Below are positions 1 to 64,000 of a stretch of 64,000 nucleotides of DNA, one piece after another; position 1 is the stretch's first letter, and every line of letters begins with the position of its first letter. This DNA is from an uncultured archaeon. Lineage in GTDB: Archaea > Halobacteriota > Methanosarcinia > Methanosarcinales > Methanoperedenaceae. Both the position numbers and the translations under genes were made by a program. The stretch is taken from NCBI GenBank assembly GCA_902384525.1, contig CABMCA010000047.1:1-64000 (forward strand), written 5' to 3'. A model generated the notes under the pieces. The model saw nothing but the letters and a program-made list of their open reading frames with translations. It was not told where the DNA came from and made no database searches.

Positions 1-104
1 ATTTTATGATTAAGAATCTGCCACATACAACACAATTTTGTAGTTCAGGTTTATAGATAGTTATACTCCCCATATATAGTAGAACTACTCTTTGAATATA
101 TATG
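1..104. other. No gene seen at window edge
   Basis: This AT-rich stretch lies downstream of the first minus-strand gene. I see no coding frame with a credible start and no clear structured element in it. Confidence 0.5.
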
Positions 105-527
105 CTAATTGGTTATAGAAGCTATGGCATCAAGATTGGCGAAATTCATATTGGCGCCATTTAATACTGAATTATTAAAGTCTGAATTATCAAGATCAGC
201 AAAATCAAAATTATTATCCCCGGGATGGCTATTATTAAATATAGACCACCTCAGGTTATTTTCCAGTGTATCTGGTGCAGGATATCCATTCCAGGCCAAA
301 AAAACGGTTGCGATGATCAACAAAATACTAAGAATTACGGCCAATACATACATAATACCGGATTCGGAACGCCTTGCAAGTATTTGTATGCCGGACAAAA
401 TGAGTATTACAGGCCAGTATTGCCATAAGCTGCCCCATATCTCCCATGGAAGTGATCCCAGGTTATTGAACAACAGGATAAATCCAATGGCCAGAAGAAG
501 AAGCGGCCCCACATATCCCGGTTTCAT
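105..527 (-). CDS. LiaI/LiaF-type membrane protein with pentapeptide-like tail
   Basis: A 140-residue protein with about three membrane segments in the first 80 residues (residues 5-25, about 37-50 and about 58-78), of the kind called DUF5668 or LiaI-LiaF-like TM region. The last 35 residues are polar and carry a loose A-(D/N)-L-x-x pattern (FADLDNSDF, ANMNFANLDA), resembling a short pentapeptide-repeat turn. The start has a GGAG upstream and lies four bases before the end of the PspC gene, so the two are very likely one transcript. In bacteria this pairing belongs to envelope-stress responses. That role is inferred here, and the tail is unusual for the family. Confidence 0.7.
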   Translation of the reverse strand: MKPGYVGPLLLLAIGFILLFNNLGSLPWEIWGSLWQYWPVILILSGIQILARRSESGIMYVLAVILSILLIIATVFLAWNGYPAPDTLENNLRWSIFNNSHPGDNNFDFADLDNSDFNNSVLNGANMNFANLDAIASITN

Positions 528-531
528 ATTA

Positions 532-993
532 TCATCTCCAGCGCTTTATCAGCAACCACACTCCAACCAAAATAATAATAACTGGCCAGAAAAGGTCTTT
601 ATTTACCCACGGTATCAAATGAAGGTTTTCAAGAAGGAAAAAGATACCCAGCAAAATAAGGATAATACCGAACCATCCTGCACGCTTTGAATGTTCTTCG
701 GTTCTCCTTGAAAAAGCATGTCCCAATTCTTCGCCTGCTCCTTTTACCCGTTCACCTATTTCCTGTACATTCTCCTGGATCGTTTCTTTTGGCGGCTGGC
801 TTGCCTGGCCAGCACTTGGCATTATTATGACTAATATTATATATAGCAGCAAACCGATGCCATTTAAAAATACAAGCACGACGAAGATAAGCCTGACAAT
901 GACTGAATCAATCCCGAAATACTCGGCAATGCCGCCGCATACACCATCAATGACCTTGTCGGTTTTACTTTTTGTAATGCGTTCCCCATGCAT
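532..993 (-). CDS. PspC domain membrane protein
   Basis: A 153-residue protein with an N-terminal PspC domain (about residues 5-60: the VIDGVCGGIAEYFGID signature followed by a long hydrophobic helix) and two further membrane segments near the C-terminus of the DUF5668/LiaI type. PspC proteins sit in the cytoplasmic membrane and are linked to membrane-stress responses in bacteria; the archaeal role is not settled. The start is supported by an AAGGAGGT ribosome site nine bases upstream (1003-1010 on the opposite strand). It overlaps closely with the smaller LiaI-like gene downstream, suggesting an operon. Confidence 0.85.
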   Translation of the reverse strand: MHGERITKSKTDKVIDGVCGGIAEYFGIDSVIVRLIFVVLVFLNGIGLLLYIILVIIMPSAGQASQPPKETIQENVQEIGERVKGAGEELGHAFSRRTEEHSKRAGWFGIILILLGIFFLLENLHLIPWVNKDLFWPVIIILVGVWLLIKRWR

Positions 994-1053
994 GTTAATG
1001 ATACCTCCTTAATAGTTAAACAACGATAATATCCTCATTCATGATAAAAGCTT

Positions 1054-1644
1054 TCACACAACGATCTTTTTCATCAACCATGCCATATTTTCTCCAAGAT
1101 TCTTCATTGTCCGGATTCCTTCTTCATCTGTCTGGACATCTCCGATCTGTCTTCCAAGACCCATGTTCCAGTAACTTGCACCCGGAACTATCATCTGACT
1201 GATATGGAAGAAATGATTGATCGAGTCAAATCCATGAATCGCACCGCCTCTTCGCACAGCTATCACAGCCGCACCAACCTTGCGTTTGAACATTGAACCA
1301 TTTGCTAATGCCACCATTCCCGACCGTTCTATCAGGGCTTTCATTTCCGCGGTTATATCGGCAAAATAAATTGGTGAACCTAATATTATCCCGTCAGCTT
1401 CTGCCATCTTATCAATACAATCATTTACAATATCGCTCTTAACAGCACAATGCCCATCCTTCTTATCAAGACATTTATAACAGGCTGTGCATCCTAGTAT
1501 TTTTTCTCCGGAAAGCTCTATTAATTCTGTTTCTATCCCAACTTTCTCCAATTCACTCAACACATATTTTATAAGAATTGCAGTATTCCCTTGCTTCCTT
1601 GCGCTTCCATTAATTGCCACTACTTTCATTTTATCTTTTTTCAT
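1054..1644 (-). CDS. Isf-like flavodoxin-fold NAD(P)H/FMN oxidoreductase
   Basis: A 196-residue flavodoxin-fold protein of the NADPH-dependent FMN reductase / iron-sulfur flavoprotein family. The FMN phosphate loop is GSARKQGNT near residue 14. A compact cysteine cluster C-x2-C-x2-C-x7-C (GCTACYKC followed by HC, near residues 51-66) matches the 4Fe-4S motif of methanoarchaeal Isf. GSPIYFADIT is the second flavin loop. In Methanosarcina, Isf moves electrons between ferredoxin or F420-linked donors and O2/H2O2-type acceptors; the exact partner here is unknown. A GGAAGATC-type ribosome site supports the start at 1644. It lies 22 bases upstream of the end of tgtA but on the same strand, downstream of it. 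Confidence 0.8.
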   Translation of the reverse strand: MKKDKMKVVAINGSARKQGNTAILIKYVLSELEKVGIETELIELSGEKILGCTACYKCLDKKDGHCAVKSDIVNDCIDKMAEADGIILGSPIYFADITAEMKALIERSGMVALANGSMFKRKVGAAVIAVRRGGAIHGFDSINHFFHISQMIVPGASYWNMGLGRQIGDVQTDEEGIRTMKNLGENMAWLMKKIVV

Positions 1645-1665
1645 GTTGATCTTCCAATTTTATTT

Positions 1666-3111
1666 TCAAGCTGATATTTTCTTATTTATTTCTTTTATTA
1701 AAGGATGTCCAGGCAGATCATCCAGCAGGATCGTAAATTCAGAATCCGGGTTTAATTCGATCAAATGAAGCGTATTTTGAAGGGCAGCAGTCAATGATTC
1801 ATGATCCGGATCATTAATCACCTCTGCATTAAAAGGAAATGTTTCTTTGAGTTCTAATGGATATGGGCCAAACGGGGGCTTGAAATCAAAAACCCAGTCA
1901 AATTCTTCCTCATTTTCAAGTCTTTTATTCCTGATAAGGACCTTTCCATTTATCTTCAAATTTTTGAGTTTATTCCTTTGCCTCAAAACCTCCGGCCTCA
2001 GGGATGATTCCGGTCCACTGTAAAAGAAAGTTGATCTTGATAACGGTTGGATCGTTTCGATCCATCCTGAATGCTGTGATAGCGCCCTCTTCAGTCCGGA
2101 TAACAATTGAGGATGCGCCCTGCATCTATTTTCCACAAGTTCCCACAGGCTTCCTTCCTGTATTGCCTGTTTTACGACCCGTATTTCCTCAAAGGTAACA
2201 TAAAGATTATGGCGCGCCAGCAGCTCTTCACGCTTTTCGCTTCCAGACAATTCTTGGGCACTTAGCGAACTGCATACCGGGCAGGAACAGGGCAGGTACT
2301 GGAGATTTTCAATGTGATACGTGCCCCGCGTTGTCATATATCTTCCATCCTTGGCGTACAGGGCATAAGATGCGGAATCAAAAAGATCACAGCCTAAAGC
2401 CACGGCAAGAGAGAACATCATTGGATGCCCTGCCCCGAAAAGATGCACTGGCGCTGCAGGTGATAGTCCTTTTTTAGAGGCAACAATAACATCTACAAGT
2501 TCAGAAAATCTGTATGATTCCATAAGAGGTAAAACTGCTCCAAGGGGATAAATATCAAAATCAAGCAAACTTAACTCGCGCGCACATCTCTCCCTGAGGT
2601 CAGGAAACGTCGAACCCTGGACAGGCGCGGCAAGAAGCATATCTTTTTTTGATCCCAGGGCTTCTTTTTCCCGGGCTATTGTTTGTTCAAGTTCGGACCC
2701 GGCACGCATTCGTGAAACGTCAGGAGGTGTAGGAATATCAAGAGGTACTCCGATATCTGAGCCGATATTTTGCTGGAATTCAACAATTTGTTTATTATTT
2801 ACTTCCACTTCTCCATATATAGATAACTGGTATGAGCCCGAGTCAGTCATTATCGGGCCATCAAACCCGATAAGCGAATGCAACCCTTCCTTCAGGGCGC
2901 GTTCCCTCATTTCAGGCTTTCGGTAAATTATATATGAGTTTGTTATGATGATCTGGGCGCCGAATTTTCGAAGTTCTGATGACTTGATCGTCTGGATATT
3001 GGGATTGACAACAGGCATGATCGTGGGTGTCTCGATGATCCCATGACGGGTTTCTAGCCGTCCGATACGACCTGCACAGTCCTTCTGGAGAATTTCGAAG
3101 ATTGGAGGCAT
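1666..3111 (-). CDS. tgtA: Archaeal tRNA-guanine(15) transglycosylase
   Basis: 481 residues. The enzyme swaps guanine at position 15 of tRNA for preQ0, the first committed step of archaeosine formation. The TIM-barrel catalytic part is clear: MTDSGSYQ at 88-95 holds the conserved Asp90, and CDLFDSASY at 241-249 holds the candidate nucleophile Asp245. The zinc site is Cys275, Cys277, Cys280 and His301. About 150 residues follow, as in the archaeal two-gene arrangement in which the PUA-bearing ArcS/TgtA2 is a separate protein. No ArcS gene is in the window. The N-terminus matches family starts closely. Confidence 0.93.
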   Translation of the reverse strand: MPPIFEILQKDCAGRIGRLETRHGIIETPTIMPVVNPNIQTIKSSELRKFGAQIIITNSYIIYRKPEMRERALKEGLHSLIGFDGPIMTDSGSYQLSIYGEVEVNNKQIVEFQQNIGSDIGVPLDIPTPPDVSRMRAGSELEQTIAREKEALGSKKDMLLAAPVQGSTFPDLRERCARELSLLDFDIYPLGAVLPLMESYRFSELVDVIVASKKGLSPAAPVHLFGAGHPMMFSLAVALGCDLFDSASYALYAKDGRYMTTRGTYHIENLQYLPCSCPVCSSLSAQELSGSEKREELLARHNLYVTFEEIRVVKQAIQEGSLWELVENRCRAHPQLLSGLKRALSQHSGWIETIQPLSRSTFFYSGPESSLRPEVLRQRNKLKNLKINGKVLIRNKRLENEEEFDWVFDFKPPFGPYPLELKETFPFNAEVINDPDHESLTAALQNTLHLIELNPDSEFTILLDDLPGHPLIKEINKKISA

Positions 3112-3179
3112 TATAGCCTGATAATGGAATGAGAAGTATATTAGGATGAGGTCTTAAATTCTAAAGTTTTTTCCAAACA

Positions 3180-3752
3180 TCAGGAAAAGTATTGGGTGAG
3201 GTCAAAATTATGTTCCTTTTCTTTCCCGTTTGCCTTTACCCCTATGTACATTACCGGACCATCATTTTTACTTACGACTGGAAAACATACCCCTGTTTTT
3301 TTATTGGCCTTTGGGAAAAGCTTGAAGAAATTTTCAGTATCGCATTGACTATTCAATTGTTTAGTATTATATAACCCACCATATTTATCAAATTGTTTTC
3401 CATCTTTTGTAACAATAGTTCGTCCTGTAATTTCAAAAGTTACGCTGTCATTATGATCATTTTTAATATCAAGATTAACAAGTAAGCAAGGCGATTTAGC
3501 ATCAAGGGAAATATCAAAACAGTCTTTCAATACCATGATCTCGTTAATGTTGATCTCATAGTTCGGTGGTTTGAGGTTTTTATCCATGAAATCGTTATAA
3601 ACCCTGATGATTTCCAGGTAGGCATCATTGTATAATTTTATGATTTTTTCCACATAACCATTAATACCGGATTTTTCATCGACAGAACCAATATTTCCTG
3701 AACTGATCACTAATAAGATAGAAATAAAGAGAATAATGTGGAGTGATTTCAT
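3180..3752 (-). CDS. Secreted protein with DUF4352-like domain
   Basis: About 190 residues. I place the start at the internal ATG (3752), because the protein then begins with a normal signal peptide (MKSLHIILFISILLV) and has GGTGA upstream; the longer reading would overlap the preceding gene. Residues after about 75 form a beta-rich region with alternating hydrophobics and the pattern seen in DUF4352/telokin-like surface domains (VNLDIKNDHNDSVTFEITG). Two cysteine pairs may form disulfides outside the cell. It sits five bases after the preceding gene. Function is unknown; a surface or cell-envelope role is inferred only from the export signal. Confidence 0.6.
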   Translation of the reverse strand: MKSLHIILFISILLVISSGNIGSVDEKSGINGYVEKIIKLYNDAYLEIIRVYNDFMDKNLKPPNYEININEIMVLKDCFDISLDAKSPCLLVNLDIKNDHNDSVTFEITGRTIVTKDGKQFDKYGGLYNTKQLNSQCDTENFFKLFPKANKKTGVCFPVVSKNDGPVMYIGVKANGKEKEHNFDLTQYFS

Positions 3753-3756
3753 TATT

Positions 3757-4437
3757 TCACCGGCTTTCCGGGGGAACTTTTCCTGGCTCAATCACTACTG
3801 GTTCTTCTTTTACCGCTTTTTTCTTTCGTACTCTTTTTTTATCTGGCTCCCTGATCAACGGTTTAACTAGTGGATCTATGGCTTTCTTTATCATTGAATC
3901 TGATTTCTTCGTGGCAATTTTTTTTCGTCTCTTTTTTTCTTCTTCGATCCCTATCAACGTGTCTTCAAGCTTAAGCCCCGAAACATCTTCCATCATTGCT
4001 ACTGTTAAATTAATGTTTTCTGTTGCATGGGATTTTGTGATACCTGGTTCCGTTTTCGGAATTTTATCTTTGATCCCCTCCTGGATATCATTTTTTATCT
4101 CGTGTATTTTATTATCCAGGTCAGGAAAGGTTTTTAAATCTCTTTTTTGCCTTCGGGTTTTCTCTTCTATACTGATTGTTTCCGCGTCCGGTTCTGCTAT
4201 AACAATATCTGTCTCGGGTTTCATCAGGTCCTTGATCTGGTGAATATCTACGTTATTCAATTCCGGGGTTTCAAACTTGAATTCCGGGGTTATATCAACA
4301 ATATCCTTGTATTCAATTTTTTTTGGTTCCTGATGTTGCTTTTTTTCATGTGATCTCCTGAGCAATACAAATTGATAAATCGCAATAATAAAAAGAAAAA
4401 CAATAATGGTAAAAAGCGCGATTTCAGCTGTATTCAT
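3757..4437 (-). CDS. Single-pass membrane protein with long charged tail
   Basis: 226 residues that I cannot place in a family. One N-terminal membrane helix (about residues 5-27) is followed by a very polar, low-complexity cytoplasmic-type region rich in Lys, Glu, Ile and Pro, ending in runs of KKRRKK and KKRVRKKK. The layout resembles a membrane anchor carrying a nucleic-acid- or protein-binding tail, but no catalytic motif is visible. It is the first gene of a pair with the secreted protein (five-base gap). An ATG at 4437 follows a GGAGAT sequence. Confidence 0.6.
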   Translation of the reverse strand: MNTAEIALFTIIVFLFIIAIYQFVLLRRSHEKKQHQEPKKIEYKDIVDITPEFKFETPELNNVDIHQIKDLMKPETDIVIAEPDAETISIEEKTRRQKRDLKTFPDLDNKIHEIKNDIQEGIKDKIPKTEPGITKSHATENINLTVAMMEDVSGLKLEDTLIGIEEEKKRRKKIATKKSDSMIKKAIDPLVKPLIREPDKKRVRKKKAVKEEPVVIEPGKVPPESR

Positions 4438-4523
4438 GAGATCTCCATGATATATATGATTATAATAATGATATTTAATTCTTTTGATTACAAAATATCA
4501 TAGGATCAACAATTATTATACAA

Positions 4524-5462
4524 TTATTTTAGCCCTTGATCCATATCTCCCAATCCCCAGCCCAGGTATTCCTTTATTATAATATACGCCATTTCAGGAG
4601 GGATCGCCCCGACCTCCGTACATATAAGATCGATATATTCGCGCGGCGTTACATCAAAAGCAGGATTTTTCACAGATACATTTGAGAATTCCCGTAATTT
4701 TTCATCTGCTATTACTTCAGAACTATTTCGTTCTTCTATTTCAATAAGCTCACCCAATAATGATTTTGGGCTGAATTTATAGGTCTCGGCTGCAATTATT
4801 ACATTTTTCCTTGCTTCATGCGCAGCAAGGGCAAGCTGGGATGTGCCTATTTTATTTATAACTGAACCATTAGCCGTAAAGGCATCTGCGCCCATCACCA
4901 CAAGGTAAACTTCCTTCATGAAATATCGAACCGAAGAGTCTACTATTAATGATGTTTTTATCCCGGTTTCATCAAGCTGCCTGATGGTCAGATGTCCCTG
5001 CCATCTTGGGCGGGATTCCGTAGCTATGACAGAGATATTTTTCCCATCCTTATGTGCGGCAGCCATTATTGAAATTGCGGCACTGGAGTTGCAATGCGTC
5101 ATTATGGTGTCCCCATCACGTATTCTATGTGCGCCGATTTCGCCAATTTTTAGCACAGCGCTTTCTGAATTCAGGATGAATCCATCTGCAAGTTCCTTGA
5201 TATTTGCTTTTGCTTCATCGACGCTATCGCCTTTATATCTCATCACAGCACGAACCGCATTTGGAAGTGATACTGCTGTGGGGCGCGTACTGATAAGAAT
5301 TTGGGCAGCCTCAATCATCTTTGTATTAAATTCTTCAAGCTTCCCCGTTCCAATTCGCTGGCTATAATTGCGAAGTCCGGCTGCCGCTGCTCGTGCGATC
5401 CTTCCCGCGCCCCTGATCTCCATGTTTTTAATCTTTTGTGCCGTGTTTGAAAGCTGTTTCAT
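4524..5462 (-). CDS. Ribose-1,5-bisphosphate isomerase (eIF2B-like)
   Basis: 312 residues of the eIF2B/MtnA superfamily. The archaeal member converts ribose 1,5-bisphosphate to ribulose 1,5-bisphosphate, linking AMP phosphorylase to form III RuBisCO in nucleotide salvage. Catalytic candidates are Cys124 (THCNSSA) and Asp193 (MGADAF). The N-terminal MEIRGAGRIARAAA segment is typical of the R15P isomerase branch rather than of translation factor subunits. Its start overlaps the end of the cobyric acid synthase gene by four bases (ATGA), indicating coupled translation. AMP phosphorylase and RuBisCO are not in the window. Assignment to MtnA-like aldose phosphate isomerase is less likely but not excluded. 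Confidence 0.87.
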   Translation of the reverse strand: MKQLSNTAQKIKNMEIRGAGRIARAAAAGLRNYSQRIGTGKLEEFNTKMIEAAQILISTRPTAVSLPNAVRAVMRYKGDSVDEAKANIKELADGFILNSESAVLKIGEIGAHRIRDGDTIMTHCNSSAAISIMAAAHKDGKNISVIATESRPRWQGHLTIRQLDETGIKTSLIVDSSVRYFMKEVYLVVMGADAFTANGSVINKIGTSQLALAAHEARKNVIIAAETYKFSPKSLLGELIEIEERNSSEVIADEKLREFSNVSVKNPAFDVTPREYIDLICTEVGAIPPEMAYIIIKEYLGWGLGDMDQGLK

Positions 5463-6916
5463 TGTTCCTCCAGCATCCGGTAGATCGAATCCATATCCAC
5501 ATGGGATGTAATGAATCCTGCAAGTTCCTCAATGCCATCGCCCTGGGTTTTATCTTCATATATCAATCCTTTTTGATTATATAAATAGCTAAGGAAAGAA
5601 TTCCTGAAATTATTGTTCTCAAATAGCCCGTGAAGATATGTACCTATGACAATCCCGTTTTCACTCACGCTTCCGTCATCCCCGAATGTGTGCGCTTCTC
5701 CTTTTGTCTCGCCCATGTGGATCTCATATCCTGAAACCTTCTGGCCTTTTATTGCCCCAAGTATCCGTCCGTCTCCAGTAACGGGTTTTTCAACCTGGCG
5801 TGTTTGTTTTTCGTATTTCTCAAATAACGTAGAAACATTAAGAAGCCCAAGTCCCTTTATTGAACATGCACCATTTGTTCCTTCTATACCGCTGTCGATT
5901 ATTTCGTTTCCAAGCATCTGGTAACCCCCGCATATTCCGATCACCGGGATCCCTTTTTTTGCTTCGTCGATGATCTTTTGTCCCATTCCACTGGATAACA
6001 GGACTGACATGTCATCCATTGTGTTTTTTGTTCCAGGCAATATGATCGCATCTGAACAAGGGAGTTCTTCACCCGGTTCAACATATTCAATATCTGCGCA
6101 ATGTTCAAGAGGCTCAAAATCAGTAAAATTAGATATGTGGGGTAACCGTATCACTGCGATCTTGACCGGATTGCCATTACGGGTTTTGTCTTTAATGGAA
6201 ACAGAATCCTCTGATGGTATCTTCATATTAGTATAAGGAATTACACCCAGAACAGGGAGTCCGGTGATCTCTTCAAGCTGTTTTATTCCCGGCGTAAGTA
6301 GCTTTATATCTCCCCTGAATTTGTTTATTATAAGACCGGCAACAAGGGGTTTGATATCCGCAGGCAGCAATTGCAGGGTTCCGTAAATACTTGCAAAAAC
6401 CCCGCCCCTCTCGATATCCCCGACCAGTATTATCGGAGGCTTAACAAGTCTTGCCATACCCGTGTTCACGATATCCCGATGATACAGGTTTATTTCAGCG
6501 GCTCCTCCTGCTCCTTCTATTATTATTAATTCGTGCAGATCGCAAAGACGCTCAAAAGCCCCGGAAACAATTGACATAACATCATCTATCGAATCATAAT
6601 AATCCCCTGCTTCCTTATCAGCTACAGGCTTTCCAAGGATTATCACCTGTGACATGTGATCTCCTTTAGGCTTCAATAACACTGGATTCATGTCTGCTGT
6701 TGGTTCAACCCCTGCCGCTTTTGCCTGGATTGCCTGCGCTATCCCGATTTCGCTGCCATCGCACGTTACCCAGGAATTAAGGCTCATATTCTGCGCCTTA
6801 AATGGGGCAACTGAATATCTTTTTGAGAGGATACTGCATAGGGCGGTCACAAGTATGCTTTTTCCCACATGTGACCCTGTACCCACGACCATGAGGCTTT
6901 TTGTAATTTTTTTCAT
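5459..6916 (-). CDS. cbiP: Cobyric acid synthase
   Basis: 485 residues. It amidates side chains b, d, e and g of adenosylcobyrinate diamide in cobalamin synthesis, using glutamine and ATP. The N-terminal BioD-like ATPase domain has the P-loop GTGSHVGKS at 12-20. The C-terminal glutaminase domain has the nucleophile Cys329 (GICGGYQML) and His429 (TYLHGLFE). Length and both domains are complete. It overlaps the YdjM-like gene upstream and the R15P isomerase downstream by four bases each. The neighbours do not belong to corrin synthesis, so the overlap probably reflects transcriptional packing rather than a shared pathway. Confidence 0.94.
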   Translation of the reverse strand: MKKITKSLMVVGTGSHVGKSILVTALCSILSKRYSVAPFKAQNMSLNSWVTCDGSEIGIAQAIQAKAAGVEPTADMNPVLLKPKGDHMSQVIILGKPVADKEAGDYYDSIDDVMSIVSGAFERLCDLHELIIIEGAGGAAEINLYHRDIVNTGMARLVKPPIILVGDIERGGVFASIYGTLQLLPADIKPLVAGLIINKFRGDIKLLTPGIKQLEEITGLPVLGVIPYTNMKIPSEDSVSIKDKTRNGNPVKIAVIRLPHISNFTDFEPLEHCADIEYVEPGEELPCSDAIILPGTKNTMDDMSVLLSSGMGQKIIDEAKKGIPVIGICGGYQMLGNEIIDSGIEGTNGACSIKGLGLLNVSTLFEKYEKQTRQVEKPVTGDGRILGAIKGQKVSGYEIHMGETKGEAHTFGDDGSVSENGIVIGTYLHGLFENNNFRNSFLSYLYNQKGLIYEDKTQGDGIEELAGFITSHVDMDSIYRMLEEQ

Positions 6917-7428
6917 TCATTTTCCTTTTCAAATATTCTGTTTCGGTAAGCCGCCCAGATACCTGCTGCCAATACAAAAACCAGGGAACCAGTCCCCACG
7001 CTGTCTGATATATACCCATAGCCGGTCTTCCAGTTCTCGCTGTAACTGCTGAAACCATAATCAAATATCCATAATAATTGATTTGTCTTACTCATTTCAA
7101 TGCTTGCATCGATAAATGCCATTTGATTGTATACCGGATAAAAAAGTACTACTCCGCCATCGAACATATCAAGAATAACATGGGATGCAAAATAAACGGC
7201 AGCTATGAAAAAAATCCCACGCATTTTCTTAATTGACAGACCAATAAAAAACAGTATTGCAGGAATAAAAATATTATGTAAAAGCGCCCTGTGTTCAGCT
7301 GCAAAAGTGTCAATATCAGGCAAAACTGCAAGTGGTAACAGCAAAAGGATATATTTGTAATCCTTTTTCCTGCCCACCATTATAAGGGCAAGAAAAGGAA
7401 CGATTAAATGTATAGCCCAATTTGGCAT
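6913..7428 (-). CDS. YdjM-like (DUF457) membrane metal hydrolase
   Basis: 171 residues with about five membrane helices. It shows the scattered His/Asp pattern of the membrane-bound YdjM/LexA-regulated family: His7, LPDIDTF, HRALLHN and SHVILDMFDGG. These residues probably bind a metal at the membrane face, as in related PLC-like membrane hydrolases. The substrate is unknown for the whole family. The stop overlaps the start of cobyric acid synthase (ATGA). The longer reading frame in a different phase over the same DNA is a shadow. Confidence 0.8.
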   Translation of the reverse strand: MPNWAIHLIVPFLALIMVGRKKDYKYILLLLPLAVLPDIDTFAAEHRALLHNIFIPAILFFIGLSIKKMRGIFFIAAVYFASHVILDMFDGGVVLFYPVYNQMAFIDASIEMSKTNQLLWIFDYGFSSYSENWKTGYGYISDSVGTGSLVFVLAAGIWAAYRNRIFEKENE

Positions 7429-7454
7429 TTTAGAATTATTTCTTCCTTATCTGT

Positions 7455-8081
7455 TCATTCGGATTTGTCCACTCTTGTAACCCGCAGCAGTGCATTAAGA
7501 GGGACGCCTGTTATCTCATGAATTCCTTTCTTATCAATAAGTACTGCTATAGCTACTGGTTTTGCTCCAAGGTTCTCTAGAACTGCTACGGCTTCGGTAA
7601 GAGTCGTTCCTGATGTTACAACATCATCTATAAGTACGCAATTCTTTCCGGCAACCTTTGCAAAGTTCTGGCTTATTGTTCCGCCTGTTTCCTTTGATTC
7701 CGGCTCCCATTTCTGCTTATTCGGATGATATGTGGCAAATTCAACCCCTAATTCATCTGCTATCAGGTTAGCAAGAGGTATACCTGAAAGCGCAACCCCT
7801 ACGATAACATCAATATCAGATTCTGTTTTGCTAAGGCATTCAATAACCATATCAGTCAATGAGCTTGCGATAAATCTCTGCCTGTTTGAGCTTCGTCCAA
7901 TGTTGCTCCAGTCAATGTAAATATCTTTTGGCGCTGCGGTAGCGTCACCCTTTTTGGAATGGACAAGAAGCCATGTTGCTGTTTCGCGGGAAACATTCAA
8001 TTCATCAGCGATCTGGCCTGTTAAGAGTCCGCCAGCCTGGAGTTCTACAGCTTTTTTAATTAATTCATCGATTGTTTTCAT
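7455..8081 (-). CDS. GfcR-like regulator with PRT domain
   Basis: 208 residues. An N-terminal helix-turn-helix (about residues 5-45, GQIADELNVSRETATWLL) is fused to an orotate-phosphoribosyltransferase-like domain with the PRPP loop CVLIDDVVTSGTTLTEA near 150-166. This architecture is that of GfcR, which in haloarchaea controls central carbon metabolism genes; the PRT domain is thought to sense a phosphorylated sugar ligand rather than make nucleotides. The start is GTCCTTATG without a strong ribosome site. It is divergent from the two small membrane genes at 8207, and lies 26 bases upstream of the YdjM-like gene. Confidence 0.85.
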   Translation of the reverse strand: MKTIDELIKKAVELQAGGLLTGQIADELNVSRETATWLLVHSKKGDATAAPKDIYIDWSNIGRSSNRQRFIASSLTDMVIECLSKTESDIDVIVGVALSGIPLANLIADELGVEFATYHPNKQKWEPESKETGGTISQNFAKVAGKNCVLIDDVVTSGTTLTEAVAVLENLGAKPVAIAVLIDKKGIHEITGVPLNALLRVTRVDKSE

Positions 8082-8206
8082 AAGGACTTCACCGGAAATG
8101 ATAATAATACTTTTTCTTTGTATTTAACAGATTGTCTGGCGATTTATTGGTAAACAACATAACTATATATTAAAATGTACATTAATTACATTGTGGAGGT
8201 TAATTT

Positions 8207-8443
8207 ATGCAAGAAGAACAACAAGAACAACAAGAAATAAAAGAGATAAAAAATACGCTCAGTGAACTGACCGCTAAATTTGAAGACAAATATAATGAAC
8301 TGTCTGAATCAATAGGGAAAGCGGTCATAGAGAAAAAAGAATCTGCTGAAGCGAAAGTGAATGAAAACCCTCTTGCTTATGTGGCAGGAGCATTAGTGGG
8401 CGGGGTTCTCGTGGGTTATCTACTCGGGAGGGGAAAAGGTTAG
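8207..8443 (+). CDS. DUF883/ElaB-like small membrane protein
   Basis: 78 residues. A long Glu/Gln/Lys-rich amphipathic helix (residues 2-55) leads into a C-terminal glycine-zipper membrane segment (VAGALVGGVLVGYLLGRG). This is the layout of bacterial ElaB/YqjD proteins, which anchor ribosomes or respond to stress at the inner membrane. The start has a good GTGGAGGT ribosome site, and an AT-rich TATA-like element lies about 40 bases upstream (near 8164-8172). Its stop overlaps the GTG start of the next gene, as in the bacterial yqjD-yqjE pair. Confidence 0.75.
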   Translation: MQEEQQEQQEIKEIKNTLSELTAKFEDKYNELSESIGKAVIEKKESAEAKVNENPLAYVAGALVGGVLVGYLLGRGKG

Positions 8444-8727
8444 TGAAGCAAAGTATAATAGATTTTCTATCCGGCCTTTCAAAATCGATAACCCAGGGAT
8501 TTATCGAGCATGGTGGAATTGGTACTTCAATAGGAGAAGGTATAGAGAAACTCAGAAAAAAGTTATTTATTACCGGGGTTGCGATTTCACTCGCAGCCAC
8601 AGGGTTTTTCCTGACCCTCTGGGGAATTGCATCATTCATTGATGCGATGTTCACTATGCGAGGCCTTGGATTTGTATTGATAGGTTTAATTGGGGTGCTG
8701 ACAGGGGCGCTTATATATAAAAAATAG
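8443..8727 (+). CDS. YqjE/holin-superfamily-like membrane protein
   Basis: 94 residues starting with GTG that shares bases with the upstream stop (TAGTG). There are two hydrophobic segments (about 44-68 and 74-91) after an amphipathic N-terminal helix. The gene pairing with a DUF883-like protein mirrors bacterial yqjD-yqjE, where the second protein belongs to the phage-holin-III-like superfamily. There are no phage genes nearby, so a cell-lysis role is unlikely; a membrane-stress role is inferred from the pairing only. Confidence 0.7.
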   Translation: MKQSIIDFLSGLSKSITQGFIEHGGIGTSIGEGIEKLRKKLFITGVAISLAATGFFLTLWGIASFIDAMFTMRGLGFVLIGLIGVLTGALIYKK

Positions 8728-8736
8728 AGACTACAA

Positions 8737-8847
8737 AAATATGGTGTCAAGCATGCGGGGGCAGGATGGTATAATACAAAGGAGCTTATCGATGTCCTGT
8801 TTGTGAAGTTAGTGAGGATACCGCCAGAAGATATTGAACGAACTTAG
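8737..8847 (+). pseudogene. Possible remnant of a short coding sequence
   Basis: Between the holin-like gene and the N-ATPase gamma gene one plus-strand frame stays open for about 36 codons and reads like protein (AGAGWYNTKELIDVL, then VRIPPEDIERT before the stop) but has no usable start codon or ribosome site. I cannot name a parent family. It may be the C-terminal scrap of a deleted gene or chance. Confidence 0.25.
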
Positions 8848-8848
8848 T

Positions 8849-8856
8849 AAAAAAAA
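8849..8856 (-). terminator. T8 tract after the N-ATPase operon
   Basis: Reading the minus strand, eight consecutive T residues follow the gamma-subunit stop codon by about 18 bases. A U-rich tract is the usual archaeal RNA polymerase termination signal. No strong hairpin precedes it. Confidence 0.4.
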
Positions 8857-8873
8857 TTCTTTGTTATCACGAG

Positions 8874-9764
8874 TCATCTCCTTTCACCTGTCAGTGCTTC
8901 AAAACCTGTTACAATATCGAGCAATTCCATAGTGATGGAGGCCTGGCGCTGACTATGAAATAGAGTACCCAGTTCTTTCAAGCGCTCTTCTATATTCTTC
9001 TGTGCTACCTGCATGGAGGAAAGCCTGCTGGCATTTTCACTTGCAAGGGATTCAACGAAGGCACGGTACAATGAGAAAAAGAGATACTGGCGGATCAAAG
9101 AAGAGAACAATTGACCCCAATCCATGGTAAAGGCAGGCAGAGTGCGTGAGGGCCACTCTTTCTTTGCCAGGTCTTTAAGCCATTCCAGGTCAAGAGGCAG
9201 AAGATACAGCATATCAGGACGATAAGATGCTGCGGATATCGGCCTGTTATAAAAAAGAACAACCTGCTCAATATCCCGTTTCAGGCGCCATTCCTCTATT
9301 ATTATCAATACCTGCTGCATGACCTGCGTAATACCGGCATTGTCTCCAAAAAAGGAGAAACGCTGCTCCACCTGCTGTCCGGCCTCCTCAAGACGGGCAA
9401 TTACACGCTCTCCTAAAGCTAATATAGCCCGACCTTCCTGTTTGATCTTAAGTTCATTCATCCTATCGATTGCATAGTATGCGATCTGTTCATTAAACGT
9501 GCCGCACAGCCCCTGGTCAGAACCAAAAATGATCGCTCCCAGGCGATCTTTCTGTACAGGCATGACTATTTCAATCTCTTCTGGCCTGTTCCTCATAATA
9601 ATTTGAAGTCCCATTTCAATAGTTCGATTGTATTCGATAAGAGACTCCACTGCCTGCCCATACTCCCGAATGTTCACTGCAGCGAGTGCCTTCATTGTTT
9701 TGACCAGTGATTGCAATTCCCTGGCACTTTCAATCTTTCTCTTCAGTATTTCGATTTGTTCCAT
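8874..9764 (-). CDS. atpG: N-type ATPase gamma subunit
   Basis: 296 residues, homologous to the bacterial F1 gamma subunit, the rotating central stalk. The N-terminal coiled coil ([20 protein letters not shown]) and C-terminal coiled coil (MEEL-type helix ending in [16 protein letters not shown]) form the shaft; the [14 protein letters not shown] segment is the conserved Rossmann-like middle part. Its start lies 35 bases inside the end of the alpha gene in another frame, so it is translated by coupling or re-initiation. It is the last gene of the operon. Confidence 0.92.
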
Positions 9765-11304
9765 CTCGTCCCTGCTTCGGTTTTATGGTGTTCCTGGATA
9801 TATCCAGAAGCGCCTCACGGTCGCCGTTTTTGAGTTCTTCACCTGACTGAATTCGCAAATACAATTCAGGTAACTTTGTTCTAACCGCTTTTCTGATCAT
9901 ATTTTTCGCATCCGCAATTTCATCAAGTGAAAGCCCATCAAAGATACCTGATACTACTGCCAGAAGAACAGCAATCTGTTCCGGAACCGGGATGGGTTCG
10001 TATTGAGGTTGTTTAAGCACCTCTCGTACACGCCGACCGCGTTCAAGTGTTTTGCGCGTTTCCTCGTCAAGCCGTGTGCCGAAGCGGGCAAACGTTTCCA
10101 GCTCCTCGAATTGGGAGTAAGAAAGACGTAAATCACCTGCAACCGCCCGATATGCGGGCAACTGGGTTTTTCCGCCAACACGCGATACGGATTTACCCAC
10201 ATCCACCGCTGGCAGGATTCCCTCTTCAAACAGCCTGGGAGACAGATAAATCTGCCCATCCGTAATAGAAATAAGGTTTGTCGGGATATAGGCCGATATA
10301 TCCTGGGCCTGGGTTTCAATAACAGGCAGAGCTGTCAAAGAACCACCGCCGAACTCTTTACGCAGGTGAGTGGACCGTTCAAGCAGGCGTGAATGAATAT
10401 AGAATATATCTCCGGGAAAAGCCTCCCTGCCCGGAGGACGGCGAAGCAGTAGAGAGAGTTCCCTGTAAGAGCGGGCGTGGCGGGTCAAATCGTCATAAAC
10501 GATCAAACAATCATGCCCCTGTTCCATGAAATACTCGGCCATCGTGGTAGCTGCATACGGGGCGATAAAGTTTAATCCTGGCGTTTCCTCGCCTGTGGCT
10601 GCAACTATGATGCAATTTTTCATTGCATCAAATTTATGCAAATCTGCGATCACCCTGGCTAAAGACGAACTCTCCTGTCCGATAGCACAATAGACGCAGA
10701 TCACGCCTTTATCTTTCTGGTTGATTATAGTATCCAGAACAATGGCAGTTTTGCCGGTCTGGCGGTCACCGAGGATCAATTCGCGCTGACCCCGGCCTAC
10801 CGGGATCAGGGCATCAATTACCTGAATCCCGGTCTGGAGCGGAACACTTACCGGAGCACGGTCCATGATTCCTGGCGCTTCACGCTCTATCGGTCTTTTT
10901 TCCAGGGTGCGGATAGTGCCGCGCTCATCGAGCGGTCGGCCCGCAGGATCTACCACGCGGCCCAGCAGCTCCTCACCCACAGGTACATCCATAACTCTTC
11001 CTGTGCGGCGCACCTCCTGTCCGGCCTTAATATCATCACTTTCGCCCAGCAGAACAACTGCAACCTCTTCGGGGTCCAGGTTAAAAGCTATTCCCAGTTT
11101 GTTACCTTGAAAGCTAATGAGTTCCTCAGACTTGAGGTTCGGTAAGCCCTGGATCCTGGCAATGCCTCTGCCCAGAGAGTATATTTTACCGATCTCCTGG
11201 AACCTCAGTCTGGCCCTGTGCTTTTCTAATGAATTATCAAAAACTGTTAAGGTCTCATCCAGAACAGCCTGTAGATCTCTATCTTCTTTTTCTCTCTTTT
11301 CCAT
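9730..11304 (-). CDS. atpA: N-type ATPase alpha subunit
   Basis: 524 residues, non-catalytic nucleotide-binding subunit of the F1-like hexamer. The P-loop is GDRQTGKT at 179-186, followed by the family segment [11 protein letters not shown] and the conserved [11 protein letters not shown]-type region (here [12 protein letters not shown]). It carries a charged N-terminal helix that in F-ATPases contacts the peripheral stalk. It resembles bacterial alpha much more than archaeal A-ATPase A/B subunits, which marks the operon as laterally acquired N-ATPase. It sits 12 bases after the b-subunit gene. Confidence 0.94.
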
Positions 11305-11316
11305 TTTCCTTTTTCC

Positions 11317-12111
11317 CTATACTTCCCCTTTTACTGCAAGCTCTTTTATAGCCCCGGGCTCAAGCGCTCTGGATAAATCCTCCTCCAGGCTGTCTAAATA
11401 ACTATCCAGATTCCATGTAATTCGCATGTCTTGAGCGTCCAGTTCTACTCCACATATCAACTCTGGTGATATTTTGAACTGTAATTTGATATCACCATTA
11501 ATTTGTTCCTGAAGTACCTCCTGGATGGTGCGACGCATCTCTTCCGGAATTATAAATGCAGTTTTTATAATGAGCACCTGTTGTGGTTGTTGATGGAATT
11601 CTTTAATGACCTTTATCTCATTTTCCTCCATCTTATGAAGGCGCTTGATGAAAGTATTAATTATATGCCACTCTAACTCCTCATTTGCCAGATCATGTAA
11701 AGCGCGGCGTGCGATGGTGCATATCTCATCACCGGCACGGCGGCGCATATCAGTGAGGAACGAGTCTTTTTGATGCTCAATAGCCTCTAACCATCTGGCT
11801 TTACTTTCCTCAACCTCATCACGAGCTTTATTTGTTAAATCTTTACGCATAGCTTCGATTTCTTCTCTAATCTGTGCGACCATTCCTTCACGTTTATCCA
11901 ATAATTCCTGTTCCTTTTTACGATAAGATTCTGCCTCCTCTTCAGCTTCTTTCCTCTTCTGTTCAGCTTCTTTCAGCCGCGTAGCAATTCCTGCTTCCCG
12001 CTCATCCATGACATTAATAACCCGTTTGTACAGGAAATGCCTCAATAAGAGCACAAGAATTAAAAAGTTAATAATCTGGGCGCTTAGAGTAATAAAATCG
12101 GCCTGTACCAC
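11317..12111 (-). CDS. atpF: N-type ATPase b subunit with delta-like C-terminus
   Basis: 264 residues, longer than a usual b subunit (about 160). One N-terminal membrane helix (about 10-28), a long charged coiled coil (about 40-130, rich in KEAEEEAESYRKK-type repeats), then a folded region (about 130-264) that resembles subunit delta. This fits N-ATPases, whose operons lack a separate delta gene. The protein is the peripheral stalk that holds alpha/beta against the rotor. The start follows the c-subunit gene by six bases. Confidence 0.88.
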   Translation of the reverse strand: MVQADFITLSAQIINFLILVLLLRHFLYKRVINVMDEREAGIATRLKEAEQKRKEAEEEAESYRKKEQELLDKREGMVAQIREEIEAMRKDLTNKARDEVEESKARWLEAIEHQKDSFLTDMRRRAGDEICTIARRALHDLANEELEWHIINTFIKRLHKMEENEIKVIKEFHQQPQQVLIIKTAFIIPEEMRRTIQEVLQEQINGDIKLQFKISPELICGVELDAQDMRITWNLDSYLDSLEEDLSRALEPGAIKELAVKGEV

Positions 12112-12117
12112 TATCCT

Positions 12118-12393
12118 CTATCCTCCTTTTGCCACTACATAATTCCAGAACGGATTGGCAAAAATCAGGATAATGGATATGACAAAACAGTATATTGCAA
12201 TGGATTCTATCATTGCAAGACCCACAAATAAAGTTCGCGTTATGGTATTTGCCTCATCAGGCTGTTGAGCAATAGCGCTCAATGCCCTGGACAGTCCCCA
12301 TGCTTCTCCGATTGCGGGCCCGATTGAACCGATAGCCATTGTCATTCGCGATATAACGATGGAAGCAAATCGAATAGTGTCTATTGTAGCCAT
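12118..12393 (-). CDS. atpE: N-type ATPase c subunit (rotor ring)
   Basis: 91 residues, two membrane helices. I place the start at 12393 because AAAGGAGG sits seven bases upstream; the longer open frame runs back through a repeat that belongs to subunit a. Helix 2 carries the ion carboxylate Glu63 with Ser64 and Tyr68 (MIESIAIY), the same arrangement as the Na+ site of Ilyobacter c subunit. Helix 1 has a second carboxylate, Glu30, where Na+ rings usually have Gln (GPAIGEAWG). Two carboxylates per subunit are a feature of N-ATPases. Family work has argued for Na+ and, for at least one bacterial ring, for H+, so the ion cannot be decided here. Confidence 0.92.
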   Translation of the reverse strand: MATIDTIRFASIVISRMTMAIGSIGPAIGEAWGLSRALSAIAQQPDEANTITRTLFVGLAMIESIAIYCFVISIILIFANPFWNYVVAKGG

Positions 12394-12394
12394 T

Positions 12395-13153
12395 TCAAAT
12401 TCCTCCTTTATACTCTTGTTTATCTGATTGTTCTTTATCTGGTTGTTTTTTATCTGATTGTTCTTTATCTGACTGTTCTTTTCCCTCATAAACACGGGTT
12501 GCTGAGGCTATATATACAGTAGCCAGTATAGCAAAGATATACGCCTGGACAAGCCCGATCAACAGTCCCAATGCCTGTAAAATAATAGGTACGAATAAAG
12601 GTGTAACCAGGAGCAAGATAGCTATAATCATAGTTCCGCTCATGATATTCCCGAATAATCGTACTGCCAGCGATAATGTACGGGATAATTCCCCTATGAT
12701 ATGGAAAGGTACCATGAACACTGAAGGCTGGCTGTAATGCTTGAGATAACCGATAAGACCCTGCTGTGCAATCCCGTATATGGGAACTGCGAAAAAAACA
12801 CAGACAGCGAGTGCTGCCGTGGTGGAAAGAGATGCCGTGGGAGGATAATAACCCGGCACGATGCCAAGTAAATTCGAAACCGAAATAAACAGAAACAAAG
12901 TACCTACAAAAGGTAAATAGCGATCAGAATCCTGCATGGTGATTTCTCGTATCTGGTTCCTCATATATGTAACTATGATCTCAAGCAGGTTCTGCCAGCG
13001 TGATAACGGCGGCTCTATTGAGAGCCTGCGCGTTGCCAGCCATGCTGTGAGAGCCAGCAAAACCATCACCATCCAGGTAAAAACAATAGTAGCATTGAGG
13101 GAAAAATATCCTGATTTCCAGAACACAATTGCGTCAGGGGTTATTTCCACCAT
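12395..13153 (-). CDS. atpB: N-type ATPase a subunit
   Basis: 252 residues, membrane stator subunit forming the ion half-channels with the c ring. Five to six hydrophobic segments are visible. The essential arginine is in GELSRTLSLAVRLFGNIMSG, with the SRT..LAVRLFGN motif shared by bacterial a subunits. After the last helix (YIFAILATVYIASATRVYE) comes a tail of four E-Q-S-D-K-like units encoded by a 15-bp tandem repeat, ending in EYKGGI. The tail codons contain the ribosome site of the c gene. The tail is not part of the family core. Confidence 0.9.
   Translation of the reverse strand: MVEITPDAIVFWKSGYFSLNATIVFTWMVMVLLALTAWLATRRLSIEPPLSRWQNLLEIIVTYMRNQIREITMQDSDRYLPFVGTLFLFISVSNLLGIVPGYYPPTASLSTTAALAVCVFFAVPIYGIAQQGLIGYLKHYSQPSVFMVPFHIIGELSRTLSLAVRLFGNIMSGTMIIAILLLVTPLFVPIILQALGLLIGLVQAYIFAILATVYIASATRVYEGKEQSDKEQSDKKQPDKEQSDKQEYKGGI
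12419..12478. repeat. Four 15-bp tandem repeats at the end of atpB
   Basis: Four consecutive 15-base units (12419-12433, 12434-12448, 12449-12463, 12464-12478), each of the form TTTATCTGATTGTTC with one to three changes. On the minus strand they encode the polar units EQSDK, EQSDK, KQPDK and EQSDK at the C-terminus of subunit a. The in-frame length keeps the gene open, as expected for slipped-strand expansion. Confidence 0.9.
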
Positions 13154-13455
13154 TTTACACCTTTATAGAAGCTCTTTGAATTTTTGCCCGGTCCCAATCT
13201 GATAATTAGGACGAATTTCATCAATATAAAGCCTGCAAGACTTAACATCAATCCCTCCAGATGGCCGACCCTGACAATCAAATAGAAGGCAAAAAGGCAG
13301 ACTGCATTGCGTCCGAAAAAACTACCCATGGTCAAAAGCACTGGCTGTTGAGTGTAGGGAAGTTGCTTTAATGTTAACCAGAGCCCGCCGAAATAAAAAA
13401 TTCCAAGACCTATGCCTGAAGCCAGACTGAGTATAAGAATAAAAAACTCATTCAT
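13141..13455 (-). CDS. atpR: N-ATPase-specific membrane protein AtpR
   Basis: 104 residues with three predicted membrane helices. AtpR is found only in N-ATPase operons, between atpQ and atpB, and is thought to work with AtpQ in ring assembly or ion access. I start it at 13455 (MNEFF) because GGGAGGAAC lies just upstream; an upstream extension of the frame would run through atpQ. It overlaps atpQ by eight bases and atpB by thirteen. A membrane arginine (about residue 62, LIVRVGHLEG) fits published proposals of charge interaction with the c ring. Confidence 0.82.
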   Translation of the reverse strand: MNEFFILILSLASGIGLGIFYFGGLWLTLKQLPYTQQPVLLTMGSFFGRNAVCLFAFYLIVRVGHLEGLMLSLAGFILMKFVLIIRLGPGKNSKSFYKGVKWWK

Positions 13456-13754
13456 TTTTTTGTTCCTCCCGAATCTTCTCCAGCTCTTTTTTAACCCAGT
13501 AATAGGCATTAATACATCCAAGCACCAGGCCAGCGAATAAAAAGGTAAGCGTCCAGGAAATACGGCCTGGCCACCTTTCATCAATCCAGATTCCCAATGC
13601 TACGCCGATCAAAGTCGGAACGGCTATCGACCATCCGATGGTGCCTATCATGCCCAGCCCGAACCAGATATCCTGGCCTTTTTTACGCCTTGCTTTTACT
13701 TTGCGGACTTCATTCGTACCGATTTTCTCGACAAATTTATTACGATCGTTAATT

Positions 13755-13762
<8 letters not shown>
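13448..13762 (-). CDS. atpQ: N-ATPase AtpQ (AtpI-like) subunit
   Basis: 104 residues. A basic N-terminus is followed by two membrane helices (about 38-58 and 68-88), the layout of AtpI / putative F0F1-ATPase assembly proteins. AtpI homologues help build c rings. The conserved GxxxGxWIDxxWP-like segment is present (GVALGIWIDERWP). Its start overlaps the end of atpC by eight bases, and its position directly after epsilon is diagnostic of the N-ATPase gene order. Confidence 0.85.
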
Positions 13763-15617
<1,855 letters not shown>

Positions 15618-15701
15618 ATCTAACCTCCTGAATTATAAAATAATGGATTTTGAAACCTAAATACGTTATGGATTTAGGAAACACAACAGGGCTCGCCATG
15701 A

Positions 15702-16111
15702 ATAATTCCGAAAGCTGGCAAGGAAAATACGCACGCGGATGTCATTCTCATTCATGAAGTATGGGGATTAATGAAAATATCAGAAGCCTCACCGACCGCT
15801 TAGCGGCCCAAGGCTATCTTGTGCTTGCACCGGATCTTATTTCCCAGACTGGAATCACTGAAAAAATAGACCAATCCATTTTAGCAGATGTCGCCAATCC
15901 TGCTACTCGCGATGAAGCTCAAAAGAAAATGCGTGCAATCATGAGTCCGGTCAGGTAGGAAGAATTCGGAAGGGAAACAGTCGAACGGCTTGAGATATGT
16001 TTTAACTATCTAAAGCAGGAATATAACCTTCCGAAAATTGCAGTCATGGGATTTTGTTTTGGTGGCACCTATAGCTACAGTCTGGCAGTCAATGAACCGG
16101 ATCTTTCTTGA
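15702..16111 (+). pseudogene. Dienelactone hydrolase pseudogene
   Basis: The reading HADVILIHEVWG, then GINENIRSLTDRLAAQGY and LAPDLI, then KIAVMGFCFGGTYSYSLAV, follows the dienelactone hydrolase family, with the GxCxGG nucleophile elbow at GFCFGG. It is broken three ways: one base is missing near 15755-15765 between HEVWG and GINENI, an in-frame TAG interrupts it at 15956-15958, and it stops abruptly after NEPDLS, before the Asp and His of the triad. There is no start codon in frame, a TGA lying just upstream. The amber codon could be read as pyrrolysine in some Methanosarcinales, but the frameshift and truncation make decay the better explanation. Confidence 0.8.
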
Positions 16112-16250
16112 ATGCGCCAAAAAATAATTCCCCAATAACTGTACTGAAAATAAATACTTCATCGGCTTTGGAAAGATGTTCTTTTATTGAAGTTTCTCCA
16201 CCGAAAATAGCAATTACAATATTTGTATCAAGTATAAATTTACCACTCAT
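16089..16250 (-). pseudogene. VapC (PIN) toxin fragment
   Basis: About 54 codons of a PIN-domain toxin. The start at 16250 overlaps the end of the VapB remnant in the normal way (MSGKFILDTNIVIAIF with the first catalytic Asp). The second acidic position is present in FSTVIGELFFGA. After FGAFK the frame runs into the truncated end of the hydrolase pseudogene and stops, so the C-terminal half with the remaining acidic residues is gone. The junction near 16110 joins two unrelated decayed genes tail to tail. Confidence 0.75.
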
Positions 16251-16460
16251 TAATATCAACTTTTTCGCACCCATTCTCGATTGCCTGAGTCATTTCATTG
16301 ACATCATCAGCATTTAATATCCCTGCAAACGAAGGAGTTTCTTGCCCGAAACGCCTTTTTGCGGGGATGGAGCTGCTGCTTCAGCCAGATCAAGAATTTT
16401 TATTTGTATATCGAAGGGTAAGCGATCAAGTCTTTTTATTATTTCTCGCCAAGCACATAA
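16240..16460 (-). pseudogene. VapB antitoxin remnant (DUF2281-like)
   Basis: Two frames together give an antitoxin: WREIIKRLDRLPFDIQIKIL followed by DLAEAA in one frame (from about 16451), and KRRFGQETPSFAGIL followed by NADDVNEMTQAIENG and INEW in another, ending at 16240. The FAG-I-L core and the final INEW are typical of DUF2281/VapB partners of PIN toxins. A frameshift near the run of A residues around 16360 separates the parts, and no start codon is in frame. It was the partner of the VapC fragment. Confidence 0.6.
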
Positions 16461-16496
16461 CCCGGGCTTAAAAGAGCATTTGTTGGGTCGAATCTA

Positions 16497-16985
16497 TTAT
16501 TTCAATATCTTTTGAATATCTCTAATCCTTATATTATCTTTCTGTTCGATCTTTAAAATAATTTCTTCCACTTCATTTTTGGTCAAAATACCTGATTCCC
16601 ATAACGATCTTAAAATAGAATGAAGACTTATGGTGATCACACCATTTGCTAATGCAAAAGATATCGCAACTTCATCCATAGATGAGAAAATCCATTTCCT
16701 GCTGATGCATATTGAAATTGCTTCAAGTTCGCCTTTCCCGATGCGCCGATTTGTTCTTAAAAATGTCCTGTATGTTTCTTGTTCTTCATTATCAGGATTT
16801 ATCACCTTGAAATTCTTGAATATATCCAGAGGAAAAGTGTAGCCGTAATCAATGGGAACGTTGAGCTCACCATAAATTTCAGGAGTTATATAAATTTCAT
16901 GTTTTGAAAAAAGAGTTTTTAATAACGGCAAAGCTTCTATTTTTGCAAAAGCACTAAGTATATCCGTATCAAAAATTATACCCAT
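16497..16985 (-). CDS. PIN-like toxin (DUF3368 type)
   Basis: 162 residues. The N-terminal IIFDTDILSAFAKI places an acidic residue where PIN RNases bind metal, and ISICISRKWIFSSMDEVA plus the short VITISLHSILRSL segment match the DUF3368 subgroup of predicted PIN nucleases. It lies two bases after a UPF0175-type antitoxin gene, the standard gene order for this toxin-antitoxin type. RNase activity is inferred from the family. It seems intact, unlike the VapBC next to it. Confidence 0.75.
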   Translation of the reverse strand: MGIIFDTDILSAFAKIEALPLLKTLFSKHEIYITPEIYGELNVPIDYGYTFPLDIFKNFKVINPDNEEQETYRTFLRTNRRIGKGELEAISICISRKWIFSSMDEVAISFALANGVITISLHSILRSLWESGILTKNEVEEIILKIEQKDNIRIRDIQKILK

Positions 16986-16987
16986 CT

Positions 16988-17293
16988 TTATCGCTGCAAA
17001 ATCAAATCGACTTCTTTCTTCATTTTTTCACTTGTGGGGGCTTTGATCTTTCGGACTATACCTCTGCTTGAGAGTATTTCTTTGAATCCTTCTCCTGATA
17101 CTCCAGCAATTTCTGAAGCTCTGCTCATCGAAATAGTACCTTTCTTATAAAGTTCCACTGCGATTTCTATTTTAAAGGAGGGTTTGACTTCCAGCAAAGT
17201 CCTGACTGCTTCGTCGAGCAATTTCTCTTTACTTCCGAAGAATTTTGATTTCGTCAGGATATCAATACTTTCATGGACAAGACTTTCAGACAT
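16988..17293 (-). CDS. UPF0175 helix-turn-helix antitoxin
   Basis: About 101 residues. An N-terminal alpha-helical ribbon-like part (residues 5-45) is followed by a helix-turn-helix, AVELYKKGTISMSRASEIAG, which is the hallmark of UPF0175 antitoxins, and by RGIVRKIKAP. I use the ATG at 17293; a TTG three codons upstream (17302) is an alternative and neither has a clear ribosome site. It pairs with the PIN toxin two bases downstream and probably represses its own promoter. Confidence 0.75.
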   Translation of the reverse strand: MSESLVHESIDILTKSKFFGSKEKLLDEAVRTLLEVKPSFKIEIAVELYKKGTISMSRASEIAGVSGEGFKEILSSRGIVRKIKAPTSEKMKKEVDLILQR

Positions 17294-17430
17294 ATTAACC
17301 AATGATCATTAATTATGTATGCTCTCTAATAACTGTTTGGTTTTCATTACGATGATTTCTTTCTAATTGGGCTTATTCGAGTATTTTAAGCATGTTCCTG
17401 AGCGCTGTAAACAAAAAGAAAAATAATTTG

Positions 17431-19131
17431 TCACTTATGCGTATAATACGCCACTACCTCATCCCCGCTAACGCTATCGATCCTCACAAAGCCAAACCTC
17501 TCAAACTGCACCACCTTATCCAGCTCTTTCTCGATCCCACGCTCGCCAATTCCCGAATATTCGCCATCAGGTGAAAGAACCCTCACCTTCAGGCCATCAA
17601 GCGGAGCCCAGTGGATGATGCGCGCTTTCTCCTTCTTGACAAGATCCATATCGGTGCCGATGAATCTGGCTGACAGCGGCGATAATCCTGTGATCTGAAT
17701 ATTATAAAGGTCCTTCAAGCGCAGCCGTTCTCCATCTCTCAGGTTTTCCACATCGCTCCGGCATATAAGCACTTTTATTCCTGCGGGGATCTCTCTCATC
17801 CCGCCCCGCGAAGGATGAAGCGGCGCCTTTGCGATTTTCGGTTCTGCGCCCTCAACTTCCAGTTCAACAGGATCCCATACAAAAAAATATCTGTTGGCTA
17901 TCGGGTCAACGATCTTCCTGTTCTCGGCATAGAGCGTGTCAAGGCTGAGGCTGATATCTGTTTCACCAAGACCAAGTTCTGTCATGAATTTCCTGAGAGC
18001 TTCCGGTCGTATGCCTCGCCGCCTCAATGCCCTTATTGTGGGAACGCGCGGGTCATCCCATCCAGTATATGTTCCGTCAGCTATCGCTTTCTTTAATCCG
18101 CTTGTGCTTAATTTCCCGAACTCGTGTATCTGCACGCGTCCCCAGTGCATGGTTTCGGGATATTTCCAGCCCATGTATTTGTATATATATCGCTGGCGGG
18201 TCTCGCTATCCGTAAGGTCCTTGCCCCGGATAATAAGCGTCGTGCCCAGGAGGTGGTCCTCCACGGCGCCCTCAAAATCAAGAAGCGGCCAGGCATTGTA
18301 TTTATCCGCAACTTCGGGTCTTGGGTGCGGCGTCTTAATGATACGGAAGGCTACCCAGTCCCTTATTGCCGGGTCTTTATGTGCGATATCTGTCTTGATG
18401 CGAAGCACAGCTTCCTGCTCTTTAAATTCACCTGACAGCATTTTTTTCCATAATGTAAGATTCTCTTCCACACCCTGGTCCCTGTGCGGACAGGCTTTCT
18501 TTACATCCTTTAGAGCCTTGAATTCTTCCTGCTCGCAGAAACAAACGTATGCCCCGCCTTTCTTAATAAGTTGTTCAGCTACCTCATAATATTCAGGTAT
18601 CCTGTCAGATGCAATTATTACCTCATCCGGTTTTGCGCCGAGCCATTCGCAGTCATCAAGATACCATGAATACGCTTCAAGCATGGGGCGCTTGGTCGCA
18701 GGGTCTGTATCATCAAAACGGATGATGAACTTGCCGTTATATTTTTTCGTGTATTCCGAGTTCACAACGATACCGCGCGAACTCCCTATGGTAGGCGGAC
18801 CATTCGGGTTTGGCGCGAACCTCATAACAAGCTGTCCTTTAATATCAAGCGGTGGAAGGCCTTTTTCCGGCTCTTTCTTTTCCCTGAGTTCTGCAATGAG
18901 TTCGGGTGCCAGCCGGTTCAATTCCTGCTCCCATAAATCGGGGGACATCCGGTTTATCTCATCCAGCACTTCTCCCACGAGCGAATTTACCTCTTTGGCC
19001 CTTGTCCTGAGTTCCGGAGCAGCCATGACCTTGCCCATGACAGAACCGGCCTGCGGCAGCTTATTATATTTTACAGCATTCTGAAGCGCATATTTCTTAA
19101 TAAGAATTTTAATATCATCAGTTGTTAACAT
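17431..19131 (-). CDS. gltX: Glutamyl-tRNA synthetase, archaeal type
   Basis: 566 residues of the archaeal GluRS/GlnRS class, which charges tRNA-Glu and, in archaea, also mischarges tRNA-Gln for GatDE. An N-terminal helical extension of about 100 residues precedes the catalytic core. The HIGH position reads PPTIGSSRG (about residue 113), an altered form; the KMSKS equivalent is KLSTSGLKK. The C-terminal beta-barrels for anticodon binding are complete. ATG at 19131. It is monocistronic, with a 98-base gap to the divergent PRC-barrel gene. Confidence 0.93.
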   Translation of the reverse strand: MLTTDDIKILIKKYALQNAVKYNKLPQAGSVMGKVMAAPELRTRAKEVNSLVGEVLDEINRMSPDLWEQELNRLAPELIAELREKKEPEKGLPPLDIKGQLVMRFAPNPNGPPTIGSSRGIVVNSEYTKKYNGKFIIRFDDTDPATKRPMLEAYSWYLDDCEWLGAKPDEVIIASDRIPEYYEVAEQLIKKGGAYVCFCEQEEFKALKDVKKACPHRDQGVEENLTLWKKMLSGEFKEQEAVLRIKTDIAHKDPAIRDWVAFRIIKTPHPRPEVADKYNAWPLLDFEGAVEDHLLGTTLIIRGKDLTDSETRQRYIYKYMGWKYPETMHWGRVQIHEFGKLSTSGLKKAIADGTYTGWDDPRVPTIRALRRRGIRPEALRKFMTELGLGETDISLSLDTLYAENRKIVDPIANRYFFVWDPVELEVEGAEPKIAKAPLHPSRGGMREIPAGIKVLICRSDVENLRDGERLRLKDLYNIQITGLSPLSARFIGTDMDLVKKEKARIIHWAPLDGLKVRVLSPDGEYSGIGERGIEKELDKVVQFERFGFVRIDSVSGDEVVAYYTHK

Positions 19132-19229
19132 TACAGCCTAAATCATCATCCGGGAATATTAAACTTCTGCGAAAAAAAGATTCAATAAAGTTTATATTGA
19201 TATCATTCATATTCAGGTAAGGTGATATA

Positions 19230-19526
19230 ATGCAGGCTGAGGTTTCAACACTATTTGGATTAAATATTTACACCGAAAAAGGAGTATATATTGGAAAGGT
19301 TAATGATGTCGTTCTTGAAGTAAACGAGAAAAAAGCTACGGGTCTTGCGGCCACAAAATTAAACCCCAATATGTTCGATTCGGGAAGCAAAGGCGTAGTC
19401 GTTCCATTCAGGTGGGTTGTAGCAGTTGCGGATGTTATTCTCATAAGGCATGTCAAAGACCAGTTCAAGAAACCCGAAGAGGTTTCTGAAGAGTATGATA
19501 TTTCCCAGGAAGATGAGGAACAATAA
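19230..19526 (+). CDS. PRC-barrel domain protein
   Basis: 98 residues. The first 75 form one PRC-barrel, the small beta-barrel also found in RimM and photosynthetic reaction-centre H subunit (VSTLFGLNIYTEKGVYIGKV, then VVVPFRWVVAVADVILI); the tail is acidic and disordered. Single-domain archaeal PRC proteins are common and some take part in cell division (CdpB) while others are uncharacterised, so no function is assigned. A TATA-like TTTATATTG lies about 40 bases upstream and GGTGATATA is the ribosome site. The next gene follows closely. Confidence 0.78.
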   Translation: MQAEVSTLFGLNIYTEKGVYIGKVNDVVLEVNEKKATGLAATKLNPNMFDSGSKGVVVPFRWVVAVADVILIRHVKDQFKKPEEVSEEYDISQEDEEQ

Positions 19527-19559
19527 TAAATCTTGAATGATGATTTTTCAGAAAATGAA

Positions 19560-20285
19560 ATGAAAGAGAGGGAAATATATTCCCACCTTCGGGTATTTCC
19601 TCCTTTTGCCGTAAGGATCGATGGAAAGGGTTTTCATCGCGCACTGGGGTTGCTCGGGCTTTTAAAACCATATGATGAGATATTTGCCCGGGCGATGGCG
19701 GATTCTATTGAATTATTTTTTAAGGAAAGCGGCTTGAATCCACTTTTTGCTTTTACATTTTCAGATGAGATATCCTTCTTTTTTTATGAAATGCCTTATA
19801 ACAACAGGGTCGAGAAGATTGATTCCATTATTCCGGCATTTGTTTCCTCAGCGCTTACAATCCAGTTGAAGCTTGAAAAACCTGTTTCTTTTGATTCAAG
19901 GATCGTCATTCTTGGAAAAGAAGACATTTACAAATATCTTTTGTGGAGACAGGCTGAAGCATGGAGAAACCATATGAGTTCCTACGGATATTACACGCTG
20001 TTAAAATCCGGAATGAGTGAAAATGAGGCTGCAATGAGCCTGAAAAACATGAAGGCAAGCCAGATCCATGAGCTTGTATTCAGTCATGGGATCAATCTTG
20101 CTGAAACACCGGTTTGGCAGCGATGCGGCATAATGATATACAGGGAATCGCAGGAGAAAACCGGCTTTGATCCAATAAAACAAAAGGAAGTTAAAACACA
20201 AAGGAGAAGAATAATACAGGATTGGAATCCACCGATTTTCAAGACTGAAAAAGGAAGAAAGCTTATCGAAAGGCTTGTTTCATGA
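19560..20285 (+). CDS. thg1: tRNA-His guanylyltransferase family protein
   Basis: About 241 residues. Thg1-type enzymes add or repair G at the 5' end of tRNA in a 3'-to-5' direction, using a polymerase-like palm. The first metal motif is VRIDGKGFHRA and the second FTFSDEISFFFYE; QAEAWRNHMSSYGYYTLL is the conserved downstream helix. Archaeal members often act as templated repair enzymes (TLPs). I start at the ATG at 19560 (MKEREIYSHLR), which matches family N-termini; an in-frame TTG at 19533 is possible. It follows the PRC-barrel gene on the same strand and overlaps rnhB tail to tail by 23 bases. Confidence 0.88.
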   Translation: MKEREIYSHLRVFPPFAVRIDGKGFHRALGLLGLLKPYDEIFARAMADSIELFFKESGLNPLFAFTFSDEISFFFYEMPYNNRVEKIDSIIPAFVSSALTIQLKLEKPVSFDSRIVILGKEDIYKYLLWRQAEAWRNHMSSYGYYTLLKSGMSENEAAMSLKNMKASQIHELVFSHGINLAETPVWQRCGIMIYRESQEKTGFDPIKQKEVKTQRRRIIQDWNPPIFKTEKGRKLIERLVS

Positions 20286-20958
20286 TTTTTATATCGTAAT
20301 CAAATAATCTTTTCTGGTTTCTATCGAATTTCTCTAAAATATTTTTAGAAGTCTCCCACGAACTACGGGCAAAAGAAGGAAGGGAATTATTGTCTTTTAC
20401 CCATTGTTCAAGGAATCTGATAGTTTTAGCATCGGAAGGATAGCCGCTTCCTATTTCCAATCCCAGTTCGTTTTCGATTTGTTTTACAAGCAAGTCCCTC
20501 TGGACTTTTGCAAGTATGGAAGCAGCCGATACGATCGGGTATTTAACATCTGCTTTATGTTCTGAAGTGATCATTATTTCCCCTGGATATTTCATCCTGA
20601 TATTTTCGCCAAATCTGTTCGCAATTACATCTGCTGCATCTACAAAAGCATGATCGGGTCTTAATTCCTCAAGGACTTTCGTAAACGAGGCAACCATTAT
20701 TTCATTCATTGTCATCATCTGCCTGAGTTCATCTATCCTGGAAGAAGTAACTTCAAGGATAAAATATTTTTCAGCCAGTTCCTTAATTTCCCCGGCCAGT
20801 ACTTCCCTTTTTTTTGCAGTCAGTTGTTTAGAATCCTTCACTCCGATCCTTGAAAGATCATTTATTTTTGTTCCATCAAGAAGTATTCCTGCAACGCACA
20901 TAGGCCCAAGAACAGGGCCTTTTCCTGCTTCATCGACCCCGGAGATCATCAAAACCAT
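20263..20958 (-). CDS. rnhB: Ribonuclease HII
   Basis: 231 residues. It cuts RNA in RNA-DNA hybrids and single ribonucleotides in DNA. The first motif GVDEAGKGPVLGPM carries the catalytic Asp-Glu pair; HAFVDAADV and the later VSAASILAKVQRD region supply the other acidic and basic residues. The C-terminal helix KIMKQAF resembles a PCNA-interacting tail. Its ATG shares a base with the TAA of the nicotinamidase-like gene upstream, so the two are co-transcribed. Confidence 0.92.
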   Translation of the reverse strand: MVLMISGVDEAGKGPVLGPMCVAGILLDGTKINDLSRIGVKDSKQLTAKKREVLAGEIKELAEKYFILEVTSSRIDELRQMMTMNEIMVASFTKVLEELRPDHAFVDAADVIANRFGENIRMKYPGEIMITSEHKADVKYPIVSAASILAKVQRDLLVKQIENELGLEIGSGYPSDAKTIRFLEQWVKDNNSLPSFARSSWETSKNILEKFDRNQKRLFDYDIKIMKQAFR

Positions 20959-21479
20959 TATAAAACCTTATCAGATGATGAAATTTCCGTACCGAAAATA
21001 CTTTTCATATATTTTAGGGCGTATTCATAAGACTCTTCATCTATTGAAGCAGTGCAGTCACGGGGCACGATCGTTTTATATCCTGAAAAATATGCCTGAG
21101 CAACGCTATTCTGTACACAGATGTCTGTGCTCACACCTGTAAAGATCAGGGTGTCTGCGTTCATTTGTTTTAATATTTCAGGAAGTTCCACAGAAGCGAT
21201 GTACTGTTTTTTTTCTATTACGATATCATTTTTTTCAGGCTTAAGCTCCGGGATTATCTCGGAGCCCTTACTTCCTTTCATAGCATGTTCTCCCCAGATA
21301 TCCAGTTCCCTATCGGTTGCACTATGTGCATCCCGTAGAAATATTACCGGGACTCCAAGTTTATGCGCTTTCTTTACAAGAGCAACAACATTCGGGACGA
21401 TATTCCGGGCTCGTTCACTTCCGAATTTCCCTGTGACAAAATCATTTATCATATCCGCAACAATGAGTACTTTTACCAT
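20958..21479 (-). CDS. Nicotinamidase-like cysteine hydrolase
   Basis: 173 residues of the isochorismatase fold. The triad is Asp9 (VADMINDF), Lys90 or Lys91 (VIEKKQY) and Cys121 (VSTDICVQNSV); FLRDAH and WGEHAMKGSKGS provide metal-site and substrate-loop residues like those of PncA. Deamidation of nicotinamide for NAD salvage is the most likely reaction, though related amidohydrolases cannot be excluded. A GGAGGT ribosome site supports the start. It is first in an operon with rnhB. Confidence 0.82.
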   Translation of the reverse strand: MVKVLIVADMINDFVTGKFGSERARNIVPNVVALVKKAHKLGVPVIFLRDAHSATDRELDIWGEHAMKGSKGSEIIPELKPEKNDIVIEKKQYIASVELPEILKQMNADTLIFTGVSTDICVQNSVAQAYFSGYKTIVPRDCTASIDEESYEYALKYMKSIFGTEISSSDKVL

Positions 21480-21582
21480 ACTACCTCCAAAATTTCATGT
21501 TCCAAATATAATCTAACAACTAAACTAATATATAAGTTAAAGTGAAAGTGGACTGACTTTATTTGAAGAACCTGAGGCCGAT

Positions 21583-21619
21583 GGATCGATCCTTACTAAG
21601 GTTAAATGAGTTCATGAAC
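21583..21619. promoter_or_regulatory. Two 10-bp palindromes in a divergent intergenic region
   Basis: Between the nicotinamidase-like gene (minus) and the AbiE operon (plus), GGATCGATCC at 21583-21592 and GTTCATGAAC at 21610-21619 are perfect 10-bp palindromes 17 bases apart. They could be protein-binding sites, but short palindromes also arise by chance. Confidence 0.25.
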
Positions 21620-21636
21620 AAGTATCTACTAAAAAT

Positions 21637-21679
21637 AGTAATATTTTATATTACCTACTATAAGTAGTAATATTTATAT
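21637..21679 (+). promoter_or_regulatory. AbiE operon promoter with operator-like repeats
   Basis: AGTAATATTTTATAT at 21637-21651 recurs almost exactly as AGTAATATTTATAT at 21666-21679, and a perfect inverted repeat CTACT-ATA-AGTAG (21655-21667) lies between. The second copy includes a TATA-like AATATTTATAT about 30 bases before the first start codon, so the mRNA is nearly leaderless. AbiEi antitoxins repress their own operons by binding inverted repeats, which fits this layout. Confidence 0.5.
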
Positions 21680-21704
21680 GGCATGAAGTCCAGACTTATC
21701 CATT

Positions 21705-22571
21705 ATGCTTGAATTAATATTAGGCACAAGGACCAAGATAAAGATCCTGCAGGCACTTGCTCAATCCAGCAGACCAATGACCAGGAATGAGCTTGTTAAA
21801 ATGACAGGCTCAGGTCTTAGGAGCACATATGAGCAGGTTGAAGAGCTAATTGGTCTTGGAGTCTTAAAAGAAACTGTGAACGTGCGCATCAGAGTAGCTC
21901 TTGATCCTGAATTTCCTCTCCATGACAACCTGCGCGACTTGCTTTTGTCAAGCACAGAATATTTGCGTACTCAACAGGATGTGCTTGCAGCGGTAGACAG
22001 GATTTGCGGTGATAAATACTACCTTGGCTCCTTTACTGCTGCACGCCAGAAGATCACTCCTGTAGATTATGATCCTCCTGTCTATGCTGTAAACATATTG
22101 AAAGATCACTATAAGCATTTTTATCCCCGCCTCCGGGTGCTTGGTAAAATTGCAAATATAAAAGTATATGAGAAAAATATGGATGAGGCAGGGGATATCA
22201 CTATTATTACTTATGCATGTAATAGCATCCCGCCGGATATTATAAGGACAGATTTCCTGGGTATCGAGGTTTGGGTGGCGTCTGTAGAGCGGGGAATTAT
22301 TGAGTGCCTGGCCAGGGAGACACCATTTACTCTATACGGCACTTATCTTGTACTGCTGCAGAACAGGCTGGACAATGTTCTGGATATTGCATATTTTAAA
22401 AAGCTTGCAGAGGAGGAAGGTTTTCTTTCTCTTATACTGGCGGTTATGAAAAAGTTCAATGAGATATGGGGTAAAAGGCTTTTCGAGGTAACTGAGAATG
22501 AACAGGCTGTGGCACAAGGTTGGGTAGATGAAAAGGAAATAAGGCATGCAATTAACACGGTGATGGAATGA
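21705..22571 (+). CDS. AbiEi-like antitoxin and repressor
   Basis: 288 residues. The N-terminal 75 form a winged helix (TKIKILQALAQ, LVKMTGSGLRSTYEQVEEL), followed by a larger domain of the kind seen in AbiEi-type antitoxins. The stop overlaps the start of the toxin gene by four bases (ATGA). AbiE systems are type IV: toxin and antitoxin do not touch, and the antitoxin represses the operon. The identity rests mainly on the partner gene and the HTH. An operator-like repeat lies just upstream. Confidence 0.7.
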   Translation: MLELILGTRTKIKILQALAQSSRPMTRNELVKMTGSGLRSTYEQVEELIGLGVLKETVNVRIRVALDPEFPLHDNLRDLLLSSTEYLRTQQDVLAAVDRICGDKYYLGSFTAARQKITPVDYDPPVYAVNILKDHYKHFYPRLRVLGKIANIKVYEKNMDEAGDITIITYACNSIPPDIIRTDFLGIEVWVASVERGIIECLARETPFTLYGTYLVLLQNRLDNVLDIAYFKKLAEEEGFLSLILAVMKKFNEIWGKRLFEVTENEQAVAQGWVDEKEIRHAINTVME

Positions 22572-23524
22572 GAATTACTTTTGGAGTTGAGGAAAAGATA
22601 AAACTTCTATCCACGATACATATCTGGAGCCGGGACCAGCTCACTCAGGATATATTCAGAAAGATGCAGGTGAAATATGGCATTCCTGCATATCTCACAG
22701 AGACTATGTTCTGGCACATGGAGATTTTATACAGGCTTCTGCCTATAAGCGAATATCTTGTATTCAAAGGCGGAACCTGCGTTCAGAGCTACATCGATCC
22801 AATGTTCCAGCGTACATCCAATGATCTTGATTTCAATACAACGATACAGAATCACAATGCATTGATTCAGAAGATTGAAGACATCAATAAGCAGCTAAGA
22901 GATCAGGGAACAGCAGTTGAGATACAGGGAATCCCATATGGTTTTTTTGAATTTGAGTCCGCTGATAAAGCATCAGGAACCTTGAACTTAAGGCACAGGA
23001 TGCCTTCCAGGTTTGGAGAGTACGAGCATGTGGCCGGAAATGATGTGCAGGCAAAGTCCATAAGAGTTCAGATAAACTGCAAGCACGCCTGGCTTCCTGC
23101 GATAAAGAAGGTCATAAAGCCAGTGGAATTTTATATTATGGAAGAAGCAAAACCCGTAGAAGCTGTCGTCTTTCCCCACTCAAGCATCGAAGATCTGATC
23201 GCAGATAAGATCATGGCAACACAAGTACATACAGGCAGGGAGAGATTCAAGGATGTCTATGATCTTAAGGTGCTGTTTAACCTTGATTTTGACAGAACTA
23301 CAGTCAATACCAAGCTTGCACTCATTGCTAAGGAAACAGAAAGAGACGCTGGTGAATTGCTCAAATCAAGCGCGAACACGGTAATGGCTTTCGGGGACAG
23401 AAACAATGAAGCACAGGGGTTTGCCAGTATGGTTTGCAGAAATGGAAAGGAACTCATTAAAGGTTGGGAGATCATGTGTGAAAAGACTGCCAGGACAATC
23501 CTGCTGCTTGGCCAGGAGCGCTGA
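22568..23524 (+). CDS. AbiEii-like nucleotidyltransferase toxin
   Basis: 318 residues of the DUF1814/AbiEii nucleotidyltransferase family. Motif I is FKGGTCVQ (residues 67-73), followed by RTSNDLDFNTT with Asp86 and Asp88 as metal ligands; motif III/IV is the DKIMATQVHTGRERFKDVYD segment near residues 210-230. Such toxins add nucleotides to tRNA 3' ends or otherwise stop growth, and some protect against phage. All key motifs are present, so it appears functional. No phage or mobile element is adjacent. Confidence 0.85.
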   Translation: MRITFGVEEKIKLLSTIHIWSRDQLTQDIFRKMQVKYGIPAYLTETMFWHMEILYRLLPISEYLVFKGGTCVQSYIDPMFQRTSNDLDFNTTIQNHNALIQKIEDINKQLRDQGTAVEIQGIPYGFFEFESADKASGTLNLRHRMPSRFGEYEHVAGNDVQAKSIRVQINCKHAWLPAIKKVIKPVEFYIMEEAKPVEAVVFPHSSIEDLIADKIMATQVHTGRERFKDVYDLKVLFNLDFDRTTVNTKLALIAKETERDAGELLKSSANTVMAFGDRNNEAQGFASMVCRNGKELIKGWEIMCEKTARTILLLGQER

Positions 23525-23534
23525 ATTCGGCAAC

Positions 23535-25517
23535 TTAACTATCCTGGTATTTAGGCTTATAGAACAGCACTATCCTGTATTCTGACGGCTCTCGATTCAT
23601 CTTCCTGTAAAGCAAATAATCAATGGTTATATCCGACTCTTTGAACCAGTACCATGACATCTTTGCACTATCAAGTCGCTCATAATCCGTGCGAAGGTTG
23701 CGCTTTACGATATCAGCTTCACTTGGCGTCTCATCGCCCTGATGAACGATTATCAACGGCGCGTCAAGAGTGGAATTGATATTGACTTTCCATTGAATGT
23801 TATTGAAATGGCGCATGTACCAGAGGAACTGGGTTTCTAATTCCGGATCGGTAAGCTGTATCTTTGTAGAATTACCCTCATACTGCGATGAAATTTCATT
23901 TATTTTACTTAAGAATAATGCAAATTTCTGTGGTGGCTGAGCCGCCTGGATAATAGGTTCGGCGGGATCTGTATAACGCTTATAGTTCAATTCAATGCTT
24001 GAATATACGAAAAAAGACGATGTTAAAATAATAATTACGACTGCAATGATACCTTTACGGGAATTTAAATCCAGTCCCGGAATAATTTCATTCAGGTAGG
24101 TCGCTGCAATTAATGCAAGAGGAAGTAAGGGATTTAGTACAAGCCATGGTACTTTTTCCTGGACATAAGAATATACAAAGAAATTAGCCAGTGCCCAATA
24201 TGTCAGGAAAGCAACAAAAAGATTTTTTGACCTCAATACGCTTAAGAATGCAAATAGCAGCAATGGTAATAAAACGATTATTGAAGCCGGGAGGTAAGAT
24301 ACAGGAAGGAATCTGCCTGATGCCGGATATGTTTTTGATATGAGATAGAATATACAAACTATTATCCAGTAGATAAGAGAAATCATTAATATCTTTATTT
24401 TCTTATTATCGCAACAGCTATAATGTGCAATTCCTAAAATTCCAAATATGAATATTGGAAGATCATAGAGAGCTATGATCGGTAAGTAGAAAAAGAAAAC
24501 GCCGCCCATACGTTCAATCTTGTGCATCTCATACCAGTGTAATATCGCTTTCATGAAGGCATCTTTCATCCCCGTAAAGTCAAGAAAATTTCCCGTATAA
24601 TATAATTAGAAAAAGACAATAAATATAAAAATAAATAATAGCATTTCTGTAGACATGACCAAAAATTTATTATCGAGATTTTTGATTTTTCCGATCAAAC
24701 CACTATACCATTTTTCCCTTATGGCGAAAAGAAACAGGAAAAAGATTGCCAAAGCCATTATGATGTATGCATTTTCTTTAAGCGCAACCAGCGATGCAAG
24801 CGCCAGTGCCCCGATAACAATGTAAAGAAATCTCATTAAAGGATATCTGCCAAAACCTAGAATAATAATAACTAATCCAATTAATGCAAATGAAACAAAA
24901 TATAATCCTTTTAATGTTAACAACGATAATATCCGAATATATAAACCCGGTATGACCCAGATACATGCCAGTGTTAATATTATTAATATAATTGCAAATA
25001 AATACGCATTCCTGATCACTATATTTTTATTATTAGAATAATTCATATTAGAATAATTCTCTACAAATTTGATCGCGCAAACAAATAATAATAGTGTAAA
25101 AAAGGACATGAATATATCTTCTCTGTAAAACCGGGAATAATACAGGAACGATGGTGAGAGTGCAAGGAAGAAAGCACAGATCAGCAATCCTGTCTTTCCG
25201 ATATATTTCTTTAAGGGCAGCAAAAATAACAGCATAGCAGACCCGAGAATTGCTGGCAGGATTCGTGCAGAATAGTCACTATCCCCTATTCTTTTAAATA
25301 TTTCGGTTGTCACATAATACATGAAAGGCCCATGGAACGAGGGATCGTAAGAATAGCTATGCTGCGTGAACAACCTGTACGTAAAATAACCTACAGCAGC
25401 CTCATCGTGATGAAATACCCTTTCATCAAGCCTGTAGAATCTTAAGAAAAATGCAAGGGCTACCAGGATAAAAAAACAAAGATAATAAAGAATGTTTTTT
25501 TTATTCATCCACTCCAT
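23535..25517 (-). pseudogene. Membrane glycosyltransferase (GT39/Agl23-like) split by TAA
   Basis: Two open parts (24606-25517 and 23535-24569) are in the same frame and joined by FF-TAA-LYYTGNFLDFTGM, so the gene is one 660-codon protein with a single ochre stop near 24606. The N-terminal part has the PMT/ArnT-type FHHDEAAVGYFTYR and FHGPFMYYV loops and about eight membrane helices; the C-terminal part has four or five more helices and a soluble domain. The whole matches the archaeal Agl23/TIGR03663-type family near oligosaccharide transfer genes. Either a true nonsense mutation, a sequencing error, or readthrough. TAA excludes pyrrolysine. Confidence 0.75.
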
Positions 25518-25571
25518 GATAGTTTAAACTTATTCATAGCATTTATGGTTTTGGAAAAACATTCATGGTGC

Positions 25572-25844
25572 ATGCCAAAAATCAGGGTCAGGTTCTTTGC
25601 AAATTTCAGGGAATTCACAAAAACCAGTGAGCTTGAGATTGAAGGAGATACTGTCCGGGAGATACTTGAAATGATTTGTAATAAGTTCCCGGGCCTGGAT
25701 AAGATCTTATTCACTAATGGAAAATTACAGCCCTATGTTAATATTTTTCTGAATGGGGAAAATATTCTTGAATCGGATGGAATGGCTAATTTGCTTCAAC
25801 CGGGTGAAGAAATAGCTATTTTCCCTCCTGTGTCGGGTGGATGA
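25572..25844 (+). CDS. moaD: MoaD/ThiS-family sulfur carrier
   Basis: 90 residues from the ATG at 25572 (MPKIRVRFFANFREFT); the longer frame adds a nine-residue extension that family members lack. Ubiquitin-like fold ending in PPVSGG, the di-glycine tail that becomes a thiocarboxylate. It probably carries sulfur for molybdopterin or tungstopterin synthesis, since the next gene, overlapping by four bases, is moeA. A role in tRNA thiolation as a SAMP-type modifier is possible in archaea. Confidence 0.85.
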   Translation: MPKIRVRFFANFREFTKTSELEIEGDTVREILEMICNKFPGLDKILFTNGKLQPYVNIFLNGENILESDGMANLLQPGEEIAIFPPVSGG

Positions 25845-27022
25845 TGTTTAAAGAAAGAATAAATGCACAAAAAGCAAAAGAATTATTTCTCCATTCATTT
25901 CAACCAATTTCAAAAATAGAGACCTTGCCCATCGAGGAATGTGATGGAAGGATAATTGCAGAAAATATAATTGCAAGTATAGATGTGCCGCATTACAGGC
26001 GTGCAGCCATGGATGGATTTGCAGTCATGGCATCTGAAACGCTCGGAGCAGGCACTGGTTCACCTGTTATGCTCAGATTAGCAAATATTATGGAGAAAGG
26101 CACATGCATGAGAGTGCATACAGGTTCACCGATGCCGGAAAAGTCGGACGCGGTCGTTATGATGGAAGATACGGTATTAAGCGGCGATAAAGTTGAGATA
26201 TTTGCACAAATCCATCCTTTCAAGAACGTTGGAGCAATAGGAGAGGATATACAAAAAGGTGAAATTATCTTAAACAGGGGGCGCCTGCTTCGTCCCTGTG
26301 ATATCGCTGTTCTTGCATCCCTTGGTATTGGGAACATTAAAGTTTTTAAAAGGCCTCTTGTTGTGATTATTCCAACTGGTGAGGAACTTGTACCCAGAGG
26401 TAAGAAAAACCTGGCTGATGGAGAGGTCTATGAAACGAATGGATTGATGTCTGCCATGTATATACGAAAATGGGGAGGCATCCCACGCCTGCTTGAGATT
26501 GTGACTGATTCTCCTGACAAAATAAAAGAAGCTATTATATCAAATCTTGATGCAGATATGATTTTAACAAGCGGCGGGACTTCAGTGGGAAAACGCGATT
26601 TTGTTCCGGCAGTTGTTGGATCACTTGGAAAACTCCTTGTCCATGGTGTCGGGATCAGTCCTGGAAAGCCTACAGCTCTTGGAAATATCAATGGTAAACC
26701 TGTTTTATGCATGCCGGGATATCCTGTTGCAGGTATAGTGGCGCTTTTTTTTTATGGAAAGGCCGCATTTCGAAGGCTTGGGCATGTTCCGGATGAGCCT
26801 GAAAGGATCGTACGAGCAGTGCTATCTGGAAAGATAACTGGAAGAACAGGGTATAAAACATTTGCTCGTGTAAAAATAGATAATGGCATTGCGATTCCAC
26901 TGGCAACAACCGGGGCCGGGATTTTAAGTTCTGTTTCTAAAGCTGATGGTTTCGTGATAATTCCGGAAAATATCGAAGGACGAAATGCTGGTGAGGAAGT
27001 GGAAGTAGTGTTAATTGAATGA
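25841..27022 (+). CDS. moeA: Molybdopterin molybdenumtransferase MoeA
   Basis: 393 residues. It inserts molybdate or tungstate into adenylylated molybdopterin, needed by formylmethanofuran dehydrogenase and formate-type enzymes. Clear MoeA signatures: RRAAMDGFAV near residue 49, MRVHTGSPMPE, VIPTGEELVPRG, TSGGTSVGKRDFV and the PGKPTALG and LPGYPV-like GYPVAG loops. Full length with the C-terminal beta domain. The start overlaps the moaD stop, so the pair is translated together. Confidence 0.93.
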   Translation: MMFKERINAQKAKELFLHSFQPISKIETLPIEECDGRIIAENIIASIDVPHYRRAAMDGFAVMASETLGAGTGSPVMLRLANIMEKGTCMRVHTGSPMPEKSDAVVMMEDTVLSGDKVEIFAQIHPFKNVGAIGEDIQKGEIILNRGRLLRPCDIAVLASLGIGNIKVFKRPLVVIIPTGEELVPRGKKNLADGEVYETNGLMSAMYIRKWGGIPRLLEIVTDSPDKIKEAIISNLDADMILTSGGTSVGKRDFVPAVVGSLGKLLVHGVGISPGKPTALGNINGKPVLCMPGYPVAGIVALFFYGKAAFRRLGHVPDEPERIVRAVLSGKITGRTGYKTFARVKIDNGIAIPLATTGAGILSSVSKADGFVIIPENIEGRNAGEEVEVVLIE

Positions 27023-27174
27023 TTATTTTGTCATTATTATGCTCATTTTAGTGTCCAAATAGGTATATTAGTTATGATAGTTATTGTTAGTATGAGCAGG
27101 CAAATAATTCATTTATATTTTCCCCACATCCTATCCACCGCCTGCTCTATCCAATTTGTTTTTTCAATTGACAT

Positions 27175-27275
27175 TATCCTGGTATATTCGAAAATATCCT
27201 GGTATATTAAAAAAATAATGGTGGTATAATGGGCAGGGTGGGGGGGGTGGTATTTTAAAAAATTCCTGCCCATTA
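27175..27275. repeat. Direct repeat and hairpin in convergent spacer
   Basis: The 314-base spacer between moeA and the isomerase-like gene holds TATCCTGGTATATT twice, at 27175-27188 and 27195-27208 (20-base period), then a perfect 11-bp inverted repeat, TAATGGGCAGG at 27227-27237 with its complement at 27265-27275, around a G8 run. Both genes point into the spacer, so the hairpin may help end transcription, or this may be the trace of a small mobile element. The 71-codon minus-strand frame here is not convincing as a gene. Confidence 0.5.
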
Positions 27276-27336
27276 TTTTCCTACAAACATACATAATATT
27301 TAAAATATCCGATGGTTTATTCATTATTCAAACGGT

Positions 27337-28149
27337 TTATTCAATGTCCAAACCTGAAAGTATCTTCTTTCCCGCCCTTACATCATCAACAGAGAACACC
27401 TCAAGATTATACACACCATTAAACCTGAGTTCTTTCAAAATAGAAAAATCAATAACTCCTGTCCCTGGCGCACCATGAAGATCGCCCCAGAATTTCTCGG
27501 TAAATAAACCCTTGTTATCATGGATATGAACATGCGCTACGTGATTTTTTAGTTCCTTAGCAAATTCCCGAAGTTTCCCCTGGTTTCCCTCACACGTCAG
27601 GTTAGCGTGCCCGATATCAAACGTAGCCCTCAAATTAGGTGAACCTGTCTTTTCGATAGCTTTTATCAGATCAGTTGCGCTGATGCACAGGTTATCCGGG
27701 TCAGTCCCTTCCTTATTTTCAAGTCCGAGTGTAACATTCGCATCTTCGGCAAATTTTGAAAGGCGGGACAATCCTGAGACCATGTTTTCAAATGCTTCGT
27801 CTTTATTCTCATTTTCATTTATCCTTCCCGGATGAATGACCACAATCCCTGATCCGAGAGCTTCTGCTATCATGATACTTTCTTTCATGAGTTTTTCTGT
27901 TGTATCATTCAATCTTGCAGTGTCTACAATGAGTTCTTGCGGATAATTTGGTGAATCGCTAAAATAAGGAGCATGGATAGAAGTTGACAAATCGTATGAT
28001 GAAAGTATATCTTTTAGTTTGCATATGCGGGATTTTATTAACTTTGTTCCTTCATAAACTCCAAGCTTTGGTATATACAGTTCTATAGATTCAACCTCGC
28101 GCTCCAGTTCAGGAAGTGTTCCTGCAAAAGATGATGCTCCGATGATCAT
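27337..28149 (-). CDS. Sugar phosphate isomerase/epimerase-like TIM barrel
   Basis: 270 residues of the AP-endonuclease-2 / xylose isomerase-like TIM-barrel family. Metal-binding residues are visible in VVIHPGR, LGLENKEGTDPDN, ATFDIGHANLT, HVAHVHIHDNKG and NLEVFS (Glu, Asp, His, Glu set). The true substrate is not predictable; family members include isomerases, epimerases and endonuclease IV. It starts seven bases after mfnB ends, so it is co-transcribed with it, and it may act on a sugar phosphate related to that pathway, but this is only context. Confidence 0.8.
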   Translation of the reverse strand: MIIGASSFAGTLPELEREVESIELYIPKLGVYEGTKLIKSRICKLKDILSSYDLSTSIHAPYFSDSPNYPQELIVDTARLNDTTEKLMKESIMIAEALGSGIVVIHPGRINENENKDEAFENMVSGLSRLSKFAEDANVTLGLENKEGTDPDNLCISATDLIKAIEKTGSPNLRATFDIGHANLTCEGNQGKLREFAKELKNHVAHVHIHDNKGLFTEKFWGDLHGAPGTGVIDFSILKELRFNGVYNLEVFSVDDVRAGKKILSGLDIE

Positions 28150-28155
28150 TTTCCA

Positions 28156-28860
28156 TTATTTCCTGTTGATCAGGGTCCTTAATTTTTCAACAAGATCTTT
28201 CCTTATTGAGGAATTGCGGTCTCCGCCGCACACGCAACCCCTGACCCCGATAATATCCGGGGATATTCTTTTTAATGCAGGAATATCTTCAAATTTGATC
28301 GTGCCTGCAAGTGCTGCCTGGAGCCCGTGGTCTCTTGAACTTGAAACGAACTGCCTGAGTTCTTCTTCGGTCAGGAATTCAAATGTGGAGCGGCCATCCT
28401 TGATACCCGTATCCATCATAACAACATCTACACCTGCTATTTCACCGATTGATGGCAGTTCAAAAGGTGAAATGGAGTTAATTCGCATGTAATCAGAATA
28501 ACCTGAAGCCACAACTTTCTTATTTTTGTCATATTCCTTTACTGAACGGACAATGTTTGTGAGCATGTCAAGGGCCTGCTCCCTGGTCTGTATATCGAAT
28601 AATCCGACTTTGATATAATCTGCACCCGCGACAGCCGCTCCAAGTGCTGCCAGTGATGCTGTTCCTGGCTTATAATTAAAATCACCGATCGTTGCGCTCA
28701 AAGGTACTGCGCCTGCCACGTTTTTCACATCTCTTATCATCCACGGGAAATTTGCGCCAAGTGAGCCTTCTTTCGGATTCTTTACATCAATTATATCCGC
28801 ACCGCCGAGTTTGCAGGTTTTGGCTTCTTCAACATTGATCGGGCTTACGAGTAACTTCAT
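28156..28860 (-). CDS. mfnB: (5-formylfuran-3-yl)methyl phosphate synthase MfnB
   Basis: About 234 residues. MfnB condenses two glyceraldehyde 3-phosphates into the furan ring of methanofuran, the one-carbon carrier of methanogens and ANME archaea. The Schiff-base and active-site lysines are Lys27 (DIIDVKNPKEGS) and Lys84 (ADYIKVGLFD). I use the ATG at 28860 (MKLLVSPIN); a TTG two codons earlier is the only alternative. Presence of this gene is good evidence for a methanofuran-using organism. Confidence 0.92.
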   Translation of the reverse strand: MKLLVSPINVEEAKTCKLGGADIIDVKNPKEGSLGANFPWMIRDVKNVAGAVPLSATIGDFNYKPGTASLAALGAAVAGADYIKVGLFDIQTREQALDMLTNIVRSVKEYDKNKKVVASGYSDYMRINSISPFELPSIGEIAGVDVVMMDTGIKDGRSTFEFLTEEELRQFVSSSRDHGLQAALAGTIKFEDIPALKRISPDIIGVRGCVCGGDRNSSIRKDLVEKLRTLINRK

Positions 28861-28980
28861 AATCAAGTATTAAATTGATGCACTAATACATTTATGTTTC
28901 GAATTTGTTGTGCCCAATGCACTGTTGAATTATTGCATTCAGGACATTGAAGTGATTTCTGGAATAAAATAAATAAAATT

Positions 28981-29361
28981 TTAATAACCTTCAACCGCAA
29001 GCCTTGGAACCTTCGAGAAGTGTTTGGCATTCTTCGTAAGCAGGGGCTCGCCATGAGTAAGGGCGATACTTGCTATAAGGAGGTCAAAATCCCCTATATT
29101 ATTTCCTTTTCTCTGGAGTTCTATCGAAAGTTTTCCGAAAGTTTCACTGGCAGCGGTTGAAAATTCCAGGATATCAAGGGTATCGAGCAGATGCCGTACT
29201 TTTTTAGCTTCTTCGATCGGCCGGGATGAATTATATGCACCTTTGTAGAGTTCGGATGCGTTAAGAGGCGTTGTGGTTAATTTATCACCATCTGCTGTCA
29301 GCTCTTCCAATTTACTCTCAGCAGCAGGTTTACGGCGCAGCAGGTCAATTATGAAATCAGT
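28981..29361 (-). pseudogene. VapC toxin lacking start codon and first Asp
   Basis: The frame reads TDFIIDLLRRKPAAESKLEE followed by ASELYKGAYNS, FDLLIASIAL and the end VEGY, a recognisable PIN-domain VapC. Upstream of TDFIID, however, there is no ATG, GTG or TTG before a stop, and the conserved first catalytic Asp (normally just before TD) is replaced by Lys. The codons for TDF lie directly after, and partly overlapping, the last codons of the antitoxin. A short deletion at the vapB-vapC junction explains this. A TTG at 29308-29310 would give only a fragment. Confidence 0.65.
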
Positions 29362-29513
29362 TTTGCTTTTCTTGTTTCCTGCATTGCTTTTTCAATATTA
29401 TCTGCAAGTTCAGTACTGGTTTTCAGGGAACGTATGTAATCAAGCGTATTCTTTTTTCGGGTCATTTTCAATATTATGTCCGTAAAGCTTTCGTTAGAGG
29501 CTTTTCTGCTCAT
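29349..29513 (-). CDS. VapB-type antitoxin
   Basis: A 54-codon gene from ATG at 29513. It matches the short archaeal antitoxin VapB family with the (N/S)ESFTDIILKMTRKKNTL signature followed by YIRSLK and a Glu/Ala/Lys helix that blocks the PIN active site. The open frame is intact. Its toxin partner overlaps the 3' end but appears to have lost its start, so the antitoxin may now be alone. Confidence 0.7.
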   Translation of the reverse strand: MSRKASNESFTDIILKMTRKKNTLDYIRSLKTSTELADNIEKAMQETRKAKLIS

Positions 29514-29647
29514 AGTTTCTTATAGGCATCCAGCGTAATTGTTATGGTTTTGGTTGCCATAATATGCATGTATTTGCATGTATGCTTATAATTGTTGTTG
29601 GATAAAATTATTTTACAATAACCCGAGTGTGAAGAAAAAAGCGGTTA

Positions 29648-30052
29648 CTAATATTTTGGAAATCGTATTATCTTTTCATATTGATCGAAATGTTCATCAA
29701 AAGCGAAAGCTTCAGTAATTCCAAATCGTTCCATAACAGCAAAACTTGTGCAATCAGTAAAACTGAAACCTTTGTCGCGATATTTTACAAAAATTTCCCA
29801 TGCTTTTTCCTCATCAGAGGATGAAACACGAATAAGAGTGGTTATTGTTTCATTCCACAGTTTTCTACCGATTTCAACTGCATTACTGTAGCCAAGACGA
29901 GCTTTGACGAGTGTAATTATCTCATCTGCAACATAATTCGTGGTTGTCATTGAATGATTCAATGAATCTTTGAACTTAACGGCAGATTCATGATCTGAAT
30001 CTGTTTTATCAAGAAGAGCATACCATGCACTTGTATCGACAAAGATCGGCAA
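29648..30052 (-). CDS. VapC-type PIN toxin
   Basis: 134 residues, complete PIN domain. Acidic residues are at Asp6 (IFVDTSAWYALLD), Glu44 (VADEIITLVKARLG), Asp99 (GFSFTDCTSFAVM) and Asp118-Glu119 (AFDEHF), the expected metal-binding set. PIN toxins cut specific tRNA or rRNA sites. It lies 11 bases after a AF2212-like antitoxin gene on the same strand. Confidence 0.85.
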   Translation of the reverse strand: MPIFVDTSAWYALLDKTDSDHESAVKFKDSLNHSMTTTNYVADEIITLVKARLGYSNAVEIGRKLWNETITTLIRVSSSDEEKAWEIFVKYRDKGFSFTDCTSFAVMERFGITEAFAFDEHFDQYEKIIRFPKY

Positions 30053-30063
30053 AAAGTATCACT

Positions 30064-30279
30064 TCAATAAAGATAACTATCGTGTTTTCGTGCAATATCT
30101 GTTTTTCCGCTGCTTCCAATGCCAATTATCTTCGATAATTCTTTCTTCTGGGCATTTAATAGAGTAGCTTCCTCATCCGGCATAAGTATAAGATGAACAT
30201 GTTTATGATCTGGAAGATCTACTTTTTGAAGAGGTTTGAATATTCCATCCTCGTAAATAGCGGATATTGTTTCTGCCAT
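30064..30279 (-). CDS. AF2212-like antitoxin
   Basis: 71 residues. The first 35 (ISAIYEDGIFKPLQKVDLPD, then HVHLILMP) are the small beta-barrel of the AF2212/DUF104 antitoxin family, followed by a helix that should contact the PIN toxin encoded next. ATG at 30279. The pair looks intact. Confidence 0.85.
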   Translation of the reverse strand: MAETISAIYEDGIFKPLQKVDLPDHKHVHLILMPDEEATLLNAQKKELSKIIGIGSSGKTDIARKHDSYLY

Positions 30280-30585
30280 GACATTATAATAATAAACCTT
30301 ATTTTAAATAAAGATTCCGCTGTTCGCAGATTCGCCTAATCTTCTCGATTCAACGGACTGCACCGTCAGGGATGCGGCTGGAAGCTGCACCGAGGCGGCG
30401 TGCCGGGCGAATGAGCGCATCCGTCTGGTTCATATACATTAATTGACCATTGATATCGGGATAAGTATTTTTATGATTTTTTGATCTACTGAATAGGAAT
30501 TCATATAAAAGTATGATACCATAGCACATTTGAAATGGTCTAAAATTCGTCAGTTTTAAATATGTTAAAGTTCTTTTGATAGAAC
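30280..30585. other. Spacer with a GC-rich block (30313-30430)
   Basis: This 306-base spacer has no convincing gene. Its middle is much richer in G and C than the flanks. ATTCGCC at 30330-30336 is complementary to 30406-30412, GGATGCG at about 30369-30375 is complementary to CGCATCC near 30416-30422, and CTGCACCG occurs twice. In AT-rich archaeal genomes a GC-rich island of this type can be a structured RNA; it could equally be a scrap of foreign DNA. Confidence 0.3.
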
Positions 30586-31594
30586 GTGCTAATTACTAAA
30601 ATAGTAATACAAAACTATCGTAGCCATAAAGACATAACAATAGATGATCTTAAGCAGTTCAATGTATTTATTGGCAAAAACGGTTCCGGAAAATCACATA
30701 TTTTAGAAGCCTTAGAACTATTTTTTACCGATTTAAACATTTTTCAACAAACTGAAAAGGGATTCGAAGAAAAAATGAGATATTTGCAAAAGATATTTTA
30801 AAATCCATGATGCTAGAGGATGGTTATCAATTAAAAACGAATGAATTGACTATTGAACGGGAAATTTCCGGAAATAGATGGAACAATAAAAACATTTCAG
30901 TTGGGGATTTGGAATTAGTGAGAGATAATGCTATTAGCAAGGAATTTCTTAGGAGTGCTTTTGGTGTTAAAAGAAAATAACAAAAGTTGAACGTGTGAAT
31001 GTTGAGAATGCCCAAAATCTAAAAGATGTATTAGTTGAACTTGGCGTAAGAATGAGTGACGTCTTTTTCGCTGACCGCCTTCTTTTTGTGGAAGGTGCGA
31101 CTGAAAAAGAGATAATTCCATTAATAGCTGAAAAACTTAAAGTTGATTTAAATCGGAGAGGCGTAGAGATTATAGCCATGAGGGGTAAAGATACGGGAAA
31201 ATATCATATTAAAATGTGGTCGCACGTAGCTAAAAATACACAGTTGCCGGTATTTTATCTATTTGATGGAGATGCAACAAAAGAAATAGAAGATTCGCAG
31301 AAAGAAGGTTTTCTTACTGATGATAACCATTACTTGTTGAAAGTTGCAGATATTGAAGATTTATATCCAGAAGACTTAACCCAAAAAGTGGTTAAAAGTA
31401 TGATTCCATCTATCGAAATAGAAAAAGTGGATTTAAGCTCTCCTAGGAAAAAGAAATTGGAAAAAATTTTTGATAAAAACAATATTGAAGATTGGAAAAT
31501 CCCTCTTGGTAAGAAAGTAGTTTCTGAGATGGAAAAAGAACACATTAAAGAAGCAATGAGTGAAATTACTGAAGTATTTGATAAGTTCATATAA
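30586..31594 (+). pseudogene. OLD-like AAA-TOPRIM nuclease pseudogene
   Basis: The N-terminal part starts with GTG and has the SMC/RecF-type ATPase start (ITKIVIQNYRSHKD) and P-loop FIGKNGSGKSHIL. It shifts frame at a run of A residues near 30770-30780 and continues (AKDILKSMMLEDGYQL) to a stop at 30978-30980. A third piece (30995-31594) is a TOPRIM domain, with LFVEGATEKEIIPL and VFYLFDGDATKEIE. Most of the ATPase middle, including Walker B, is missing. OLD-family proteins act in anti-phage defence, alone or with a helicase (Gabija). No GajB gene is nearby. Confidence 0.75.
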
Positions 31595-31679
31595 ATGGAA
31601 ATATCTGCTTCTCACCTCAATCTCAAACAACCAGCTCGATTTAGAAAACAATATATTGCTTGATAGCGAATTATCCACC

Positions 31680-32993
31680 GTGAAAACAGCAATACTCGGC
31701 GGTGGTCTTACAGGTATCACTCTTGCCCGCCTGCTTCATGAAAAAGGTGATGATGTCACAGTTCTTGAGCAGGAACCGGTTTTTGGGGGATTATGCCGCT
31801 CCGTAATCAATTCCGGGTTCACTTTTGATATAGGAGGCTCGCACATCATTTTCAGCCGTGATGCAGAAGTTCTTACATTCATGAATGATGTGCTCGGAGA
31901 GAACAGCCAGCGCAATATACGCAATACAAAAATTTTCTATAAGGGATTGTATATCAAATATCCCTTTGAAAATGGGTTGAACCAGCTTCCAAAGGATGAC
32001 CTCTTTTTCTGTATCAATGAATTTATTAAAACCCTGATCGCTGTTGAAAAAGGAAAACTCGCGCCCCCCGGGAATTTTCGTGAATGGATCATCCATACCT
32101 TCGGGAAAGGCATTGCTGACCTGTACTTGATCCCATATAATGAAAAGATCTGGAAATTCCCGACAGAGCAGATGTCATTGCACTGGGTAGAAGGGCGCAT
32201 TCCCCGCCCGCCTTTGGAGGATATTATAAAATCTGCAATCGGAATAGAAACCGAAGGATATACTCATCAGTCCGTTTTCACCTATCCCCGAAAGGGCGGG
32301 ATTGAAGCGCTGGTAAGATCAATTGCATCACCGATTGAAAAGAGCATCCGCACAGGCTTTGACGTATCTTCAGTCAGGAAAGAAGGAGAAAAGTATTTAA
32401 TAAGTGATGGCGATAATATTATTATTGCAGACCGCTGCATATCTACCATTCCCTTACAGAGGCTCCTGGAAAGTCTCGAAAATGTTCCGGATACAGTTCG
32501 GAAATCCTGCAATGAACTAAAGTATAACTCGATAGTCTGTGTTTTTATCGGGGTGCAGGGAAAGCTTCCGAATATTTCATGGATGTATGTTCCTGATAAA
32601 GATCCTGGACTGTTTAACAGAGTTTCATTTCCATCAAATTACAGCCCGGATGTGGCGCATGCGGGGCATTCGGCGATACTTGCAGAGATAACATATCATG
32701 AAGGGGATGATGTGTCAGAAATGTCGGACCGGAAGATTATTGACCATGTAATTAAAGCACTTAAAAATATGAATATCATAAAGGATAGGGAGGATATAGT
32801 ATATACTGCCCTGGAGCGGCAAAGGTTTGCGTATGTTATCTATGACCTGGATTATAAGAAAAATATCGCCATCGTAAAAGACTTTTGCGAAAAACTTGGC
32901 ATAGGACTCGTCGGACGTTTTTCGGAATTTGAATATCTTAATATGGATGGTTGTATCAGAAATGCGATGAATTTTGTGAGGAATAATAAATGA
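31680..32993 (+). CDS. FAD-dependent amine-oxidase/UGM-like protein
   Basis: About 437 residues from GTG at 31680, where the FAD Rossmann motif begins (VKTAILGGGLTGITLARLL); the frame is open for 40 codons further upstream without likeness to the family. GGLCRSV and GGSHIIF are the isoalloxazine-contact motifs shared by protoporphyrinogen oxidase, phytoene desaturase-like enzymes and UDP-galactopyranose mutase. IPYNEKIWKFP resembles UGM-like sugar nucleotide mutases near glycosyltransferases. Two glycosyltransferase genes overlap downstream, so a role in a cell-surface glycan precursor is the best guess. Confidence 0.72.
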   Translation: MKTAILGGGLTGITLARLLHEKGDDVTVLEQEPVFGGLCRSVINSGFTFDIGGSHIIFSRDAEVLTFMNDVLGENSQRNIRNTKIFYKGLYIKYPFENGLNQLPKDDLFFCINEFIKTLIAVEKGKLAPPGNFREWIIHTFGKGIADLYLIPYNEKIWKFPTEQMSLHWVEGRIPRPPLEDIIKSAIGIETEGYTHQSVFTYPRKGGIEALVRSIASPIEKSIRTGFDVSSVRKEGEKYLISDGDNIIIADRCISTIPLQRLLESLENVPDTVRKSCNELKYNSIVCVFIGVQGKLPNISWMYVPDKDPGLFNRVSFPSNYSPDVAHAGHSAILAEITYHEGDDVSEMSDRKIIDHVIKALKNMNIIKDREDIVYTALERQRFAYVIYDLDYKKNIAIVKDFCEKLGIGLVGRFSEFEYLNMDGCIRNAMNFVRNNK

Positions 32994-33967
32994 GGGTTAA
33001 TATTTTTGTAGAAGATTTCCTGAATTTAAAGTATCTGGGATGCGGGACTGCAGCAAAAACGCTGTACAGGCAGTTGGCCAGTATGCCGGATATGGAAGTG
33101 TCATGGAACTCCAGAGGCCGGGATTTTGACATAGTCCATTATCACACTTTCGGCCCTGTATCGCTTATGAGCCGCAAATACTCAAAAGGCATAAAGATAC
33201 TGACCGCACATGTCACTCCCCGCCTTAATGAAGGGGGCCTGGCATTCAGCAAATTTTTTACCCCTTATTACCCTTACAGCTACAGGAAGTTTGATCATAT
33301 AATAACCCTGCTAGACTGGTGCCGCAGCGAAGTTCGGGAGATCGCTCCTGATGTTCCTACCACAACGATCCCTAACGGGGTGGACAGGGATTATTTCAAA
33401 AGGGATGAAGGGAAGCGAAAAAGCTTCAGGGAGCGGTATAAAATACCTGACGGCGAGAAGGTAGTGCTTGCCGTAGGCCAGCAGACGCCACGCAAGGGAA
33501 TATATGATTTTCTGGAGCTGTCAAAAATGCATCCTGAAATGCACTGGGTATGGGTTGGAGGCTTTCCTGCAGGGCCTTTTTCCAAAGACCGCCTTAAGAT
33601 AGAGTGGATGAAAAAGAAATGCCAGGATAACGTAATATTTACGGGATTCGTTCCTGATATTGCGGAAGCTTACAGCGGCGCCGATGTATTTTTAATGCCC
33701 TCGTATTCTGAGATGTTTGTGCTGGTGATCTTAGAAGCGCTCTCCTCTGGCCTGCCCGTGGTTGCCCGTGGGATACCGGAATTCAAAGAAATTTTTGGAG
33801 GGGCGGTCCAATTCTTTAATAATGTTGCGGAGGCCGGGGAGCGGATTGCGGATGATGAATCATTAAAACAATATTCTCCTGGTTCACGCGACTTTACCGA
33901 GCAGTATGACATTAAAAAAGTTGCCCGGATGCATTGCAATCTATATAGGAAACTGATGGAATCATGA
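32990..33967 (+). CDS. Glycosyltransferase family 4-type
   Basis: 325 residues, GT-B fold. The C-terminal nucleotide-sugar domain has VLAVGQQTPRKGIYDFLEL and the EMFVLVILEALSSGLPVV stretch, the E-x7-E retaining GT4 motif. The N-terminal acceptor domain is short (HYHTFGP, TAHVTPRLNEGG). The start overlaps the end of the flavoprotein gene by four bases and the stop overlaps the next glycosyltransferase, so all three are one operon. Donor and acceptor sugars are unknown. Confidence 0.88.
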   Translation: MRVNIFVEDFLNLKYLGCGTAAKTLYRQLASMPDMEVSWNSRGRDFDIVHYHTFGPVSLMSRKYSKGIKILTAHVTPRLNEGGLAFSKFFTPYYPYSYRKFDHIITLLDWCRSEVREIAPDVPTTTIPNGVDRDYFKRDEGKRKSFRERYKIPDGEKVVLAVGQQTPRKGIYDFLELSKMHPEMHWVWVGGFPAGPFSKDRLKIEWMKKKCQDNVIFTGFVPDIAEAYSGADVFLMPSYSEMFVLVILEALSSGLPVVARGIPEFKEIFGGAVQFFNNVAEAGERIADDESLKQYSPGSRDFTEQYDIKKVARMHCNLYRKLMES

Positions 33968-34662
33968 TATCCGTAATTGTCCCCACTTACAATGAAGAAG
34001 CTAATATTACAGCCTGTCTGCAATCCCTCTGCAATCAGACAATTAGCAGGGATGAATACGAAATCATCGTGGTTGATGGAAATTCAAAGGACTGCACATG
34101 TGAACTGGCGCAAGTATATGCTGATGAAGTTATGACCCAGACGAGCAAAAAGGTGGGAGGAGCCAGGAATGACGGTGTATTGCGTGCGCGGGGAGAGATC
34201 GTTGCTACAACGGATGCAGATTGCATAATCCCCCCGGAATGGCTTGAGATAATAAAGAATGATTTCGAATTACATGATATTGTCCAGCTTTATGGGACTG
34301 TTTATCCTATTGAAGAGGGATTAAAACACAAAATTTCTCTCATGAGTGCAAATACTTTCTCCCGCATCGGGTATTATACCCGCGCCCTGTATTATACTCT
34401 GGGATGCAACACTGCATTTGATAAGGAAGCTTTCATCAGGGCTGGCATGTACCAGTGTATCGATGCGGGTGATGATGTTGAGATTGCACTGAGAATGCGT
34501 AAAATCGGACGTGTGATGCTTGATGCTCATATGAAGGTTGGATTCTCAATGCGCAGGTTCCAGCAATTCGGGATGATGAAATCGGTTTACGAATGGCTAT
34601 ACATAGTTGCCAATGGGGGGGAGGCTTCAGGATATTCATACTCAAAACGAAATTACAAATAG
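33964..34662 (+). CDS. Glycosyltransferase family 2
   Basis: 232 residues, GT-A fold. ISVIVPTYNEEANI opens the Rossmann-like domain, VVDGNSKDCT follows, and ATTDADCIIPPEWL carries the DxD-type metal motif. There is an acidic GDDVEIALRMRK near residue 168 as a possible catalytic base. No membrane helices. It is the last gene of the glycan operon and overlaps the opposing PHP gene by ten bases at the 3' ends. Confidence 0.88.
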   Translation: MISVIVPTYNEEANITACLQSLCNQTISRDEYEIIVVDGNSKDCTCELAQVYADEVMTQTSKKVGGARNDGVLRARGEIVATTDADCIIPPEWLEIIKNDFELHDIVQLYGTVYPIEEGLKHKISLMSANTFSRIGYYTRALYYTLGCNTAFDKEAFIRAGMYQCIDAGDDVEIALRMRKIGRVMLDAHMKVGFSMRRFQQFGMMKSVYEWLYIVANGGEASGYSYSKRNYK

Positions 34663-35525
34663 CGATCATGCTGTTCTTTCCATACCCTGCGTCCTTTATG
34701 TTGCAATACCCTATCGCCAAGAAGTGTGCAAATAACAGGCAGTGGTGAAAATGCATATACGACAGAACCCAGCAGATAGGACATTTTGCGTGAATTTCTT
34801 ACCCTTGATATTCTGGCAGACATGGGGCAATCCACGCCATTGAACTTCATTATCGTCTTTGACGATTCAAACGCTACCCTGGCACTATATTTGACAAAAT
34901 CTTTAAGAGATGCAACTTCTCCGCCATGAATTGTCTGTCTGTTCTTTATGGCTGTCCTGAAATCTTCCTGGGAACTGCCGTTAAATAACGTATAACCGTT
35001 TCCTATCATAAAACTTGCATGCGCATCACTTCCGCCAAGTTTTGCATGCCCGTTACAATTTTTAAGAGCGAGAGCATTGGAATATCCATCCCTGTGTAAT
35101 GAATTGAATACTTCTATCCCATCAAACTTCAATGTGTTCGTTTTCGTGCCAACACAAGAACAATGTCCACTATAAGGGTGTGGAGCAACGGCTATTCCAT
35201 CCTGGCTGTGTATTTGTTCTATTGTTTCTTCGGCACTTAAGCCGGGCTCGACCTGCTCTTGAAGGAACAATCCCAGTATTTCACCCTCGTTTGAAGATAT
35301 CTCTTCACCGATCACCACTATATCCTTATTGAATTTTTGAGCAACAAGCGCACCTTTGATAGTGTTATGATCTGTTATGCAAAGTGCACCAAGTCCCATC
35401 TTTTCAGCGACCTTAATGGATGTCCGGGGAGTTGTCACGCTGTCCGGGAATGACAAAAATTTATAATTCGTGAAACCTGAATACATTGTGTGAGTATGTA
35501 TATCACTGATTCCTATTTCTTGCAT
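34653..35525 (-). CDS. PHP-domain phosphoesterase
   Basis: About 290 residues from the ATG at 35525, chosen because GGAGGGGC lies just upstream and would be inside the coding part of the longer reading. PHP metal motifs are complete: SDIHTHTMYS, ITDHNTI, APHPYSGHCSC and GGSDAHASFMIG. The last 80 residues are basic with a hydrophobic segment (LLGSVVYAFSPLPVICTLLG). PHP proteins of this size act on small phosphates such as nucleotides or histidinol phosphate; the substrate is unknown. It is convergent with the glycan operon. Confidence 0.82.
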   Translation of the reverse strand: MQEIGISDIHTHTMYSGFTNYKFLSFPDSVTTPRTSIKVAEKMGLGALCITDHNTIKGALVAQKFNKDIVVIGEEISSNEGEILGLFLQEQVEPGLSAEETIEQIHSQDGIAVAPHPYSGHCSCVGTKTNTLKFDGIEVFNSLHRDGYSNALALKNCNGHAKLGGSDAHASFMIGNGYTLFNGSSQEDFRTAIKNRQTIHGGEVASLKDFVKYSARVAFESSKTIMKFNGVDCPMSARISRVRNSRKMSYLLGSVVYAFSPLPVICTLLGDRVLQHKGRRVWKEQHDRYL

Positions 35526-35604
35526 ATTTTGCCCCTCCATCTATTATTAGTTTTTATAGTATAAAGTTTTTAGTGAATTATTTTAAATTTTGCTCCAGTT
35601 CTTC

Positions 35605-36858
35605 TTATTGTTCAAACCGCAGCGCATCTACCGGATTCATTTTTGCCGCTGACCTTGCGGGTGCAACGCCTGAGATTATGCCTACAAATATCGAGAAGGC
35701 AAGCGCAAATATAACAAGTTGGGGTGTTACAACTGCGTTCATTGTCCCGCCCGGTCCTATAGCCTGCCCGCCTACAATGGATACCAGTACGGATATCAGT
35801 ATGCCGATAAATATTCCGAGCATTCCCCCAACAAATCCGAATAATCCGGATTCCATAAGGAATAGTTTCATCACTTCATTATCAGTAGCTCCAAGAGCCT
35901 TCAGCAATCCAATCTGCCGTGTGCGTTCCATGACAGACATGAACATGGTGTTTGCAATACCTACAGCGCCCACGAGGAGTGAAACTGCTGCAATCGCAGC
36001 AAGGAATAGCGATATGGACTGGACAACACTGGTTATCTGCTGTTGTATCACTGCGAATGCAGTGACCGTAAAATCCCTGGTTCTTGGATTTACATGCCTG
36101 GAAGGCATAAGTTTTGTTATAATATCTGCAGCCACTTGATTTGCAAGCGTTGGATCAGTTACTTTTACCATGATAGAAGTAAAAGTATTTCTGGATATCG
36201 TTGTAGTTATCACATCCCTGGCATAATCAGCAGGCATATACACTGCATTATCACCTCCGCCTCCAAAACCTCCTCCTGATTGGACGAAGATTCCCACGAC
36301 CTTGAAAGTCTTACCTCCTATCGTGACCGGCCTATTCAGGGTTATCGGCTGCAAAAAAGTTTCATGAGCTAAAGAATAGCCAATAACTACTGCATTTGAG
36401 TCACCTGCCTGAAGGTATCTACCTGCTTCAAGCGCCGTTGTGACCATGGAGCGCCACACTATGGGATCAACACCTGTTATGGATACTGAGGTCTTCTCCG
36501 TGCCCAATACCATATCCGACCTGCCTGAAACCATGCCGTTCACATAAAACACTCCCGGTACCTGTCTGATAACGTTCACATCTTTATCAGTGAGGTTAAT
36601 ACTGGTGCTTCCGCCCCCTCGTCCCCCATCAAAACCGCCACCGCCAGTTGCACGTGAAAAACCCGGGGTGACCGTGATCAGATCGGCTCCAAGACTCCCC
36701 AGGCGAGAAGCCACGCTTTCCTGCATTCCCTGACCTATGGAAATTATAGCAACGACCGCTGCTACACCTATTACAATTCCGATAATAGTGAGCCAGCTTC
36801 GCATCTTGCTTTTTTTAACATGGCTCAGGGATAATCTGAAAATATCATAAGTCTTCAT
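35605..36858 (-). CDS. MacB/FtsX-type ABC permease (system A)
   Basis: 417 residues. One N-terminal helix (about 20-45, WLTIIGIVIGVAAVVAII), a large extracytoplasmic MacB periplasmic core (about 50-285) with Gly-rich loops, then three C-terminal helices with the FtsX motif ERTRQIGLLKALGAT. The C-terminal PARSAAKMNPVDALRFE is typical. It forms a mechanotransmission-type ABC complex with the ATPase encoded at 38076. A COG1361 surface protein gene lies between the two, as in the second system at 45-53 kb. Confidence 0.9.
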   Translation of the reverse strand: MKTYDIFRLSLSHVKKSKMRSWLTIIGIVIGVAAVVAIISIGQGMQESVASRLGSLGADLITVTPGFSRATGGGGFDGGRGGGSTSINLTDKDVNVIRQVPGVFYVNGMVSGRSDMVLGTEKTSVSITGVDPIVWRSMVTTALEAGRYLQAGDSNAVVIGYSLAHETFLQPITLNRPVTIGGKTFKVVGIFVQSGGGFGGGGDNAVYMPADYARDVITTTISRNTFTSIMVKVTDPTLANQVAADIITKLMPSRHVNPRTRDFTVTAFAVIQQQITSVVQSISLFLAAIAAVSLLVGAVGIANTMFMSVMERTRQIGLLKALGATDNEVMKLFLMESGLFGFVGGMLGIFIGILISVLVSIVGGQAIGPGGTMNAVVTPQLVIFALAFSIFVGIISGVAPARSAAKMNPVDALRFEQ

Positions 36859-36885
36859 AAAGTCCTCTTAATCAAATACGGGATT

Positions 36886-38079
36886 TCATTTTTGTTTTTT
36901 GAAATATGTTGTTATTTTTCCGCGTTGCCAGTATAATACCAGTATGATTACTACAATGACTATCCATAATGTATAATTCGTACTGCTCGTCCCTCTCGAT
37001 TGTGTGCCTGTTAAGGATAATGTCACGGGTAGAGATTTCGTGATCGTATGTCTCTGCCCGCTGGTGTCGGTATATTGTATTTCAAATTCAAGAACGTTTC
37101 CGGCTCCAGCAGTTTTCGTTATCTGGAATGGAGCAGATGTATAATCACCTGGATTCAAATTCCCGAGCACAGAAGTACTGCTCCCTGCTATTGAGAAGTT
37201 CTTCTGGCGCGGCAGGTTGACCGCTACTGCACTTGCGGGGCTTATCCCGACATTGACGACATTGAGCGAAAAAGAGCCCACAGTCTCCACATAGCTTACA
37301 TCAAAATCGGTTATTCCTGCAACAACCAATCCGATGAGGTTATCGGTTGAATAATTGTTCTGTCCTGTGATCTTTACAGGAATATTATAAACACCAGGGT
37401 GTGCGGCGACATCTACTGCCAGATTGAATGTTATTGAGTCAAAATCTCCTGATTTCATAGTACCCAGGGAAAATTGCTTTCCTCCCCCAAGTACAGAAAA
37501 CGCTGAATTCGTATTGTCAATGTTTATTTCAGCGACAGCATTCTGTACCGTACCTGTTCCAGTATTTTTAAATGTTAGCGTTTCTTTGTTCGTGCTCCCC
37601 GGCGCCACGATACCAATCGTTGAATTTACCAGCATTATCACGGGCTTTCCTCTAATAGTCAATATCTGGTCATCCAGCTTGGTTGTCGCAGGGTTCTGTG
37701 GAGCAGTGCCGTATGTTTGCAGTCCCTTGTAAGTAATAAAAACATTGAAATAATAATCTCCCTCCACTGTATCAGGATATACATATATTCTGAACTTTGC
37801 AGTTCGCTGATCGCCCCAATCGTTAATAGTTCCAAGTGAATATACATCGTCAAGTATCTTTACAGCATTTGCAGATGAGGCTTCCTTTGGCACAAGTTTT
37901 ACTGTAACATCCTCCATGTAGTTCCCAAATCCCATGTTCTGTATCGGTACATAAACATATGTCGTATCTCCGGGATACACAGGTGCATTTTCGGTCACAA
38001 GATAATTAGAGGCTGCTGATGCAACCTGTGCTATCATTAATGTCGATACGATTATTAAAATTATATTGAATTTATTCAT
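36886..38079 (-). CDS. COG1361/CARDB surface protein (system A)
   Basis: 397 residues. Signal peptide (about 1-22), two to three Ig-like CARDB/NEW3 domains (NMGFGNYMEDVTVKL, FKNTGTGTVQNAV, VVNVGISPASAVAV), then a C-terminal membrane helix and short basic tail. Such proteins stand on the outer face of the archaeal membrane. The start overlaps the end of the ATPase gene by four bases. Its place between ATPase and permease suggests it is the extracytoplasmic partner, analogous to MacA, but this is inference. Confidence 0.8.
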   Translation of the reverse strand: MNKFNIILIIVSTLMIAQVASAASNYLVTENAPVYPGDTTYVYVPIQNMGFGNYMEDVTVKLVPKEASSANAVKILDDVYSLGTINDWGDQRTAKFRIYVYPDTVEGDYYFNVFITYKGLQTYGTAPQNPATTKLDDQILTIRGKPVIMLVNSTIGIVAPGSTNKETLTFKNTGTGTVQNAVAEINIDNTNSAFSVLGGGKQFSLGTMKSGDFDSITFNLAVDVAAHPGVYNIPVKITGQNNYSTDNLIGLVVAGITDFDVSYVETVGSFSLNVVNVGISPASAVAVNLPRQKNFSIAGSSTSVLGNLNPGDYTSAPFQITKTAGAGNVLEFEIQYTDTSGQRHTITKSLPVTLSLTGTQSRGTSSTNYTLWIVIVVIILVLYWQRGKITTYFKKQK

Positions 38080-38756
38080 GTTTCACCTACAATTTTTCCA
38101 TCAAGCATTTTCACAACTCTTCCTGCATATCCTGCAATCTTTGGATCATGCGTTATCATAACTATAGTCAATCCCTCACTGTTTAAACTTTTAAAAACAT
38201 CCATAACTTCTCCTCCTGATTTAGTATCCAGATTCCCTGTTGGCTCATCTGCCAGGAGAATGGAAGGGCCTGTGGAGAGCGCCCTTGCAACTGCTATTCT
38301 TTGCTGCTGCCCGCCTGACAGCTGAGCCGGGAAATGGTTCCCCCGTTCTGATAAGCCTACCATTTCCAGCAGTTTTCTTGAAGTGTCTTCTACCTCTGAT
38401 TCAGGAAATTCATGTATCCTCATGGGCAGCTGGATATTCGCAATAGCTGTCAGGGTAGGATACAGGTTGAAAGTCTGGAATATGAACCCGATCTTTTTAC
38501 CTCTTATCCGCGCCAGTTCGTCACTTTTAAATTCTGATATATTCCTGCCTTCAAGGAAAACTTTTCCACGTGTGGGCATATCAAGACAACCTATCATATT
38601 TAACATCGTTGATTTGCCGCAACCGCTGGGGCCTGTTATAGCTATGAACTCACTTTTTTTTATTGCCAGGTCTATTCCCGCAAGTGCAGGTACATCAAAC
38701 TCGCCCATACGATAAATTTTCCATACACCCTGCATTTCCATTATAATTTCCATCAT
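38076..38756 (-). CDS. MacB-type ABC ATPase (system A)
   Basis: 226 residues. Walker A GPSGCGKST, Q-loop FIFQTFNLYP, signature LSGGQQQR, Walker B ILLADEPTGNLD, and switch His in VMITHDP. It belongs to the LolD/MacB/FtsE branch that drives type VII ABC systems. It overlaps the COG1361 gene and follows the small membrane-anchored protein gene by one base. Confidence 0.93.
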   Translation of the reverse strand: MMEIIMEMQGVWKIYRMGEFDVPALAGIDLAIKKSEFIAITGPSGCGKSTMLNMIGCLDMPTRGKVFLEGRNISEFKSDELARIRGKKIGFIFQTFNLYPTLTAIANIQLPMRIHEFPESEVEDTSRKLLEMVGLSERGNHFPAQLSGGQQQRIAVARALSTGPSILLADEPTGNLDTKSGGEVMDVFKSLNSEGLTIVMITHDPKIAGYAGRVVKMLDGKIVGET

Positions 38757-38757
38757 G

Positions 38758-39168
38758 TCACCGGTCGAATAAACGTTGATGGCCCCAGCGCTTTGAATTT
38801 TGATCCTTATAATCGATCATCCATCCACTGGATTCCATTTTGCTTTTTTCAACCATATTTCCAGTATCCATATCAATGAGGGCGGTCAGGGTTATGTTTT
38901 CCCGGGTAAGAACAATACGAACTACCTTTTTATCCCCGCTTGCAGTATATATTATCAAGCCGTGTTTCTCGACTGAAACATTATAATTGTTACCCCCCAT
39001 TTCATCTTTTAATCCTTCTTGAGCTGCATTTATTGCAAAAGTCTTCTGTTTATCATCAATTATGAATGTATGAGCCTCCATATAATAAAACCTTATGCCA
39101 ACTGCAATAGCCAGCAAGCCGATCATAATTAATGCAAATGCTTTCCATCGGTTCATGAGTCCATCCAT
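38758..39168 (-). CDS. Membrane-anchored PepSY-like protein (system A)
   Basis: 136 residues. One N-terminal helix (about 11-28) then a compact extracytoplasmic domain with beta strands (KHGLIIYTASGDKKVVRIVL, ITLTALIDMDTGNMV) that looks PepSY- or DUF-like; I do not recognise a named family. First gene of the system A operon. A possible later start at MNRW (39156) is preceded by GGATGGA. It recalls the 195-residue protein at 51096 in the second ABC cluster by position and type, not by sequence. Confidence 0.6.
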   Translation of the reverse strand: MDGLMNRWKAFALIMIGLLAIAVGIRFYYMEAHTFIIDDKQKTFAINAAQEGLKDEMGGNNYNVSVEKHGLIIYTASGDKKVVRIVLTRENITLTALIDMDTGNMVEKSKMESSGWMIDYKDQNSKRWGHQRLFDR

Positions 39169-39230
39169 GGATGAAATACCTTATAAGAATTCCCTGGAAT
39201 TATCCTGAAAGCAGTTTCAGAAAAATGAAA

Positions 39231-39671
39231 TTAAGCCGCTACTTCCATAACTTCAACCGGGGTCATTACTTCTCTATTGATGTCAAAATCAGATGGATTC
39301 CAGGTAATAAGGGCATCGCTGTGATGTTCTGCATTCGCTGCGATAATAAAGTCAGGTAGTATACGTTTTAGTGACCGCTTGTTTTTTAACAGGTTCTTTG
39401 CATAGAGTTCACCAGCTCTTTTTGCGGTTTTTGATGACGTATATTTAACATCAATGTTATTCACCCCCAGGAACTGCTGCAACCGTTTCTCTTCACTTTT
39501 TGAATCGTTTGACAGGTAAACTCCGGTATAGAGTTCAGCGTAAACAATATCGGCTATATACAACTCATGCCCCGAATCTTTTACCCATGAAAAGAAATTA
39601 TCTGTATAACCTGAAAATTTATCGCCTTTGAAATGACTTATGATGACATTGGTATCCAGTGAATATTTCAT
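39231..39671 (-). CDS. VapC-type PIN toxin
   Basis: 146 residues. Acidic PIN residues at SLDTNVIISHFKG, DIVYAELYTG and LPDFIIAANAEHHSDALITWNPSDF are all present, so the toxin looks complete. Start overlaps the antitoxin stop by four bases. RNase activity is inferred from the family. Confidence 0.87.
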   Translation of the reverse strand: MKYSLDTNVIISHFKGDKFSGYTDNFFSWVKDSGHELYIADIVYAELYTGVYLSNDSKSEEKRLQQFLGVNNIDVKYTSSKTAKRAGELYAKNLLKNKRSLKRILPDFIIAANAEHHSDALITWNPSDFDINREVMTPVEVMEVAA

Positions 39672-39913
39672 TTCTTTCCACGCATCCAGTTCACTATTTC
39701 AACAGCATCGTCCATTTCTTTGAAAACAGGATGTTTCCGCCAGGCTCCTCTTGTTTCTTTCATGACTTTATCCCAGTTCTCATCTATTTTTTCAACCTGG
39801 ATTTTTCCGTGCTTATACGTGATATCAAGAATGTCTCCAACTGCTATTTTTGCAGATTTTCGAATTTCTTCCGGGATCGTAATTTGATGCCTTCGTGCGA
39901 CTTTAGTTTTCAT
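39668..39913 (-). CDS. AbrB-type VapB antitoxin
   Basis: 81 residues. The first 45 are a SpoVT-AbrB swapped-hairpin DNA-binding domain (ARRHQITIPEEIRKSAKI, GDILDI), followed by a helical toxin-binding tail. A palindrome overlapping the TATA element lies 14 bases upstream, fitting autorepression. ATG at 39913. Confidence 0.87.
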   Translation of the reverse strand: MKTKVARRHQITIPEEIRKSAKIAVGDILDITYKHGKIQVEKIDENWDKVMKETRGAWRKHPVFKEMDDAVEIVNWMRGKK

Positions 39914-39926
39914 CGTATCACCATAA

Positions 39927-39952
39927 TCCTATTGGCCAAATAGGAATATAAA
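39927..39952 (-). promoter_or_regulatory. VapBC promoter with palindromic operator
   Basis: A perfect inverted repeat TCCTATT-GGCCA-AATAGGA covers 39927-39945. On the minus strand it abuts and overlaps a TATA element (TTTATATTCC, 39943-39952) about 35 bases upstream of the antitoxin start. An AbrB-type protein bound here would block TBP access or initiation. Confidence 0.55.
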
Positions 39953-39966
39953 GGCTTTGATTAATT

Positions 39967-40503
39967 TCATTTTTTTAGAAATATCCTATTTCCCATTCCC
40001 TCCCTGTGGCGAACTATCAATCCTCTTCTTTCGGCTTTGTCAAGTAGCCTGCTTACCTTTGGCTCTGAAAAACCTGTCTTCATGATGAGTTCTTTTTGAA
40101 GTATCCCGTCATTATCCAGGATATTCCGGAATAATATCTTCTCATCGCCTTCGAGAATGGTGGCTGCTAACATGGCTGTGTTTTTACTTTCCGGTATTAG
40201 TGCGATATCTTCTTTTAATTCAGGTATTTCGTCATCGTTTGATCCGGGTATTTGATTTTCCTTTGAAAAGAGTATTATATAAAAAAAAGACATACCTCCA
40301 AGCCAGGCAGTTATTATGAAAAATAACACTTCATTTATTGAAAACAAAGAAGCACTCTCTACAGGAACAGCTTTACCGTCCGCCAGGATAAGCTGTACCG
40401 GACCTGTTGCCAGCAGTCTATCTATTATTAGAAGTACGGATATAATTAATACGATTGCTGATATTAAAATACCGTTCTTTCCAAAATTTACTCTGGGTGC
40501 CAT
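39967..40503 (-). CDS. Membrane-anchored winged-helix regulator
   Basis: 178 residues. Two membrane helices (about 11-29 and 57-82) are joined by a short external loop and followed by a cytoplasmic linker and a winged helix (about 110-178: LQKELIMKTGFSEPKVSRLL as the HTH, then GLIVRHREGMGNRIFLK as the wing). This layout is common among archaeal one-component regulators that sense at the membrane. Target genes are unknown. No strong ribosome site is visible before the ATG at 40503. Confidence 0.78.
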   Translation of the reverse strand: MAPRVNFGKNGILISAIVLIISVLLIIDRLLATGPVQLILADGKAVPVESASLFSINEVLFFIITAWLGGMSFFYIILFSKENQIPGSNDDEIPELKEDIALIPESKNTAMLAATILEGDEKILFRNILDNDGILQKELIMKTGFSEPKVSRLLDKAERRGLIVRHREGMGNRIFLKK

Positions 40504-40632
40504 TTGATCAGGGATAATTTATTTAATCTGGGCTTTATTGATTGGAATTGCTATATCTTTTTCCATATACTTTCTCCTCTTTTTCCTGAACCCCTCCTAT
40601 GTTATATAAGTTAATTTGGATATTGAGTGCAA

Positions 40633-40944
40633 ATGAACAACGATAACAAAGCACTATTTATCTTCGGATTCGTGTTTTATTTCATCGGTGACCTGGCAAC
40701 GACATATGTCGGCCTGAATAATGGAGTAACGGAAAAGGGATTTATCAGAGTGATAGGAAGTCCTGGCCTTGCGGATATGGTTATCATGAAGCTGGTTTTT
40801 TTCATAGCCCTATATTTTCTGATCGTGTTTCTTGAGAAACGGGATAATCATTTATGCGGGGCTATCCTGGGATTGATTGCTGGTATGGGGATGACGGTTA
40901 CGTGGATGAATGCTCTGACGATCCTGGAATATTTGAATAATTGA
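40633..40944 (+). CDS. DUF5658-like small membrane protein
   Basis: 103 residues from ATG at 40633 with about three membrane helices (ALFIFGFVFYFIGDLATTYVG; MVIMKLVFFIALYFLIVFLE; ILGLIAGMGMTVTWMNAL). The GDLxTTYxG start and the GMGxxVTWxN end recall DUF5658-type proteins. A TATA-like TTATATAAG lies about 28 bases before the start codon, so the transcript would be nearly leaderless. Function unknown. Confidence 0.6.
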   Translation: MNNDNKALFIFGFVFYFIGDLATTYVGLNNGVTEKGFIRVIGSPGLADMVIMKLVFFIALYFLIVFLEKRDNHLCGAILGLIAGMGMTVTWMNALTILEYLNN

Positions 40945-41014
40945 AAGGCACTGGCACAGATAGATACTTTCACTGTGCTCTTTCCAATTGTTTTTATCCT
41001 TACGGATAGAGCTA

Positions 41015-41251
41015 ATGGACGTGAAAAATATGAATCCGATTGATACACGAAAAATCCCGCTTTTCATAGAGCAGTTAGCAAAGGCAGGGTATATTTTGGA
41101 TGTTGAACATTCGAAAAATGAGATCAAAATAACATACAACAGGAGCTTTCCCAAACATCTGATCATTCCATTTGGGCAGACAAAACTTACTGATTTTCGA
41201 AATGATGATCTACATGGACAAAACTGTTCCAGGCTTTCGTATGCTGTTTGA
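41015..41251 (+). CDS. Small hypothetical protein
   Basis: About 78 residues, predicted alpha/beta (PIDTRKIPLFIEQLAKAGYI, then VEHSKNEIKITYNRSFP). It has no clear family. The start is uncertain between 41015 and 41030; GTGAAAAAT precedes the latter. It is included because the amino-acid pattern is protein-like and the spacer has no other use. Confidence 0.4.
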   Translation: MDVKNMNPIDTRKIPLFIEQLAKAGYILDVEHSKNEIKITYNRSFPKHLIIPFGQTKLTDFRNDDLHGQNCSRLSYAV

Positions 41252-41274
41252 AGGGTTCTATCAAGTATATATAA

Positions 41275-42750
41275 TTATTTTAAATATTCCCCGTTTAACC
41301 ATCTGGTATCAGTAAGGATTGCCAGTTCCCTGTTCATTGAAACAAGATCATTGCTATCAAACTCGTTGATATTGTTTTTTCCCACGATCCTGGCCAGGTT
41401 GGCAATTTCCCGGGTACATACATTAATATAATTGGACAGTTTTTCAATACTCTTTTCAACATTTACCTGCTTTACAAGTACCGGATTTGTGGTGGTCACA
41501 CCTGTGGGGCACAGGCCGGTATAACAAATCCTGTACTGCTCACAATTGATAGCAATCAATGCAGCCGTGCCGATATAAACAGCATCTGCACCAAGCGCAA
41601 GGCATTTGGCAAAATCAGCAGAAGTACGTAAGCCCCCTCCTGCGATAAGAGAAATATTATCTTTGACACCGAGATCAGAAAGTAATTTAAAAGCGCGGGG
41701 TAAAGCTGCAAAAATCGGAATTCCCACATTTTCCCTCACATAAAGATCCGTGGCCCCTGTGCCTCCGCCAAAACCATCAAGAGCAATAAAATCAACCCCG
41801 GCATCAACCAGAACCTTAATATCTTTTTCAACATTGCCGCATCCCAGCTTCGCACCGATGGGAATACCTCCTGTGAGATCACGCAGCCAGGAAACCTTTT
41901 CTTTAAGTTCTTGCGCTGTGGTTATGTCGGTATGGTGTGCCGGGGAATATGCAGCTTCACCGCTCTTTAAGCCTCTTATCTTCGCAATTTCCGGAGTGAC
42001 TTTACTTGCAGGCAGATAACTCCCTTTACCCGGATATGCTCCCTCCCCAAACCGGATCTCTATAGCAGCAACATGCTTCAACATGTCTTCATTAATGCCG
42101 AACCGGCCTGTAGCAATCTGGGCAATAAGATAATCATGGGCGATACTGAGTTCATCATCCAGAATTCCCCCTTCGCCTGAGTTGAAGGCGATATTTAACT
42201 TTGAAGCTACCTGCGCGATTACCAGCCTGACATTCTTTGAAACTGCTCCGAAACTCATCCCTGAGATCAGAAGGGGGGATGAAACTTTTAATGGGTTTTT
42301 CGCATCAGGTCCGATACAAATTTCAGTATTCACTTTATCTTCCATATTTAAAGGAATCCTCTCCACCTGTGCAGGAACAAAATGCAGGTCATCAAGAGAG
42401 AAAGGGAGCTTTTTCAATGACCCCATTGCGACTACAACGCTTTCTCCCCTGGCTGCCATATCTTTAATTTCCACTACTGTCCGATAAAAGGAATCATCTT
42501 CAAAAGACCTTTTCCTGCGCATCAAAGTATTGCTTGCCCCGACTTCTTCCTTATCACAAAAATATAATCCTTCCAGCTTATTTTCATAATAAACAGGGCA
42601 ATAAACACAACTGCATCCTCTTGCATGGATGTCACAGGCACTCTTACCCCTGCCGCAATACAGAATTTCTCCTTTACAATCATAAGGATAACTCGGGCAA
42701 TCCGGGCAGATGCATTTATTCCTGTTTTCCTCAGTATCTTTAACTATCAT
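41275..42750 (-). CDS. gltB: Archaeal glutamate synthase (FMN domain)
   Basis: 491 residues from ATG at 42750. The protein is the FMN-binding synthase half of GOGAT, which makes glutamate from 2-oxoglutarate and ammonia delivered by a separate glutaminase; electrons come from a small ferredoxin-like partner. GGGTGATDLY and SLIAGGGLRTSADFAK are FMN-loop signatures, and C-x5-C-x4-C in CEQYRICYTGLCPTG binds 3Fe-4S. The first 65 residues hold ten cysteines (13, 15, 18, 25, 32, 39, 46, 48, 51, 65), a DUF2769-like, probably metal-binding extension. No glutaminase or GXGXG domain gene is adjacent. Confidence 0.88.
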   Translation of the reverse strand: MIVKDTEENRNKCICPDCPSYPYDCKGEILYCGRGKSACDIHARGCSCVYCPVYYENKLEGLYFCDKEEVGASNTLMRRKRSFEDDSFYRTVVEIKDMAARGESVVVAMGSLKKLPFSLDDLHFVPAQVERIPLNMEDKVNTEICIGPDAKNPLKVSSPLLISGMSFGAVSKNVRLVIAQVASKLNIAFNSGEGGILDDELSIAHDYLIAQIATGRFGINEDMLKHVAAIEIRFGEGAYPGKGSYLPASKVTPEIAKIRGLKSGEAAYSPAHHTDITTAQELKEKVSWLRDLTGGIPIGAKLGCGNVEKDIKVLVDAGVDFIALDGFGGGTGATDLYVRENVGIPIFAALPRAFKLLSDLGVKDNISLIAGGGLRTSADFAKCLALGADAVYIGTAALIAINCEQYRICYTGLCPTGVTTTNPVLVKQVNVEKSIEKLSNYINVCTREIANLARIVGKNNINEFDSNDLVSMNRELAILTDTRWLNGEYLK

Positions 42751-42948
42751 ATACCAGTAGAACAATATACCCCGGGAACATCCTGGTTCGGATCGGAATT
42801 TTTGTTCATTTCATAACCCCAATATTATAATACGATCCAAAGATTAAAAGGCTTTCTATTTCGTACAGCCGGAAGTACTTAAAGCATATAGCAGAAATAA
42901 ATAGTATGTGTTTGAAATAATTACGTGTATTTTCCTGGGGGTTTAACC

Positions 42949-43635
42949 GTGAAAATGACCTGGTATCAGATTGAGGGTTCAAAATGGGCTGAAATATGGA
43001 CTATACTGCATCTTCCGTATACAGCAATGAACCTGAGCTTCCTGGCAATCGGATTCGGGATCGCAGGTATTCACAGGTGGGATGTTTTTGCATGGATTAC
43101 TGTTGCATACTTCCTGGGACTGGGAATTGCAGCCCATTCATTTGATCAACTTCCAGGAATGGGCAGCAGTTACGTGAAATACCTGATGCCCAAAGAACTG
43201 CTGCTGCTGGGGCTGGCTGCTGTAAGTATAGCCATTCTGATAGGTATATACTGGATGATAGAGCTTACCGCATGGCACTTGCTATGGATGATCCCTATAC
43301 AGGCTTTTTTTGTCTGGGCATATCCTGCCAGGTTCATGAAAGGATTTTTTCATAACGATTTCTGGTTTGCGGTATCATTCGGGTTCATCCCTGTAATGGT
43401 CGGATTCTATATGAATACGCTGACGCTGCGTCCTGCATTTTTAATGTGGGCAATTCTGGCAGCTAATATTTCTGCTATAGAAATAACCCTGTCAAGGTAT
43501 GTCAGGGCAATAAGAAAAAGCAATGTTGAAGACGTTGAATATTATATCTATAAACCTGAAATTGCTCTTAAGCTGCTGTGCTTAATGAGCTATTTCCTGG
43601 CAATCTCTTTTCTTCTGGACGGGGAACAAAGATGA
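42949..43635 (+). CDS. Polytopic membrane protein, UbiA-like (first)
   Basis: About 228 residues with seven or eight membrane helices. I choose GTG at 42949 because GGGGGT lies six bases upstream; ATG at 42955 is possible. Between helices 2 and 3 is the loop AHSFDQLPGMGSSYVKYL, at the place where UbiA prenyltransferases have their Asp-rich NDxxDxxxD motif, here reduced to H-x2-D. A second charged loop is SNVEDVEYYIYKPE. It overlaps the flavoprotein gene (ATGA). A UbiA-like relationship is suggested by topology and motif position only. Confidence 0.55.
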   Translation: MKMTWYQIEGSKWAEIWTILHLPYTAMNLSFLAIGFGIAGIHRWDVFAWITVAYFLGLGIAAHSFDQLPGMGSSYVKYLMPKELLLLGLAAVSIAILIGIYWMIELTAWHLLWMIPIQAFFVWAYPARFMKGFFHNDFWFAVSFGFIPVMVGFYMNTLTLRPAFLMWAILAANISAIEITLSRYVRAIRKSNVEDVEYYIYKPEIALKLLCLMSYFLAISFLLDGEQR

Positions 43636-44600
43636 AAATAGCAATAGCTGGTGCAGGGATATCAGGTGCATATCTGTACAGGCTCCTGCGCAATCGGGGA
43701 TTCGATGATGTGACAGTATTTGAACAGGAACAGCCGCATAAGACAAGTTGCGGCATAAGTCCGTGCGCATGGGGTACTTCATCCGGGTTTGAGCAGCTTT
43801 TAGAGGACATCGGGCTTGATCCGGCTAAATATATCCGGATGCGGTTCGGCAATATTGTAATGGATGAGATGAGAATAGAAGCATATGCGCAGACTTTCGA
43901 CAAGCCGCTTCTTGTATCCGACCTGCTGCAGGGCACTTCAATAGAGCGGTCACCAATAAATATCACAGAATACGACAGGGTTATCGATGCAACCGGAGTT
44001 TCTCGTGCATATCTACCCCGGATAAAAGATGATAAGATCCTTCCTTGCGTTCAGTACCGTGTTCGCAGCACAGAGCCTCCTGGAATGAGCATTAGAATAA
44101 ACAGGACAGGGTATGCGTGGATTTTTCCGCTATCTGGAAGCGAATACCATATGGGTGCGGGGAGTTTTGTGATTGAGCCACATAATATTCTCAAAAACCT
44201 GGGATGGATTAAAGGCGATAACAAAAAGGTGCTCTGCGGCTGTACGGGTAAGGTCCGCTTAACAGCTCCGCATAGCAGCATGCCGTACACATTTCATAAC
44301 ATATGGGGAGTGGGGGAGGCGATAGGATGCGTGGCTCCCCTTGCAGGCGAAGGCATAATACCAGGAATGAGAAGCGCACAGATATTAATAGAGAATTGGG
44401 ATGATCCTTTTGCATATGAACATGCGATACAGAAAGAATTTGCATGGATGGAAGATGAACGCAGGGTAATGGACAGGCTCAGAAAAGGAGCGATCATTGG
44501 TATAGGGGATGGCTGGACACTTCAAAAAACCACAAAGAGATTGAACATGAAGCTCCATCTGTGGGAGGCTTTGAAGTTATTATGGAGGGCGAGGAAATGA
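43632..44600 (+). CDS. Geranylgeranyl-reductase-family flavoprotein
   Basis: 322 residues. FAD Rossmann motif AGAGISGAYL (residues 6-15); Cys40-Gly41 at the position of the GGR catalytic Cys; and the family diagnostic Y-x-W-x-F-P-x8-G-x-G at 161-177 (YAWIFP to GAG). GEAIGCVAPLAGEGIIPGM is the second FAD motif. GGR enzymes saturate double bonds of isoprenoid chains in archaeal lipids, and relatives act on quinones and other prenyl compounds. It is the middle gene of an operon with UbiA-like membrane proteins on both sides, overlapping each by four bases. Substrate unknown. Confidence 0.82.
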   Translation: MKIAIAGAGISGAYLYRLLRNRGFDDVTVFEQEQPHKTSCGISPCAWGTSSGFEQLLEDIGLDPAKYIRMRFGNIVMDEMRIEAYAQTFDKPLLVSDLLQGTSIERSPINITEYDRVIDATGVSRAYLPRIKDDKILPCVQYRVRSTEPPGMSIRINRTGYAWIFPLSGSEYHMGAGSFVIEPHNILKNLGWIKGDNKKVLCGCTGKVRLTAPHSSMPYTFHNIWGVGEAIGCVAPLAGEGIIPGMRSAQILIENWDDPFAYEHAIQKEFAWMEDERRVMDRLRKGAIIGIGDGWTLQKTTKRLNMKLHLWEALKLLWRARK

Positions 44601-45358
44601 ACAGGCAGTTAGAATGGTACAAATATCTCGTATATAATAAAAGCATTATCGGCAGTCTGTTTACCCTGATGCATCTGCCCTTTATGCTGGCATTTTTATC
44701 CCTGGTCATAATCGGGACAGCCGCATTCAAGGTTGTAGACAGCACAGTTCTGGGTCTGTCTCTTGCATCTGTATCTCTTTTGCTATATGGTGAGCATATG
44801 CTTGATGATACAACCAGAGCGGGAAAGCCCTGGAAAACCGTATTCAATGATGCTGCTCTTGTATCAACAAGCTGTTTTGTGTTTATACTGGCTTTGTCAA
44901 CAGGTATATATGCAAATCGCATATTGGGGTCCCTATTTCCTGGCGCAGCAGTTGGTATTGGCATACTTTTCTGTACACTGTACGGTCTTGAATTTCGCAA
45001 TTTTCATACTATTGAGTTCGGCGCCCTGTGTATGGCTACAATACCTGTATCTTCTTACCTTGCCCAGGTGCTTACTCTGGGGCTTGAGGCAAACCCGATC
45101 GTCATAATAGGTCTCGGTGTATTCGGTTTTGGTTATGGCTATGTATTGAGAGCATATTTTGAATGGAGAGATAAAAGGACTAAAGCGAAAACAAAAATTA
45201 AAATGATGCCTCACATACCGAAAATAAATTATAACTTATTAAATTTTAATGTAAATATTCCGTATTTGCTTTTTCCCATACTCACTCAGCCCTCAGCGCC
45301 TCCACAGGGTCAAGCCTTGCTGCTTTATTTGCCGGATAAACTCCAGCGATCACTGTAG
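44597..45358 (+). CDS. Polytopic membrane protein, UbiA-like (second)
   Basis: From ATG at 44597 (MNRQLEWYKYLV), with GGAGG upstream and overlap with the flavoprotein stop. Seven or so helices. The loop after helix 2 is YGEHMLDDTTRAGKPW, which aligns by position with the corresponding loop of the first membrane protein and with UbiA's Asp-rich motif (H-x2-D-D). The protein-like part ends around EWRDKRTKAKTKIK; the last 55 codons are atypical and run 77 bases into the 3' end of the opposing permease gene, so the natural end may have been altered by a frameshift. Confidence 0.5.
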   Translation: MNRQLEWYKYLVYNKSIIGSLFTLMHLPFMLAFLSLVIIGTAAFKVVDSTVLGLSLASVSLLLYGEHMLDDTTRAGKPWKTVFNDAALVSTSCFVFILALSTGIYANRILGSLFPGAAVGIGILFCTLYGLEFRNFHTIEFGALCMATIPVSSYLAQVLTLGLEANPIVIIGLGVFGFGYGYVLRAYFEWRDKRTKAKTKIKMMPHIPKINYNLLNFNVNIPYLLFPILTQPSAPPQGQALLLYLPDKLQRSL

Positions 45359-46487
45359 TAGCAATTGCAAAGATCAGCCCTGCCGCGAGCGAAGTCCAGC
45401 TGACCACTATCGGGAAACCACCCAATGTTGATATTAGAAAAGACAACCCTGCTCCGATAGTTATGCCGATCAGGCCGCTCACTGCTCCAAGAAGCCCGGA
45501 CTCAAGAAGGAAAAGCACACGGATATTGTCACGGGTCGCACCAATGGCTTTCATGACCCCGATCTCTTTTATGCGCTCTGTAACTGTAAGCATCATCACG
45601 TTCACGATCCCTCCTACTGCAAGCGAAACCGCCCCTATCCCTCCGAGACCGTATTTTAGTATTTTGAAGAATTCTGTAAAAGACTCAAGAAGAGACTTCA
45701 TGATATTAACAGTATAGCCTTCGTCTTTATGCAGCTTCCTCAGGCTGTCGTCTATTTTTTTGGCTGTAATTTCCATGGTATTCTGGTCTTCTGCTTCCAC
45801 AAGTATCATGGAATATGAATATTTATTCAAATTAAGCAATTCCTTCATTGCCTCGTGACTGGTGTACATCTCCATGTTCCTGTTGCCCGTAAATGGGGAT
45901 GTCTGGTCTGTTTCCTTAAAAATCCCAACTATCGTAAATTCCTTACTGATATTGTTCTCCTTGTTGACAAGGGTCAAACGCATCCCGGGATTTAAAGGGA
46001 ATTTGAACATCTTGCTGGCAATATCACTCCCTATGACTATGGCGCTTTTATCAGATTCGAGGAGAAAGCGTCCCATATCTATGGATTCTGATAGATCCTG
46101 CTCTTTGGATGGAGAGATGGCGTTCAATGAGAATGAACGCTCTTCATCCCTGAATTTTATAGATACTCCACCTCCACGCCTTGGTAATACGGTTTTTACG
46201 CCTATTGTGTTTTCAAGGGCATGAATGTCCTTATCATCAAATTCCGCAGGTTTTTGATATACGAGTTTACCTGACTCAAATCCTGCTCCTCCGGGGAATA
46301 TTGTTATGACATCCAGATCAAGACCGCTAAACACCTGCCCCACACCAGCCTGGATTCCTTCACCAACCGAAAGCATGACAACAATTGCAATGACCCCTAT
46401 TATGATGCCAAGGCATGACATTATCGTCTTGAATTTGTTGCTGCTAAAGCTGAGGAAAACCTGGTCCAGGGCATCTATCAGCTTCAT
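45282..46487 (-). CDS. MacB/FtsX-type ABC permease (system B)
   Basis: 401 residues with one N-terminal helix, a MacB periplasmic core (about 45-270), and three C-terminal helices with the FtsX motif ERIKEIGVMKAIGAT and PANKAARLDPVEALRAE. It is the last gene of an eight-gene run. Its ATG overlaps the COG1361 gene stop (ATGA). The partner ATPase is probably that at 49746. Confidence 0.9.
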   Translation of the reverse strand: MKLIDALDQVFLSFSSNKFKTIMSCLGIIIGVIAIVVMLSVGEGIQAGVGQVFSGLDLDVITIFPGGAGFESGKLVYQKPAEFDDKDIHALENTIGVKTVLPRRGGGVSIKFRDEERSFSLNAISPSKEQDLSESIDMGRFLLESDKSAIVIGSDIASKMFKFPLNPGMRLTLVNKENNISKEFTIVGIFKETDQTSPFTGNRNMEMYTSHEAMKELLNLNKYSYSMILVEAEDQNTMEITAKKIDDSLRKLHKDEGYTVNIMKSLLESFTEFFKILKYGLGGIGAVSLAVGGIVNVMMLTVTERIKEIGVMKAIGATRDNIRVLFLLESGLLGAVSGLIGITIGAGLSFLISTLGGFPIVVSWTSLAAGLIFAIATTVIAGVYPANKAARLDPVEALRAE

Positions 46488-47695
46488 GCAGATTTAGATC
46501 TCCTTCGTTTCATAATTATAAAGAATCCGGAAATAATAATCACAGCCCCAATAATTATGATTACGGGAAGCAAGGATGGTTTTTCGGTATTTACTGCCGG
46601 AATTGCGCCTGAACTGTTAAGATTCACGGTTAATACATCCGATTCATGCCAGTTGTTCCCGTTCTTGAACCTGAGCTTGAAACTCATATTATCCTGTGTA
46701 TTTGCTTTCATATCGAACTTGACAGTAAAAAGTTCATCGGGTTCCATCGTACCGATAAAATATTCCGCAGGTTCAAATGTCGCATTGCCTATGGGAATAA
46801 CAGTTGCAGCAGTTACTGAATTGGGCCTGTTATTTGCCGCACTCAGGATTATCCCGCCCGGATTCAATTTCGGTGTCTCGGAAAGTGTGCTCTGGATAGA
46901 AGAAGAATCCACTTTTACCGGTATTTTCAGGTTAAGGCTGTATAGCCGTGCAGCTCCCTTTAAATTGAAATCAAGGAAATATGTGCCATCTGGCGTATTG
47001 TTCCTGGCCATTATCGAAAAAGGGAAGTCTATTGAATCTCCAGGTCCAATGATACCTGCATTGTAATATGGTTCACCTGTCACTTCTATGAATTCATTCC
47101 CGACAAGCTGCGCCGATTGGATATGGGCGTTCATGCTGTAATCCTTATTATCCATTTTAATTGAATATTGGGTTGCACTGTTCTTCAGGGTCAGTGTTAC
47201 GGTTGCGCTATCACCTGACATCAGGACTTCAGGGTATGATGAGGTTTTTTCAAGCCTTACAGTCCCTCTTGCATCCACTACCTCGCTTCCGACTTCGATA
47301 TCAAATTCCCTTTTCGTGAACCCATTATCCGGGATCCTGTATCCGATCTCAAGAGTGTTCGTGCCTACATAGGCGTTCTTATCAACATGCAACGTATATT
47401 TATAAACAAAATCATCATTTTTCCGGATAGTCCCGGGAGTTCTTATGGCGCTTTCCCCTGGTTTTACCGAGAAAGGATACTTTGGCAGAAACTCAATAGT
47501 GGCTCCACTTACATCATTTTCGCCGATATTCTTGACCTGAACCCAGATGTTGAAATCCGTGTCCGGATTAACCGGATAAGGGTCGTATTTTATCAGGCTG
47601 ATCTTGAATGAGTCTTCACCGATATTGGCTTCGCCAATCCCTGTAGAAAATATCATAATTGTTACTGCTAAAAATATTTTAACTTTGTCGTACAT
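46484..47695 (-). CDS. COG1361/CARDB surface protein (system B)
   Basis: 403 residues. Signal peptide (MIFSTGIGEA), repeated Ig-like domains (VQVKNIGENDVSGATIEF, LTLKNSATQYS), and a C-terminal membrane helix followed by KRRRSKSA. It matches the system A protein in architecture and gene position. It overlaps both the ABC-2 permease gene and the MacB permease gene. Confidence 0.8.
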   Translation of the reverse strand: MYDKVKIFLAVTIMIFSTGIGEANIGEDSFKISLIKYDPYPVNPDTDFNIWVQVKNIGENDVSGATIEFLPKYPFSVKPGESAIRTPGTIRKNDDFVYKYTLHVDKNAYVGTNTLEIGYRIPDNGFTKREFDIEVGSEVVDARGTVRLEKTSSYPEVLMSGDSATVTLTLKNSATQYSIKMDNKDYSMNAHIQSAQLVGNEFIEVTGEPYYNAGIIGPGDSIDFPFSIMARNNTPDGTYFLDFNLKGAARLYSLNLKIPVKVDSSSIQSTLSETPKLNPGGIILSAANNRPNSVTAATVIPIGNATFEPAEYFIGTMEPDELFTVKFDMKANTQDNMSFKLRFKNGNNWHESDVLTVNLNSSGAIPAVNTEKPSLLPVIIIIGAVIIISGFFIIMKRRRSKSA

Positions 47696-48866
47696 ATTTT
47701 ATCAACTCCTTGATAGTTGGTTTTTTCCCATACATCAACAGGCTTGCCCTGAAGATCCTCACAGATATCTCTATAGTAAGGTAGGCTGAAAAAACCAGTA
47801 CAATTATACTGACTATTATTTCATAAAGAGGTACATCCGTTATTGAGAGCCTCATTATCATCGTTATTGGCGATGTAAGTGGAAAAATGCTAAGCGCCTT
47901 TGCAAAGATTTCATTCGGGTTTGTGATTATGAATTGCGAGAACATAAATGGAAATGATCCGGTTAATGAAAATATGACTGCTATCTGCTGTCCTTCCCTG
48001 GATGTCGTTGCAATAGCCCCAACACCTGCCATAATGCCTGCAAAGACTATGTAACCCAGTATAAAATAAATAATCCCGGCTGCCAATAATGGAATAGAAA
48101 TATGGATCTGCGAAATGATAAGATTAAGAGCTAAAGGATTAATTAATAATATCACCGCTGCAATTGTCAAATATATAAATACCTGGGTGAGCCCAAGAGC
48201 TCCAAGACCAATGATCTTGCCTGTAAGTAGATCCTTGTGGGAAACAGATGAAAGTATTACTTCCATTATCCTGTTCTCTTTTTCTTCAATAACACTTTGA
48301 AGGAGAAAACCTGAAGAAGCAAATATGGAGATGGAAAAAAGCATTGAAAAGACTAAAGGCAATAATATTATCGTAAATCCGCTGTCTTCGCTTTTTAAAC
48401 CTTTTTCATTCAGGGTGAAATATTCCGGGTCAATAGGCTTCTTTACTCTCTGAATAATGTCAGAAGTCTCATTCTTTAAGAGATTGTCAAGAAGGAAGTT
48501 CCTGATCTGATCTTCAATCTTCATATTGTCTGCGAAGTTCTTCTTTGAAGAATATATTATGATTTTTCCTGTCGCTGTATAATTTTCGGGAATAACAAAG
48601 TAATTTGTGATCTTATTGTCAAGAAGGTCTTTTCTTGCAAGATCCTCATCAGTATATTTTGTCAGGTTTGAAGAATCAAAAAGGCCGGTATTGTCAACGT
48701 AACCAATCTTATTTTCCTCATTGTGCCCACCTATTCCTATTAAAAGGAAGGAAAGACCCATAATTGCAATAATAAAAAGCGGAACGCCAAATGTAACAAA
48801 AAGGAATTCCTTTCGCTTGATATTTGTCAGGTACTCATGTTTAGCTATGATGCGCCATTTGCTCAT
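47679..48866 (-). CDS. ABC-2 type permease (NatB-like)
   Basis: 395 residues. One N-terminal helix (KEFLFVTFGVPLFIIAIMG), a large extracytoplasmic loop (about 45-165) and five or six C-terminal helices with the ABC-2 motif EEKENRIMEVILSSVSHKDLL. This is the NatB/YhaP branch of exporters. It overlaps its ATPase gene by four bases. Exported substrate unknown. Confidence 0.88.
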   Translation of the reverse strand: MSKWRIIAKHEYLTNIKRKEFLFVTFGVPLFIIAIMGLSFLLIGIGGHNEENKIGYVDNTGLFDSSNLTKYTDEDLARKDLLDNKITNYFVIPENYTATGKIIIYSSKKNFADNMKIEDQIRNFLLDNLLKNETSDIIQRVKKPIDPEYFTLNEKGLKSEDSGFTIILLPLVFSMLFSISIFASSGFLLQSVIEEKENRIMEVILSSVSHKDLLTGKIIGLGALGLTQVFIYLTIAAVILLINPLALNLIISQIHISIPLLAAGIIYFILGYIVFAGIMAGVGAIATTSREGQQIAVIFSLTGSFPFMFSQFIITNPNEIFAKALSIFPLTSPITMIMRLSITDVPLYEIIVSIIVLVFSAYLTIEISVRIFRASLLMYGKKPTIKELIKYVRQS

Positions 48867-49744
48867 GTTCCCTCCACCACCTGGATGAATATTTCATTAA
48901 GAGAAGGCATGGAAAGCTCGAATTTACTGACCCTGACCATTTCAGCCAGTTTTTTTAAGACCTCAGTCGGATCTGCTCCTGGCTCAAGTATCAATTCAGC
49001 ATAATTGCCAGAGTTATTCATTTTTTTGACCCCCTGGATGTTTTTCAGCTCACCTTCGAACTCAAGTAAAACAGTGTTTTTGCCGTACCGGGATTTGATC
49101 TCATCAATTTTCCCGTACAGGACACCTTCTCCTTTATGTATCATGAATATCCTGCTGCACATCCTTTCCACCTGGTCCATCATGTGTGTGCTGATAAGAA
49201 TTGTTTTTCCCTCTTTTCCAAGTTCCATTATGAGGTCTTTCACGAGTTTCATATTGACAGGATCAAGGCCGCTGAAAGGCTCATCCAGGATTATGAAATC
49301 AGGATCATGGATGATGGCCGCTATTATCTGTATCTTTTGCTGCATCCCCTTGCTGAGTTCAGAGATTTTTTTATCCTTGTGCTGTAACATCCCCATCTTT
49401 TGAAGAAGAAATGCAGCTCTTTTTTTTGAATCTATTTCTTTCAGGGCGCCAAGATACGCCAGGGTCTCAAATACCGTGAGTTTTTTATAGAGCCCCCGTT
49501 CTTCCGGCAAATAACCGATCTGGTCTTTTATTTCCTCGGAAAGCCTGTCATCCAGTATCCTTATTTCTCCTGAATCCGGCCTTATTATATCAAGAAGCAT
49601 CCGTATTATCGTTGTCTTTCCCGCGCCGTTCGGGCCTATAAGCCCGAAGATCTCTCCTTTTGAGATATCAAATGATATGTCCCTGACAACATTTTGCCCA
49701 TTGAATGATTTAGACAGGTTCAAGACACAAACAGCGTTTTCCAT
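48863..49744 (-). CDS. ABC ATPase (NatA-like)
   Basis: About 293 residues. I start at 49744 (MENAVCVLN), two bases after the upstream stop and with GGAGAG as ribosome site. Walker A LIGPNGAGKTTII, signature SELSKGMQQKIQI, Walker B FIILDEPFSGLDP, His in LISTHMM. The C-terminal DUF4162-like extension (about 225-293) is usual in NatA-type ATPases. Partner of the ABC-2 permease. Confidence 0.9.
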   Translation of the reverse strand: MENAVCVLNLSKSFNGQNVVRDISFDISKGEIFGLIGPNGAGKTTIIRMLLDIIRPDSGEIRILDDRLSEEIKDQIGYLPEERGLYKKLTVFETLAYLGALKEIDSKKRAAFLLQKMGMLQHKDKKISELSKGMQQKIQIIAAIIHDPDFIILDEPFSGLDPVNMKLVKDLIMELGKEGKTILISTHMMDQVERMCSRIFMIHKGEGVLYGKIDEIKSRYGKNTVLLEFEGELKNIQGVKKMNNSGNYAELILEPGADPTEVLKKLAEMVRVSKFELSMPSLNEIFIQVVEGT

Positions 49745-49745
49745 T

Positions 49746-50438
49746 TTACTCTCCGTTTTCATTCTCCCCTTTTTCGATCTTTCCATCCTTTAACCTGATA
49801 ATCCTGTCGCAATTACCTGCAAGCTCCCGGTCGTGGGTGACCATTAGAATGGTTCTTCCTTCGCTGTGGAGTTTATCAAATATCTGCATTATTTCCTGTC
49901 CTGTTTTTGAATCAAGATTCCCTGTTGGCTCATCAGCAAGAATAATCTCAGGCTCATTAGCTAAAGCCCGCGCGATCGCGACTCTCTGGCGCTGGCCGCC
50001 TGAAAGTTCCGCAGGTTTGTGGCCGGATCTTTCCCCAAGACCCAGCAATTCAAGAAGCGTTTTTGCTCTTCTTGCCCTCATCTTTCCGGGAATATCCTGG
50101 TAGACCATAGGCATTTCCACATTTTTTTGTGCAGTAAGACGCGGGATAAGATTGAATGTCTGGAAAACAAAACCTATCTTTTTCCCGCGTATCCGGGCAA
50201 GTTCGATCTCGGAAAGCTTTGAAATATCCATATCTGCAATGACAATTTTCCCGGATGTAGGCCTGTCAAGGCAACCGATAATATTCATAAGTGTACTTTT
50301 TCCGCTTCCTGATGGCCCCATTATTGCAGCGAATTCGCCTTCATTGATTGTGAGATTGATATCGTTTAAAACCGGCACTTCGATCTTGCCAAGCAAGTAT
50401 GATTTCTGGACATTTTCAATATCCAATACCGCCTTCAT
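49746..50438 (-). CDS. MacB-type ABC ATPase (system B)
   Basis: 230 residues. Walker A MGPSGSGKSTLMN, Q-loop FVFQTFNLIP, signature LSGGQRQR, Walker B IILADEPTGNLD, switch MVTHDR. LolD/MacB branch. It overlaps the Yip1-domain gene by four bases and stands before the NatA gene, so two ABC transporters are interleaved in one operon. Confidence 0.93.
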   Translation of the reverse strand: MKAVLDIENVQKSYLLGKIEVPVLNDINLTINEGEFAAIMGPSGSGKSTLMNIIGCLDRPTSGKIVIADMDISKLSEIELARIRGKKIGFVFQTFNLIPRLTAQKNVEMPMVYQDIPGKMRARRAKTLLELLGLGERSGHKPAELSGGQRQRVAIARALANEPEIILADEPTGNLDSKTGQEIMQIFDKLHSEGRTILMVTHDRELAGNCDRIIRLKDGKIEKGENENGE

Positions 50439-51091
50439 AGGATGCCCATTCCCCTGAAGCTCCAGGCCGTTGAAATCACACTTATGACTAATGGAATTGC
50501 AGCAATTATTGCCGATGAGTTAGTTGATATCTTATGAGCGTTGCGTATGCTAAAATATAAAATAATAGTGGACCATGCCTGGATTATAATACCAATAAGC
50601 GCTAAAGCCATAAAAGATGGACTTGAATATAATTCATTCAATGCCATTGGATTGGAAGTTGAGATATTTATTACCTGGGGTTCGATCATTGAATAAATCC
50701 CTATGCTGATAATTCCATTGAAAATCATGGGGAGCATGCTGAATCCGACGACTGTCAACATCTGCGGATAGAACTTACCCTCGCCACCTGCAGCCATAGA
50801 CAACAGGTGAATTACTCCGGTACCAATTAACCAGATAAGGATCGTTGCGATCAACGCTGCCACAATAGAGGAGAGAGTCATCAGGGATCGCATTGATGTA
50901 TTATCAAACCCCTGGATAATATATGTGATCTTATTTGATAGTATATAGGCTGCGATTGCAATAAGGATCGCATAAACCCCTATTATCATTACAGCTTCCT
51001 CGATCATGGGCTGTTCTGCTATTTTTTTTGTTTCATTGTTCGGGCTTGTTATTGTTCCCACTATCTTATCTATAAAGCTCATTAAATTCAC
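50435..51091 (-). CDS. Yip1-domain membrane protein
   Basis: 218 residues with five membrane helices; it starts with an amphipathic stretch followed by the Yip1 pattern (IDKIVGTITSPNNETKKIAEQP) typical of archaeal and bacterial Yip1-like proteins. The biochemical role is not known. It overlaps the ATPase gene downstream and follows the 195-residue protein by four bases. Confidence 0.75.
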   Translation of the reverse strand: MNLMSFIDKIVGTITSPNNETKKIAEQPMIEEAVMIIGVYAILIAIAAYILSNKITYIIQGFDNTSMRSLMTLSSIVAALIATILIWLIGTGVIHLLSMAAGGEGKFYPQMLTVVGFSMLPMIFNGIISIGIYSMIEPQVINISTSNPMALNELYSSPSFMALALIGIIIQAWSTIILYFSIRNAHKISTNSSAIIAAIPLVISVISTAWSFRGMGIL

Positions 51092-51095
51092 CCAA

Positions 51096-51683
51096 TTACT
51101 GTTTTATATTTTTATTTGTGCCTTCTTTCCAGACCTGGACAACTTTTCTTTCATCAGGGTCAACAAGTGCGGAAATACCTTTCCATGAAACACTGAGAAG
51201 GGTTTTTGGCATATAGAATTTTTCAGATGTTTTGGGTAAAATCCGTTTCACAGAAGGGGCACCCAGATTACTAACCGATGTGGCCAGATCCCTGTCAGTT
51301 AACGCTATTCCGATAGCATCGTTCCTATAAGTCGCAGGTATTGCTTCAAGGAGATAGCCTGTCATCAACAAATCATTTTTTTCAAATACAAAATCGTATA
51401 TATCAGGAATTTCCAAATCAAGTGTAGTTGCTGTTACCTTGATATCCATCTTATTCTTATCACCTTTTGTACTGATATTCACCAGTTCATACTCTGTCTT
51501 ATAAGGAGCTATTTCCAGAAATAACAATTCTTCGATCTTTCCAGCGTTATCCGGTCGGTCACCCTGCCACTGGACATTATGTACCCATTCCGGCCTGACA
51601 TTTGTGTTCCCCTGGTCAAGAGCCAGCCCGATACCAAGTCCGAGAATCAGCAATATAACGGTGACTATTATTTTATTATTCAT
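51096..51683 (-). CDS. Membrane-anchored hypothetical protein
   Basis: 195 residues. One N-terminal hydrophobic helix (residues 5-22), then an extracytoplasmic domain of alternating strands (EYELVNISTKGDKNKMDIKV) that ends in a PDERKVVQVWKEG motif; this is PepSY-like in feel but not identified. It is the second gene of the system B run. Confidence 0.55.
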   Translation of the reverse strand: MNNKIIVTVILLILGLGIGLALDQGNTNVRPEWVHNVQWQGDRPDNAGKIEELLFLEIAPYKTEYELVNISTKGDKNKMDIKVTATTLDLEIPDIYDFVFEKNDLLMTGYLLEAIPATYRNDAIGIALTDRDLATSVSNLGAPSVKRILPKTSEKFYMPKTLLSVSWKGISALVDPDERKVVQVWKEGTNKNIKQ

Positions 51684-51762
51684 TTTCTAACCTCCATAAA
51701 CATTAATATGGAATAGGTTCCTTGTCTTTTCACATGTATCCAGGAAAATAAACAGGAGAGGA

Positions 51763-53010
51763 TTACTCCCCTATTTTTATAGAGTATTCAAAACTCTCTG
51801 TATTATTTGGCAGCACTTTTAGTGTCCACTCACCTATCAAACCGGCAGTCTCATAGGTTTCTAGAAGCTGGGCTCCATTTTCCTGGTATATTCCCTTGCT
51901 GTCAAGTTCCCATGGTGGGATCTGGCCGCCCATATTCACCATACCCTTAATCACTGTCTTTGTGACTTTGAGGTCAGCCGGACCACTGGGCCCAATAAGT
52001 GTTGTTTCAAATGATGGCTCTTTTTTATTTTTTCCTGTTGCTATCCCATATGGAGACCCATAATTGTTAGAACCGGAGCTTATCTCAATAGTGAGAGGTT
52101 TTACCTCTTTCATGCTAAAACTCTTCACAAATGGCTCAGATGGTTGCGTCCAGACATTGAAGCTCAACTGGACCCTTCCGTCCCATTCCTGAACCGATGG
52201 ATCATCGATATTAAGTTTTATGGCCCCGTTATAGTAACCTTTTGCATCTGCGGGAACCTGCACATGGATCTTTACGGTTTCAGTCCCACCAGCAGGAACA
52301 TTGGCCGGTGAAGTTATTGTTATTGCATCATCAGTAAAAGCTGGCGCCGCCCGCCCTGGCCCTCCGTAGAACATATTATCATTACTCATTTTCGGATCGA
52401 TTTTTATTGCTTCCGTCCCGATATTCTTGAGTTTTACCTCATAGTCATATCCCTTTCCTGCTTCAAGCATATCGTTTAGATATGGCGTCATTATCTGTAT
52501 CTTTGGTTTAGTCCACACCTCAATTGACAGCTGTAACGCATGAATATAATTAGGGACCGGACTCGGATATGGCGTTGGCATTGTTTCATCCGTGAATGCT
52601 ACCTGGACACCGGAATTACCTATTGATGCGTCCCCTGGTACGGTAACTTTAACGGTGAATTTCTGGTTGCCCCCTGCTGGTATTTCTGCACTTTCAGGAG
52701 TGACTTTGATCCATTGGGGATCCACATTATATCCGCCGTATGGCGCTAATACTATATTGGGTTTGACACTAACTGCTTTTTTCTCTTTGTTCCTGAGTGT
52801 GACTGTCGTTTCTTTGTTTTCTCCCGGCATTAACCTGAAATTTGTATATTGGGGAGAAATTTCAATCTTTGTGAAATTAAGTGCCTGATCTGGCGCTGGC
52901 ATCACACCGGTGGGCATCTTTTCGACTGTAGCAACCTGTTCGCTTGAAACGGTGCCTGCAAACATTGCAAACACAAGTATACAAGCCAGGATACCTGTAT
53001 ATTTATTCAT
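51763..53010 (-). CDS. Secreted multi-Ig (NEW3/CARDB) protein
   Basis: 415 residues. Signal peptide (about 1-23) and three Ig-like units of NEW3/COG1470 type with VTLRNKEKKAVSVKPN, VKLKNIGTEAIKIDPK and VHVQVPADAKGYYNG. No C-terminal membrane helix, so it is probably free or bound by partners outside the cell. First gene of the operon with AGGAGGT ribosome site. It may be the sensor or substrate of the ABC systems downstream. Confidence 0.75.
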   Translation of the reverse strand: MNKYTGILACILVFAMFAGTVSSEQVATVEKMPTGVMPAPDQALNFTKIEISPQYTNFRLMPGENKETTVTLRNKEKKAVSVKPNIVLAPYGGYNVDPQWIKVTPESAEIPAGGNQKFTVKVTVPGDASIGNSGVQVAFTDETMPTPYPSPVPNYIHALQLSIEVWTKPKIQIMTPYLNDMLEAGKGYDYEVKLKNIGTEAIKIDPKMSNDNMFYGGPGRAAPAFTDDAITITSPANVPAGGTETVKIHVQVPADAKGYYNGAIKLNIDDPSVQEWDGRVQLSFNVWTQPSEPFVKSFSMKEVKPLTIEISSGSNNYGSPYGIATGKNKKEPSFETTLIGPSGPADLKVTKTVIKGMVNMGGQIPPWELDSKGIYQENGAQLLETYETAGLIGEWTLKVLPNNTESFEYSIKIGE

Positions 53011-53111
53011 TTAATTAAACCTCCTTACTCTAAATTATATTAACTGGTCTAAAAAAAGACGAGTTTATTCTTTATTGGTGAGACTTGGTATTAAAACTTG
53101 TGCCTGAAAAT

Positions 53112-54437
53112 TCAATTAACTATTCTCTCACCAATATTGAACTTAGCTACTTCTACCTGCAATTCATTTGATAATCCTGCAAGTTCCTGGGCTGCATTCA
53201 CAAGCTGGTCCATTGAAGCTGCCTGCTGTTGTGCTGCAGCTGATGTTTCCTGTGTGCCTGCTGCCGATTCCTGGCTTATGGCTGACACTTCCTCTACAGT
53301 TGCGGTTACCTCTTCAACAGAAGAAGATTGTTCTTCAGTGGCAGCCGCTATTTCATGGATCATAGATGATACATCTACTGCCGCCTTGACTATATTGTTG
53401 ATCGCTGATACTGTGCCTTCCATTGTCTTTGTTCCTTCCTCAACGGTCTTTGTGCCTTTTTCCATTGTCAGTACAGCCTGCTTCGTACCCTCCTGGATCT
53501 CTTTTATCAATCCGGTAATCTGGTTCGCAGCACTACGGGATTCCTCTGCCAGTTTTCTGACTTCATCAGCCACTACCGCAAAACCCCTGCCATGTTCTCC
53601 TGCTCTTGCCGCTTCTATGGCTGCATTCAGTGCAAGGAGGTTTGTCTGGTCGGCTATATTTGTTATCACATCGATAATTTCACCTATCTTTTGTGATTTC
53701 CCATCAAGCTGTTTTATTACAGTTGCTGAATTATCCACTGTCGATCGGATTTCCGTCATGCTCTGTGCCACATCTCCCGACATCTTGCCTGCCTGCTGGG
53801 CAGTCGTGCTGGCTGTACTTGCGCTCTGTGCCGCTTTCTGCGAGTTCACCGAAACCTGCTGGATGCTTTCTGACATTTCCTTCATGGCGCGGCTAACCTC
53901 AACCATCCTGGATGACTGCTGGCCCACACCTGTTGCCATTTCACATGTTGTGTTTGATATCTGGTCTGAGGAAGCTTTTATCTGCTTGCTGGATGTAGAA
54001 AGTTCACGGGCCGTATTAGCTACTTTTGACGATACGTTCTGGACTTTACCTGCCAAATTCCTGAGGTTTGATGTCATTTTCCTGAAATATTCAGCCAATT
54101 GCCCGAGTTCATCTTTTGAGGAGACAAGTAATTCAGTTGTTAAATCTCCCTGTGATATCCTGTCAGCTGTATGGCTAAAATCTTTCAATGGTTTCATAAT
54201 TGAACGGGTCAATCCTATACACATGAGTATGGATGAGACTACTGCGAATAAAATACACAGGATGATGGCCTGTTCCGGGTCAATAAAAGCGCTTACACTT
54301 TTGCCATATAAACCCATAAAACCCACGATCAACATAAGAATATCAACCACAATGAAACCATAAGCGATTTTAATACCTATTTTGAACCTGTTAAGGGTCT
54401 GGTCATTAACTGAATCCATAATTTTCATTAATTCCAT
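53112..54437 (-). CDS. Methyl-accepting chemotaxis protein without sensor domain
   Basis: 441 residues. Two membrane helices (about 23-43 and 57-76) separated by only about a dozen residues, so there is no extracytoplasmic ligand domain. HAMP follows ([16 protein letters not shown]), then the signalling hairpin whose tip is [20 protein letters not shown]. Methylation-type Glu pairs occur ([14 protein letters not shown]). The C-terminus is [13 protein letters not shown] and lacks the SLEDLTK ending of three neighbours. It may sense through the membrane, its HAMP, or a partner such as the two-CW protein encoded just upstream in the same transcript. Confidence 0.93.
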
Positions 54438-54536
54438 AATAAACCTCTAAGGATCGTTTTTGGACGGAGATCCGATGTTATATTAAAATGAAAAATAAGA
54501 TAATAATTTTATTACAAATATAAAGAATTAAGGTTT

Positions 54537-54755
54537 TCAGGTTGAGTTTACTGTTTTATACCAATCACATGTCAAACAGCTTGCTTTTTTTTGAGCAAAG
54601 GTTCCTTGAACCTTGCCGCCACAGAAAGTCCCCGCTACAGCCCAGCAATCTCTGCCATGAGACGGTGATGCAGGACAGATTCCCAATTCATTTACTTTTT
54701 TTCCGCCTTTTTCTCTTCCGCAATTTTTTAATTCCCAGCAATTATTCAGTGCCAT
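54537..54755 (-). CDS. Two-CW domain cysteine-rich protein
   Basis: 72 residues with seven cysteines (6, 12, 27, 37, 45, 60, 63) and two CW pairs (CW at 6-7, CW at 37-38), followed by GTFCGGKVQGTFA and CLTCDWY. This is the two-CW module found alone or fused to chemoreceptors and other signalling proteins. Cysteine spacing suggests a metal or redox centre. It sits directly before a receptor gene and has its own copy of the promoter block shared with two receptor operons. Predicted start almost coincides with the expected transcription start. Confidence 0.75.
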   Translation of the reverse strand: MALNNCWELKNCGREKGGKKVNELGICPASPSHGRDCWAVAGTFCGGKVQGTFAQKKASCLTCDWYKTVNST

Positions 54756-54778
54756 AATTCTTTTTAAATCTTCATATC

Positions 54779-54809
54779 TTTATAAACCCAATTGTGAAAA
54801 ATGTGTGAA
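54779..54809 (-). promoter_or_regulatory. Shared 31-bp promoter block, copy 3
   Basis: On the minus strand this reads TTCACACATTT, TTCACAATTGGG, TTTATAAA, with two TTCACA half-sites eleven bases apart and a TATA box. Length and spacing match the blocks at 60438 and 63635. The TATA box is about 24 bases before the ATG of the two-CW gene. Confidence 0.65.
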
Positions 54810-54813
54810 CTTG

Positions 54814-56127
54814 TCAATCTTTTTGTTTGAATAAAGCAACTTCATTTTTCAATTCATCCGACAATTCTGCTAATTCCCTGGCGATATCTGTGAACCTGCT
54901 AACAGATGCCGTCTGTTCATGGATTTGTGTATCTGCTTCCTCAGTAATCACTTTAAATTTTTTAGCCAGTATAGAAATGTCATCAACTGAGGATTTTACT
55001 TTTTCCATCGAAGTTGCCTCCATTTTTGCCATTTCAATTATTTCACTGAACATATTAGCAGCATTTTCAGATGCTTCAACTATATTATCTATTGAAGATA
55101 TAGTGGAGTCGATTGTTTCTGTACCTTCGGTAACGGTCTTTGTCCCAAGATCCATGTTATCAACAGCCTTTTTTGTTTCCTTATGTATCTCTCTTATCAG
55201 TTCTGTGATCTTATTTGCCGAATTCCTTGATTCTTCTGCAAGTTTCTTTACTTCATTTGCCACAACAGCAAACCCTTTTCCATGCTCCCCAGCGCGGGCT
55301 GCTTCAATTGCAGCGTTTAAGGCAAGCAGGTTTGTCTGGTCCGCAATTTTAGTTATTACTCCTACTATTTCGTCTATCTTCTCAGAATTACTATCAAGAC
55401 TCTTTATTACAAGGGCGGATTTATTTACTGAGTTCTGGATATCCTTTATTTTGTTCATCAGGTCATTTGATTTCTTTAGCAATTCCCTTGCTGTATTATT
55501 GGAATCTTTTGTAGCCTGCGCCGTCCTTTCCGATCCAACTGTGACCTGCTGCTTGATGATTGATATCTCATTTACGATCTCATTGATATTATCTATTTTT
55601 TTTGATTGCTGGCTTGATGCTTCTGCTATACCCTGCGTGTTATTTGATACATTGTCAATTGAAGATTTCAACTCCCGGCTTGATATAGAAAGCTCATGTG
55701 CTTTAGCTGCCATTTTTAAAGAGATATCCTGTACCTTTCCGGTTATATGTCTGAGTGTAGACGTCATTTTTATAAAGTATTCTGTAAGTAATCCTATCTC
55801 GTCACTGGATATAGACTTCATATCCGGTGTGAGGTCTCCTTCAGATATTCGATTAGCAGCGATCTCAAATTCATTTAATGGCTTCATAATGGAACGTGTC
55901 AATCCAGTGCAGATGAGTATAGATGACATGATTGTTAAAAAAGATAAAATTATGATTATCTCATCAGTGTCCATGAATGTAATAATTCTTTCATGATAAT
56001 AGCCAAAATACACCACAACTAACCACAATATATTAACTACAATGAAACTATATGCGATTCTCATTCCAATATTTAACCTATCAAGTGTTAACTTATTGAC
56101 CTTATCCATAATTTTCATCAAGCCCAT
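54814..56127 (-). CDS. Divergent methyl-accepting chemotaxis protein
   Basis: 437 residues, same layout as the receptor at 53112 (two helices near 25-45 and 58-76 with a short loop, HAMP, signalling coiled coil) but the most diverged of the five. The hairpin tip [20 protein letters not shown] is kept, and the flanks are altered ([14 protein letters not shown]). The C-terminus ends in EVALFKQKD. No ribosome site is visible and the start is 17 bases after the terminator-like hairpin of the upstream cheW, so expression may depend on readthrough. Confidence 0.9.
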
Positions 56128-56143
56128 AATTTGTGAAAAAATG

Positions 56144-56183
56144 AAAAAAAGCAGCTTTGCTATACGGTCACTGCTGCTGCTTT
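56144..56183 (-). terminator. Hairpin and T tract at the end of cheW (copy 1)
   Basis: Minus strand: AAAGCAGC (56176-56183) pairs with GCTGCTTT (56148-56155) around a 20-base loop that holds the cheW stop, followed by a run of T residues (56144-56150). It resembles an intrinsic terminator or attenuator before the downstream receptor gene. Confidence 0.45.
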
Positions 56184-56678
56184 TGTTGCTATATTGTTTA
56201 CATTGCGAAGTTCATTTGCACTGAGTATCTTATCAAGGTCAAGCAGGATCAGCAGCCTGTCTTCCATCTTACCCACGCCTCGTACATATTCCGTGCCGAT
56301 CTTATTGGCAATGACAGCGGGGGCCGGCTCAACACTGCTTTCAGGGAGGCGTATTACCTCACTCACTGAATCAACGATAAAACCCATCACAGTCTCGCCG
56401 ATATCCGCGACAATGATGCGTGTATTCTCATTATGTTCTTTGCTTTCCATGCCCATTATCACATTGAGGTTTATCACCACGATTATCCTGCCGCGAAGGT
56501 TGATAATTCCTTTAACATATCCTGATGCCTGCGGTATCTTTGTGATATTGGTCATGCGGATTATCTCCTGCACGTTCATGATCTCGACACCGAACTCTTC
56601 AGTGCCGATATTAAAAACGACAAGCTGTAACTCGTCGCCGGATTTTGCTTTTGCGTCCTGTGGTTGTATTTGCGCCAT
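56160..56678 (-). CDS. cheW: CheW adaptor (copy 1)
   Basis: 172 residues, two five-stranded SH3-like barrels that couple receptors to CheA ([16 protein letters not shown], then [14 protein letters not shown] and [17 protein letters not shown]). It differs from the second copy at only eight positions, one in the core and seven in the last twenty residues. AGGAGGAT ribosome site ten bases after the receptor stop, the two genes forming a receptor-CheW pair. Ends with TAG. Confidence 0.93.
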
Positions 56679-56687
56679 TGTATCCTC

Positions 56688-58154
56688 CTATTTTGTCAGG
56701 TCTTCAAGGCTTGAACCCGCAGAACTGCTTCCGACATCAGCTTTTTTATCCTTACTTGATATGGTGTCTGAAGTACTGTGTTCCTTCATTTTTTTCTGAC
56801 TTATTTCAGGTTTGTGTATTGCATTTTGTTGTGATATTACAGGTTCACCGATATTGAATTTGGCAACCTCGTCCTGCAATTCGTCAGATAATTTTGCAAG
56901 TTCCTGGGCTGCATTAACAAGCACATCCATTGAAGTTGTCTGCTGTTGCGCTGCCGCTGAGGTTTCCTGTGTACCTGCCGCTGATTCTTCACATATCGAT
57001 GATACATCTTCTACAGAAGCTGTTACCTCTTCAACGGAGGCGGATTGTTGCTCTGTGGCTGCTGCAATTTCATTAATCATTGTTGCCACGTCTGCTGCTG
57101 CCTTGACTATCTGGTTGATCGCTGATACTGTGCCTTCCATGATCTTTGTTCCGTCAAAAACGGTTTTTGTACCCTGTTCCATGGCCACAACAGCCTGATT
57201 TGTACCCTGCTGTATCTCTTTTATTAATCCGGTTATCTGGTTTGCAGCATTACGGGATTCCTCTGCGAGTTTTCTGACTTCATCAGCTACCACTGCAAAG
57301 CCTCTTCCATGCTCTCCTGCACGTGCAGCTTCTATGGCTGCGTTGAGGGCAAGAAGGTTTGTCTGGTCTGCAATATTTGTTATCACGCTAATGATCTCGC
57401 CTATTCGCTGTGATTTGCCGTCAAGCTGTTTTATTACAGTTGCTGAATTATCCACAGTTGATTGGATCTCAGTCATCTTATGAGCCACATCGCCTGACAT
57501 TTTACCAACCTGCGAAGCAGTCGTGCTGGCAGCAGTTGCGCCTTCGGCTGCTTTCTGTGAGCTCGTTGCGACTTGCTGGACGCTCTGTGATAGTTCCTTC
57601 ATGGCACGGCTGACTTCATCCATCTTTGATGCCTGCTGGCCTACTCCTGTGGCAATATCCTGTGTGGTGTTTGAGATCTGGTCAGTGGATGCTTTCATTT
57701 CTTCACTTGATCCTGAAAGTTCCTGGGCTGTACTGGCTACTTTTAATGAGACATTCTGGACTTTGCCAGTTAAAGTTCGCAGATTCAAAGTCATTCTCTT
57801 GAAATATTCGGCAAGTTTTCCGAGTTCGTCCTTTGAGGAGACATTTACTTCCACTGTTAAATCCCCCTCTGCGATCCTGTCAGCGGCATTTATAAATTCA
57901 TTTAACGGTTTCATTATAGAACGGGTCAGCCCCATACACATGAGTATGGATGAAAATATGATGAAAATGATACAAAGTGTGATAGCCAGTTTCGGATCAA
58001 TAAAAACGCTTACGCTCTCCTCATATAAACCTACAAATCCTATAATTAACATCAATAAATCAACCACAACGAAGCTGTAAATGATTTTCGAACTAATATT
58101 GAATTTATCAATGGTCAGTTCATTTGCACCATCGATTATTTTTATTAATTTCAT
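56688..58154 (-). CDS. Methyl-accepting chemotaxis protein with SLEDLTK tail
   Basis: 488 residues. Two helices (about 25-43 and 57-76) with a short loop, HAMP, and signalling domain (tip [20 protein letters not shown]). A linker of about 50 residues with low complexity ends in SSLEDLTK, the same ending as in two other receptors here. Ten bases later is cheW. The protein is very similar to the receptor at 53112, pointing to recent duplication. Start has GGAGAG upstream. Confidence 0.92.
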
Positions 58155-58193
58155 TTTTTCTCTCCATCTAATATTGTTAAAGTATCAATACTC

Positions 58194-60386
58194 CTATTTT
58201 GTCAGGTCTTGAAGGCTTGAATCCTTCAGACTGCTTCCGACTTCAGTCTTATGTTCAATTGTTTTATGTTCAGCAGTTTTTCGTTCATGGGCAGGTTTGT
58301 ACTCGACCTTTGCAGGTTCATACGCGTGTTTTTGTTCTTTTGCAGATGTATCAATTTTGAATTTGGCAACCTCGGCCTGCAATTCATTTGATAATTTTGC
58401 CATTTCCTGGGCTGCATTAACAAGCTGGTCCATTGTAGCCGACTGTTCTTCTGCGGACGCTGATGTCTCCTGTGTGCCTGCTGCTGATTCCTGGCTTATG
58501 GCAGATACATCCTCAACAGATGATGTTACTTCTTGAACCGAGGCAGACTGCTCCTGTGCTGCTGCTGCTATTTCCTGTACCATTGTGGCAACTTCTGCCG
58601 CTGCTTTTACGATCTCGTCTATGGCATTCACGGTATCTGCTATATTCTTTGTGCCTTCACCTACTGTCTTTGTTCCCTGTTCCATGGTTGTTACAGCCTG
58701 TTTTGTTCCCTGTTGTATATCTTTGATCAATCCCGTGATCTGGTTGGCAGCACCACGGGATTCTTCAGCGAGTTTCCGTACTTCATCAGCAACTACCGCA
58801 AAGCTCCGTCCGTGTTCTCCTGCTCGTGCAGCTTCTATTGCAGCGTTTAAGGCAAGGAGGTTGGTCTGGTCTGCAATATTGGTGATAACACTGATTATTT
58901 CGCCTATCTGCTGCGATTTACCATCGAGCTGTTTTATAGCAGTTGCTGAACCATCTACAGTTGACTGGATTTCGGACATCTTTTTGGCCACATCTTCTGA
59001 CAACCTGCCCACTTTCTGGGCAGTTGTGCTGGCTGCGCCTGCAACTTCAGATGCTTTCTGGGAGTTGATTGCAACCTGCTGGACGCTTTCTGACATCTCC
59101 TTCATAGCACGGCTTATCTCAGCCATCTTTGTCGCCTGCGAGCTTACACCTGTTGCAATGTCCTGTGTGGTGTTTGATATCTGGTCAGTGGATGCTTTCA
59201 TCTCTTCACTTGATGCTGAAAGTTCATGAGCGGTAGAGGCTACTTTCAATGCAGAGCTTTGCACTTTTCCAATAACTGATCTCAGGTTTTCGGTCATAGC
59301 AGCGAGGGCACCGAATAACTGCCCGATCTCATCATTTGACAACTTTTTCACCTTAACTGTCAGGTCGCCTGCTGCAATTTTATTGGAGATGCGAAGCATT
59401 CTGCCGATTGGTCTGGTGAGATATCTTGAAAACCATATTCCAATAATCGACCCCAATACTGAAAAAATTAAGATTACTATTATCAGGCCATTCCTTATTG
59501 CATAAACCGGATCGCTGAAATCTTCAATATAACTTCCTGAAGCTATTATCCAATCCCTGGGCTGATAGTAAGTATATGCAACAACTTTATCCCTCCCTTC
59601 CCATGGATACTGGATATAGCCTTCTTTAGTTTCAGTTATTTTCTTAATGAAATCATACTCATAGAGATTCTCTCCTTCCCTGTCCGGATGTATTATCAGG
59701 TTGCCTTTTGAATCAATAACATAAAGATAACCTGTTTTTCCCACGACTATGCTTTTCATCTTCTCTTTGATTTGATTTACAAATGGATCCTCAGGAATAC
59801 CAACATACAAAATACCGATTATCTTCCCCGATCCATCCTTAATAGGTTCGTAAGCTGTCAGATACCATGCATTAACCACCCATGCCCTGCCGTAATAGGT
59901 CTCGCCGCGCATTATAACAGCATCATACACTGGTTTTGAAACTGTTGTTCCTATCGCACGCGAACCATCGGTATTGATCACATTTGTGGAAATCCGGACC
60001 GCTTCCTCCCCTATCACCTGGAATACCGTTGCTGTACCCCCTACCATATTTTTAACAGAGTCTACTATCTCAAAGTTCCCATTCAGTACATAATTGTCGC
60101 CCAGTTGCATCTTGCCATTTACGATACTGGGTTTTCCCCTGGAATAGAATTGGGCTTTTGCAACTCCGAGTGAATTGTTGACATTATTCTGTGCAAGAGA
60201 AAATGTCATATCTACAGTATCTTTTTCCAGACTTACCTGTTCTTCTAATTTATTCTGTATCTCTGTATTTAATGAGCTTTGTGTTTCATTATAGGCATAT
60301 AAACCTATGATCGTCACTGGTATTATCGAGAGGATTAATGCAAAAATTATAATTTTATATTTTATGCTGATGTCTTTGATTTCCAT
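58194..60386 (-). CDS. Methyl-accepting chemotaxis protein with Cache sensor
   Basis: About 730 residues from ATG at 60386; TTG six codons upstream is the only longer option. TM1 near 10-30, a Cache_3/Cache_2-type extracytoplasmic domain (about 35-285: [56 protein letters not shown]), TM2 near 300-320, HAMP, and signalling domain. It should bind a small ligand such as an organic acid or amino acid in the Cache pocket. The tail is His/Lys-rich and ends in SSLQDLTK. First gene of the transcript with the 488-residue receptor and cheW. Confidence 0.92.
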
Positions 60387-60437
60387 AATATTCGCTCGTT
60401 CCAAAAATTTTCAGTTATGACAAAATAAATTTACCGA

Positions 60438-60468
60438 TTTATAAATGGATTTGTGAAAAATGTGTGAA
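60438..60468 (-). promoter_or_regulatory. Shared 31-bp promoter block, copy 2
   Basis: Minus strand: TTCACACATTT, TTCACAAATCCA, TTTATAAA. It differs from copy 1 (63635) at three positions, with identical length and spacing. TATA box lies about 50 bases before the receptor ATG, giving a short leader. Confidence 0.65.
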
Positions 60469-60470
60469 CT

Positions 60471-60512
60471 GAAAAAAGAAAGAAAAGCAGCTTCCTTATG
60501 TGGTAGCTGCTT
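60471..60512 (-). terminator. Hairpin and T-rich tract at the end of cheW (copy 2)
   Basis: Minus strand: AAGCAGCT (60505-60512) pairs perfectly with AGCTGCTT (60485-60492) around a 12-base loop containing the stop codon, followed by a T-rich tract ending at 60471. It immediately precedes promoter copy 2, so the two transcription units are cleanly separated. Confidence 0.55.
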
Positions 60513-61014
60513 CAGCTTCGGTGGCTATGTTGCTTACGTTGTGAAGTTCTTTGGCGCTGAGTATTTTATCAAGATCAAGAAGAATAAGCAGCCTGTCTTC
60601 CATCTTACCCACGCCACGCACATATTCCGTGCCTATTTTATTGGCAATGACAGCAGGCGCAGGCTCAACACTGTTTTCAGGGAGGCGTATTACCTCACTC
60701 ACTGAATCAACGATAAAACCCATCACGGTCTCGCCGATATCCGCGACAATGATGCGTGTATTCTCATTATGTTCTTTGCTTTCCATGCCCATTATCACAT
60801 TGAGGTTGATTACTACAATTATCCTGCCGCGAAGGTTGATAATTCCTTTCACATATCCTGATGCCTGCGGTATCTTTGTGATATTGGTCATGCGGATGAT
60901 CTCCTGCACGTTCATGATCTCGACACCGAACTCTTCGGTGCCGATATTAAAAACGACAAGCTGTAGCTCGTCGCCGGATTTTGCTTTTGCGTCCTGTGGT
61001 TGTATTTGCGCCAT
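60496..61014 (-). CDS. cheW: CheW adaptor (copy 2)
   Basis: 172 residues, nearly identical to the copy at 56160: one core change (Asn for Ser in LPENSVEP) and seven changes in the last twenty residues. Ribosome site and spacing after the receptor stop are also the same. Either a very recent duplication or gene conversion. It forms a pair with the 843-residue receptor. Confidence 0.93.
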   Translation of the reverse strand: MAQIQPQDAKAKSGDELQLVVFNIGTEEFGVEIMNVQEIIRMTNITKIPQASGYVKGIINLRGRIIVVINLNVIMGMESKEHNENTRIIVADIGETVMGFIVDSVSEVIRLPENSVEPAPAVIANKIGTEYVRGVGKMEDRLLILLDLDKILSAKELHNVSNIATEAEAATT

Positions 61015-61023
61015 TGTATCCTC

Positions 61024-63555
61024 CTATTTTGTCAGGTCTTCAAGGCTTTCTTCGGGAGGACTGTTCATGGCTTCAACTTCTTCTTTTTCCTTTTTTGTTG
61101 TCCTAACCTTTGAAGCTTGCTTGTTTTCTTTTGTTTTTTCATGAACAACCGCAGGTTTGGATTGCACTTCTTTCGCAGATTTGGATTGCGTTTCTTTCGC
61201 AGGTTTGGATTGCACTTCTTTTGCAGCTTTGTTATCAGGAACAGGTTTATGTTCTATTTTGGCGGGTTCCTGTTTAATAGGAGTTGTTACAACTTCACCG
61301 AGATTGAACTTGCCCACTTCAGCCTGCAATTCATTTGATAGTTTTGCAAGTTCCTGGGCTGCATTAACAAGCACATCCATTGATGCTGACTGCTCTTCTG
61401 CGGCTGCGGATGTTTCCTCTGTGCCTGCCGCTGATTCTTCGCTTATGGCTGATACATCCTCTACTGAAGAGGTTACTTCTTCGATAGAGGCGGACTGTTC
61501 TTCTGCGGCCGCAGCTATTTCCTGCACCATTGTAGCCACTTCTCCGGCAGCTTTAACTATCTTATTGATGGCGCCAACGGTTTCCTCAATAGTCTTTGCT
61601 CCTTCGCCAACGGTCTTTGTGCCCTGTTCCATTGATGTCACAGCCTGTTTTGTACCCTGCTGTATCTCTTTTATTAATCCGGTGATCTTGTTAGCCGCGC
61701 CTCTTGATTCTTCGGCAAGTTTCCTGACCTCGTCCGCAACTACCGCAAAGCCCCTGCCATGTTCTCCTGCCCTGGCCGCTTCTATGGCTGCGTTTAAGGC
61801 GAGGAGGTTTGTCTGGTCTGCGATATTGGTTATCACACCAATAATCTCTCCTATCTCCTGTGATTTGCCGTCAAGCTGTTTTATCACTGTTGCTGAATTA
61901 TCCACAGTTGACTGGATTTCAGACATCTTATTTGCAACATCATTTGACATCTTGCCCACTTGCTGGGCTGTCGCGCTGGCAGATGTCGCACCCTCCGCAG
62001 CTTTCTGTGAGTTCGTGGCGACCTCCTGTATGCTTTCTGACATCTCCCTCATTGCACGGCTTACTTCAGCCATCTTGGAGGACTGCGAGCTTACGCCTGT
62101 GGCAATATCCTGTGTTGTGCTGGTAATCTGGTCTGTGGAAGCTTTCATTTGCTCACTTGTCGCTGAAAGTTCCTGTGCAGTAGTGGCTACTCTTTCTGCG
62201 CTTTGCTTCATTGATAATATCAGTTGCTGCAAGCTTTTTTGCAGGTTATTTATCCCGCTTGTGATCTTTCCGAAATCACCTTTACCTTCCACCTGGACAT
62301 GCTTTGTCAGGTCGCCATGGGACATCGAATCCAGTACTTCATTAGTATCTCCAATAACTAACCTGAGGTCTGCCTGCATATTATTGATTGAAGTGGTTAT
62401 TTTGTTGAAATCTCCTTTTGCATCCATCTGGACATGCTTTGAGAGGTCTCCTTCTGATATCGCCCCCATCACATTACTAACATCTCCTATAACGTTATTC
62501 AGGTCATTTGCCATGTTCTGGAATGTGCCGGAAAGTGTGCCAATTTCATCCCTGGACTTATTCTGCATATTGACATTCAGCTTGCCGGATGCAATATCTT
62601 TCGCCCCGAGGACAACCTCATCCACAGGTTTTGTAATGGCGCGGGAAATATATATCCCGATTCCAAGACCTAATACTATAGCTATTATGGAAAGCACTAT
62701 GATGGTGGTCTTGGCGGTTGAATTCGTACTGGCTATTCCGGCAAGCGCTGCAGCCTGGTCTGCATCGGCATCTGTTTCGAATTCAGCGATTATAGGCTCT
62801 ATTGCATGTACGTAATTTGTGAATTCTGTTGTTTTGGATGCGATCTTATTATCTATATCCACAATTTTATCAAAAGCTGCCGTATAAACAAGGAGCTTGG
62901 CATTGATATCGATCTTTACATCCTGGGGCAGCTTGCTGGCCGCCAGGTGGTTCATAAGGATCTTTTCATTATCATGCAATTTTTTTTGATAGGCTACATC
63001 CTGCCTCATTATGTAATCCTTTTCATTCCTCCTCAATGTCAGCATATCTGCCATTAACTGGTCATCGTTCTGTTCCGTGATATCTGCTTCAACAGCTTGC
63101 ACCGCACTCCTCATTTCAAACTGCAGTCCCAGGGTTTCATTAAGGCCTTTTGTCTTATAGAGTTCAGCAGTCTCAAGGAATGCTTTTTCATATCCTTCGA
63201 TATCAGTTATCACTTTTACTGACATGTCCTTTCTTTCCTGGGGGATATCAAGCGCCTGCATCTCAGTTGCTTCTTGCTTTACGTTCGCCACCGAAGCTTT
63301 TACTTTATCGATATATGAGAGATCCTTGCGTGCAAAAAAGTCTTTCTCAGAACGTCTTGCTTCCAGCATGCTTACATCCATAGCAAGAGCTTTTTCTTTA
63401 CTTGTAATCGCATTATCGATCACTTTATTTGTTTCCTGGTTTATTGTGCCAAGGGTAGTTATGCTTACAACCGCCAATATTATAAGCAGGATGCTGACAA
63501 GCCCGAATCCGCCCAGCAGCTTCTTGCTTAAAGACATATCTTTTATACTTACCAT
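61024..63555 (-). CDS. Methyl-accepting chemotaxis protein with HBM sensor
   Basis: 843 residues. TM1 near 12-33; a helical bimodular (HBM) sensor of about 245 residues with the twin signatures [13 protein letters not shown] and [15 protein letters not shown]2 near 283-303; three HAMP-like units ([52 protein letters not shown]); signalling domain with the usual tip. HBM domains in bacteria sense organic acids and related compounds. The linker has an eight-residue tandem repeat (KEVQSKPA-like) and ends in SLEDLTK. Start has GGAGG. First gene of its transcript. Confidence 0.93.
61151..61222. repeat. Three 24-bp tandem repeats in a receptor linker
   Basis: Three consecutive 24-base units (61151-61174, 61175-61198, 61199-61222) differing by a few bases, encoding three eight-residue units ([24 protein letters not shown]) in the unstructured linker before the C-terminal SLEDLTK. 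In-frame slippage is the likely origin. Confidence 0.85.
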
Positions 63556-63634
63556 TTTTCCTCCATTGATTATGATTCAATCTGAGGGTGCGACCCCTCA
63601 GATTGGTACTGAATATCAAAGAGAAAGCCACCAG

Positions 63635-63665
63635 TTTATAAACGGATTTGTGAATATTGTGTGAA
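63635..63665 (-). promoter_or_regulatory. Shared 31-bp promoter block, copy 1
   Basis: Minus strand: TTCACACAATA, TTCACAAATCCG, TTTATAAA. Two TTCACA half-sites are eleven bases apart (one helical turn) and the second abuts the TATA box, in the position where TFB or an activator would bind. It lies about 80 bases before the HBM receptor start. Confidence 0.65.
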
Positions 63666-63711
63666 ACTCGATATGGATGCTTTTGGAGAAAAAACGCTAT
63701 TTGTTGGAGAT

Positions 63712-63718
63712 AAAAAAA
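63712..63718 (-). terminator. T7 tract after the partial upstream gene
   Basis: Seven T residues on the minus strand begin about six bases after the stop codon of the gene that enters from the right edge, consistent with archaeal termination before promoter copy 1. Confidence 0.35.
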
Positions 63719-63723
63719 GTTCT

Positions 63724-64000
63724 CATTTCCTTTTATTTGGCCTGAATCCTTCAAGGAAACGTGGAATTTCTGTAGCGCTGCTTTTCTCCACAAATTTAGG
63801 CAGATCGTTCAATGAGGGTTTTTCCATGTGATGATCAAATCCGGATTCCTCTTTTTGAATATTAAGGTCAACTACAGGGTCGCTAACAACGATTTTCCTG
63901 ACAGCTGGAGTTACTTTGTCAGGGGTTTTTGATCCTTCAATATTTTTATCCCTGTTGGTTTTCCCTTTTGTCTTACCGTCAGTATAATAGGAATCAGGCA
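63724..64000 (-). CDS. Partial hydrophilic protein, C-terminal end
   Basis: A frame open from the window edge to a TGA at 63724, at least 91 codons. It is polar and low in hydrophobics with KTKGKTNRDKN, VRKIVVSDPVVDLNI and a last part SLNDLPKFVEKSS then EIPRFLEGFRPNKRK, suggesting a disordered region with a short C-terminal helix. I cannot name it. Its position before the receptor block makes a chemotaxis link possible, and the SLNDL stretch recalls the SLEDL ending of the receptors, but this may be chance. Confidence 0.6.

Follow-up and report, generated by a model that had tools for sequence, protein, structure and literature searches.

A direct-repeat promoter block shared by motility and chemotaxis genes in Methanoperedenaceae, and a candidate for its regulator

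The window analysed here, a stretch of 64,000 nucleotides on contig C47 of a 2.92-Mb draft genome of Ca. Methanoperedens (ANME-2d), contains three units of chemotaxis-related genes, each of which is preceded by a block of 31 bp (Table 1). An earlier sequence-only reading had described these units as two-CW/receptor, Cache receptor/receptor/cheW and receptor/cheW, and domain matches agree with this in all three. The start codons of the window units are found 24-80 bp past the TATA box of the block, a workable distance for an archaeal BRE/TATA promoter. For the two-CW gene, the ATG is 23 bases after the TATA box of block 1 and the transcript is probably leaderless, because the TATA centre is located about 26/27 bp upstream of the transcription start (PMC5512572). 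For the Cache chemoreceptor, an in-frame TTG occurs upstream at position 60404. The last receptor gene before block 1 lacks a good block in this genome, and its orthologue in another genome of the family (G004) has one with 2 mismatches (L105 2864-2892). Finally, a fourth, adjoining unit is only partly included in the window and its block (C47:64971-65001) falls just beyond the edge.

Table 1. Blocks and genes of the chemoreceptor region (positions in the window; positions preceded by C47 are given on the contig)
Feature	Position	Strand	Sequence, match or remark
Block 1	54779..54809	-	minus-strand reading TTCACACATTTTTCACAATTGGGTTTATAAA; exact pattern match
Block 1 half-sites	54803-54809 (TTCACAC); 54792-54798 (TTCACAA)	-	
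Block 1 BRE-position spacer	54787-54792	-	6 bp
Block 1 TATA box	54779-54786	-	TTTATAAA
Block 2	60438..60468	-	minus-strand reading TTCACACATTTTTCACAAATCCATTTATAAA
Block 2 half-sites	60462-60468; 60451-60457	-	TATA box 60438-60445
Block 3	63635..63665	-	minus-strand reading TTCACACAATATTCACAAATCCGTTTATAAA
Block 3 half-sites	63659-63665; 63648-63654	-	TATA box 63635-63642
Two-CW domain protein	54537..54755	-	72 aa; NCBIfam NF045718 two_CW_domain, 5e-23
HAMP-MCP chemoreceptor, second gene of two-CW unit	53112..54437	-	PF00015 5e-54
HAMP-MCP chemoreceptor, last gene before block 1	54814..56127	-	domain search
CheW (block 2 unit)	56160..56678	-	PF01584 2e-39
HAMP-MCP chemoreceptor (block 2 unit)	56688..58154	-	domain search
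Cache chemoreceptor (block 2 unit)	58194..60386	-	PF17201 5e-78, PF00015
CheW (block 3 unit)	60496..61014	-	near-identical to CheW 56160-56678
Chemoreceptor with helical sensor, HAMP and MCP domains (block 3 unit)	61024..63555	-	domain search
Fourth, adjoining unit, part in window	63723..64000	-	157-aa ORF C47:63723-64196
KaiC-like gene, fourth unit	C47:64171-64926		PF06745 2e-45

All three blocks are on the minus strand and share the architecture TTCACAC-N4-TTCACA-N6-TTTATAAA. Their positions, equal length and equal spacing were exactly as first read, and any two of them show 3-5 mismatches to one another. Two details had to be modified: the direct repeat, initially given as TTCACA, has a conserved unit of 7 bp (TTCACAC, with A or C as the final base of the second copy), and the site, described as flush against the TATA box, is indeed adjacent to it but not quite flush since the intervening 6 bp correspond to the BRE position. 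When up to 3 mismatches were allowed, the window contained 3 matches to the 31-bp pattern versus 0.02 (sd 0.14) in shuffled sequences. For the half-site pair taken without the TATA box, the only exact matches in the window were the three blocks, and looser matches occurred at chance level.

The genome as a whole contains 4 exact matches. When up to 3 mismatches were allowed it contained 18, and the reversed control gave 1. A refined pattern (TTCACACNNNTTTCACANNNNNNTTTATA, at most 1 mismatch, with the reversed pattern as control) gave 11 matches in this genome, where ca. 0.001 would be expected. Across the Methanoperedenaceae it gave 200 matches distributed over 25 of 34 genomes and none for the reversed control, and the remaining 204 genomes of the class contained no match. 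In this genome, one block precedes the archaellum operon, composed of three archaellins, F/G-like genes, arlH, arlI and arlJ, after which cheY, cheY, cheB, cheA, cheR, cheC and cheD follow on the same strand. Others precede a lone archaellin gene, a sensor kinase together with two response-regulator genes and a KaiC-like ATPase, the three window units, the KaiC-like gene just outside the window, a second two-CW gene, a ribbon-helix-helix-like protein of 346 aa (RHH346), a receiver-PadR protein and small membrane proteins. Where a relative has more than one archaellin unit, a separate block can precede each of them (locus L103). Some sites have no TATA box (e.g. C101:27047 and C101:26831) and may represent something else.

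The genome-wide search proposed in the sequence-only reading did not place the copies ahead of random genes. The same reading had assigned the region to a single regulator; such a regulator, with a direct-repeat site adjoining the TATA box, is well supported, but the scope was too narrow, as the block occurs genome- and family-wide and its targets include the archaellum operon. The block is almost certainly a family-wide promoter code of a motility and chemotaxis regulon in the Methanoperedenaceae. This regulon unites archaella with chemotaxis, and expression data would allow a direct test of its gene list.

The geometry of the site was assessed on 1.43 Mb of loci that had been fetched without using the motif. 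In these, TTCACA-Nk-TTCACA was counted for every k from 0 to 15; k=5 gave 58 occurrences and no other value more than 6. The second half-site was separated from TTTATA by 6 bp in 59 cases and by any other gap in 1. Both spacings are rigid, with a period of 11 bp between half-sites and 6 bp to the TATA box. Archaeal promoters commonly contain TTTATA and T-rich spacers, so that ordinary AT-rich BRE/TATA promoters might look alike by chance, but the rigid spacing, together with the number of matches relative to expectation and to the empty control, makes the probability of this explanation negligible.

In a set of 139 distinct sites, information content is ca. 2 bits per position in the half-sites, a value partly imposed by the search, versus 0.08 bit at spacer position 8 and ca. 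0.1 bit in the flanks, which were not imposed. Family sites compared in this way behave as had been suggested for a selected element, the half-sites being kept and the spacer base and flanks not. Arrays of at least 3 half-sites with the same 11-bp period were found in 18 cases and in none of the control; several genomes keep such an array ahead of the same small membrane-protein gene, and one also occurs ahead of arlB in G005. The three window blocks could in principle resemble each other through recent joint duplication of promoter and gene, given that the receptor and cheW genes of this region are paralogous and that two CheW copies are near-identical. This is nonetheless very improbable, since the flanks around the sites are unrelated, the genes behind them encode archaellins and KaiC-like proteins as well as unrelated ones, and 25 genomes retain the pattern. 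Sequence comparison therefore indicates that selection acts on a tandem site and that the block does not derive from recent copying.

The block is absent from 9 of the 34 family genomes, 8 of which still have archaellins. In the block-free genomes examined, the archaellin promoters display a different conserved element, around GTTAAGAATTTACAACCANTAACTATATATA, and a gene encoding a 120-aa protein occurs upstream of the archaellins. This protein might be an EarA-type regulator but has no Pfam or NCBIfam match above cut-off, and it was rejected as regulator of the block since none of the block-rich genomes encodes it. CheA, in turn, tracks the block (24/25 block-bearing versus 0/9 block-free genomes), and a single genus uses two promoter codes for archaella, split by the presence of chemotaxis. 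A similar distribution was found for a 222-aa protein heading the che operon (RHH222; 23/25 versus 0/9, the two block-bearing genomes without it being incomplete, 84% and 63%) and for its relative RHH346 (21/25 versus 0/9); these counts cover related genomes and hence are not independent, and other che-linked genes show a like profile.

Gene order further associates RHH222 with the block. In block-rich genomes, its gene is accompanied by that of a stand-alone receiver, RR210, and the two are located just upstream of the archaellum-che cluster. In G033, and likewise in G008 with its other archaellum type, the pair heads the che operon directly (RHH222-RR210-cheY-cheB is continuous, with no archaellum genes in between) and the block sits between this operon and a divergent MCP-cheW unit. 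The block therefore accompanies chemotaxis and RHH222/RR210, not the archaellum as such. In addition, all RHH346 orthologues examined are preceded by a block of their own, at a distance of 43-62 bp and with at most 3 mismatches.

The N-terminus of this protein family, ca. 40 residues (RKNISL...GNFSAAIREIIDL), resembles a strand-helix-helix. Matches to Pfam RHH_1 (PF01402) were sub-threshold only, in 11 of 38 family N-termini at E up to 1 (best 1e-3); RHH222 itself gave no RHH_1 match and no family member exceeded the Pfam cut-off. A profile-profile comparison with four ribbon-helix-helix reference sequences gave 68% over 36 columns. The structure model has helical stretches at 10-22 and 27-45 after an RKNVSI stretch, with low pLDDT and the strand unformed in the monomer. 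Fold searches with the RHH346 and RHH222 models, in which the N-terminus is of low confidence, returned nothing significant, and a PDB sequence search with the N-terminal profile returned chance matches only. The RKNIS stretch, the putative DNA-reading strand, is also found in paralogues of block-free genomes, which leaves the specificity for the block unexplained; RHH222 is for this reason a plausible but not a proven candidate, the best available, with a weak domain assignment. Inspecting the promoters of other paralogues of the family for TTCACA boxes gave no clear result.

Taken together, we consider it fairly probable that the block is the promoter of a motility and chemotaxis regulon in which tandem activator sites adjoin the BRE and TATA box, with RHH222 as the best candidate for the activator. 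The two, at times three or four, TTCACAC repeats lie on the same DNA face, their 11-bp period being close to one helical turn, and stop next to the BRE, at 6 bp from the TATA box. A regulator bound side by side on the repeats would contact TFB/TBP and bring these factors to the BRE, whose sequence (about ACTCTG) is not rich in purines. The result would be activation, as has been proposed for EarA (PMC5512572, PMC10665913). One factor would in this manner co-express the archaellum, receptors, CheW, KaiC-like ATPases, sensor proteins and the genes of its own partners. RR210 might pass the chemosensory state to RHH222, a guess from gene neighbourhood, and RHH346, itself behind a block, could amplify the response. 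In the broadest and more speculative form of this proposal, a ribbon-helix-helix protein and a stand-alone chemotaxis receiver would constitute an undescribed archaeal two-part switch that reads the chemosensory state and drives the archaellum-plus-chemotaxis regulon via the TTCACAC repeats, while relatives without this chemotaxis would use the other promoter code and another regulator.

Many ribbon-helix-helix proteins are repressors, and the second half-site is near enough to the BRE/TATA for a bound protein to block TFB; a repressor covering the BRE might thus keep motility genes off except when needed. This appears rather unlikely, as the sites are located upstream of the BRE/TATA, neither over nor after it, and additional sites reach further upstream, as in known archaeal activators (PMC5512572). 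A more serious possibility, still short of an even chance, is that the regulon is as proposed but that another regulator, of the winged-helix EarA type or of the PadR type and encoded elsewhere, binds the repeats, RHH222 and RHH346 being merely co-regulated. Indeed, short direct repeats upstream of the BRE/TATA are the architecture of EarA promoters (PMC5512572, PMC10665913), and the receiver-PadR gene has its own block in this genome. The latter protein is, however, full-length in just 5 of the 25 block-bearing genomes and was rejected as regulator on account of this mismatched distribution, and the 120-aa protein associated with the other archaellum type is, as mentioned above, missing from every block-rich genome.

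To our knowledge, the number of motility regulators described in archaea is small, and work on EarA has mainly concerned a single operon. EarA regulates the archaellum (fla/arl) promoter in Methanococcus maripaludis and the Thermococcales, and its activation has been proposed to help TFB at a weak BRE (PMC5512572, PMC10665913). As in the block, EarA promoters carry one to four copies of a short box repeated right before the BRE and TATA box, and an archaellum operon is the target, the present boxes being located upstream of arlB. The EarA box reads TACATA or A(C/G)(C/G)TACA(T/C) whereas the present one reads TTCACAC, and the Thermococcales motif is reported absent ahead of other arl genes whereas the regulon found here extends to chemoreceptors and signalling genes. 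In the open literature searched, no paper joined Methanoperedens, archaella and chemotaxis. The architecture has its precedent in EarA, and as far as this literature shows, what is new is the sequence, how broad the regulon is and which protein is the candidate regulator. Promoter code, targets and candidate could be defined from sequence in methane oxidisers (ANME-2d) that are hard to grow.

Other known systems share single features with the block. In PhoB/OmpR-type boxes, 7-bp direct repeats with a 4-bp spacer recur at an 11-bp period and adjoin the promoter, the same geometry as here, but PhoB and OmpR are bacterial winged-helix response regulators, none of which is tied to this motif. The omega/ParB repressor of plasmid pSM19035 is a ribbon-helix-helix dimer that reads a non-palindromic 7-bp direct repeat, WATCACW (PMC9499535), with a TCAC core as in the block. 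Its heptads are contiguous, with a 7-bp period in place of 11 bp, and serve plasmid partition and repression, so that this resemblance may be taken as a lead only. Finally, CdrS of haloarchaea is a ribbon-helix-helix transcription regulator (PMC7439475, PMC8406309), as proposed for RHH222; the likeness is one of protein class, CdrS being a small protein that controls cell division genes.

In block-free Methanoperedens genomes, i.e. those lacking the TTCACAC-N4-TTCACA-N6-TATA promoter block, archaellin genes are preceded by a distinct conserved promoter element, GTTAAGAATTTACAACCANTAACTATATATA (loci L112-L116 and L119). Directly upstream of the archaellins with this element lies a gene of 120 aa that was found in no block-rich genome and whose product may be a regulator resembling EarA, the archaellum promoter activator of Methanococcus maripaludis and Thermococcales. 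In the relative G007, each of three tandem archaellin genes has its own block, so that single archaellins can, as judged from this arrangement, be promoted separately.

The promoter of a small membrane-protein gene regularly contains three or four half-sites (TTCACAC/TTCACA), more than most other targets. Conserved TTCACA repeat arrays also occur without a TATA box; these are followed by an inverted TGTGAA and, 3' of the arrays, by small ORFs and then a gene for a 330-aa membrane protein.

Relatives of RHH346, a 346-aa protein weakly assigned as ribbon-helix-helix-like, are about 480-515 aa long and interleaved with genes for cytochrome-looking and ferredoxin-like proteins; they may represent a broader regulator family in Methanosarcinales. 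Finally, two CheW genes in the window are almost identical, a pair most likely derived from either recent duplication or gene conversion inside the receptor cluster.

Coordinates of the features (G000, genome containing the window; C, contig; L, locus)
Feature	Location	Relatives
120-aa gene	L113 7653-8015; L114 6527-6889; L115 9061-9423	
Tandem archaellins	L103 13996-15640 (G007 C25)	
Small membrane-protein gene promoter	G000 C106:14755-14807	Orthologues L298, L301, L306, L309, L310
TATA-less TTCACA arrays	G000 C101:27047-27088 and 26831-26861 (L052)	L299, L300, L307
RHH346 relatives alternating with cytochrome-/ferredoxin-like genes	G000 C123:4437-11111 (L190)	
CheW pair	Window 56160-56678 and 60496-61014
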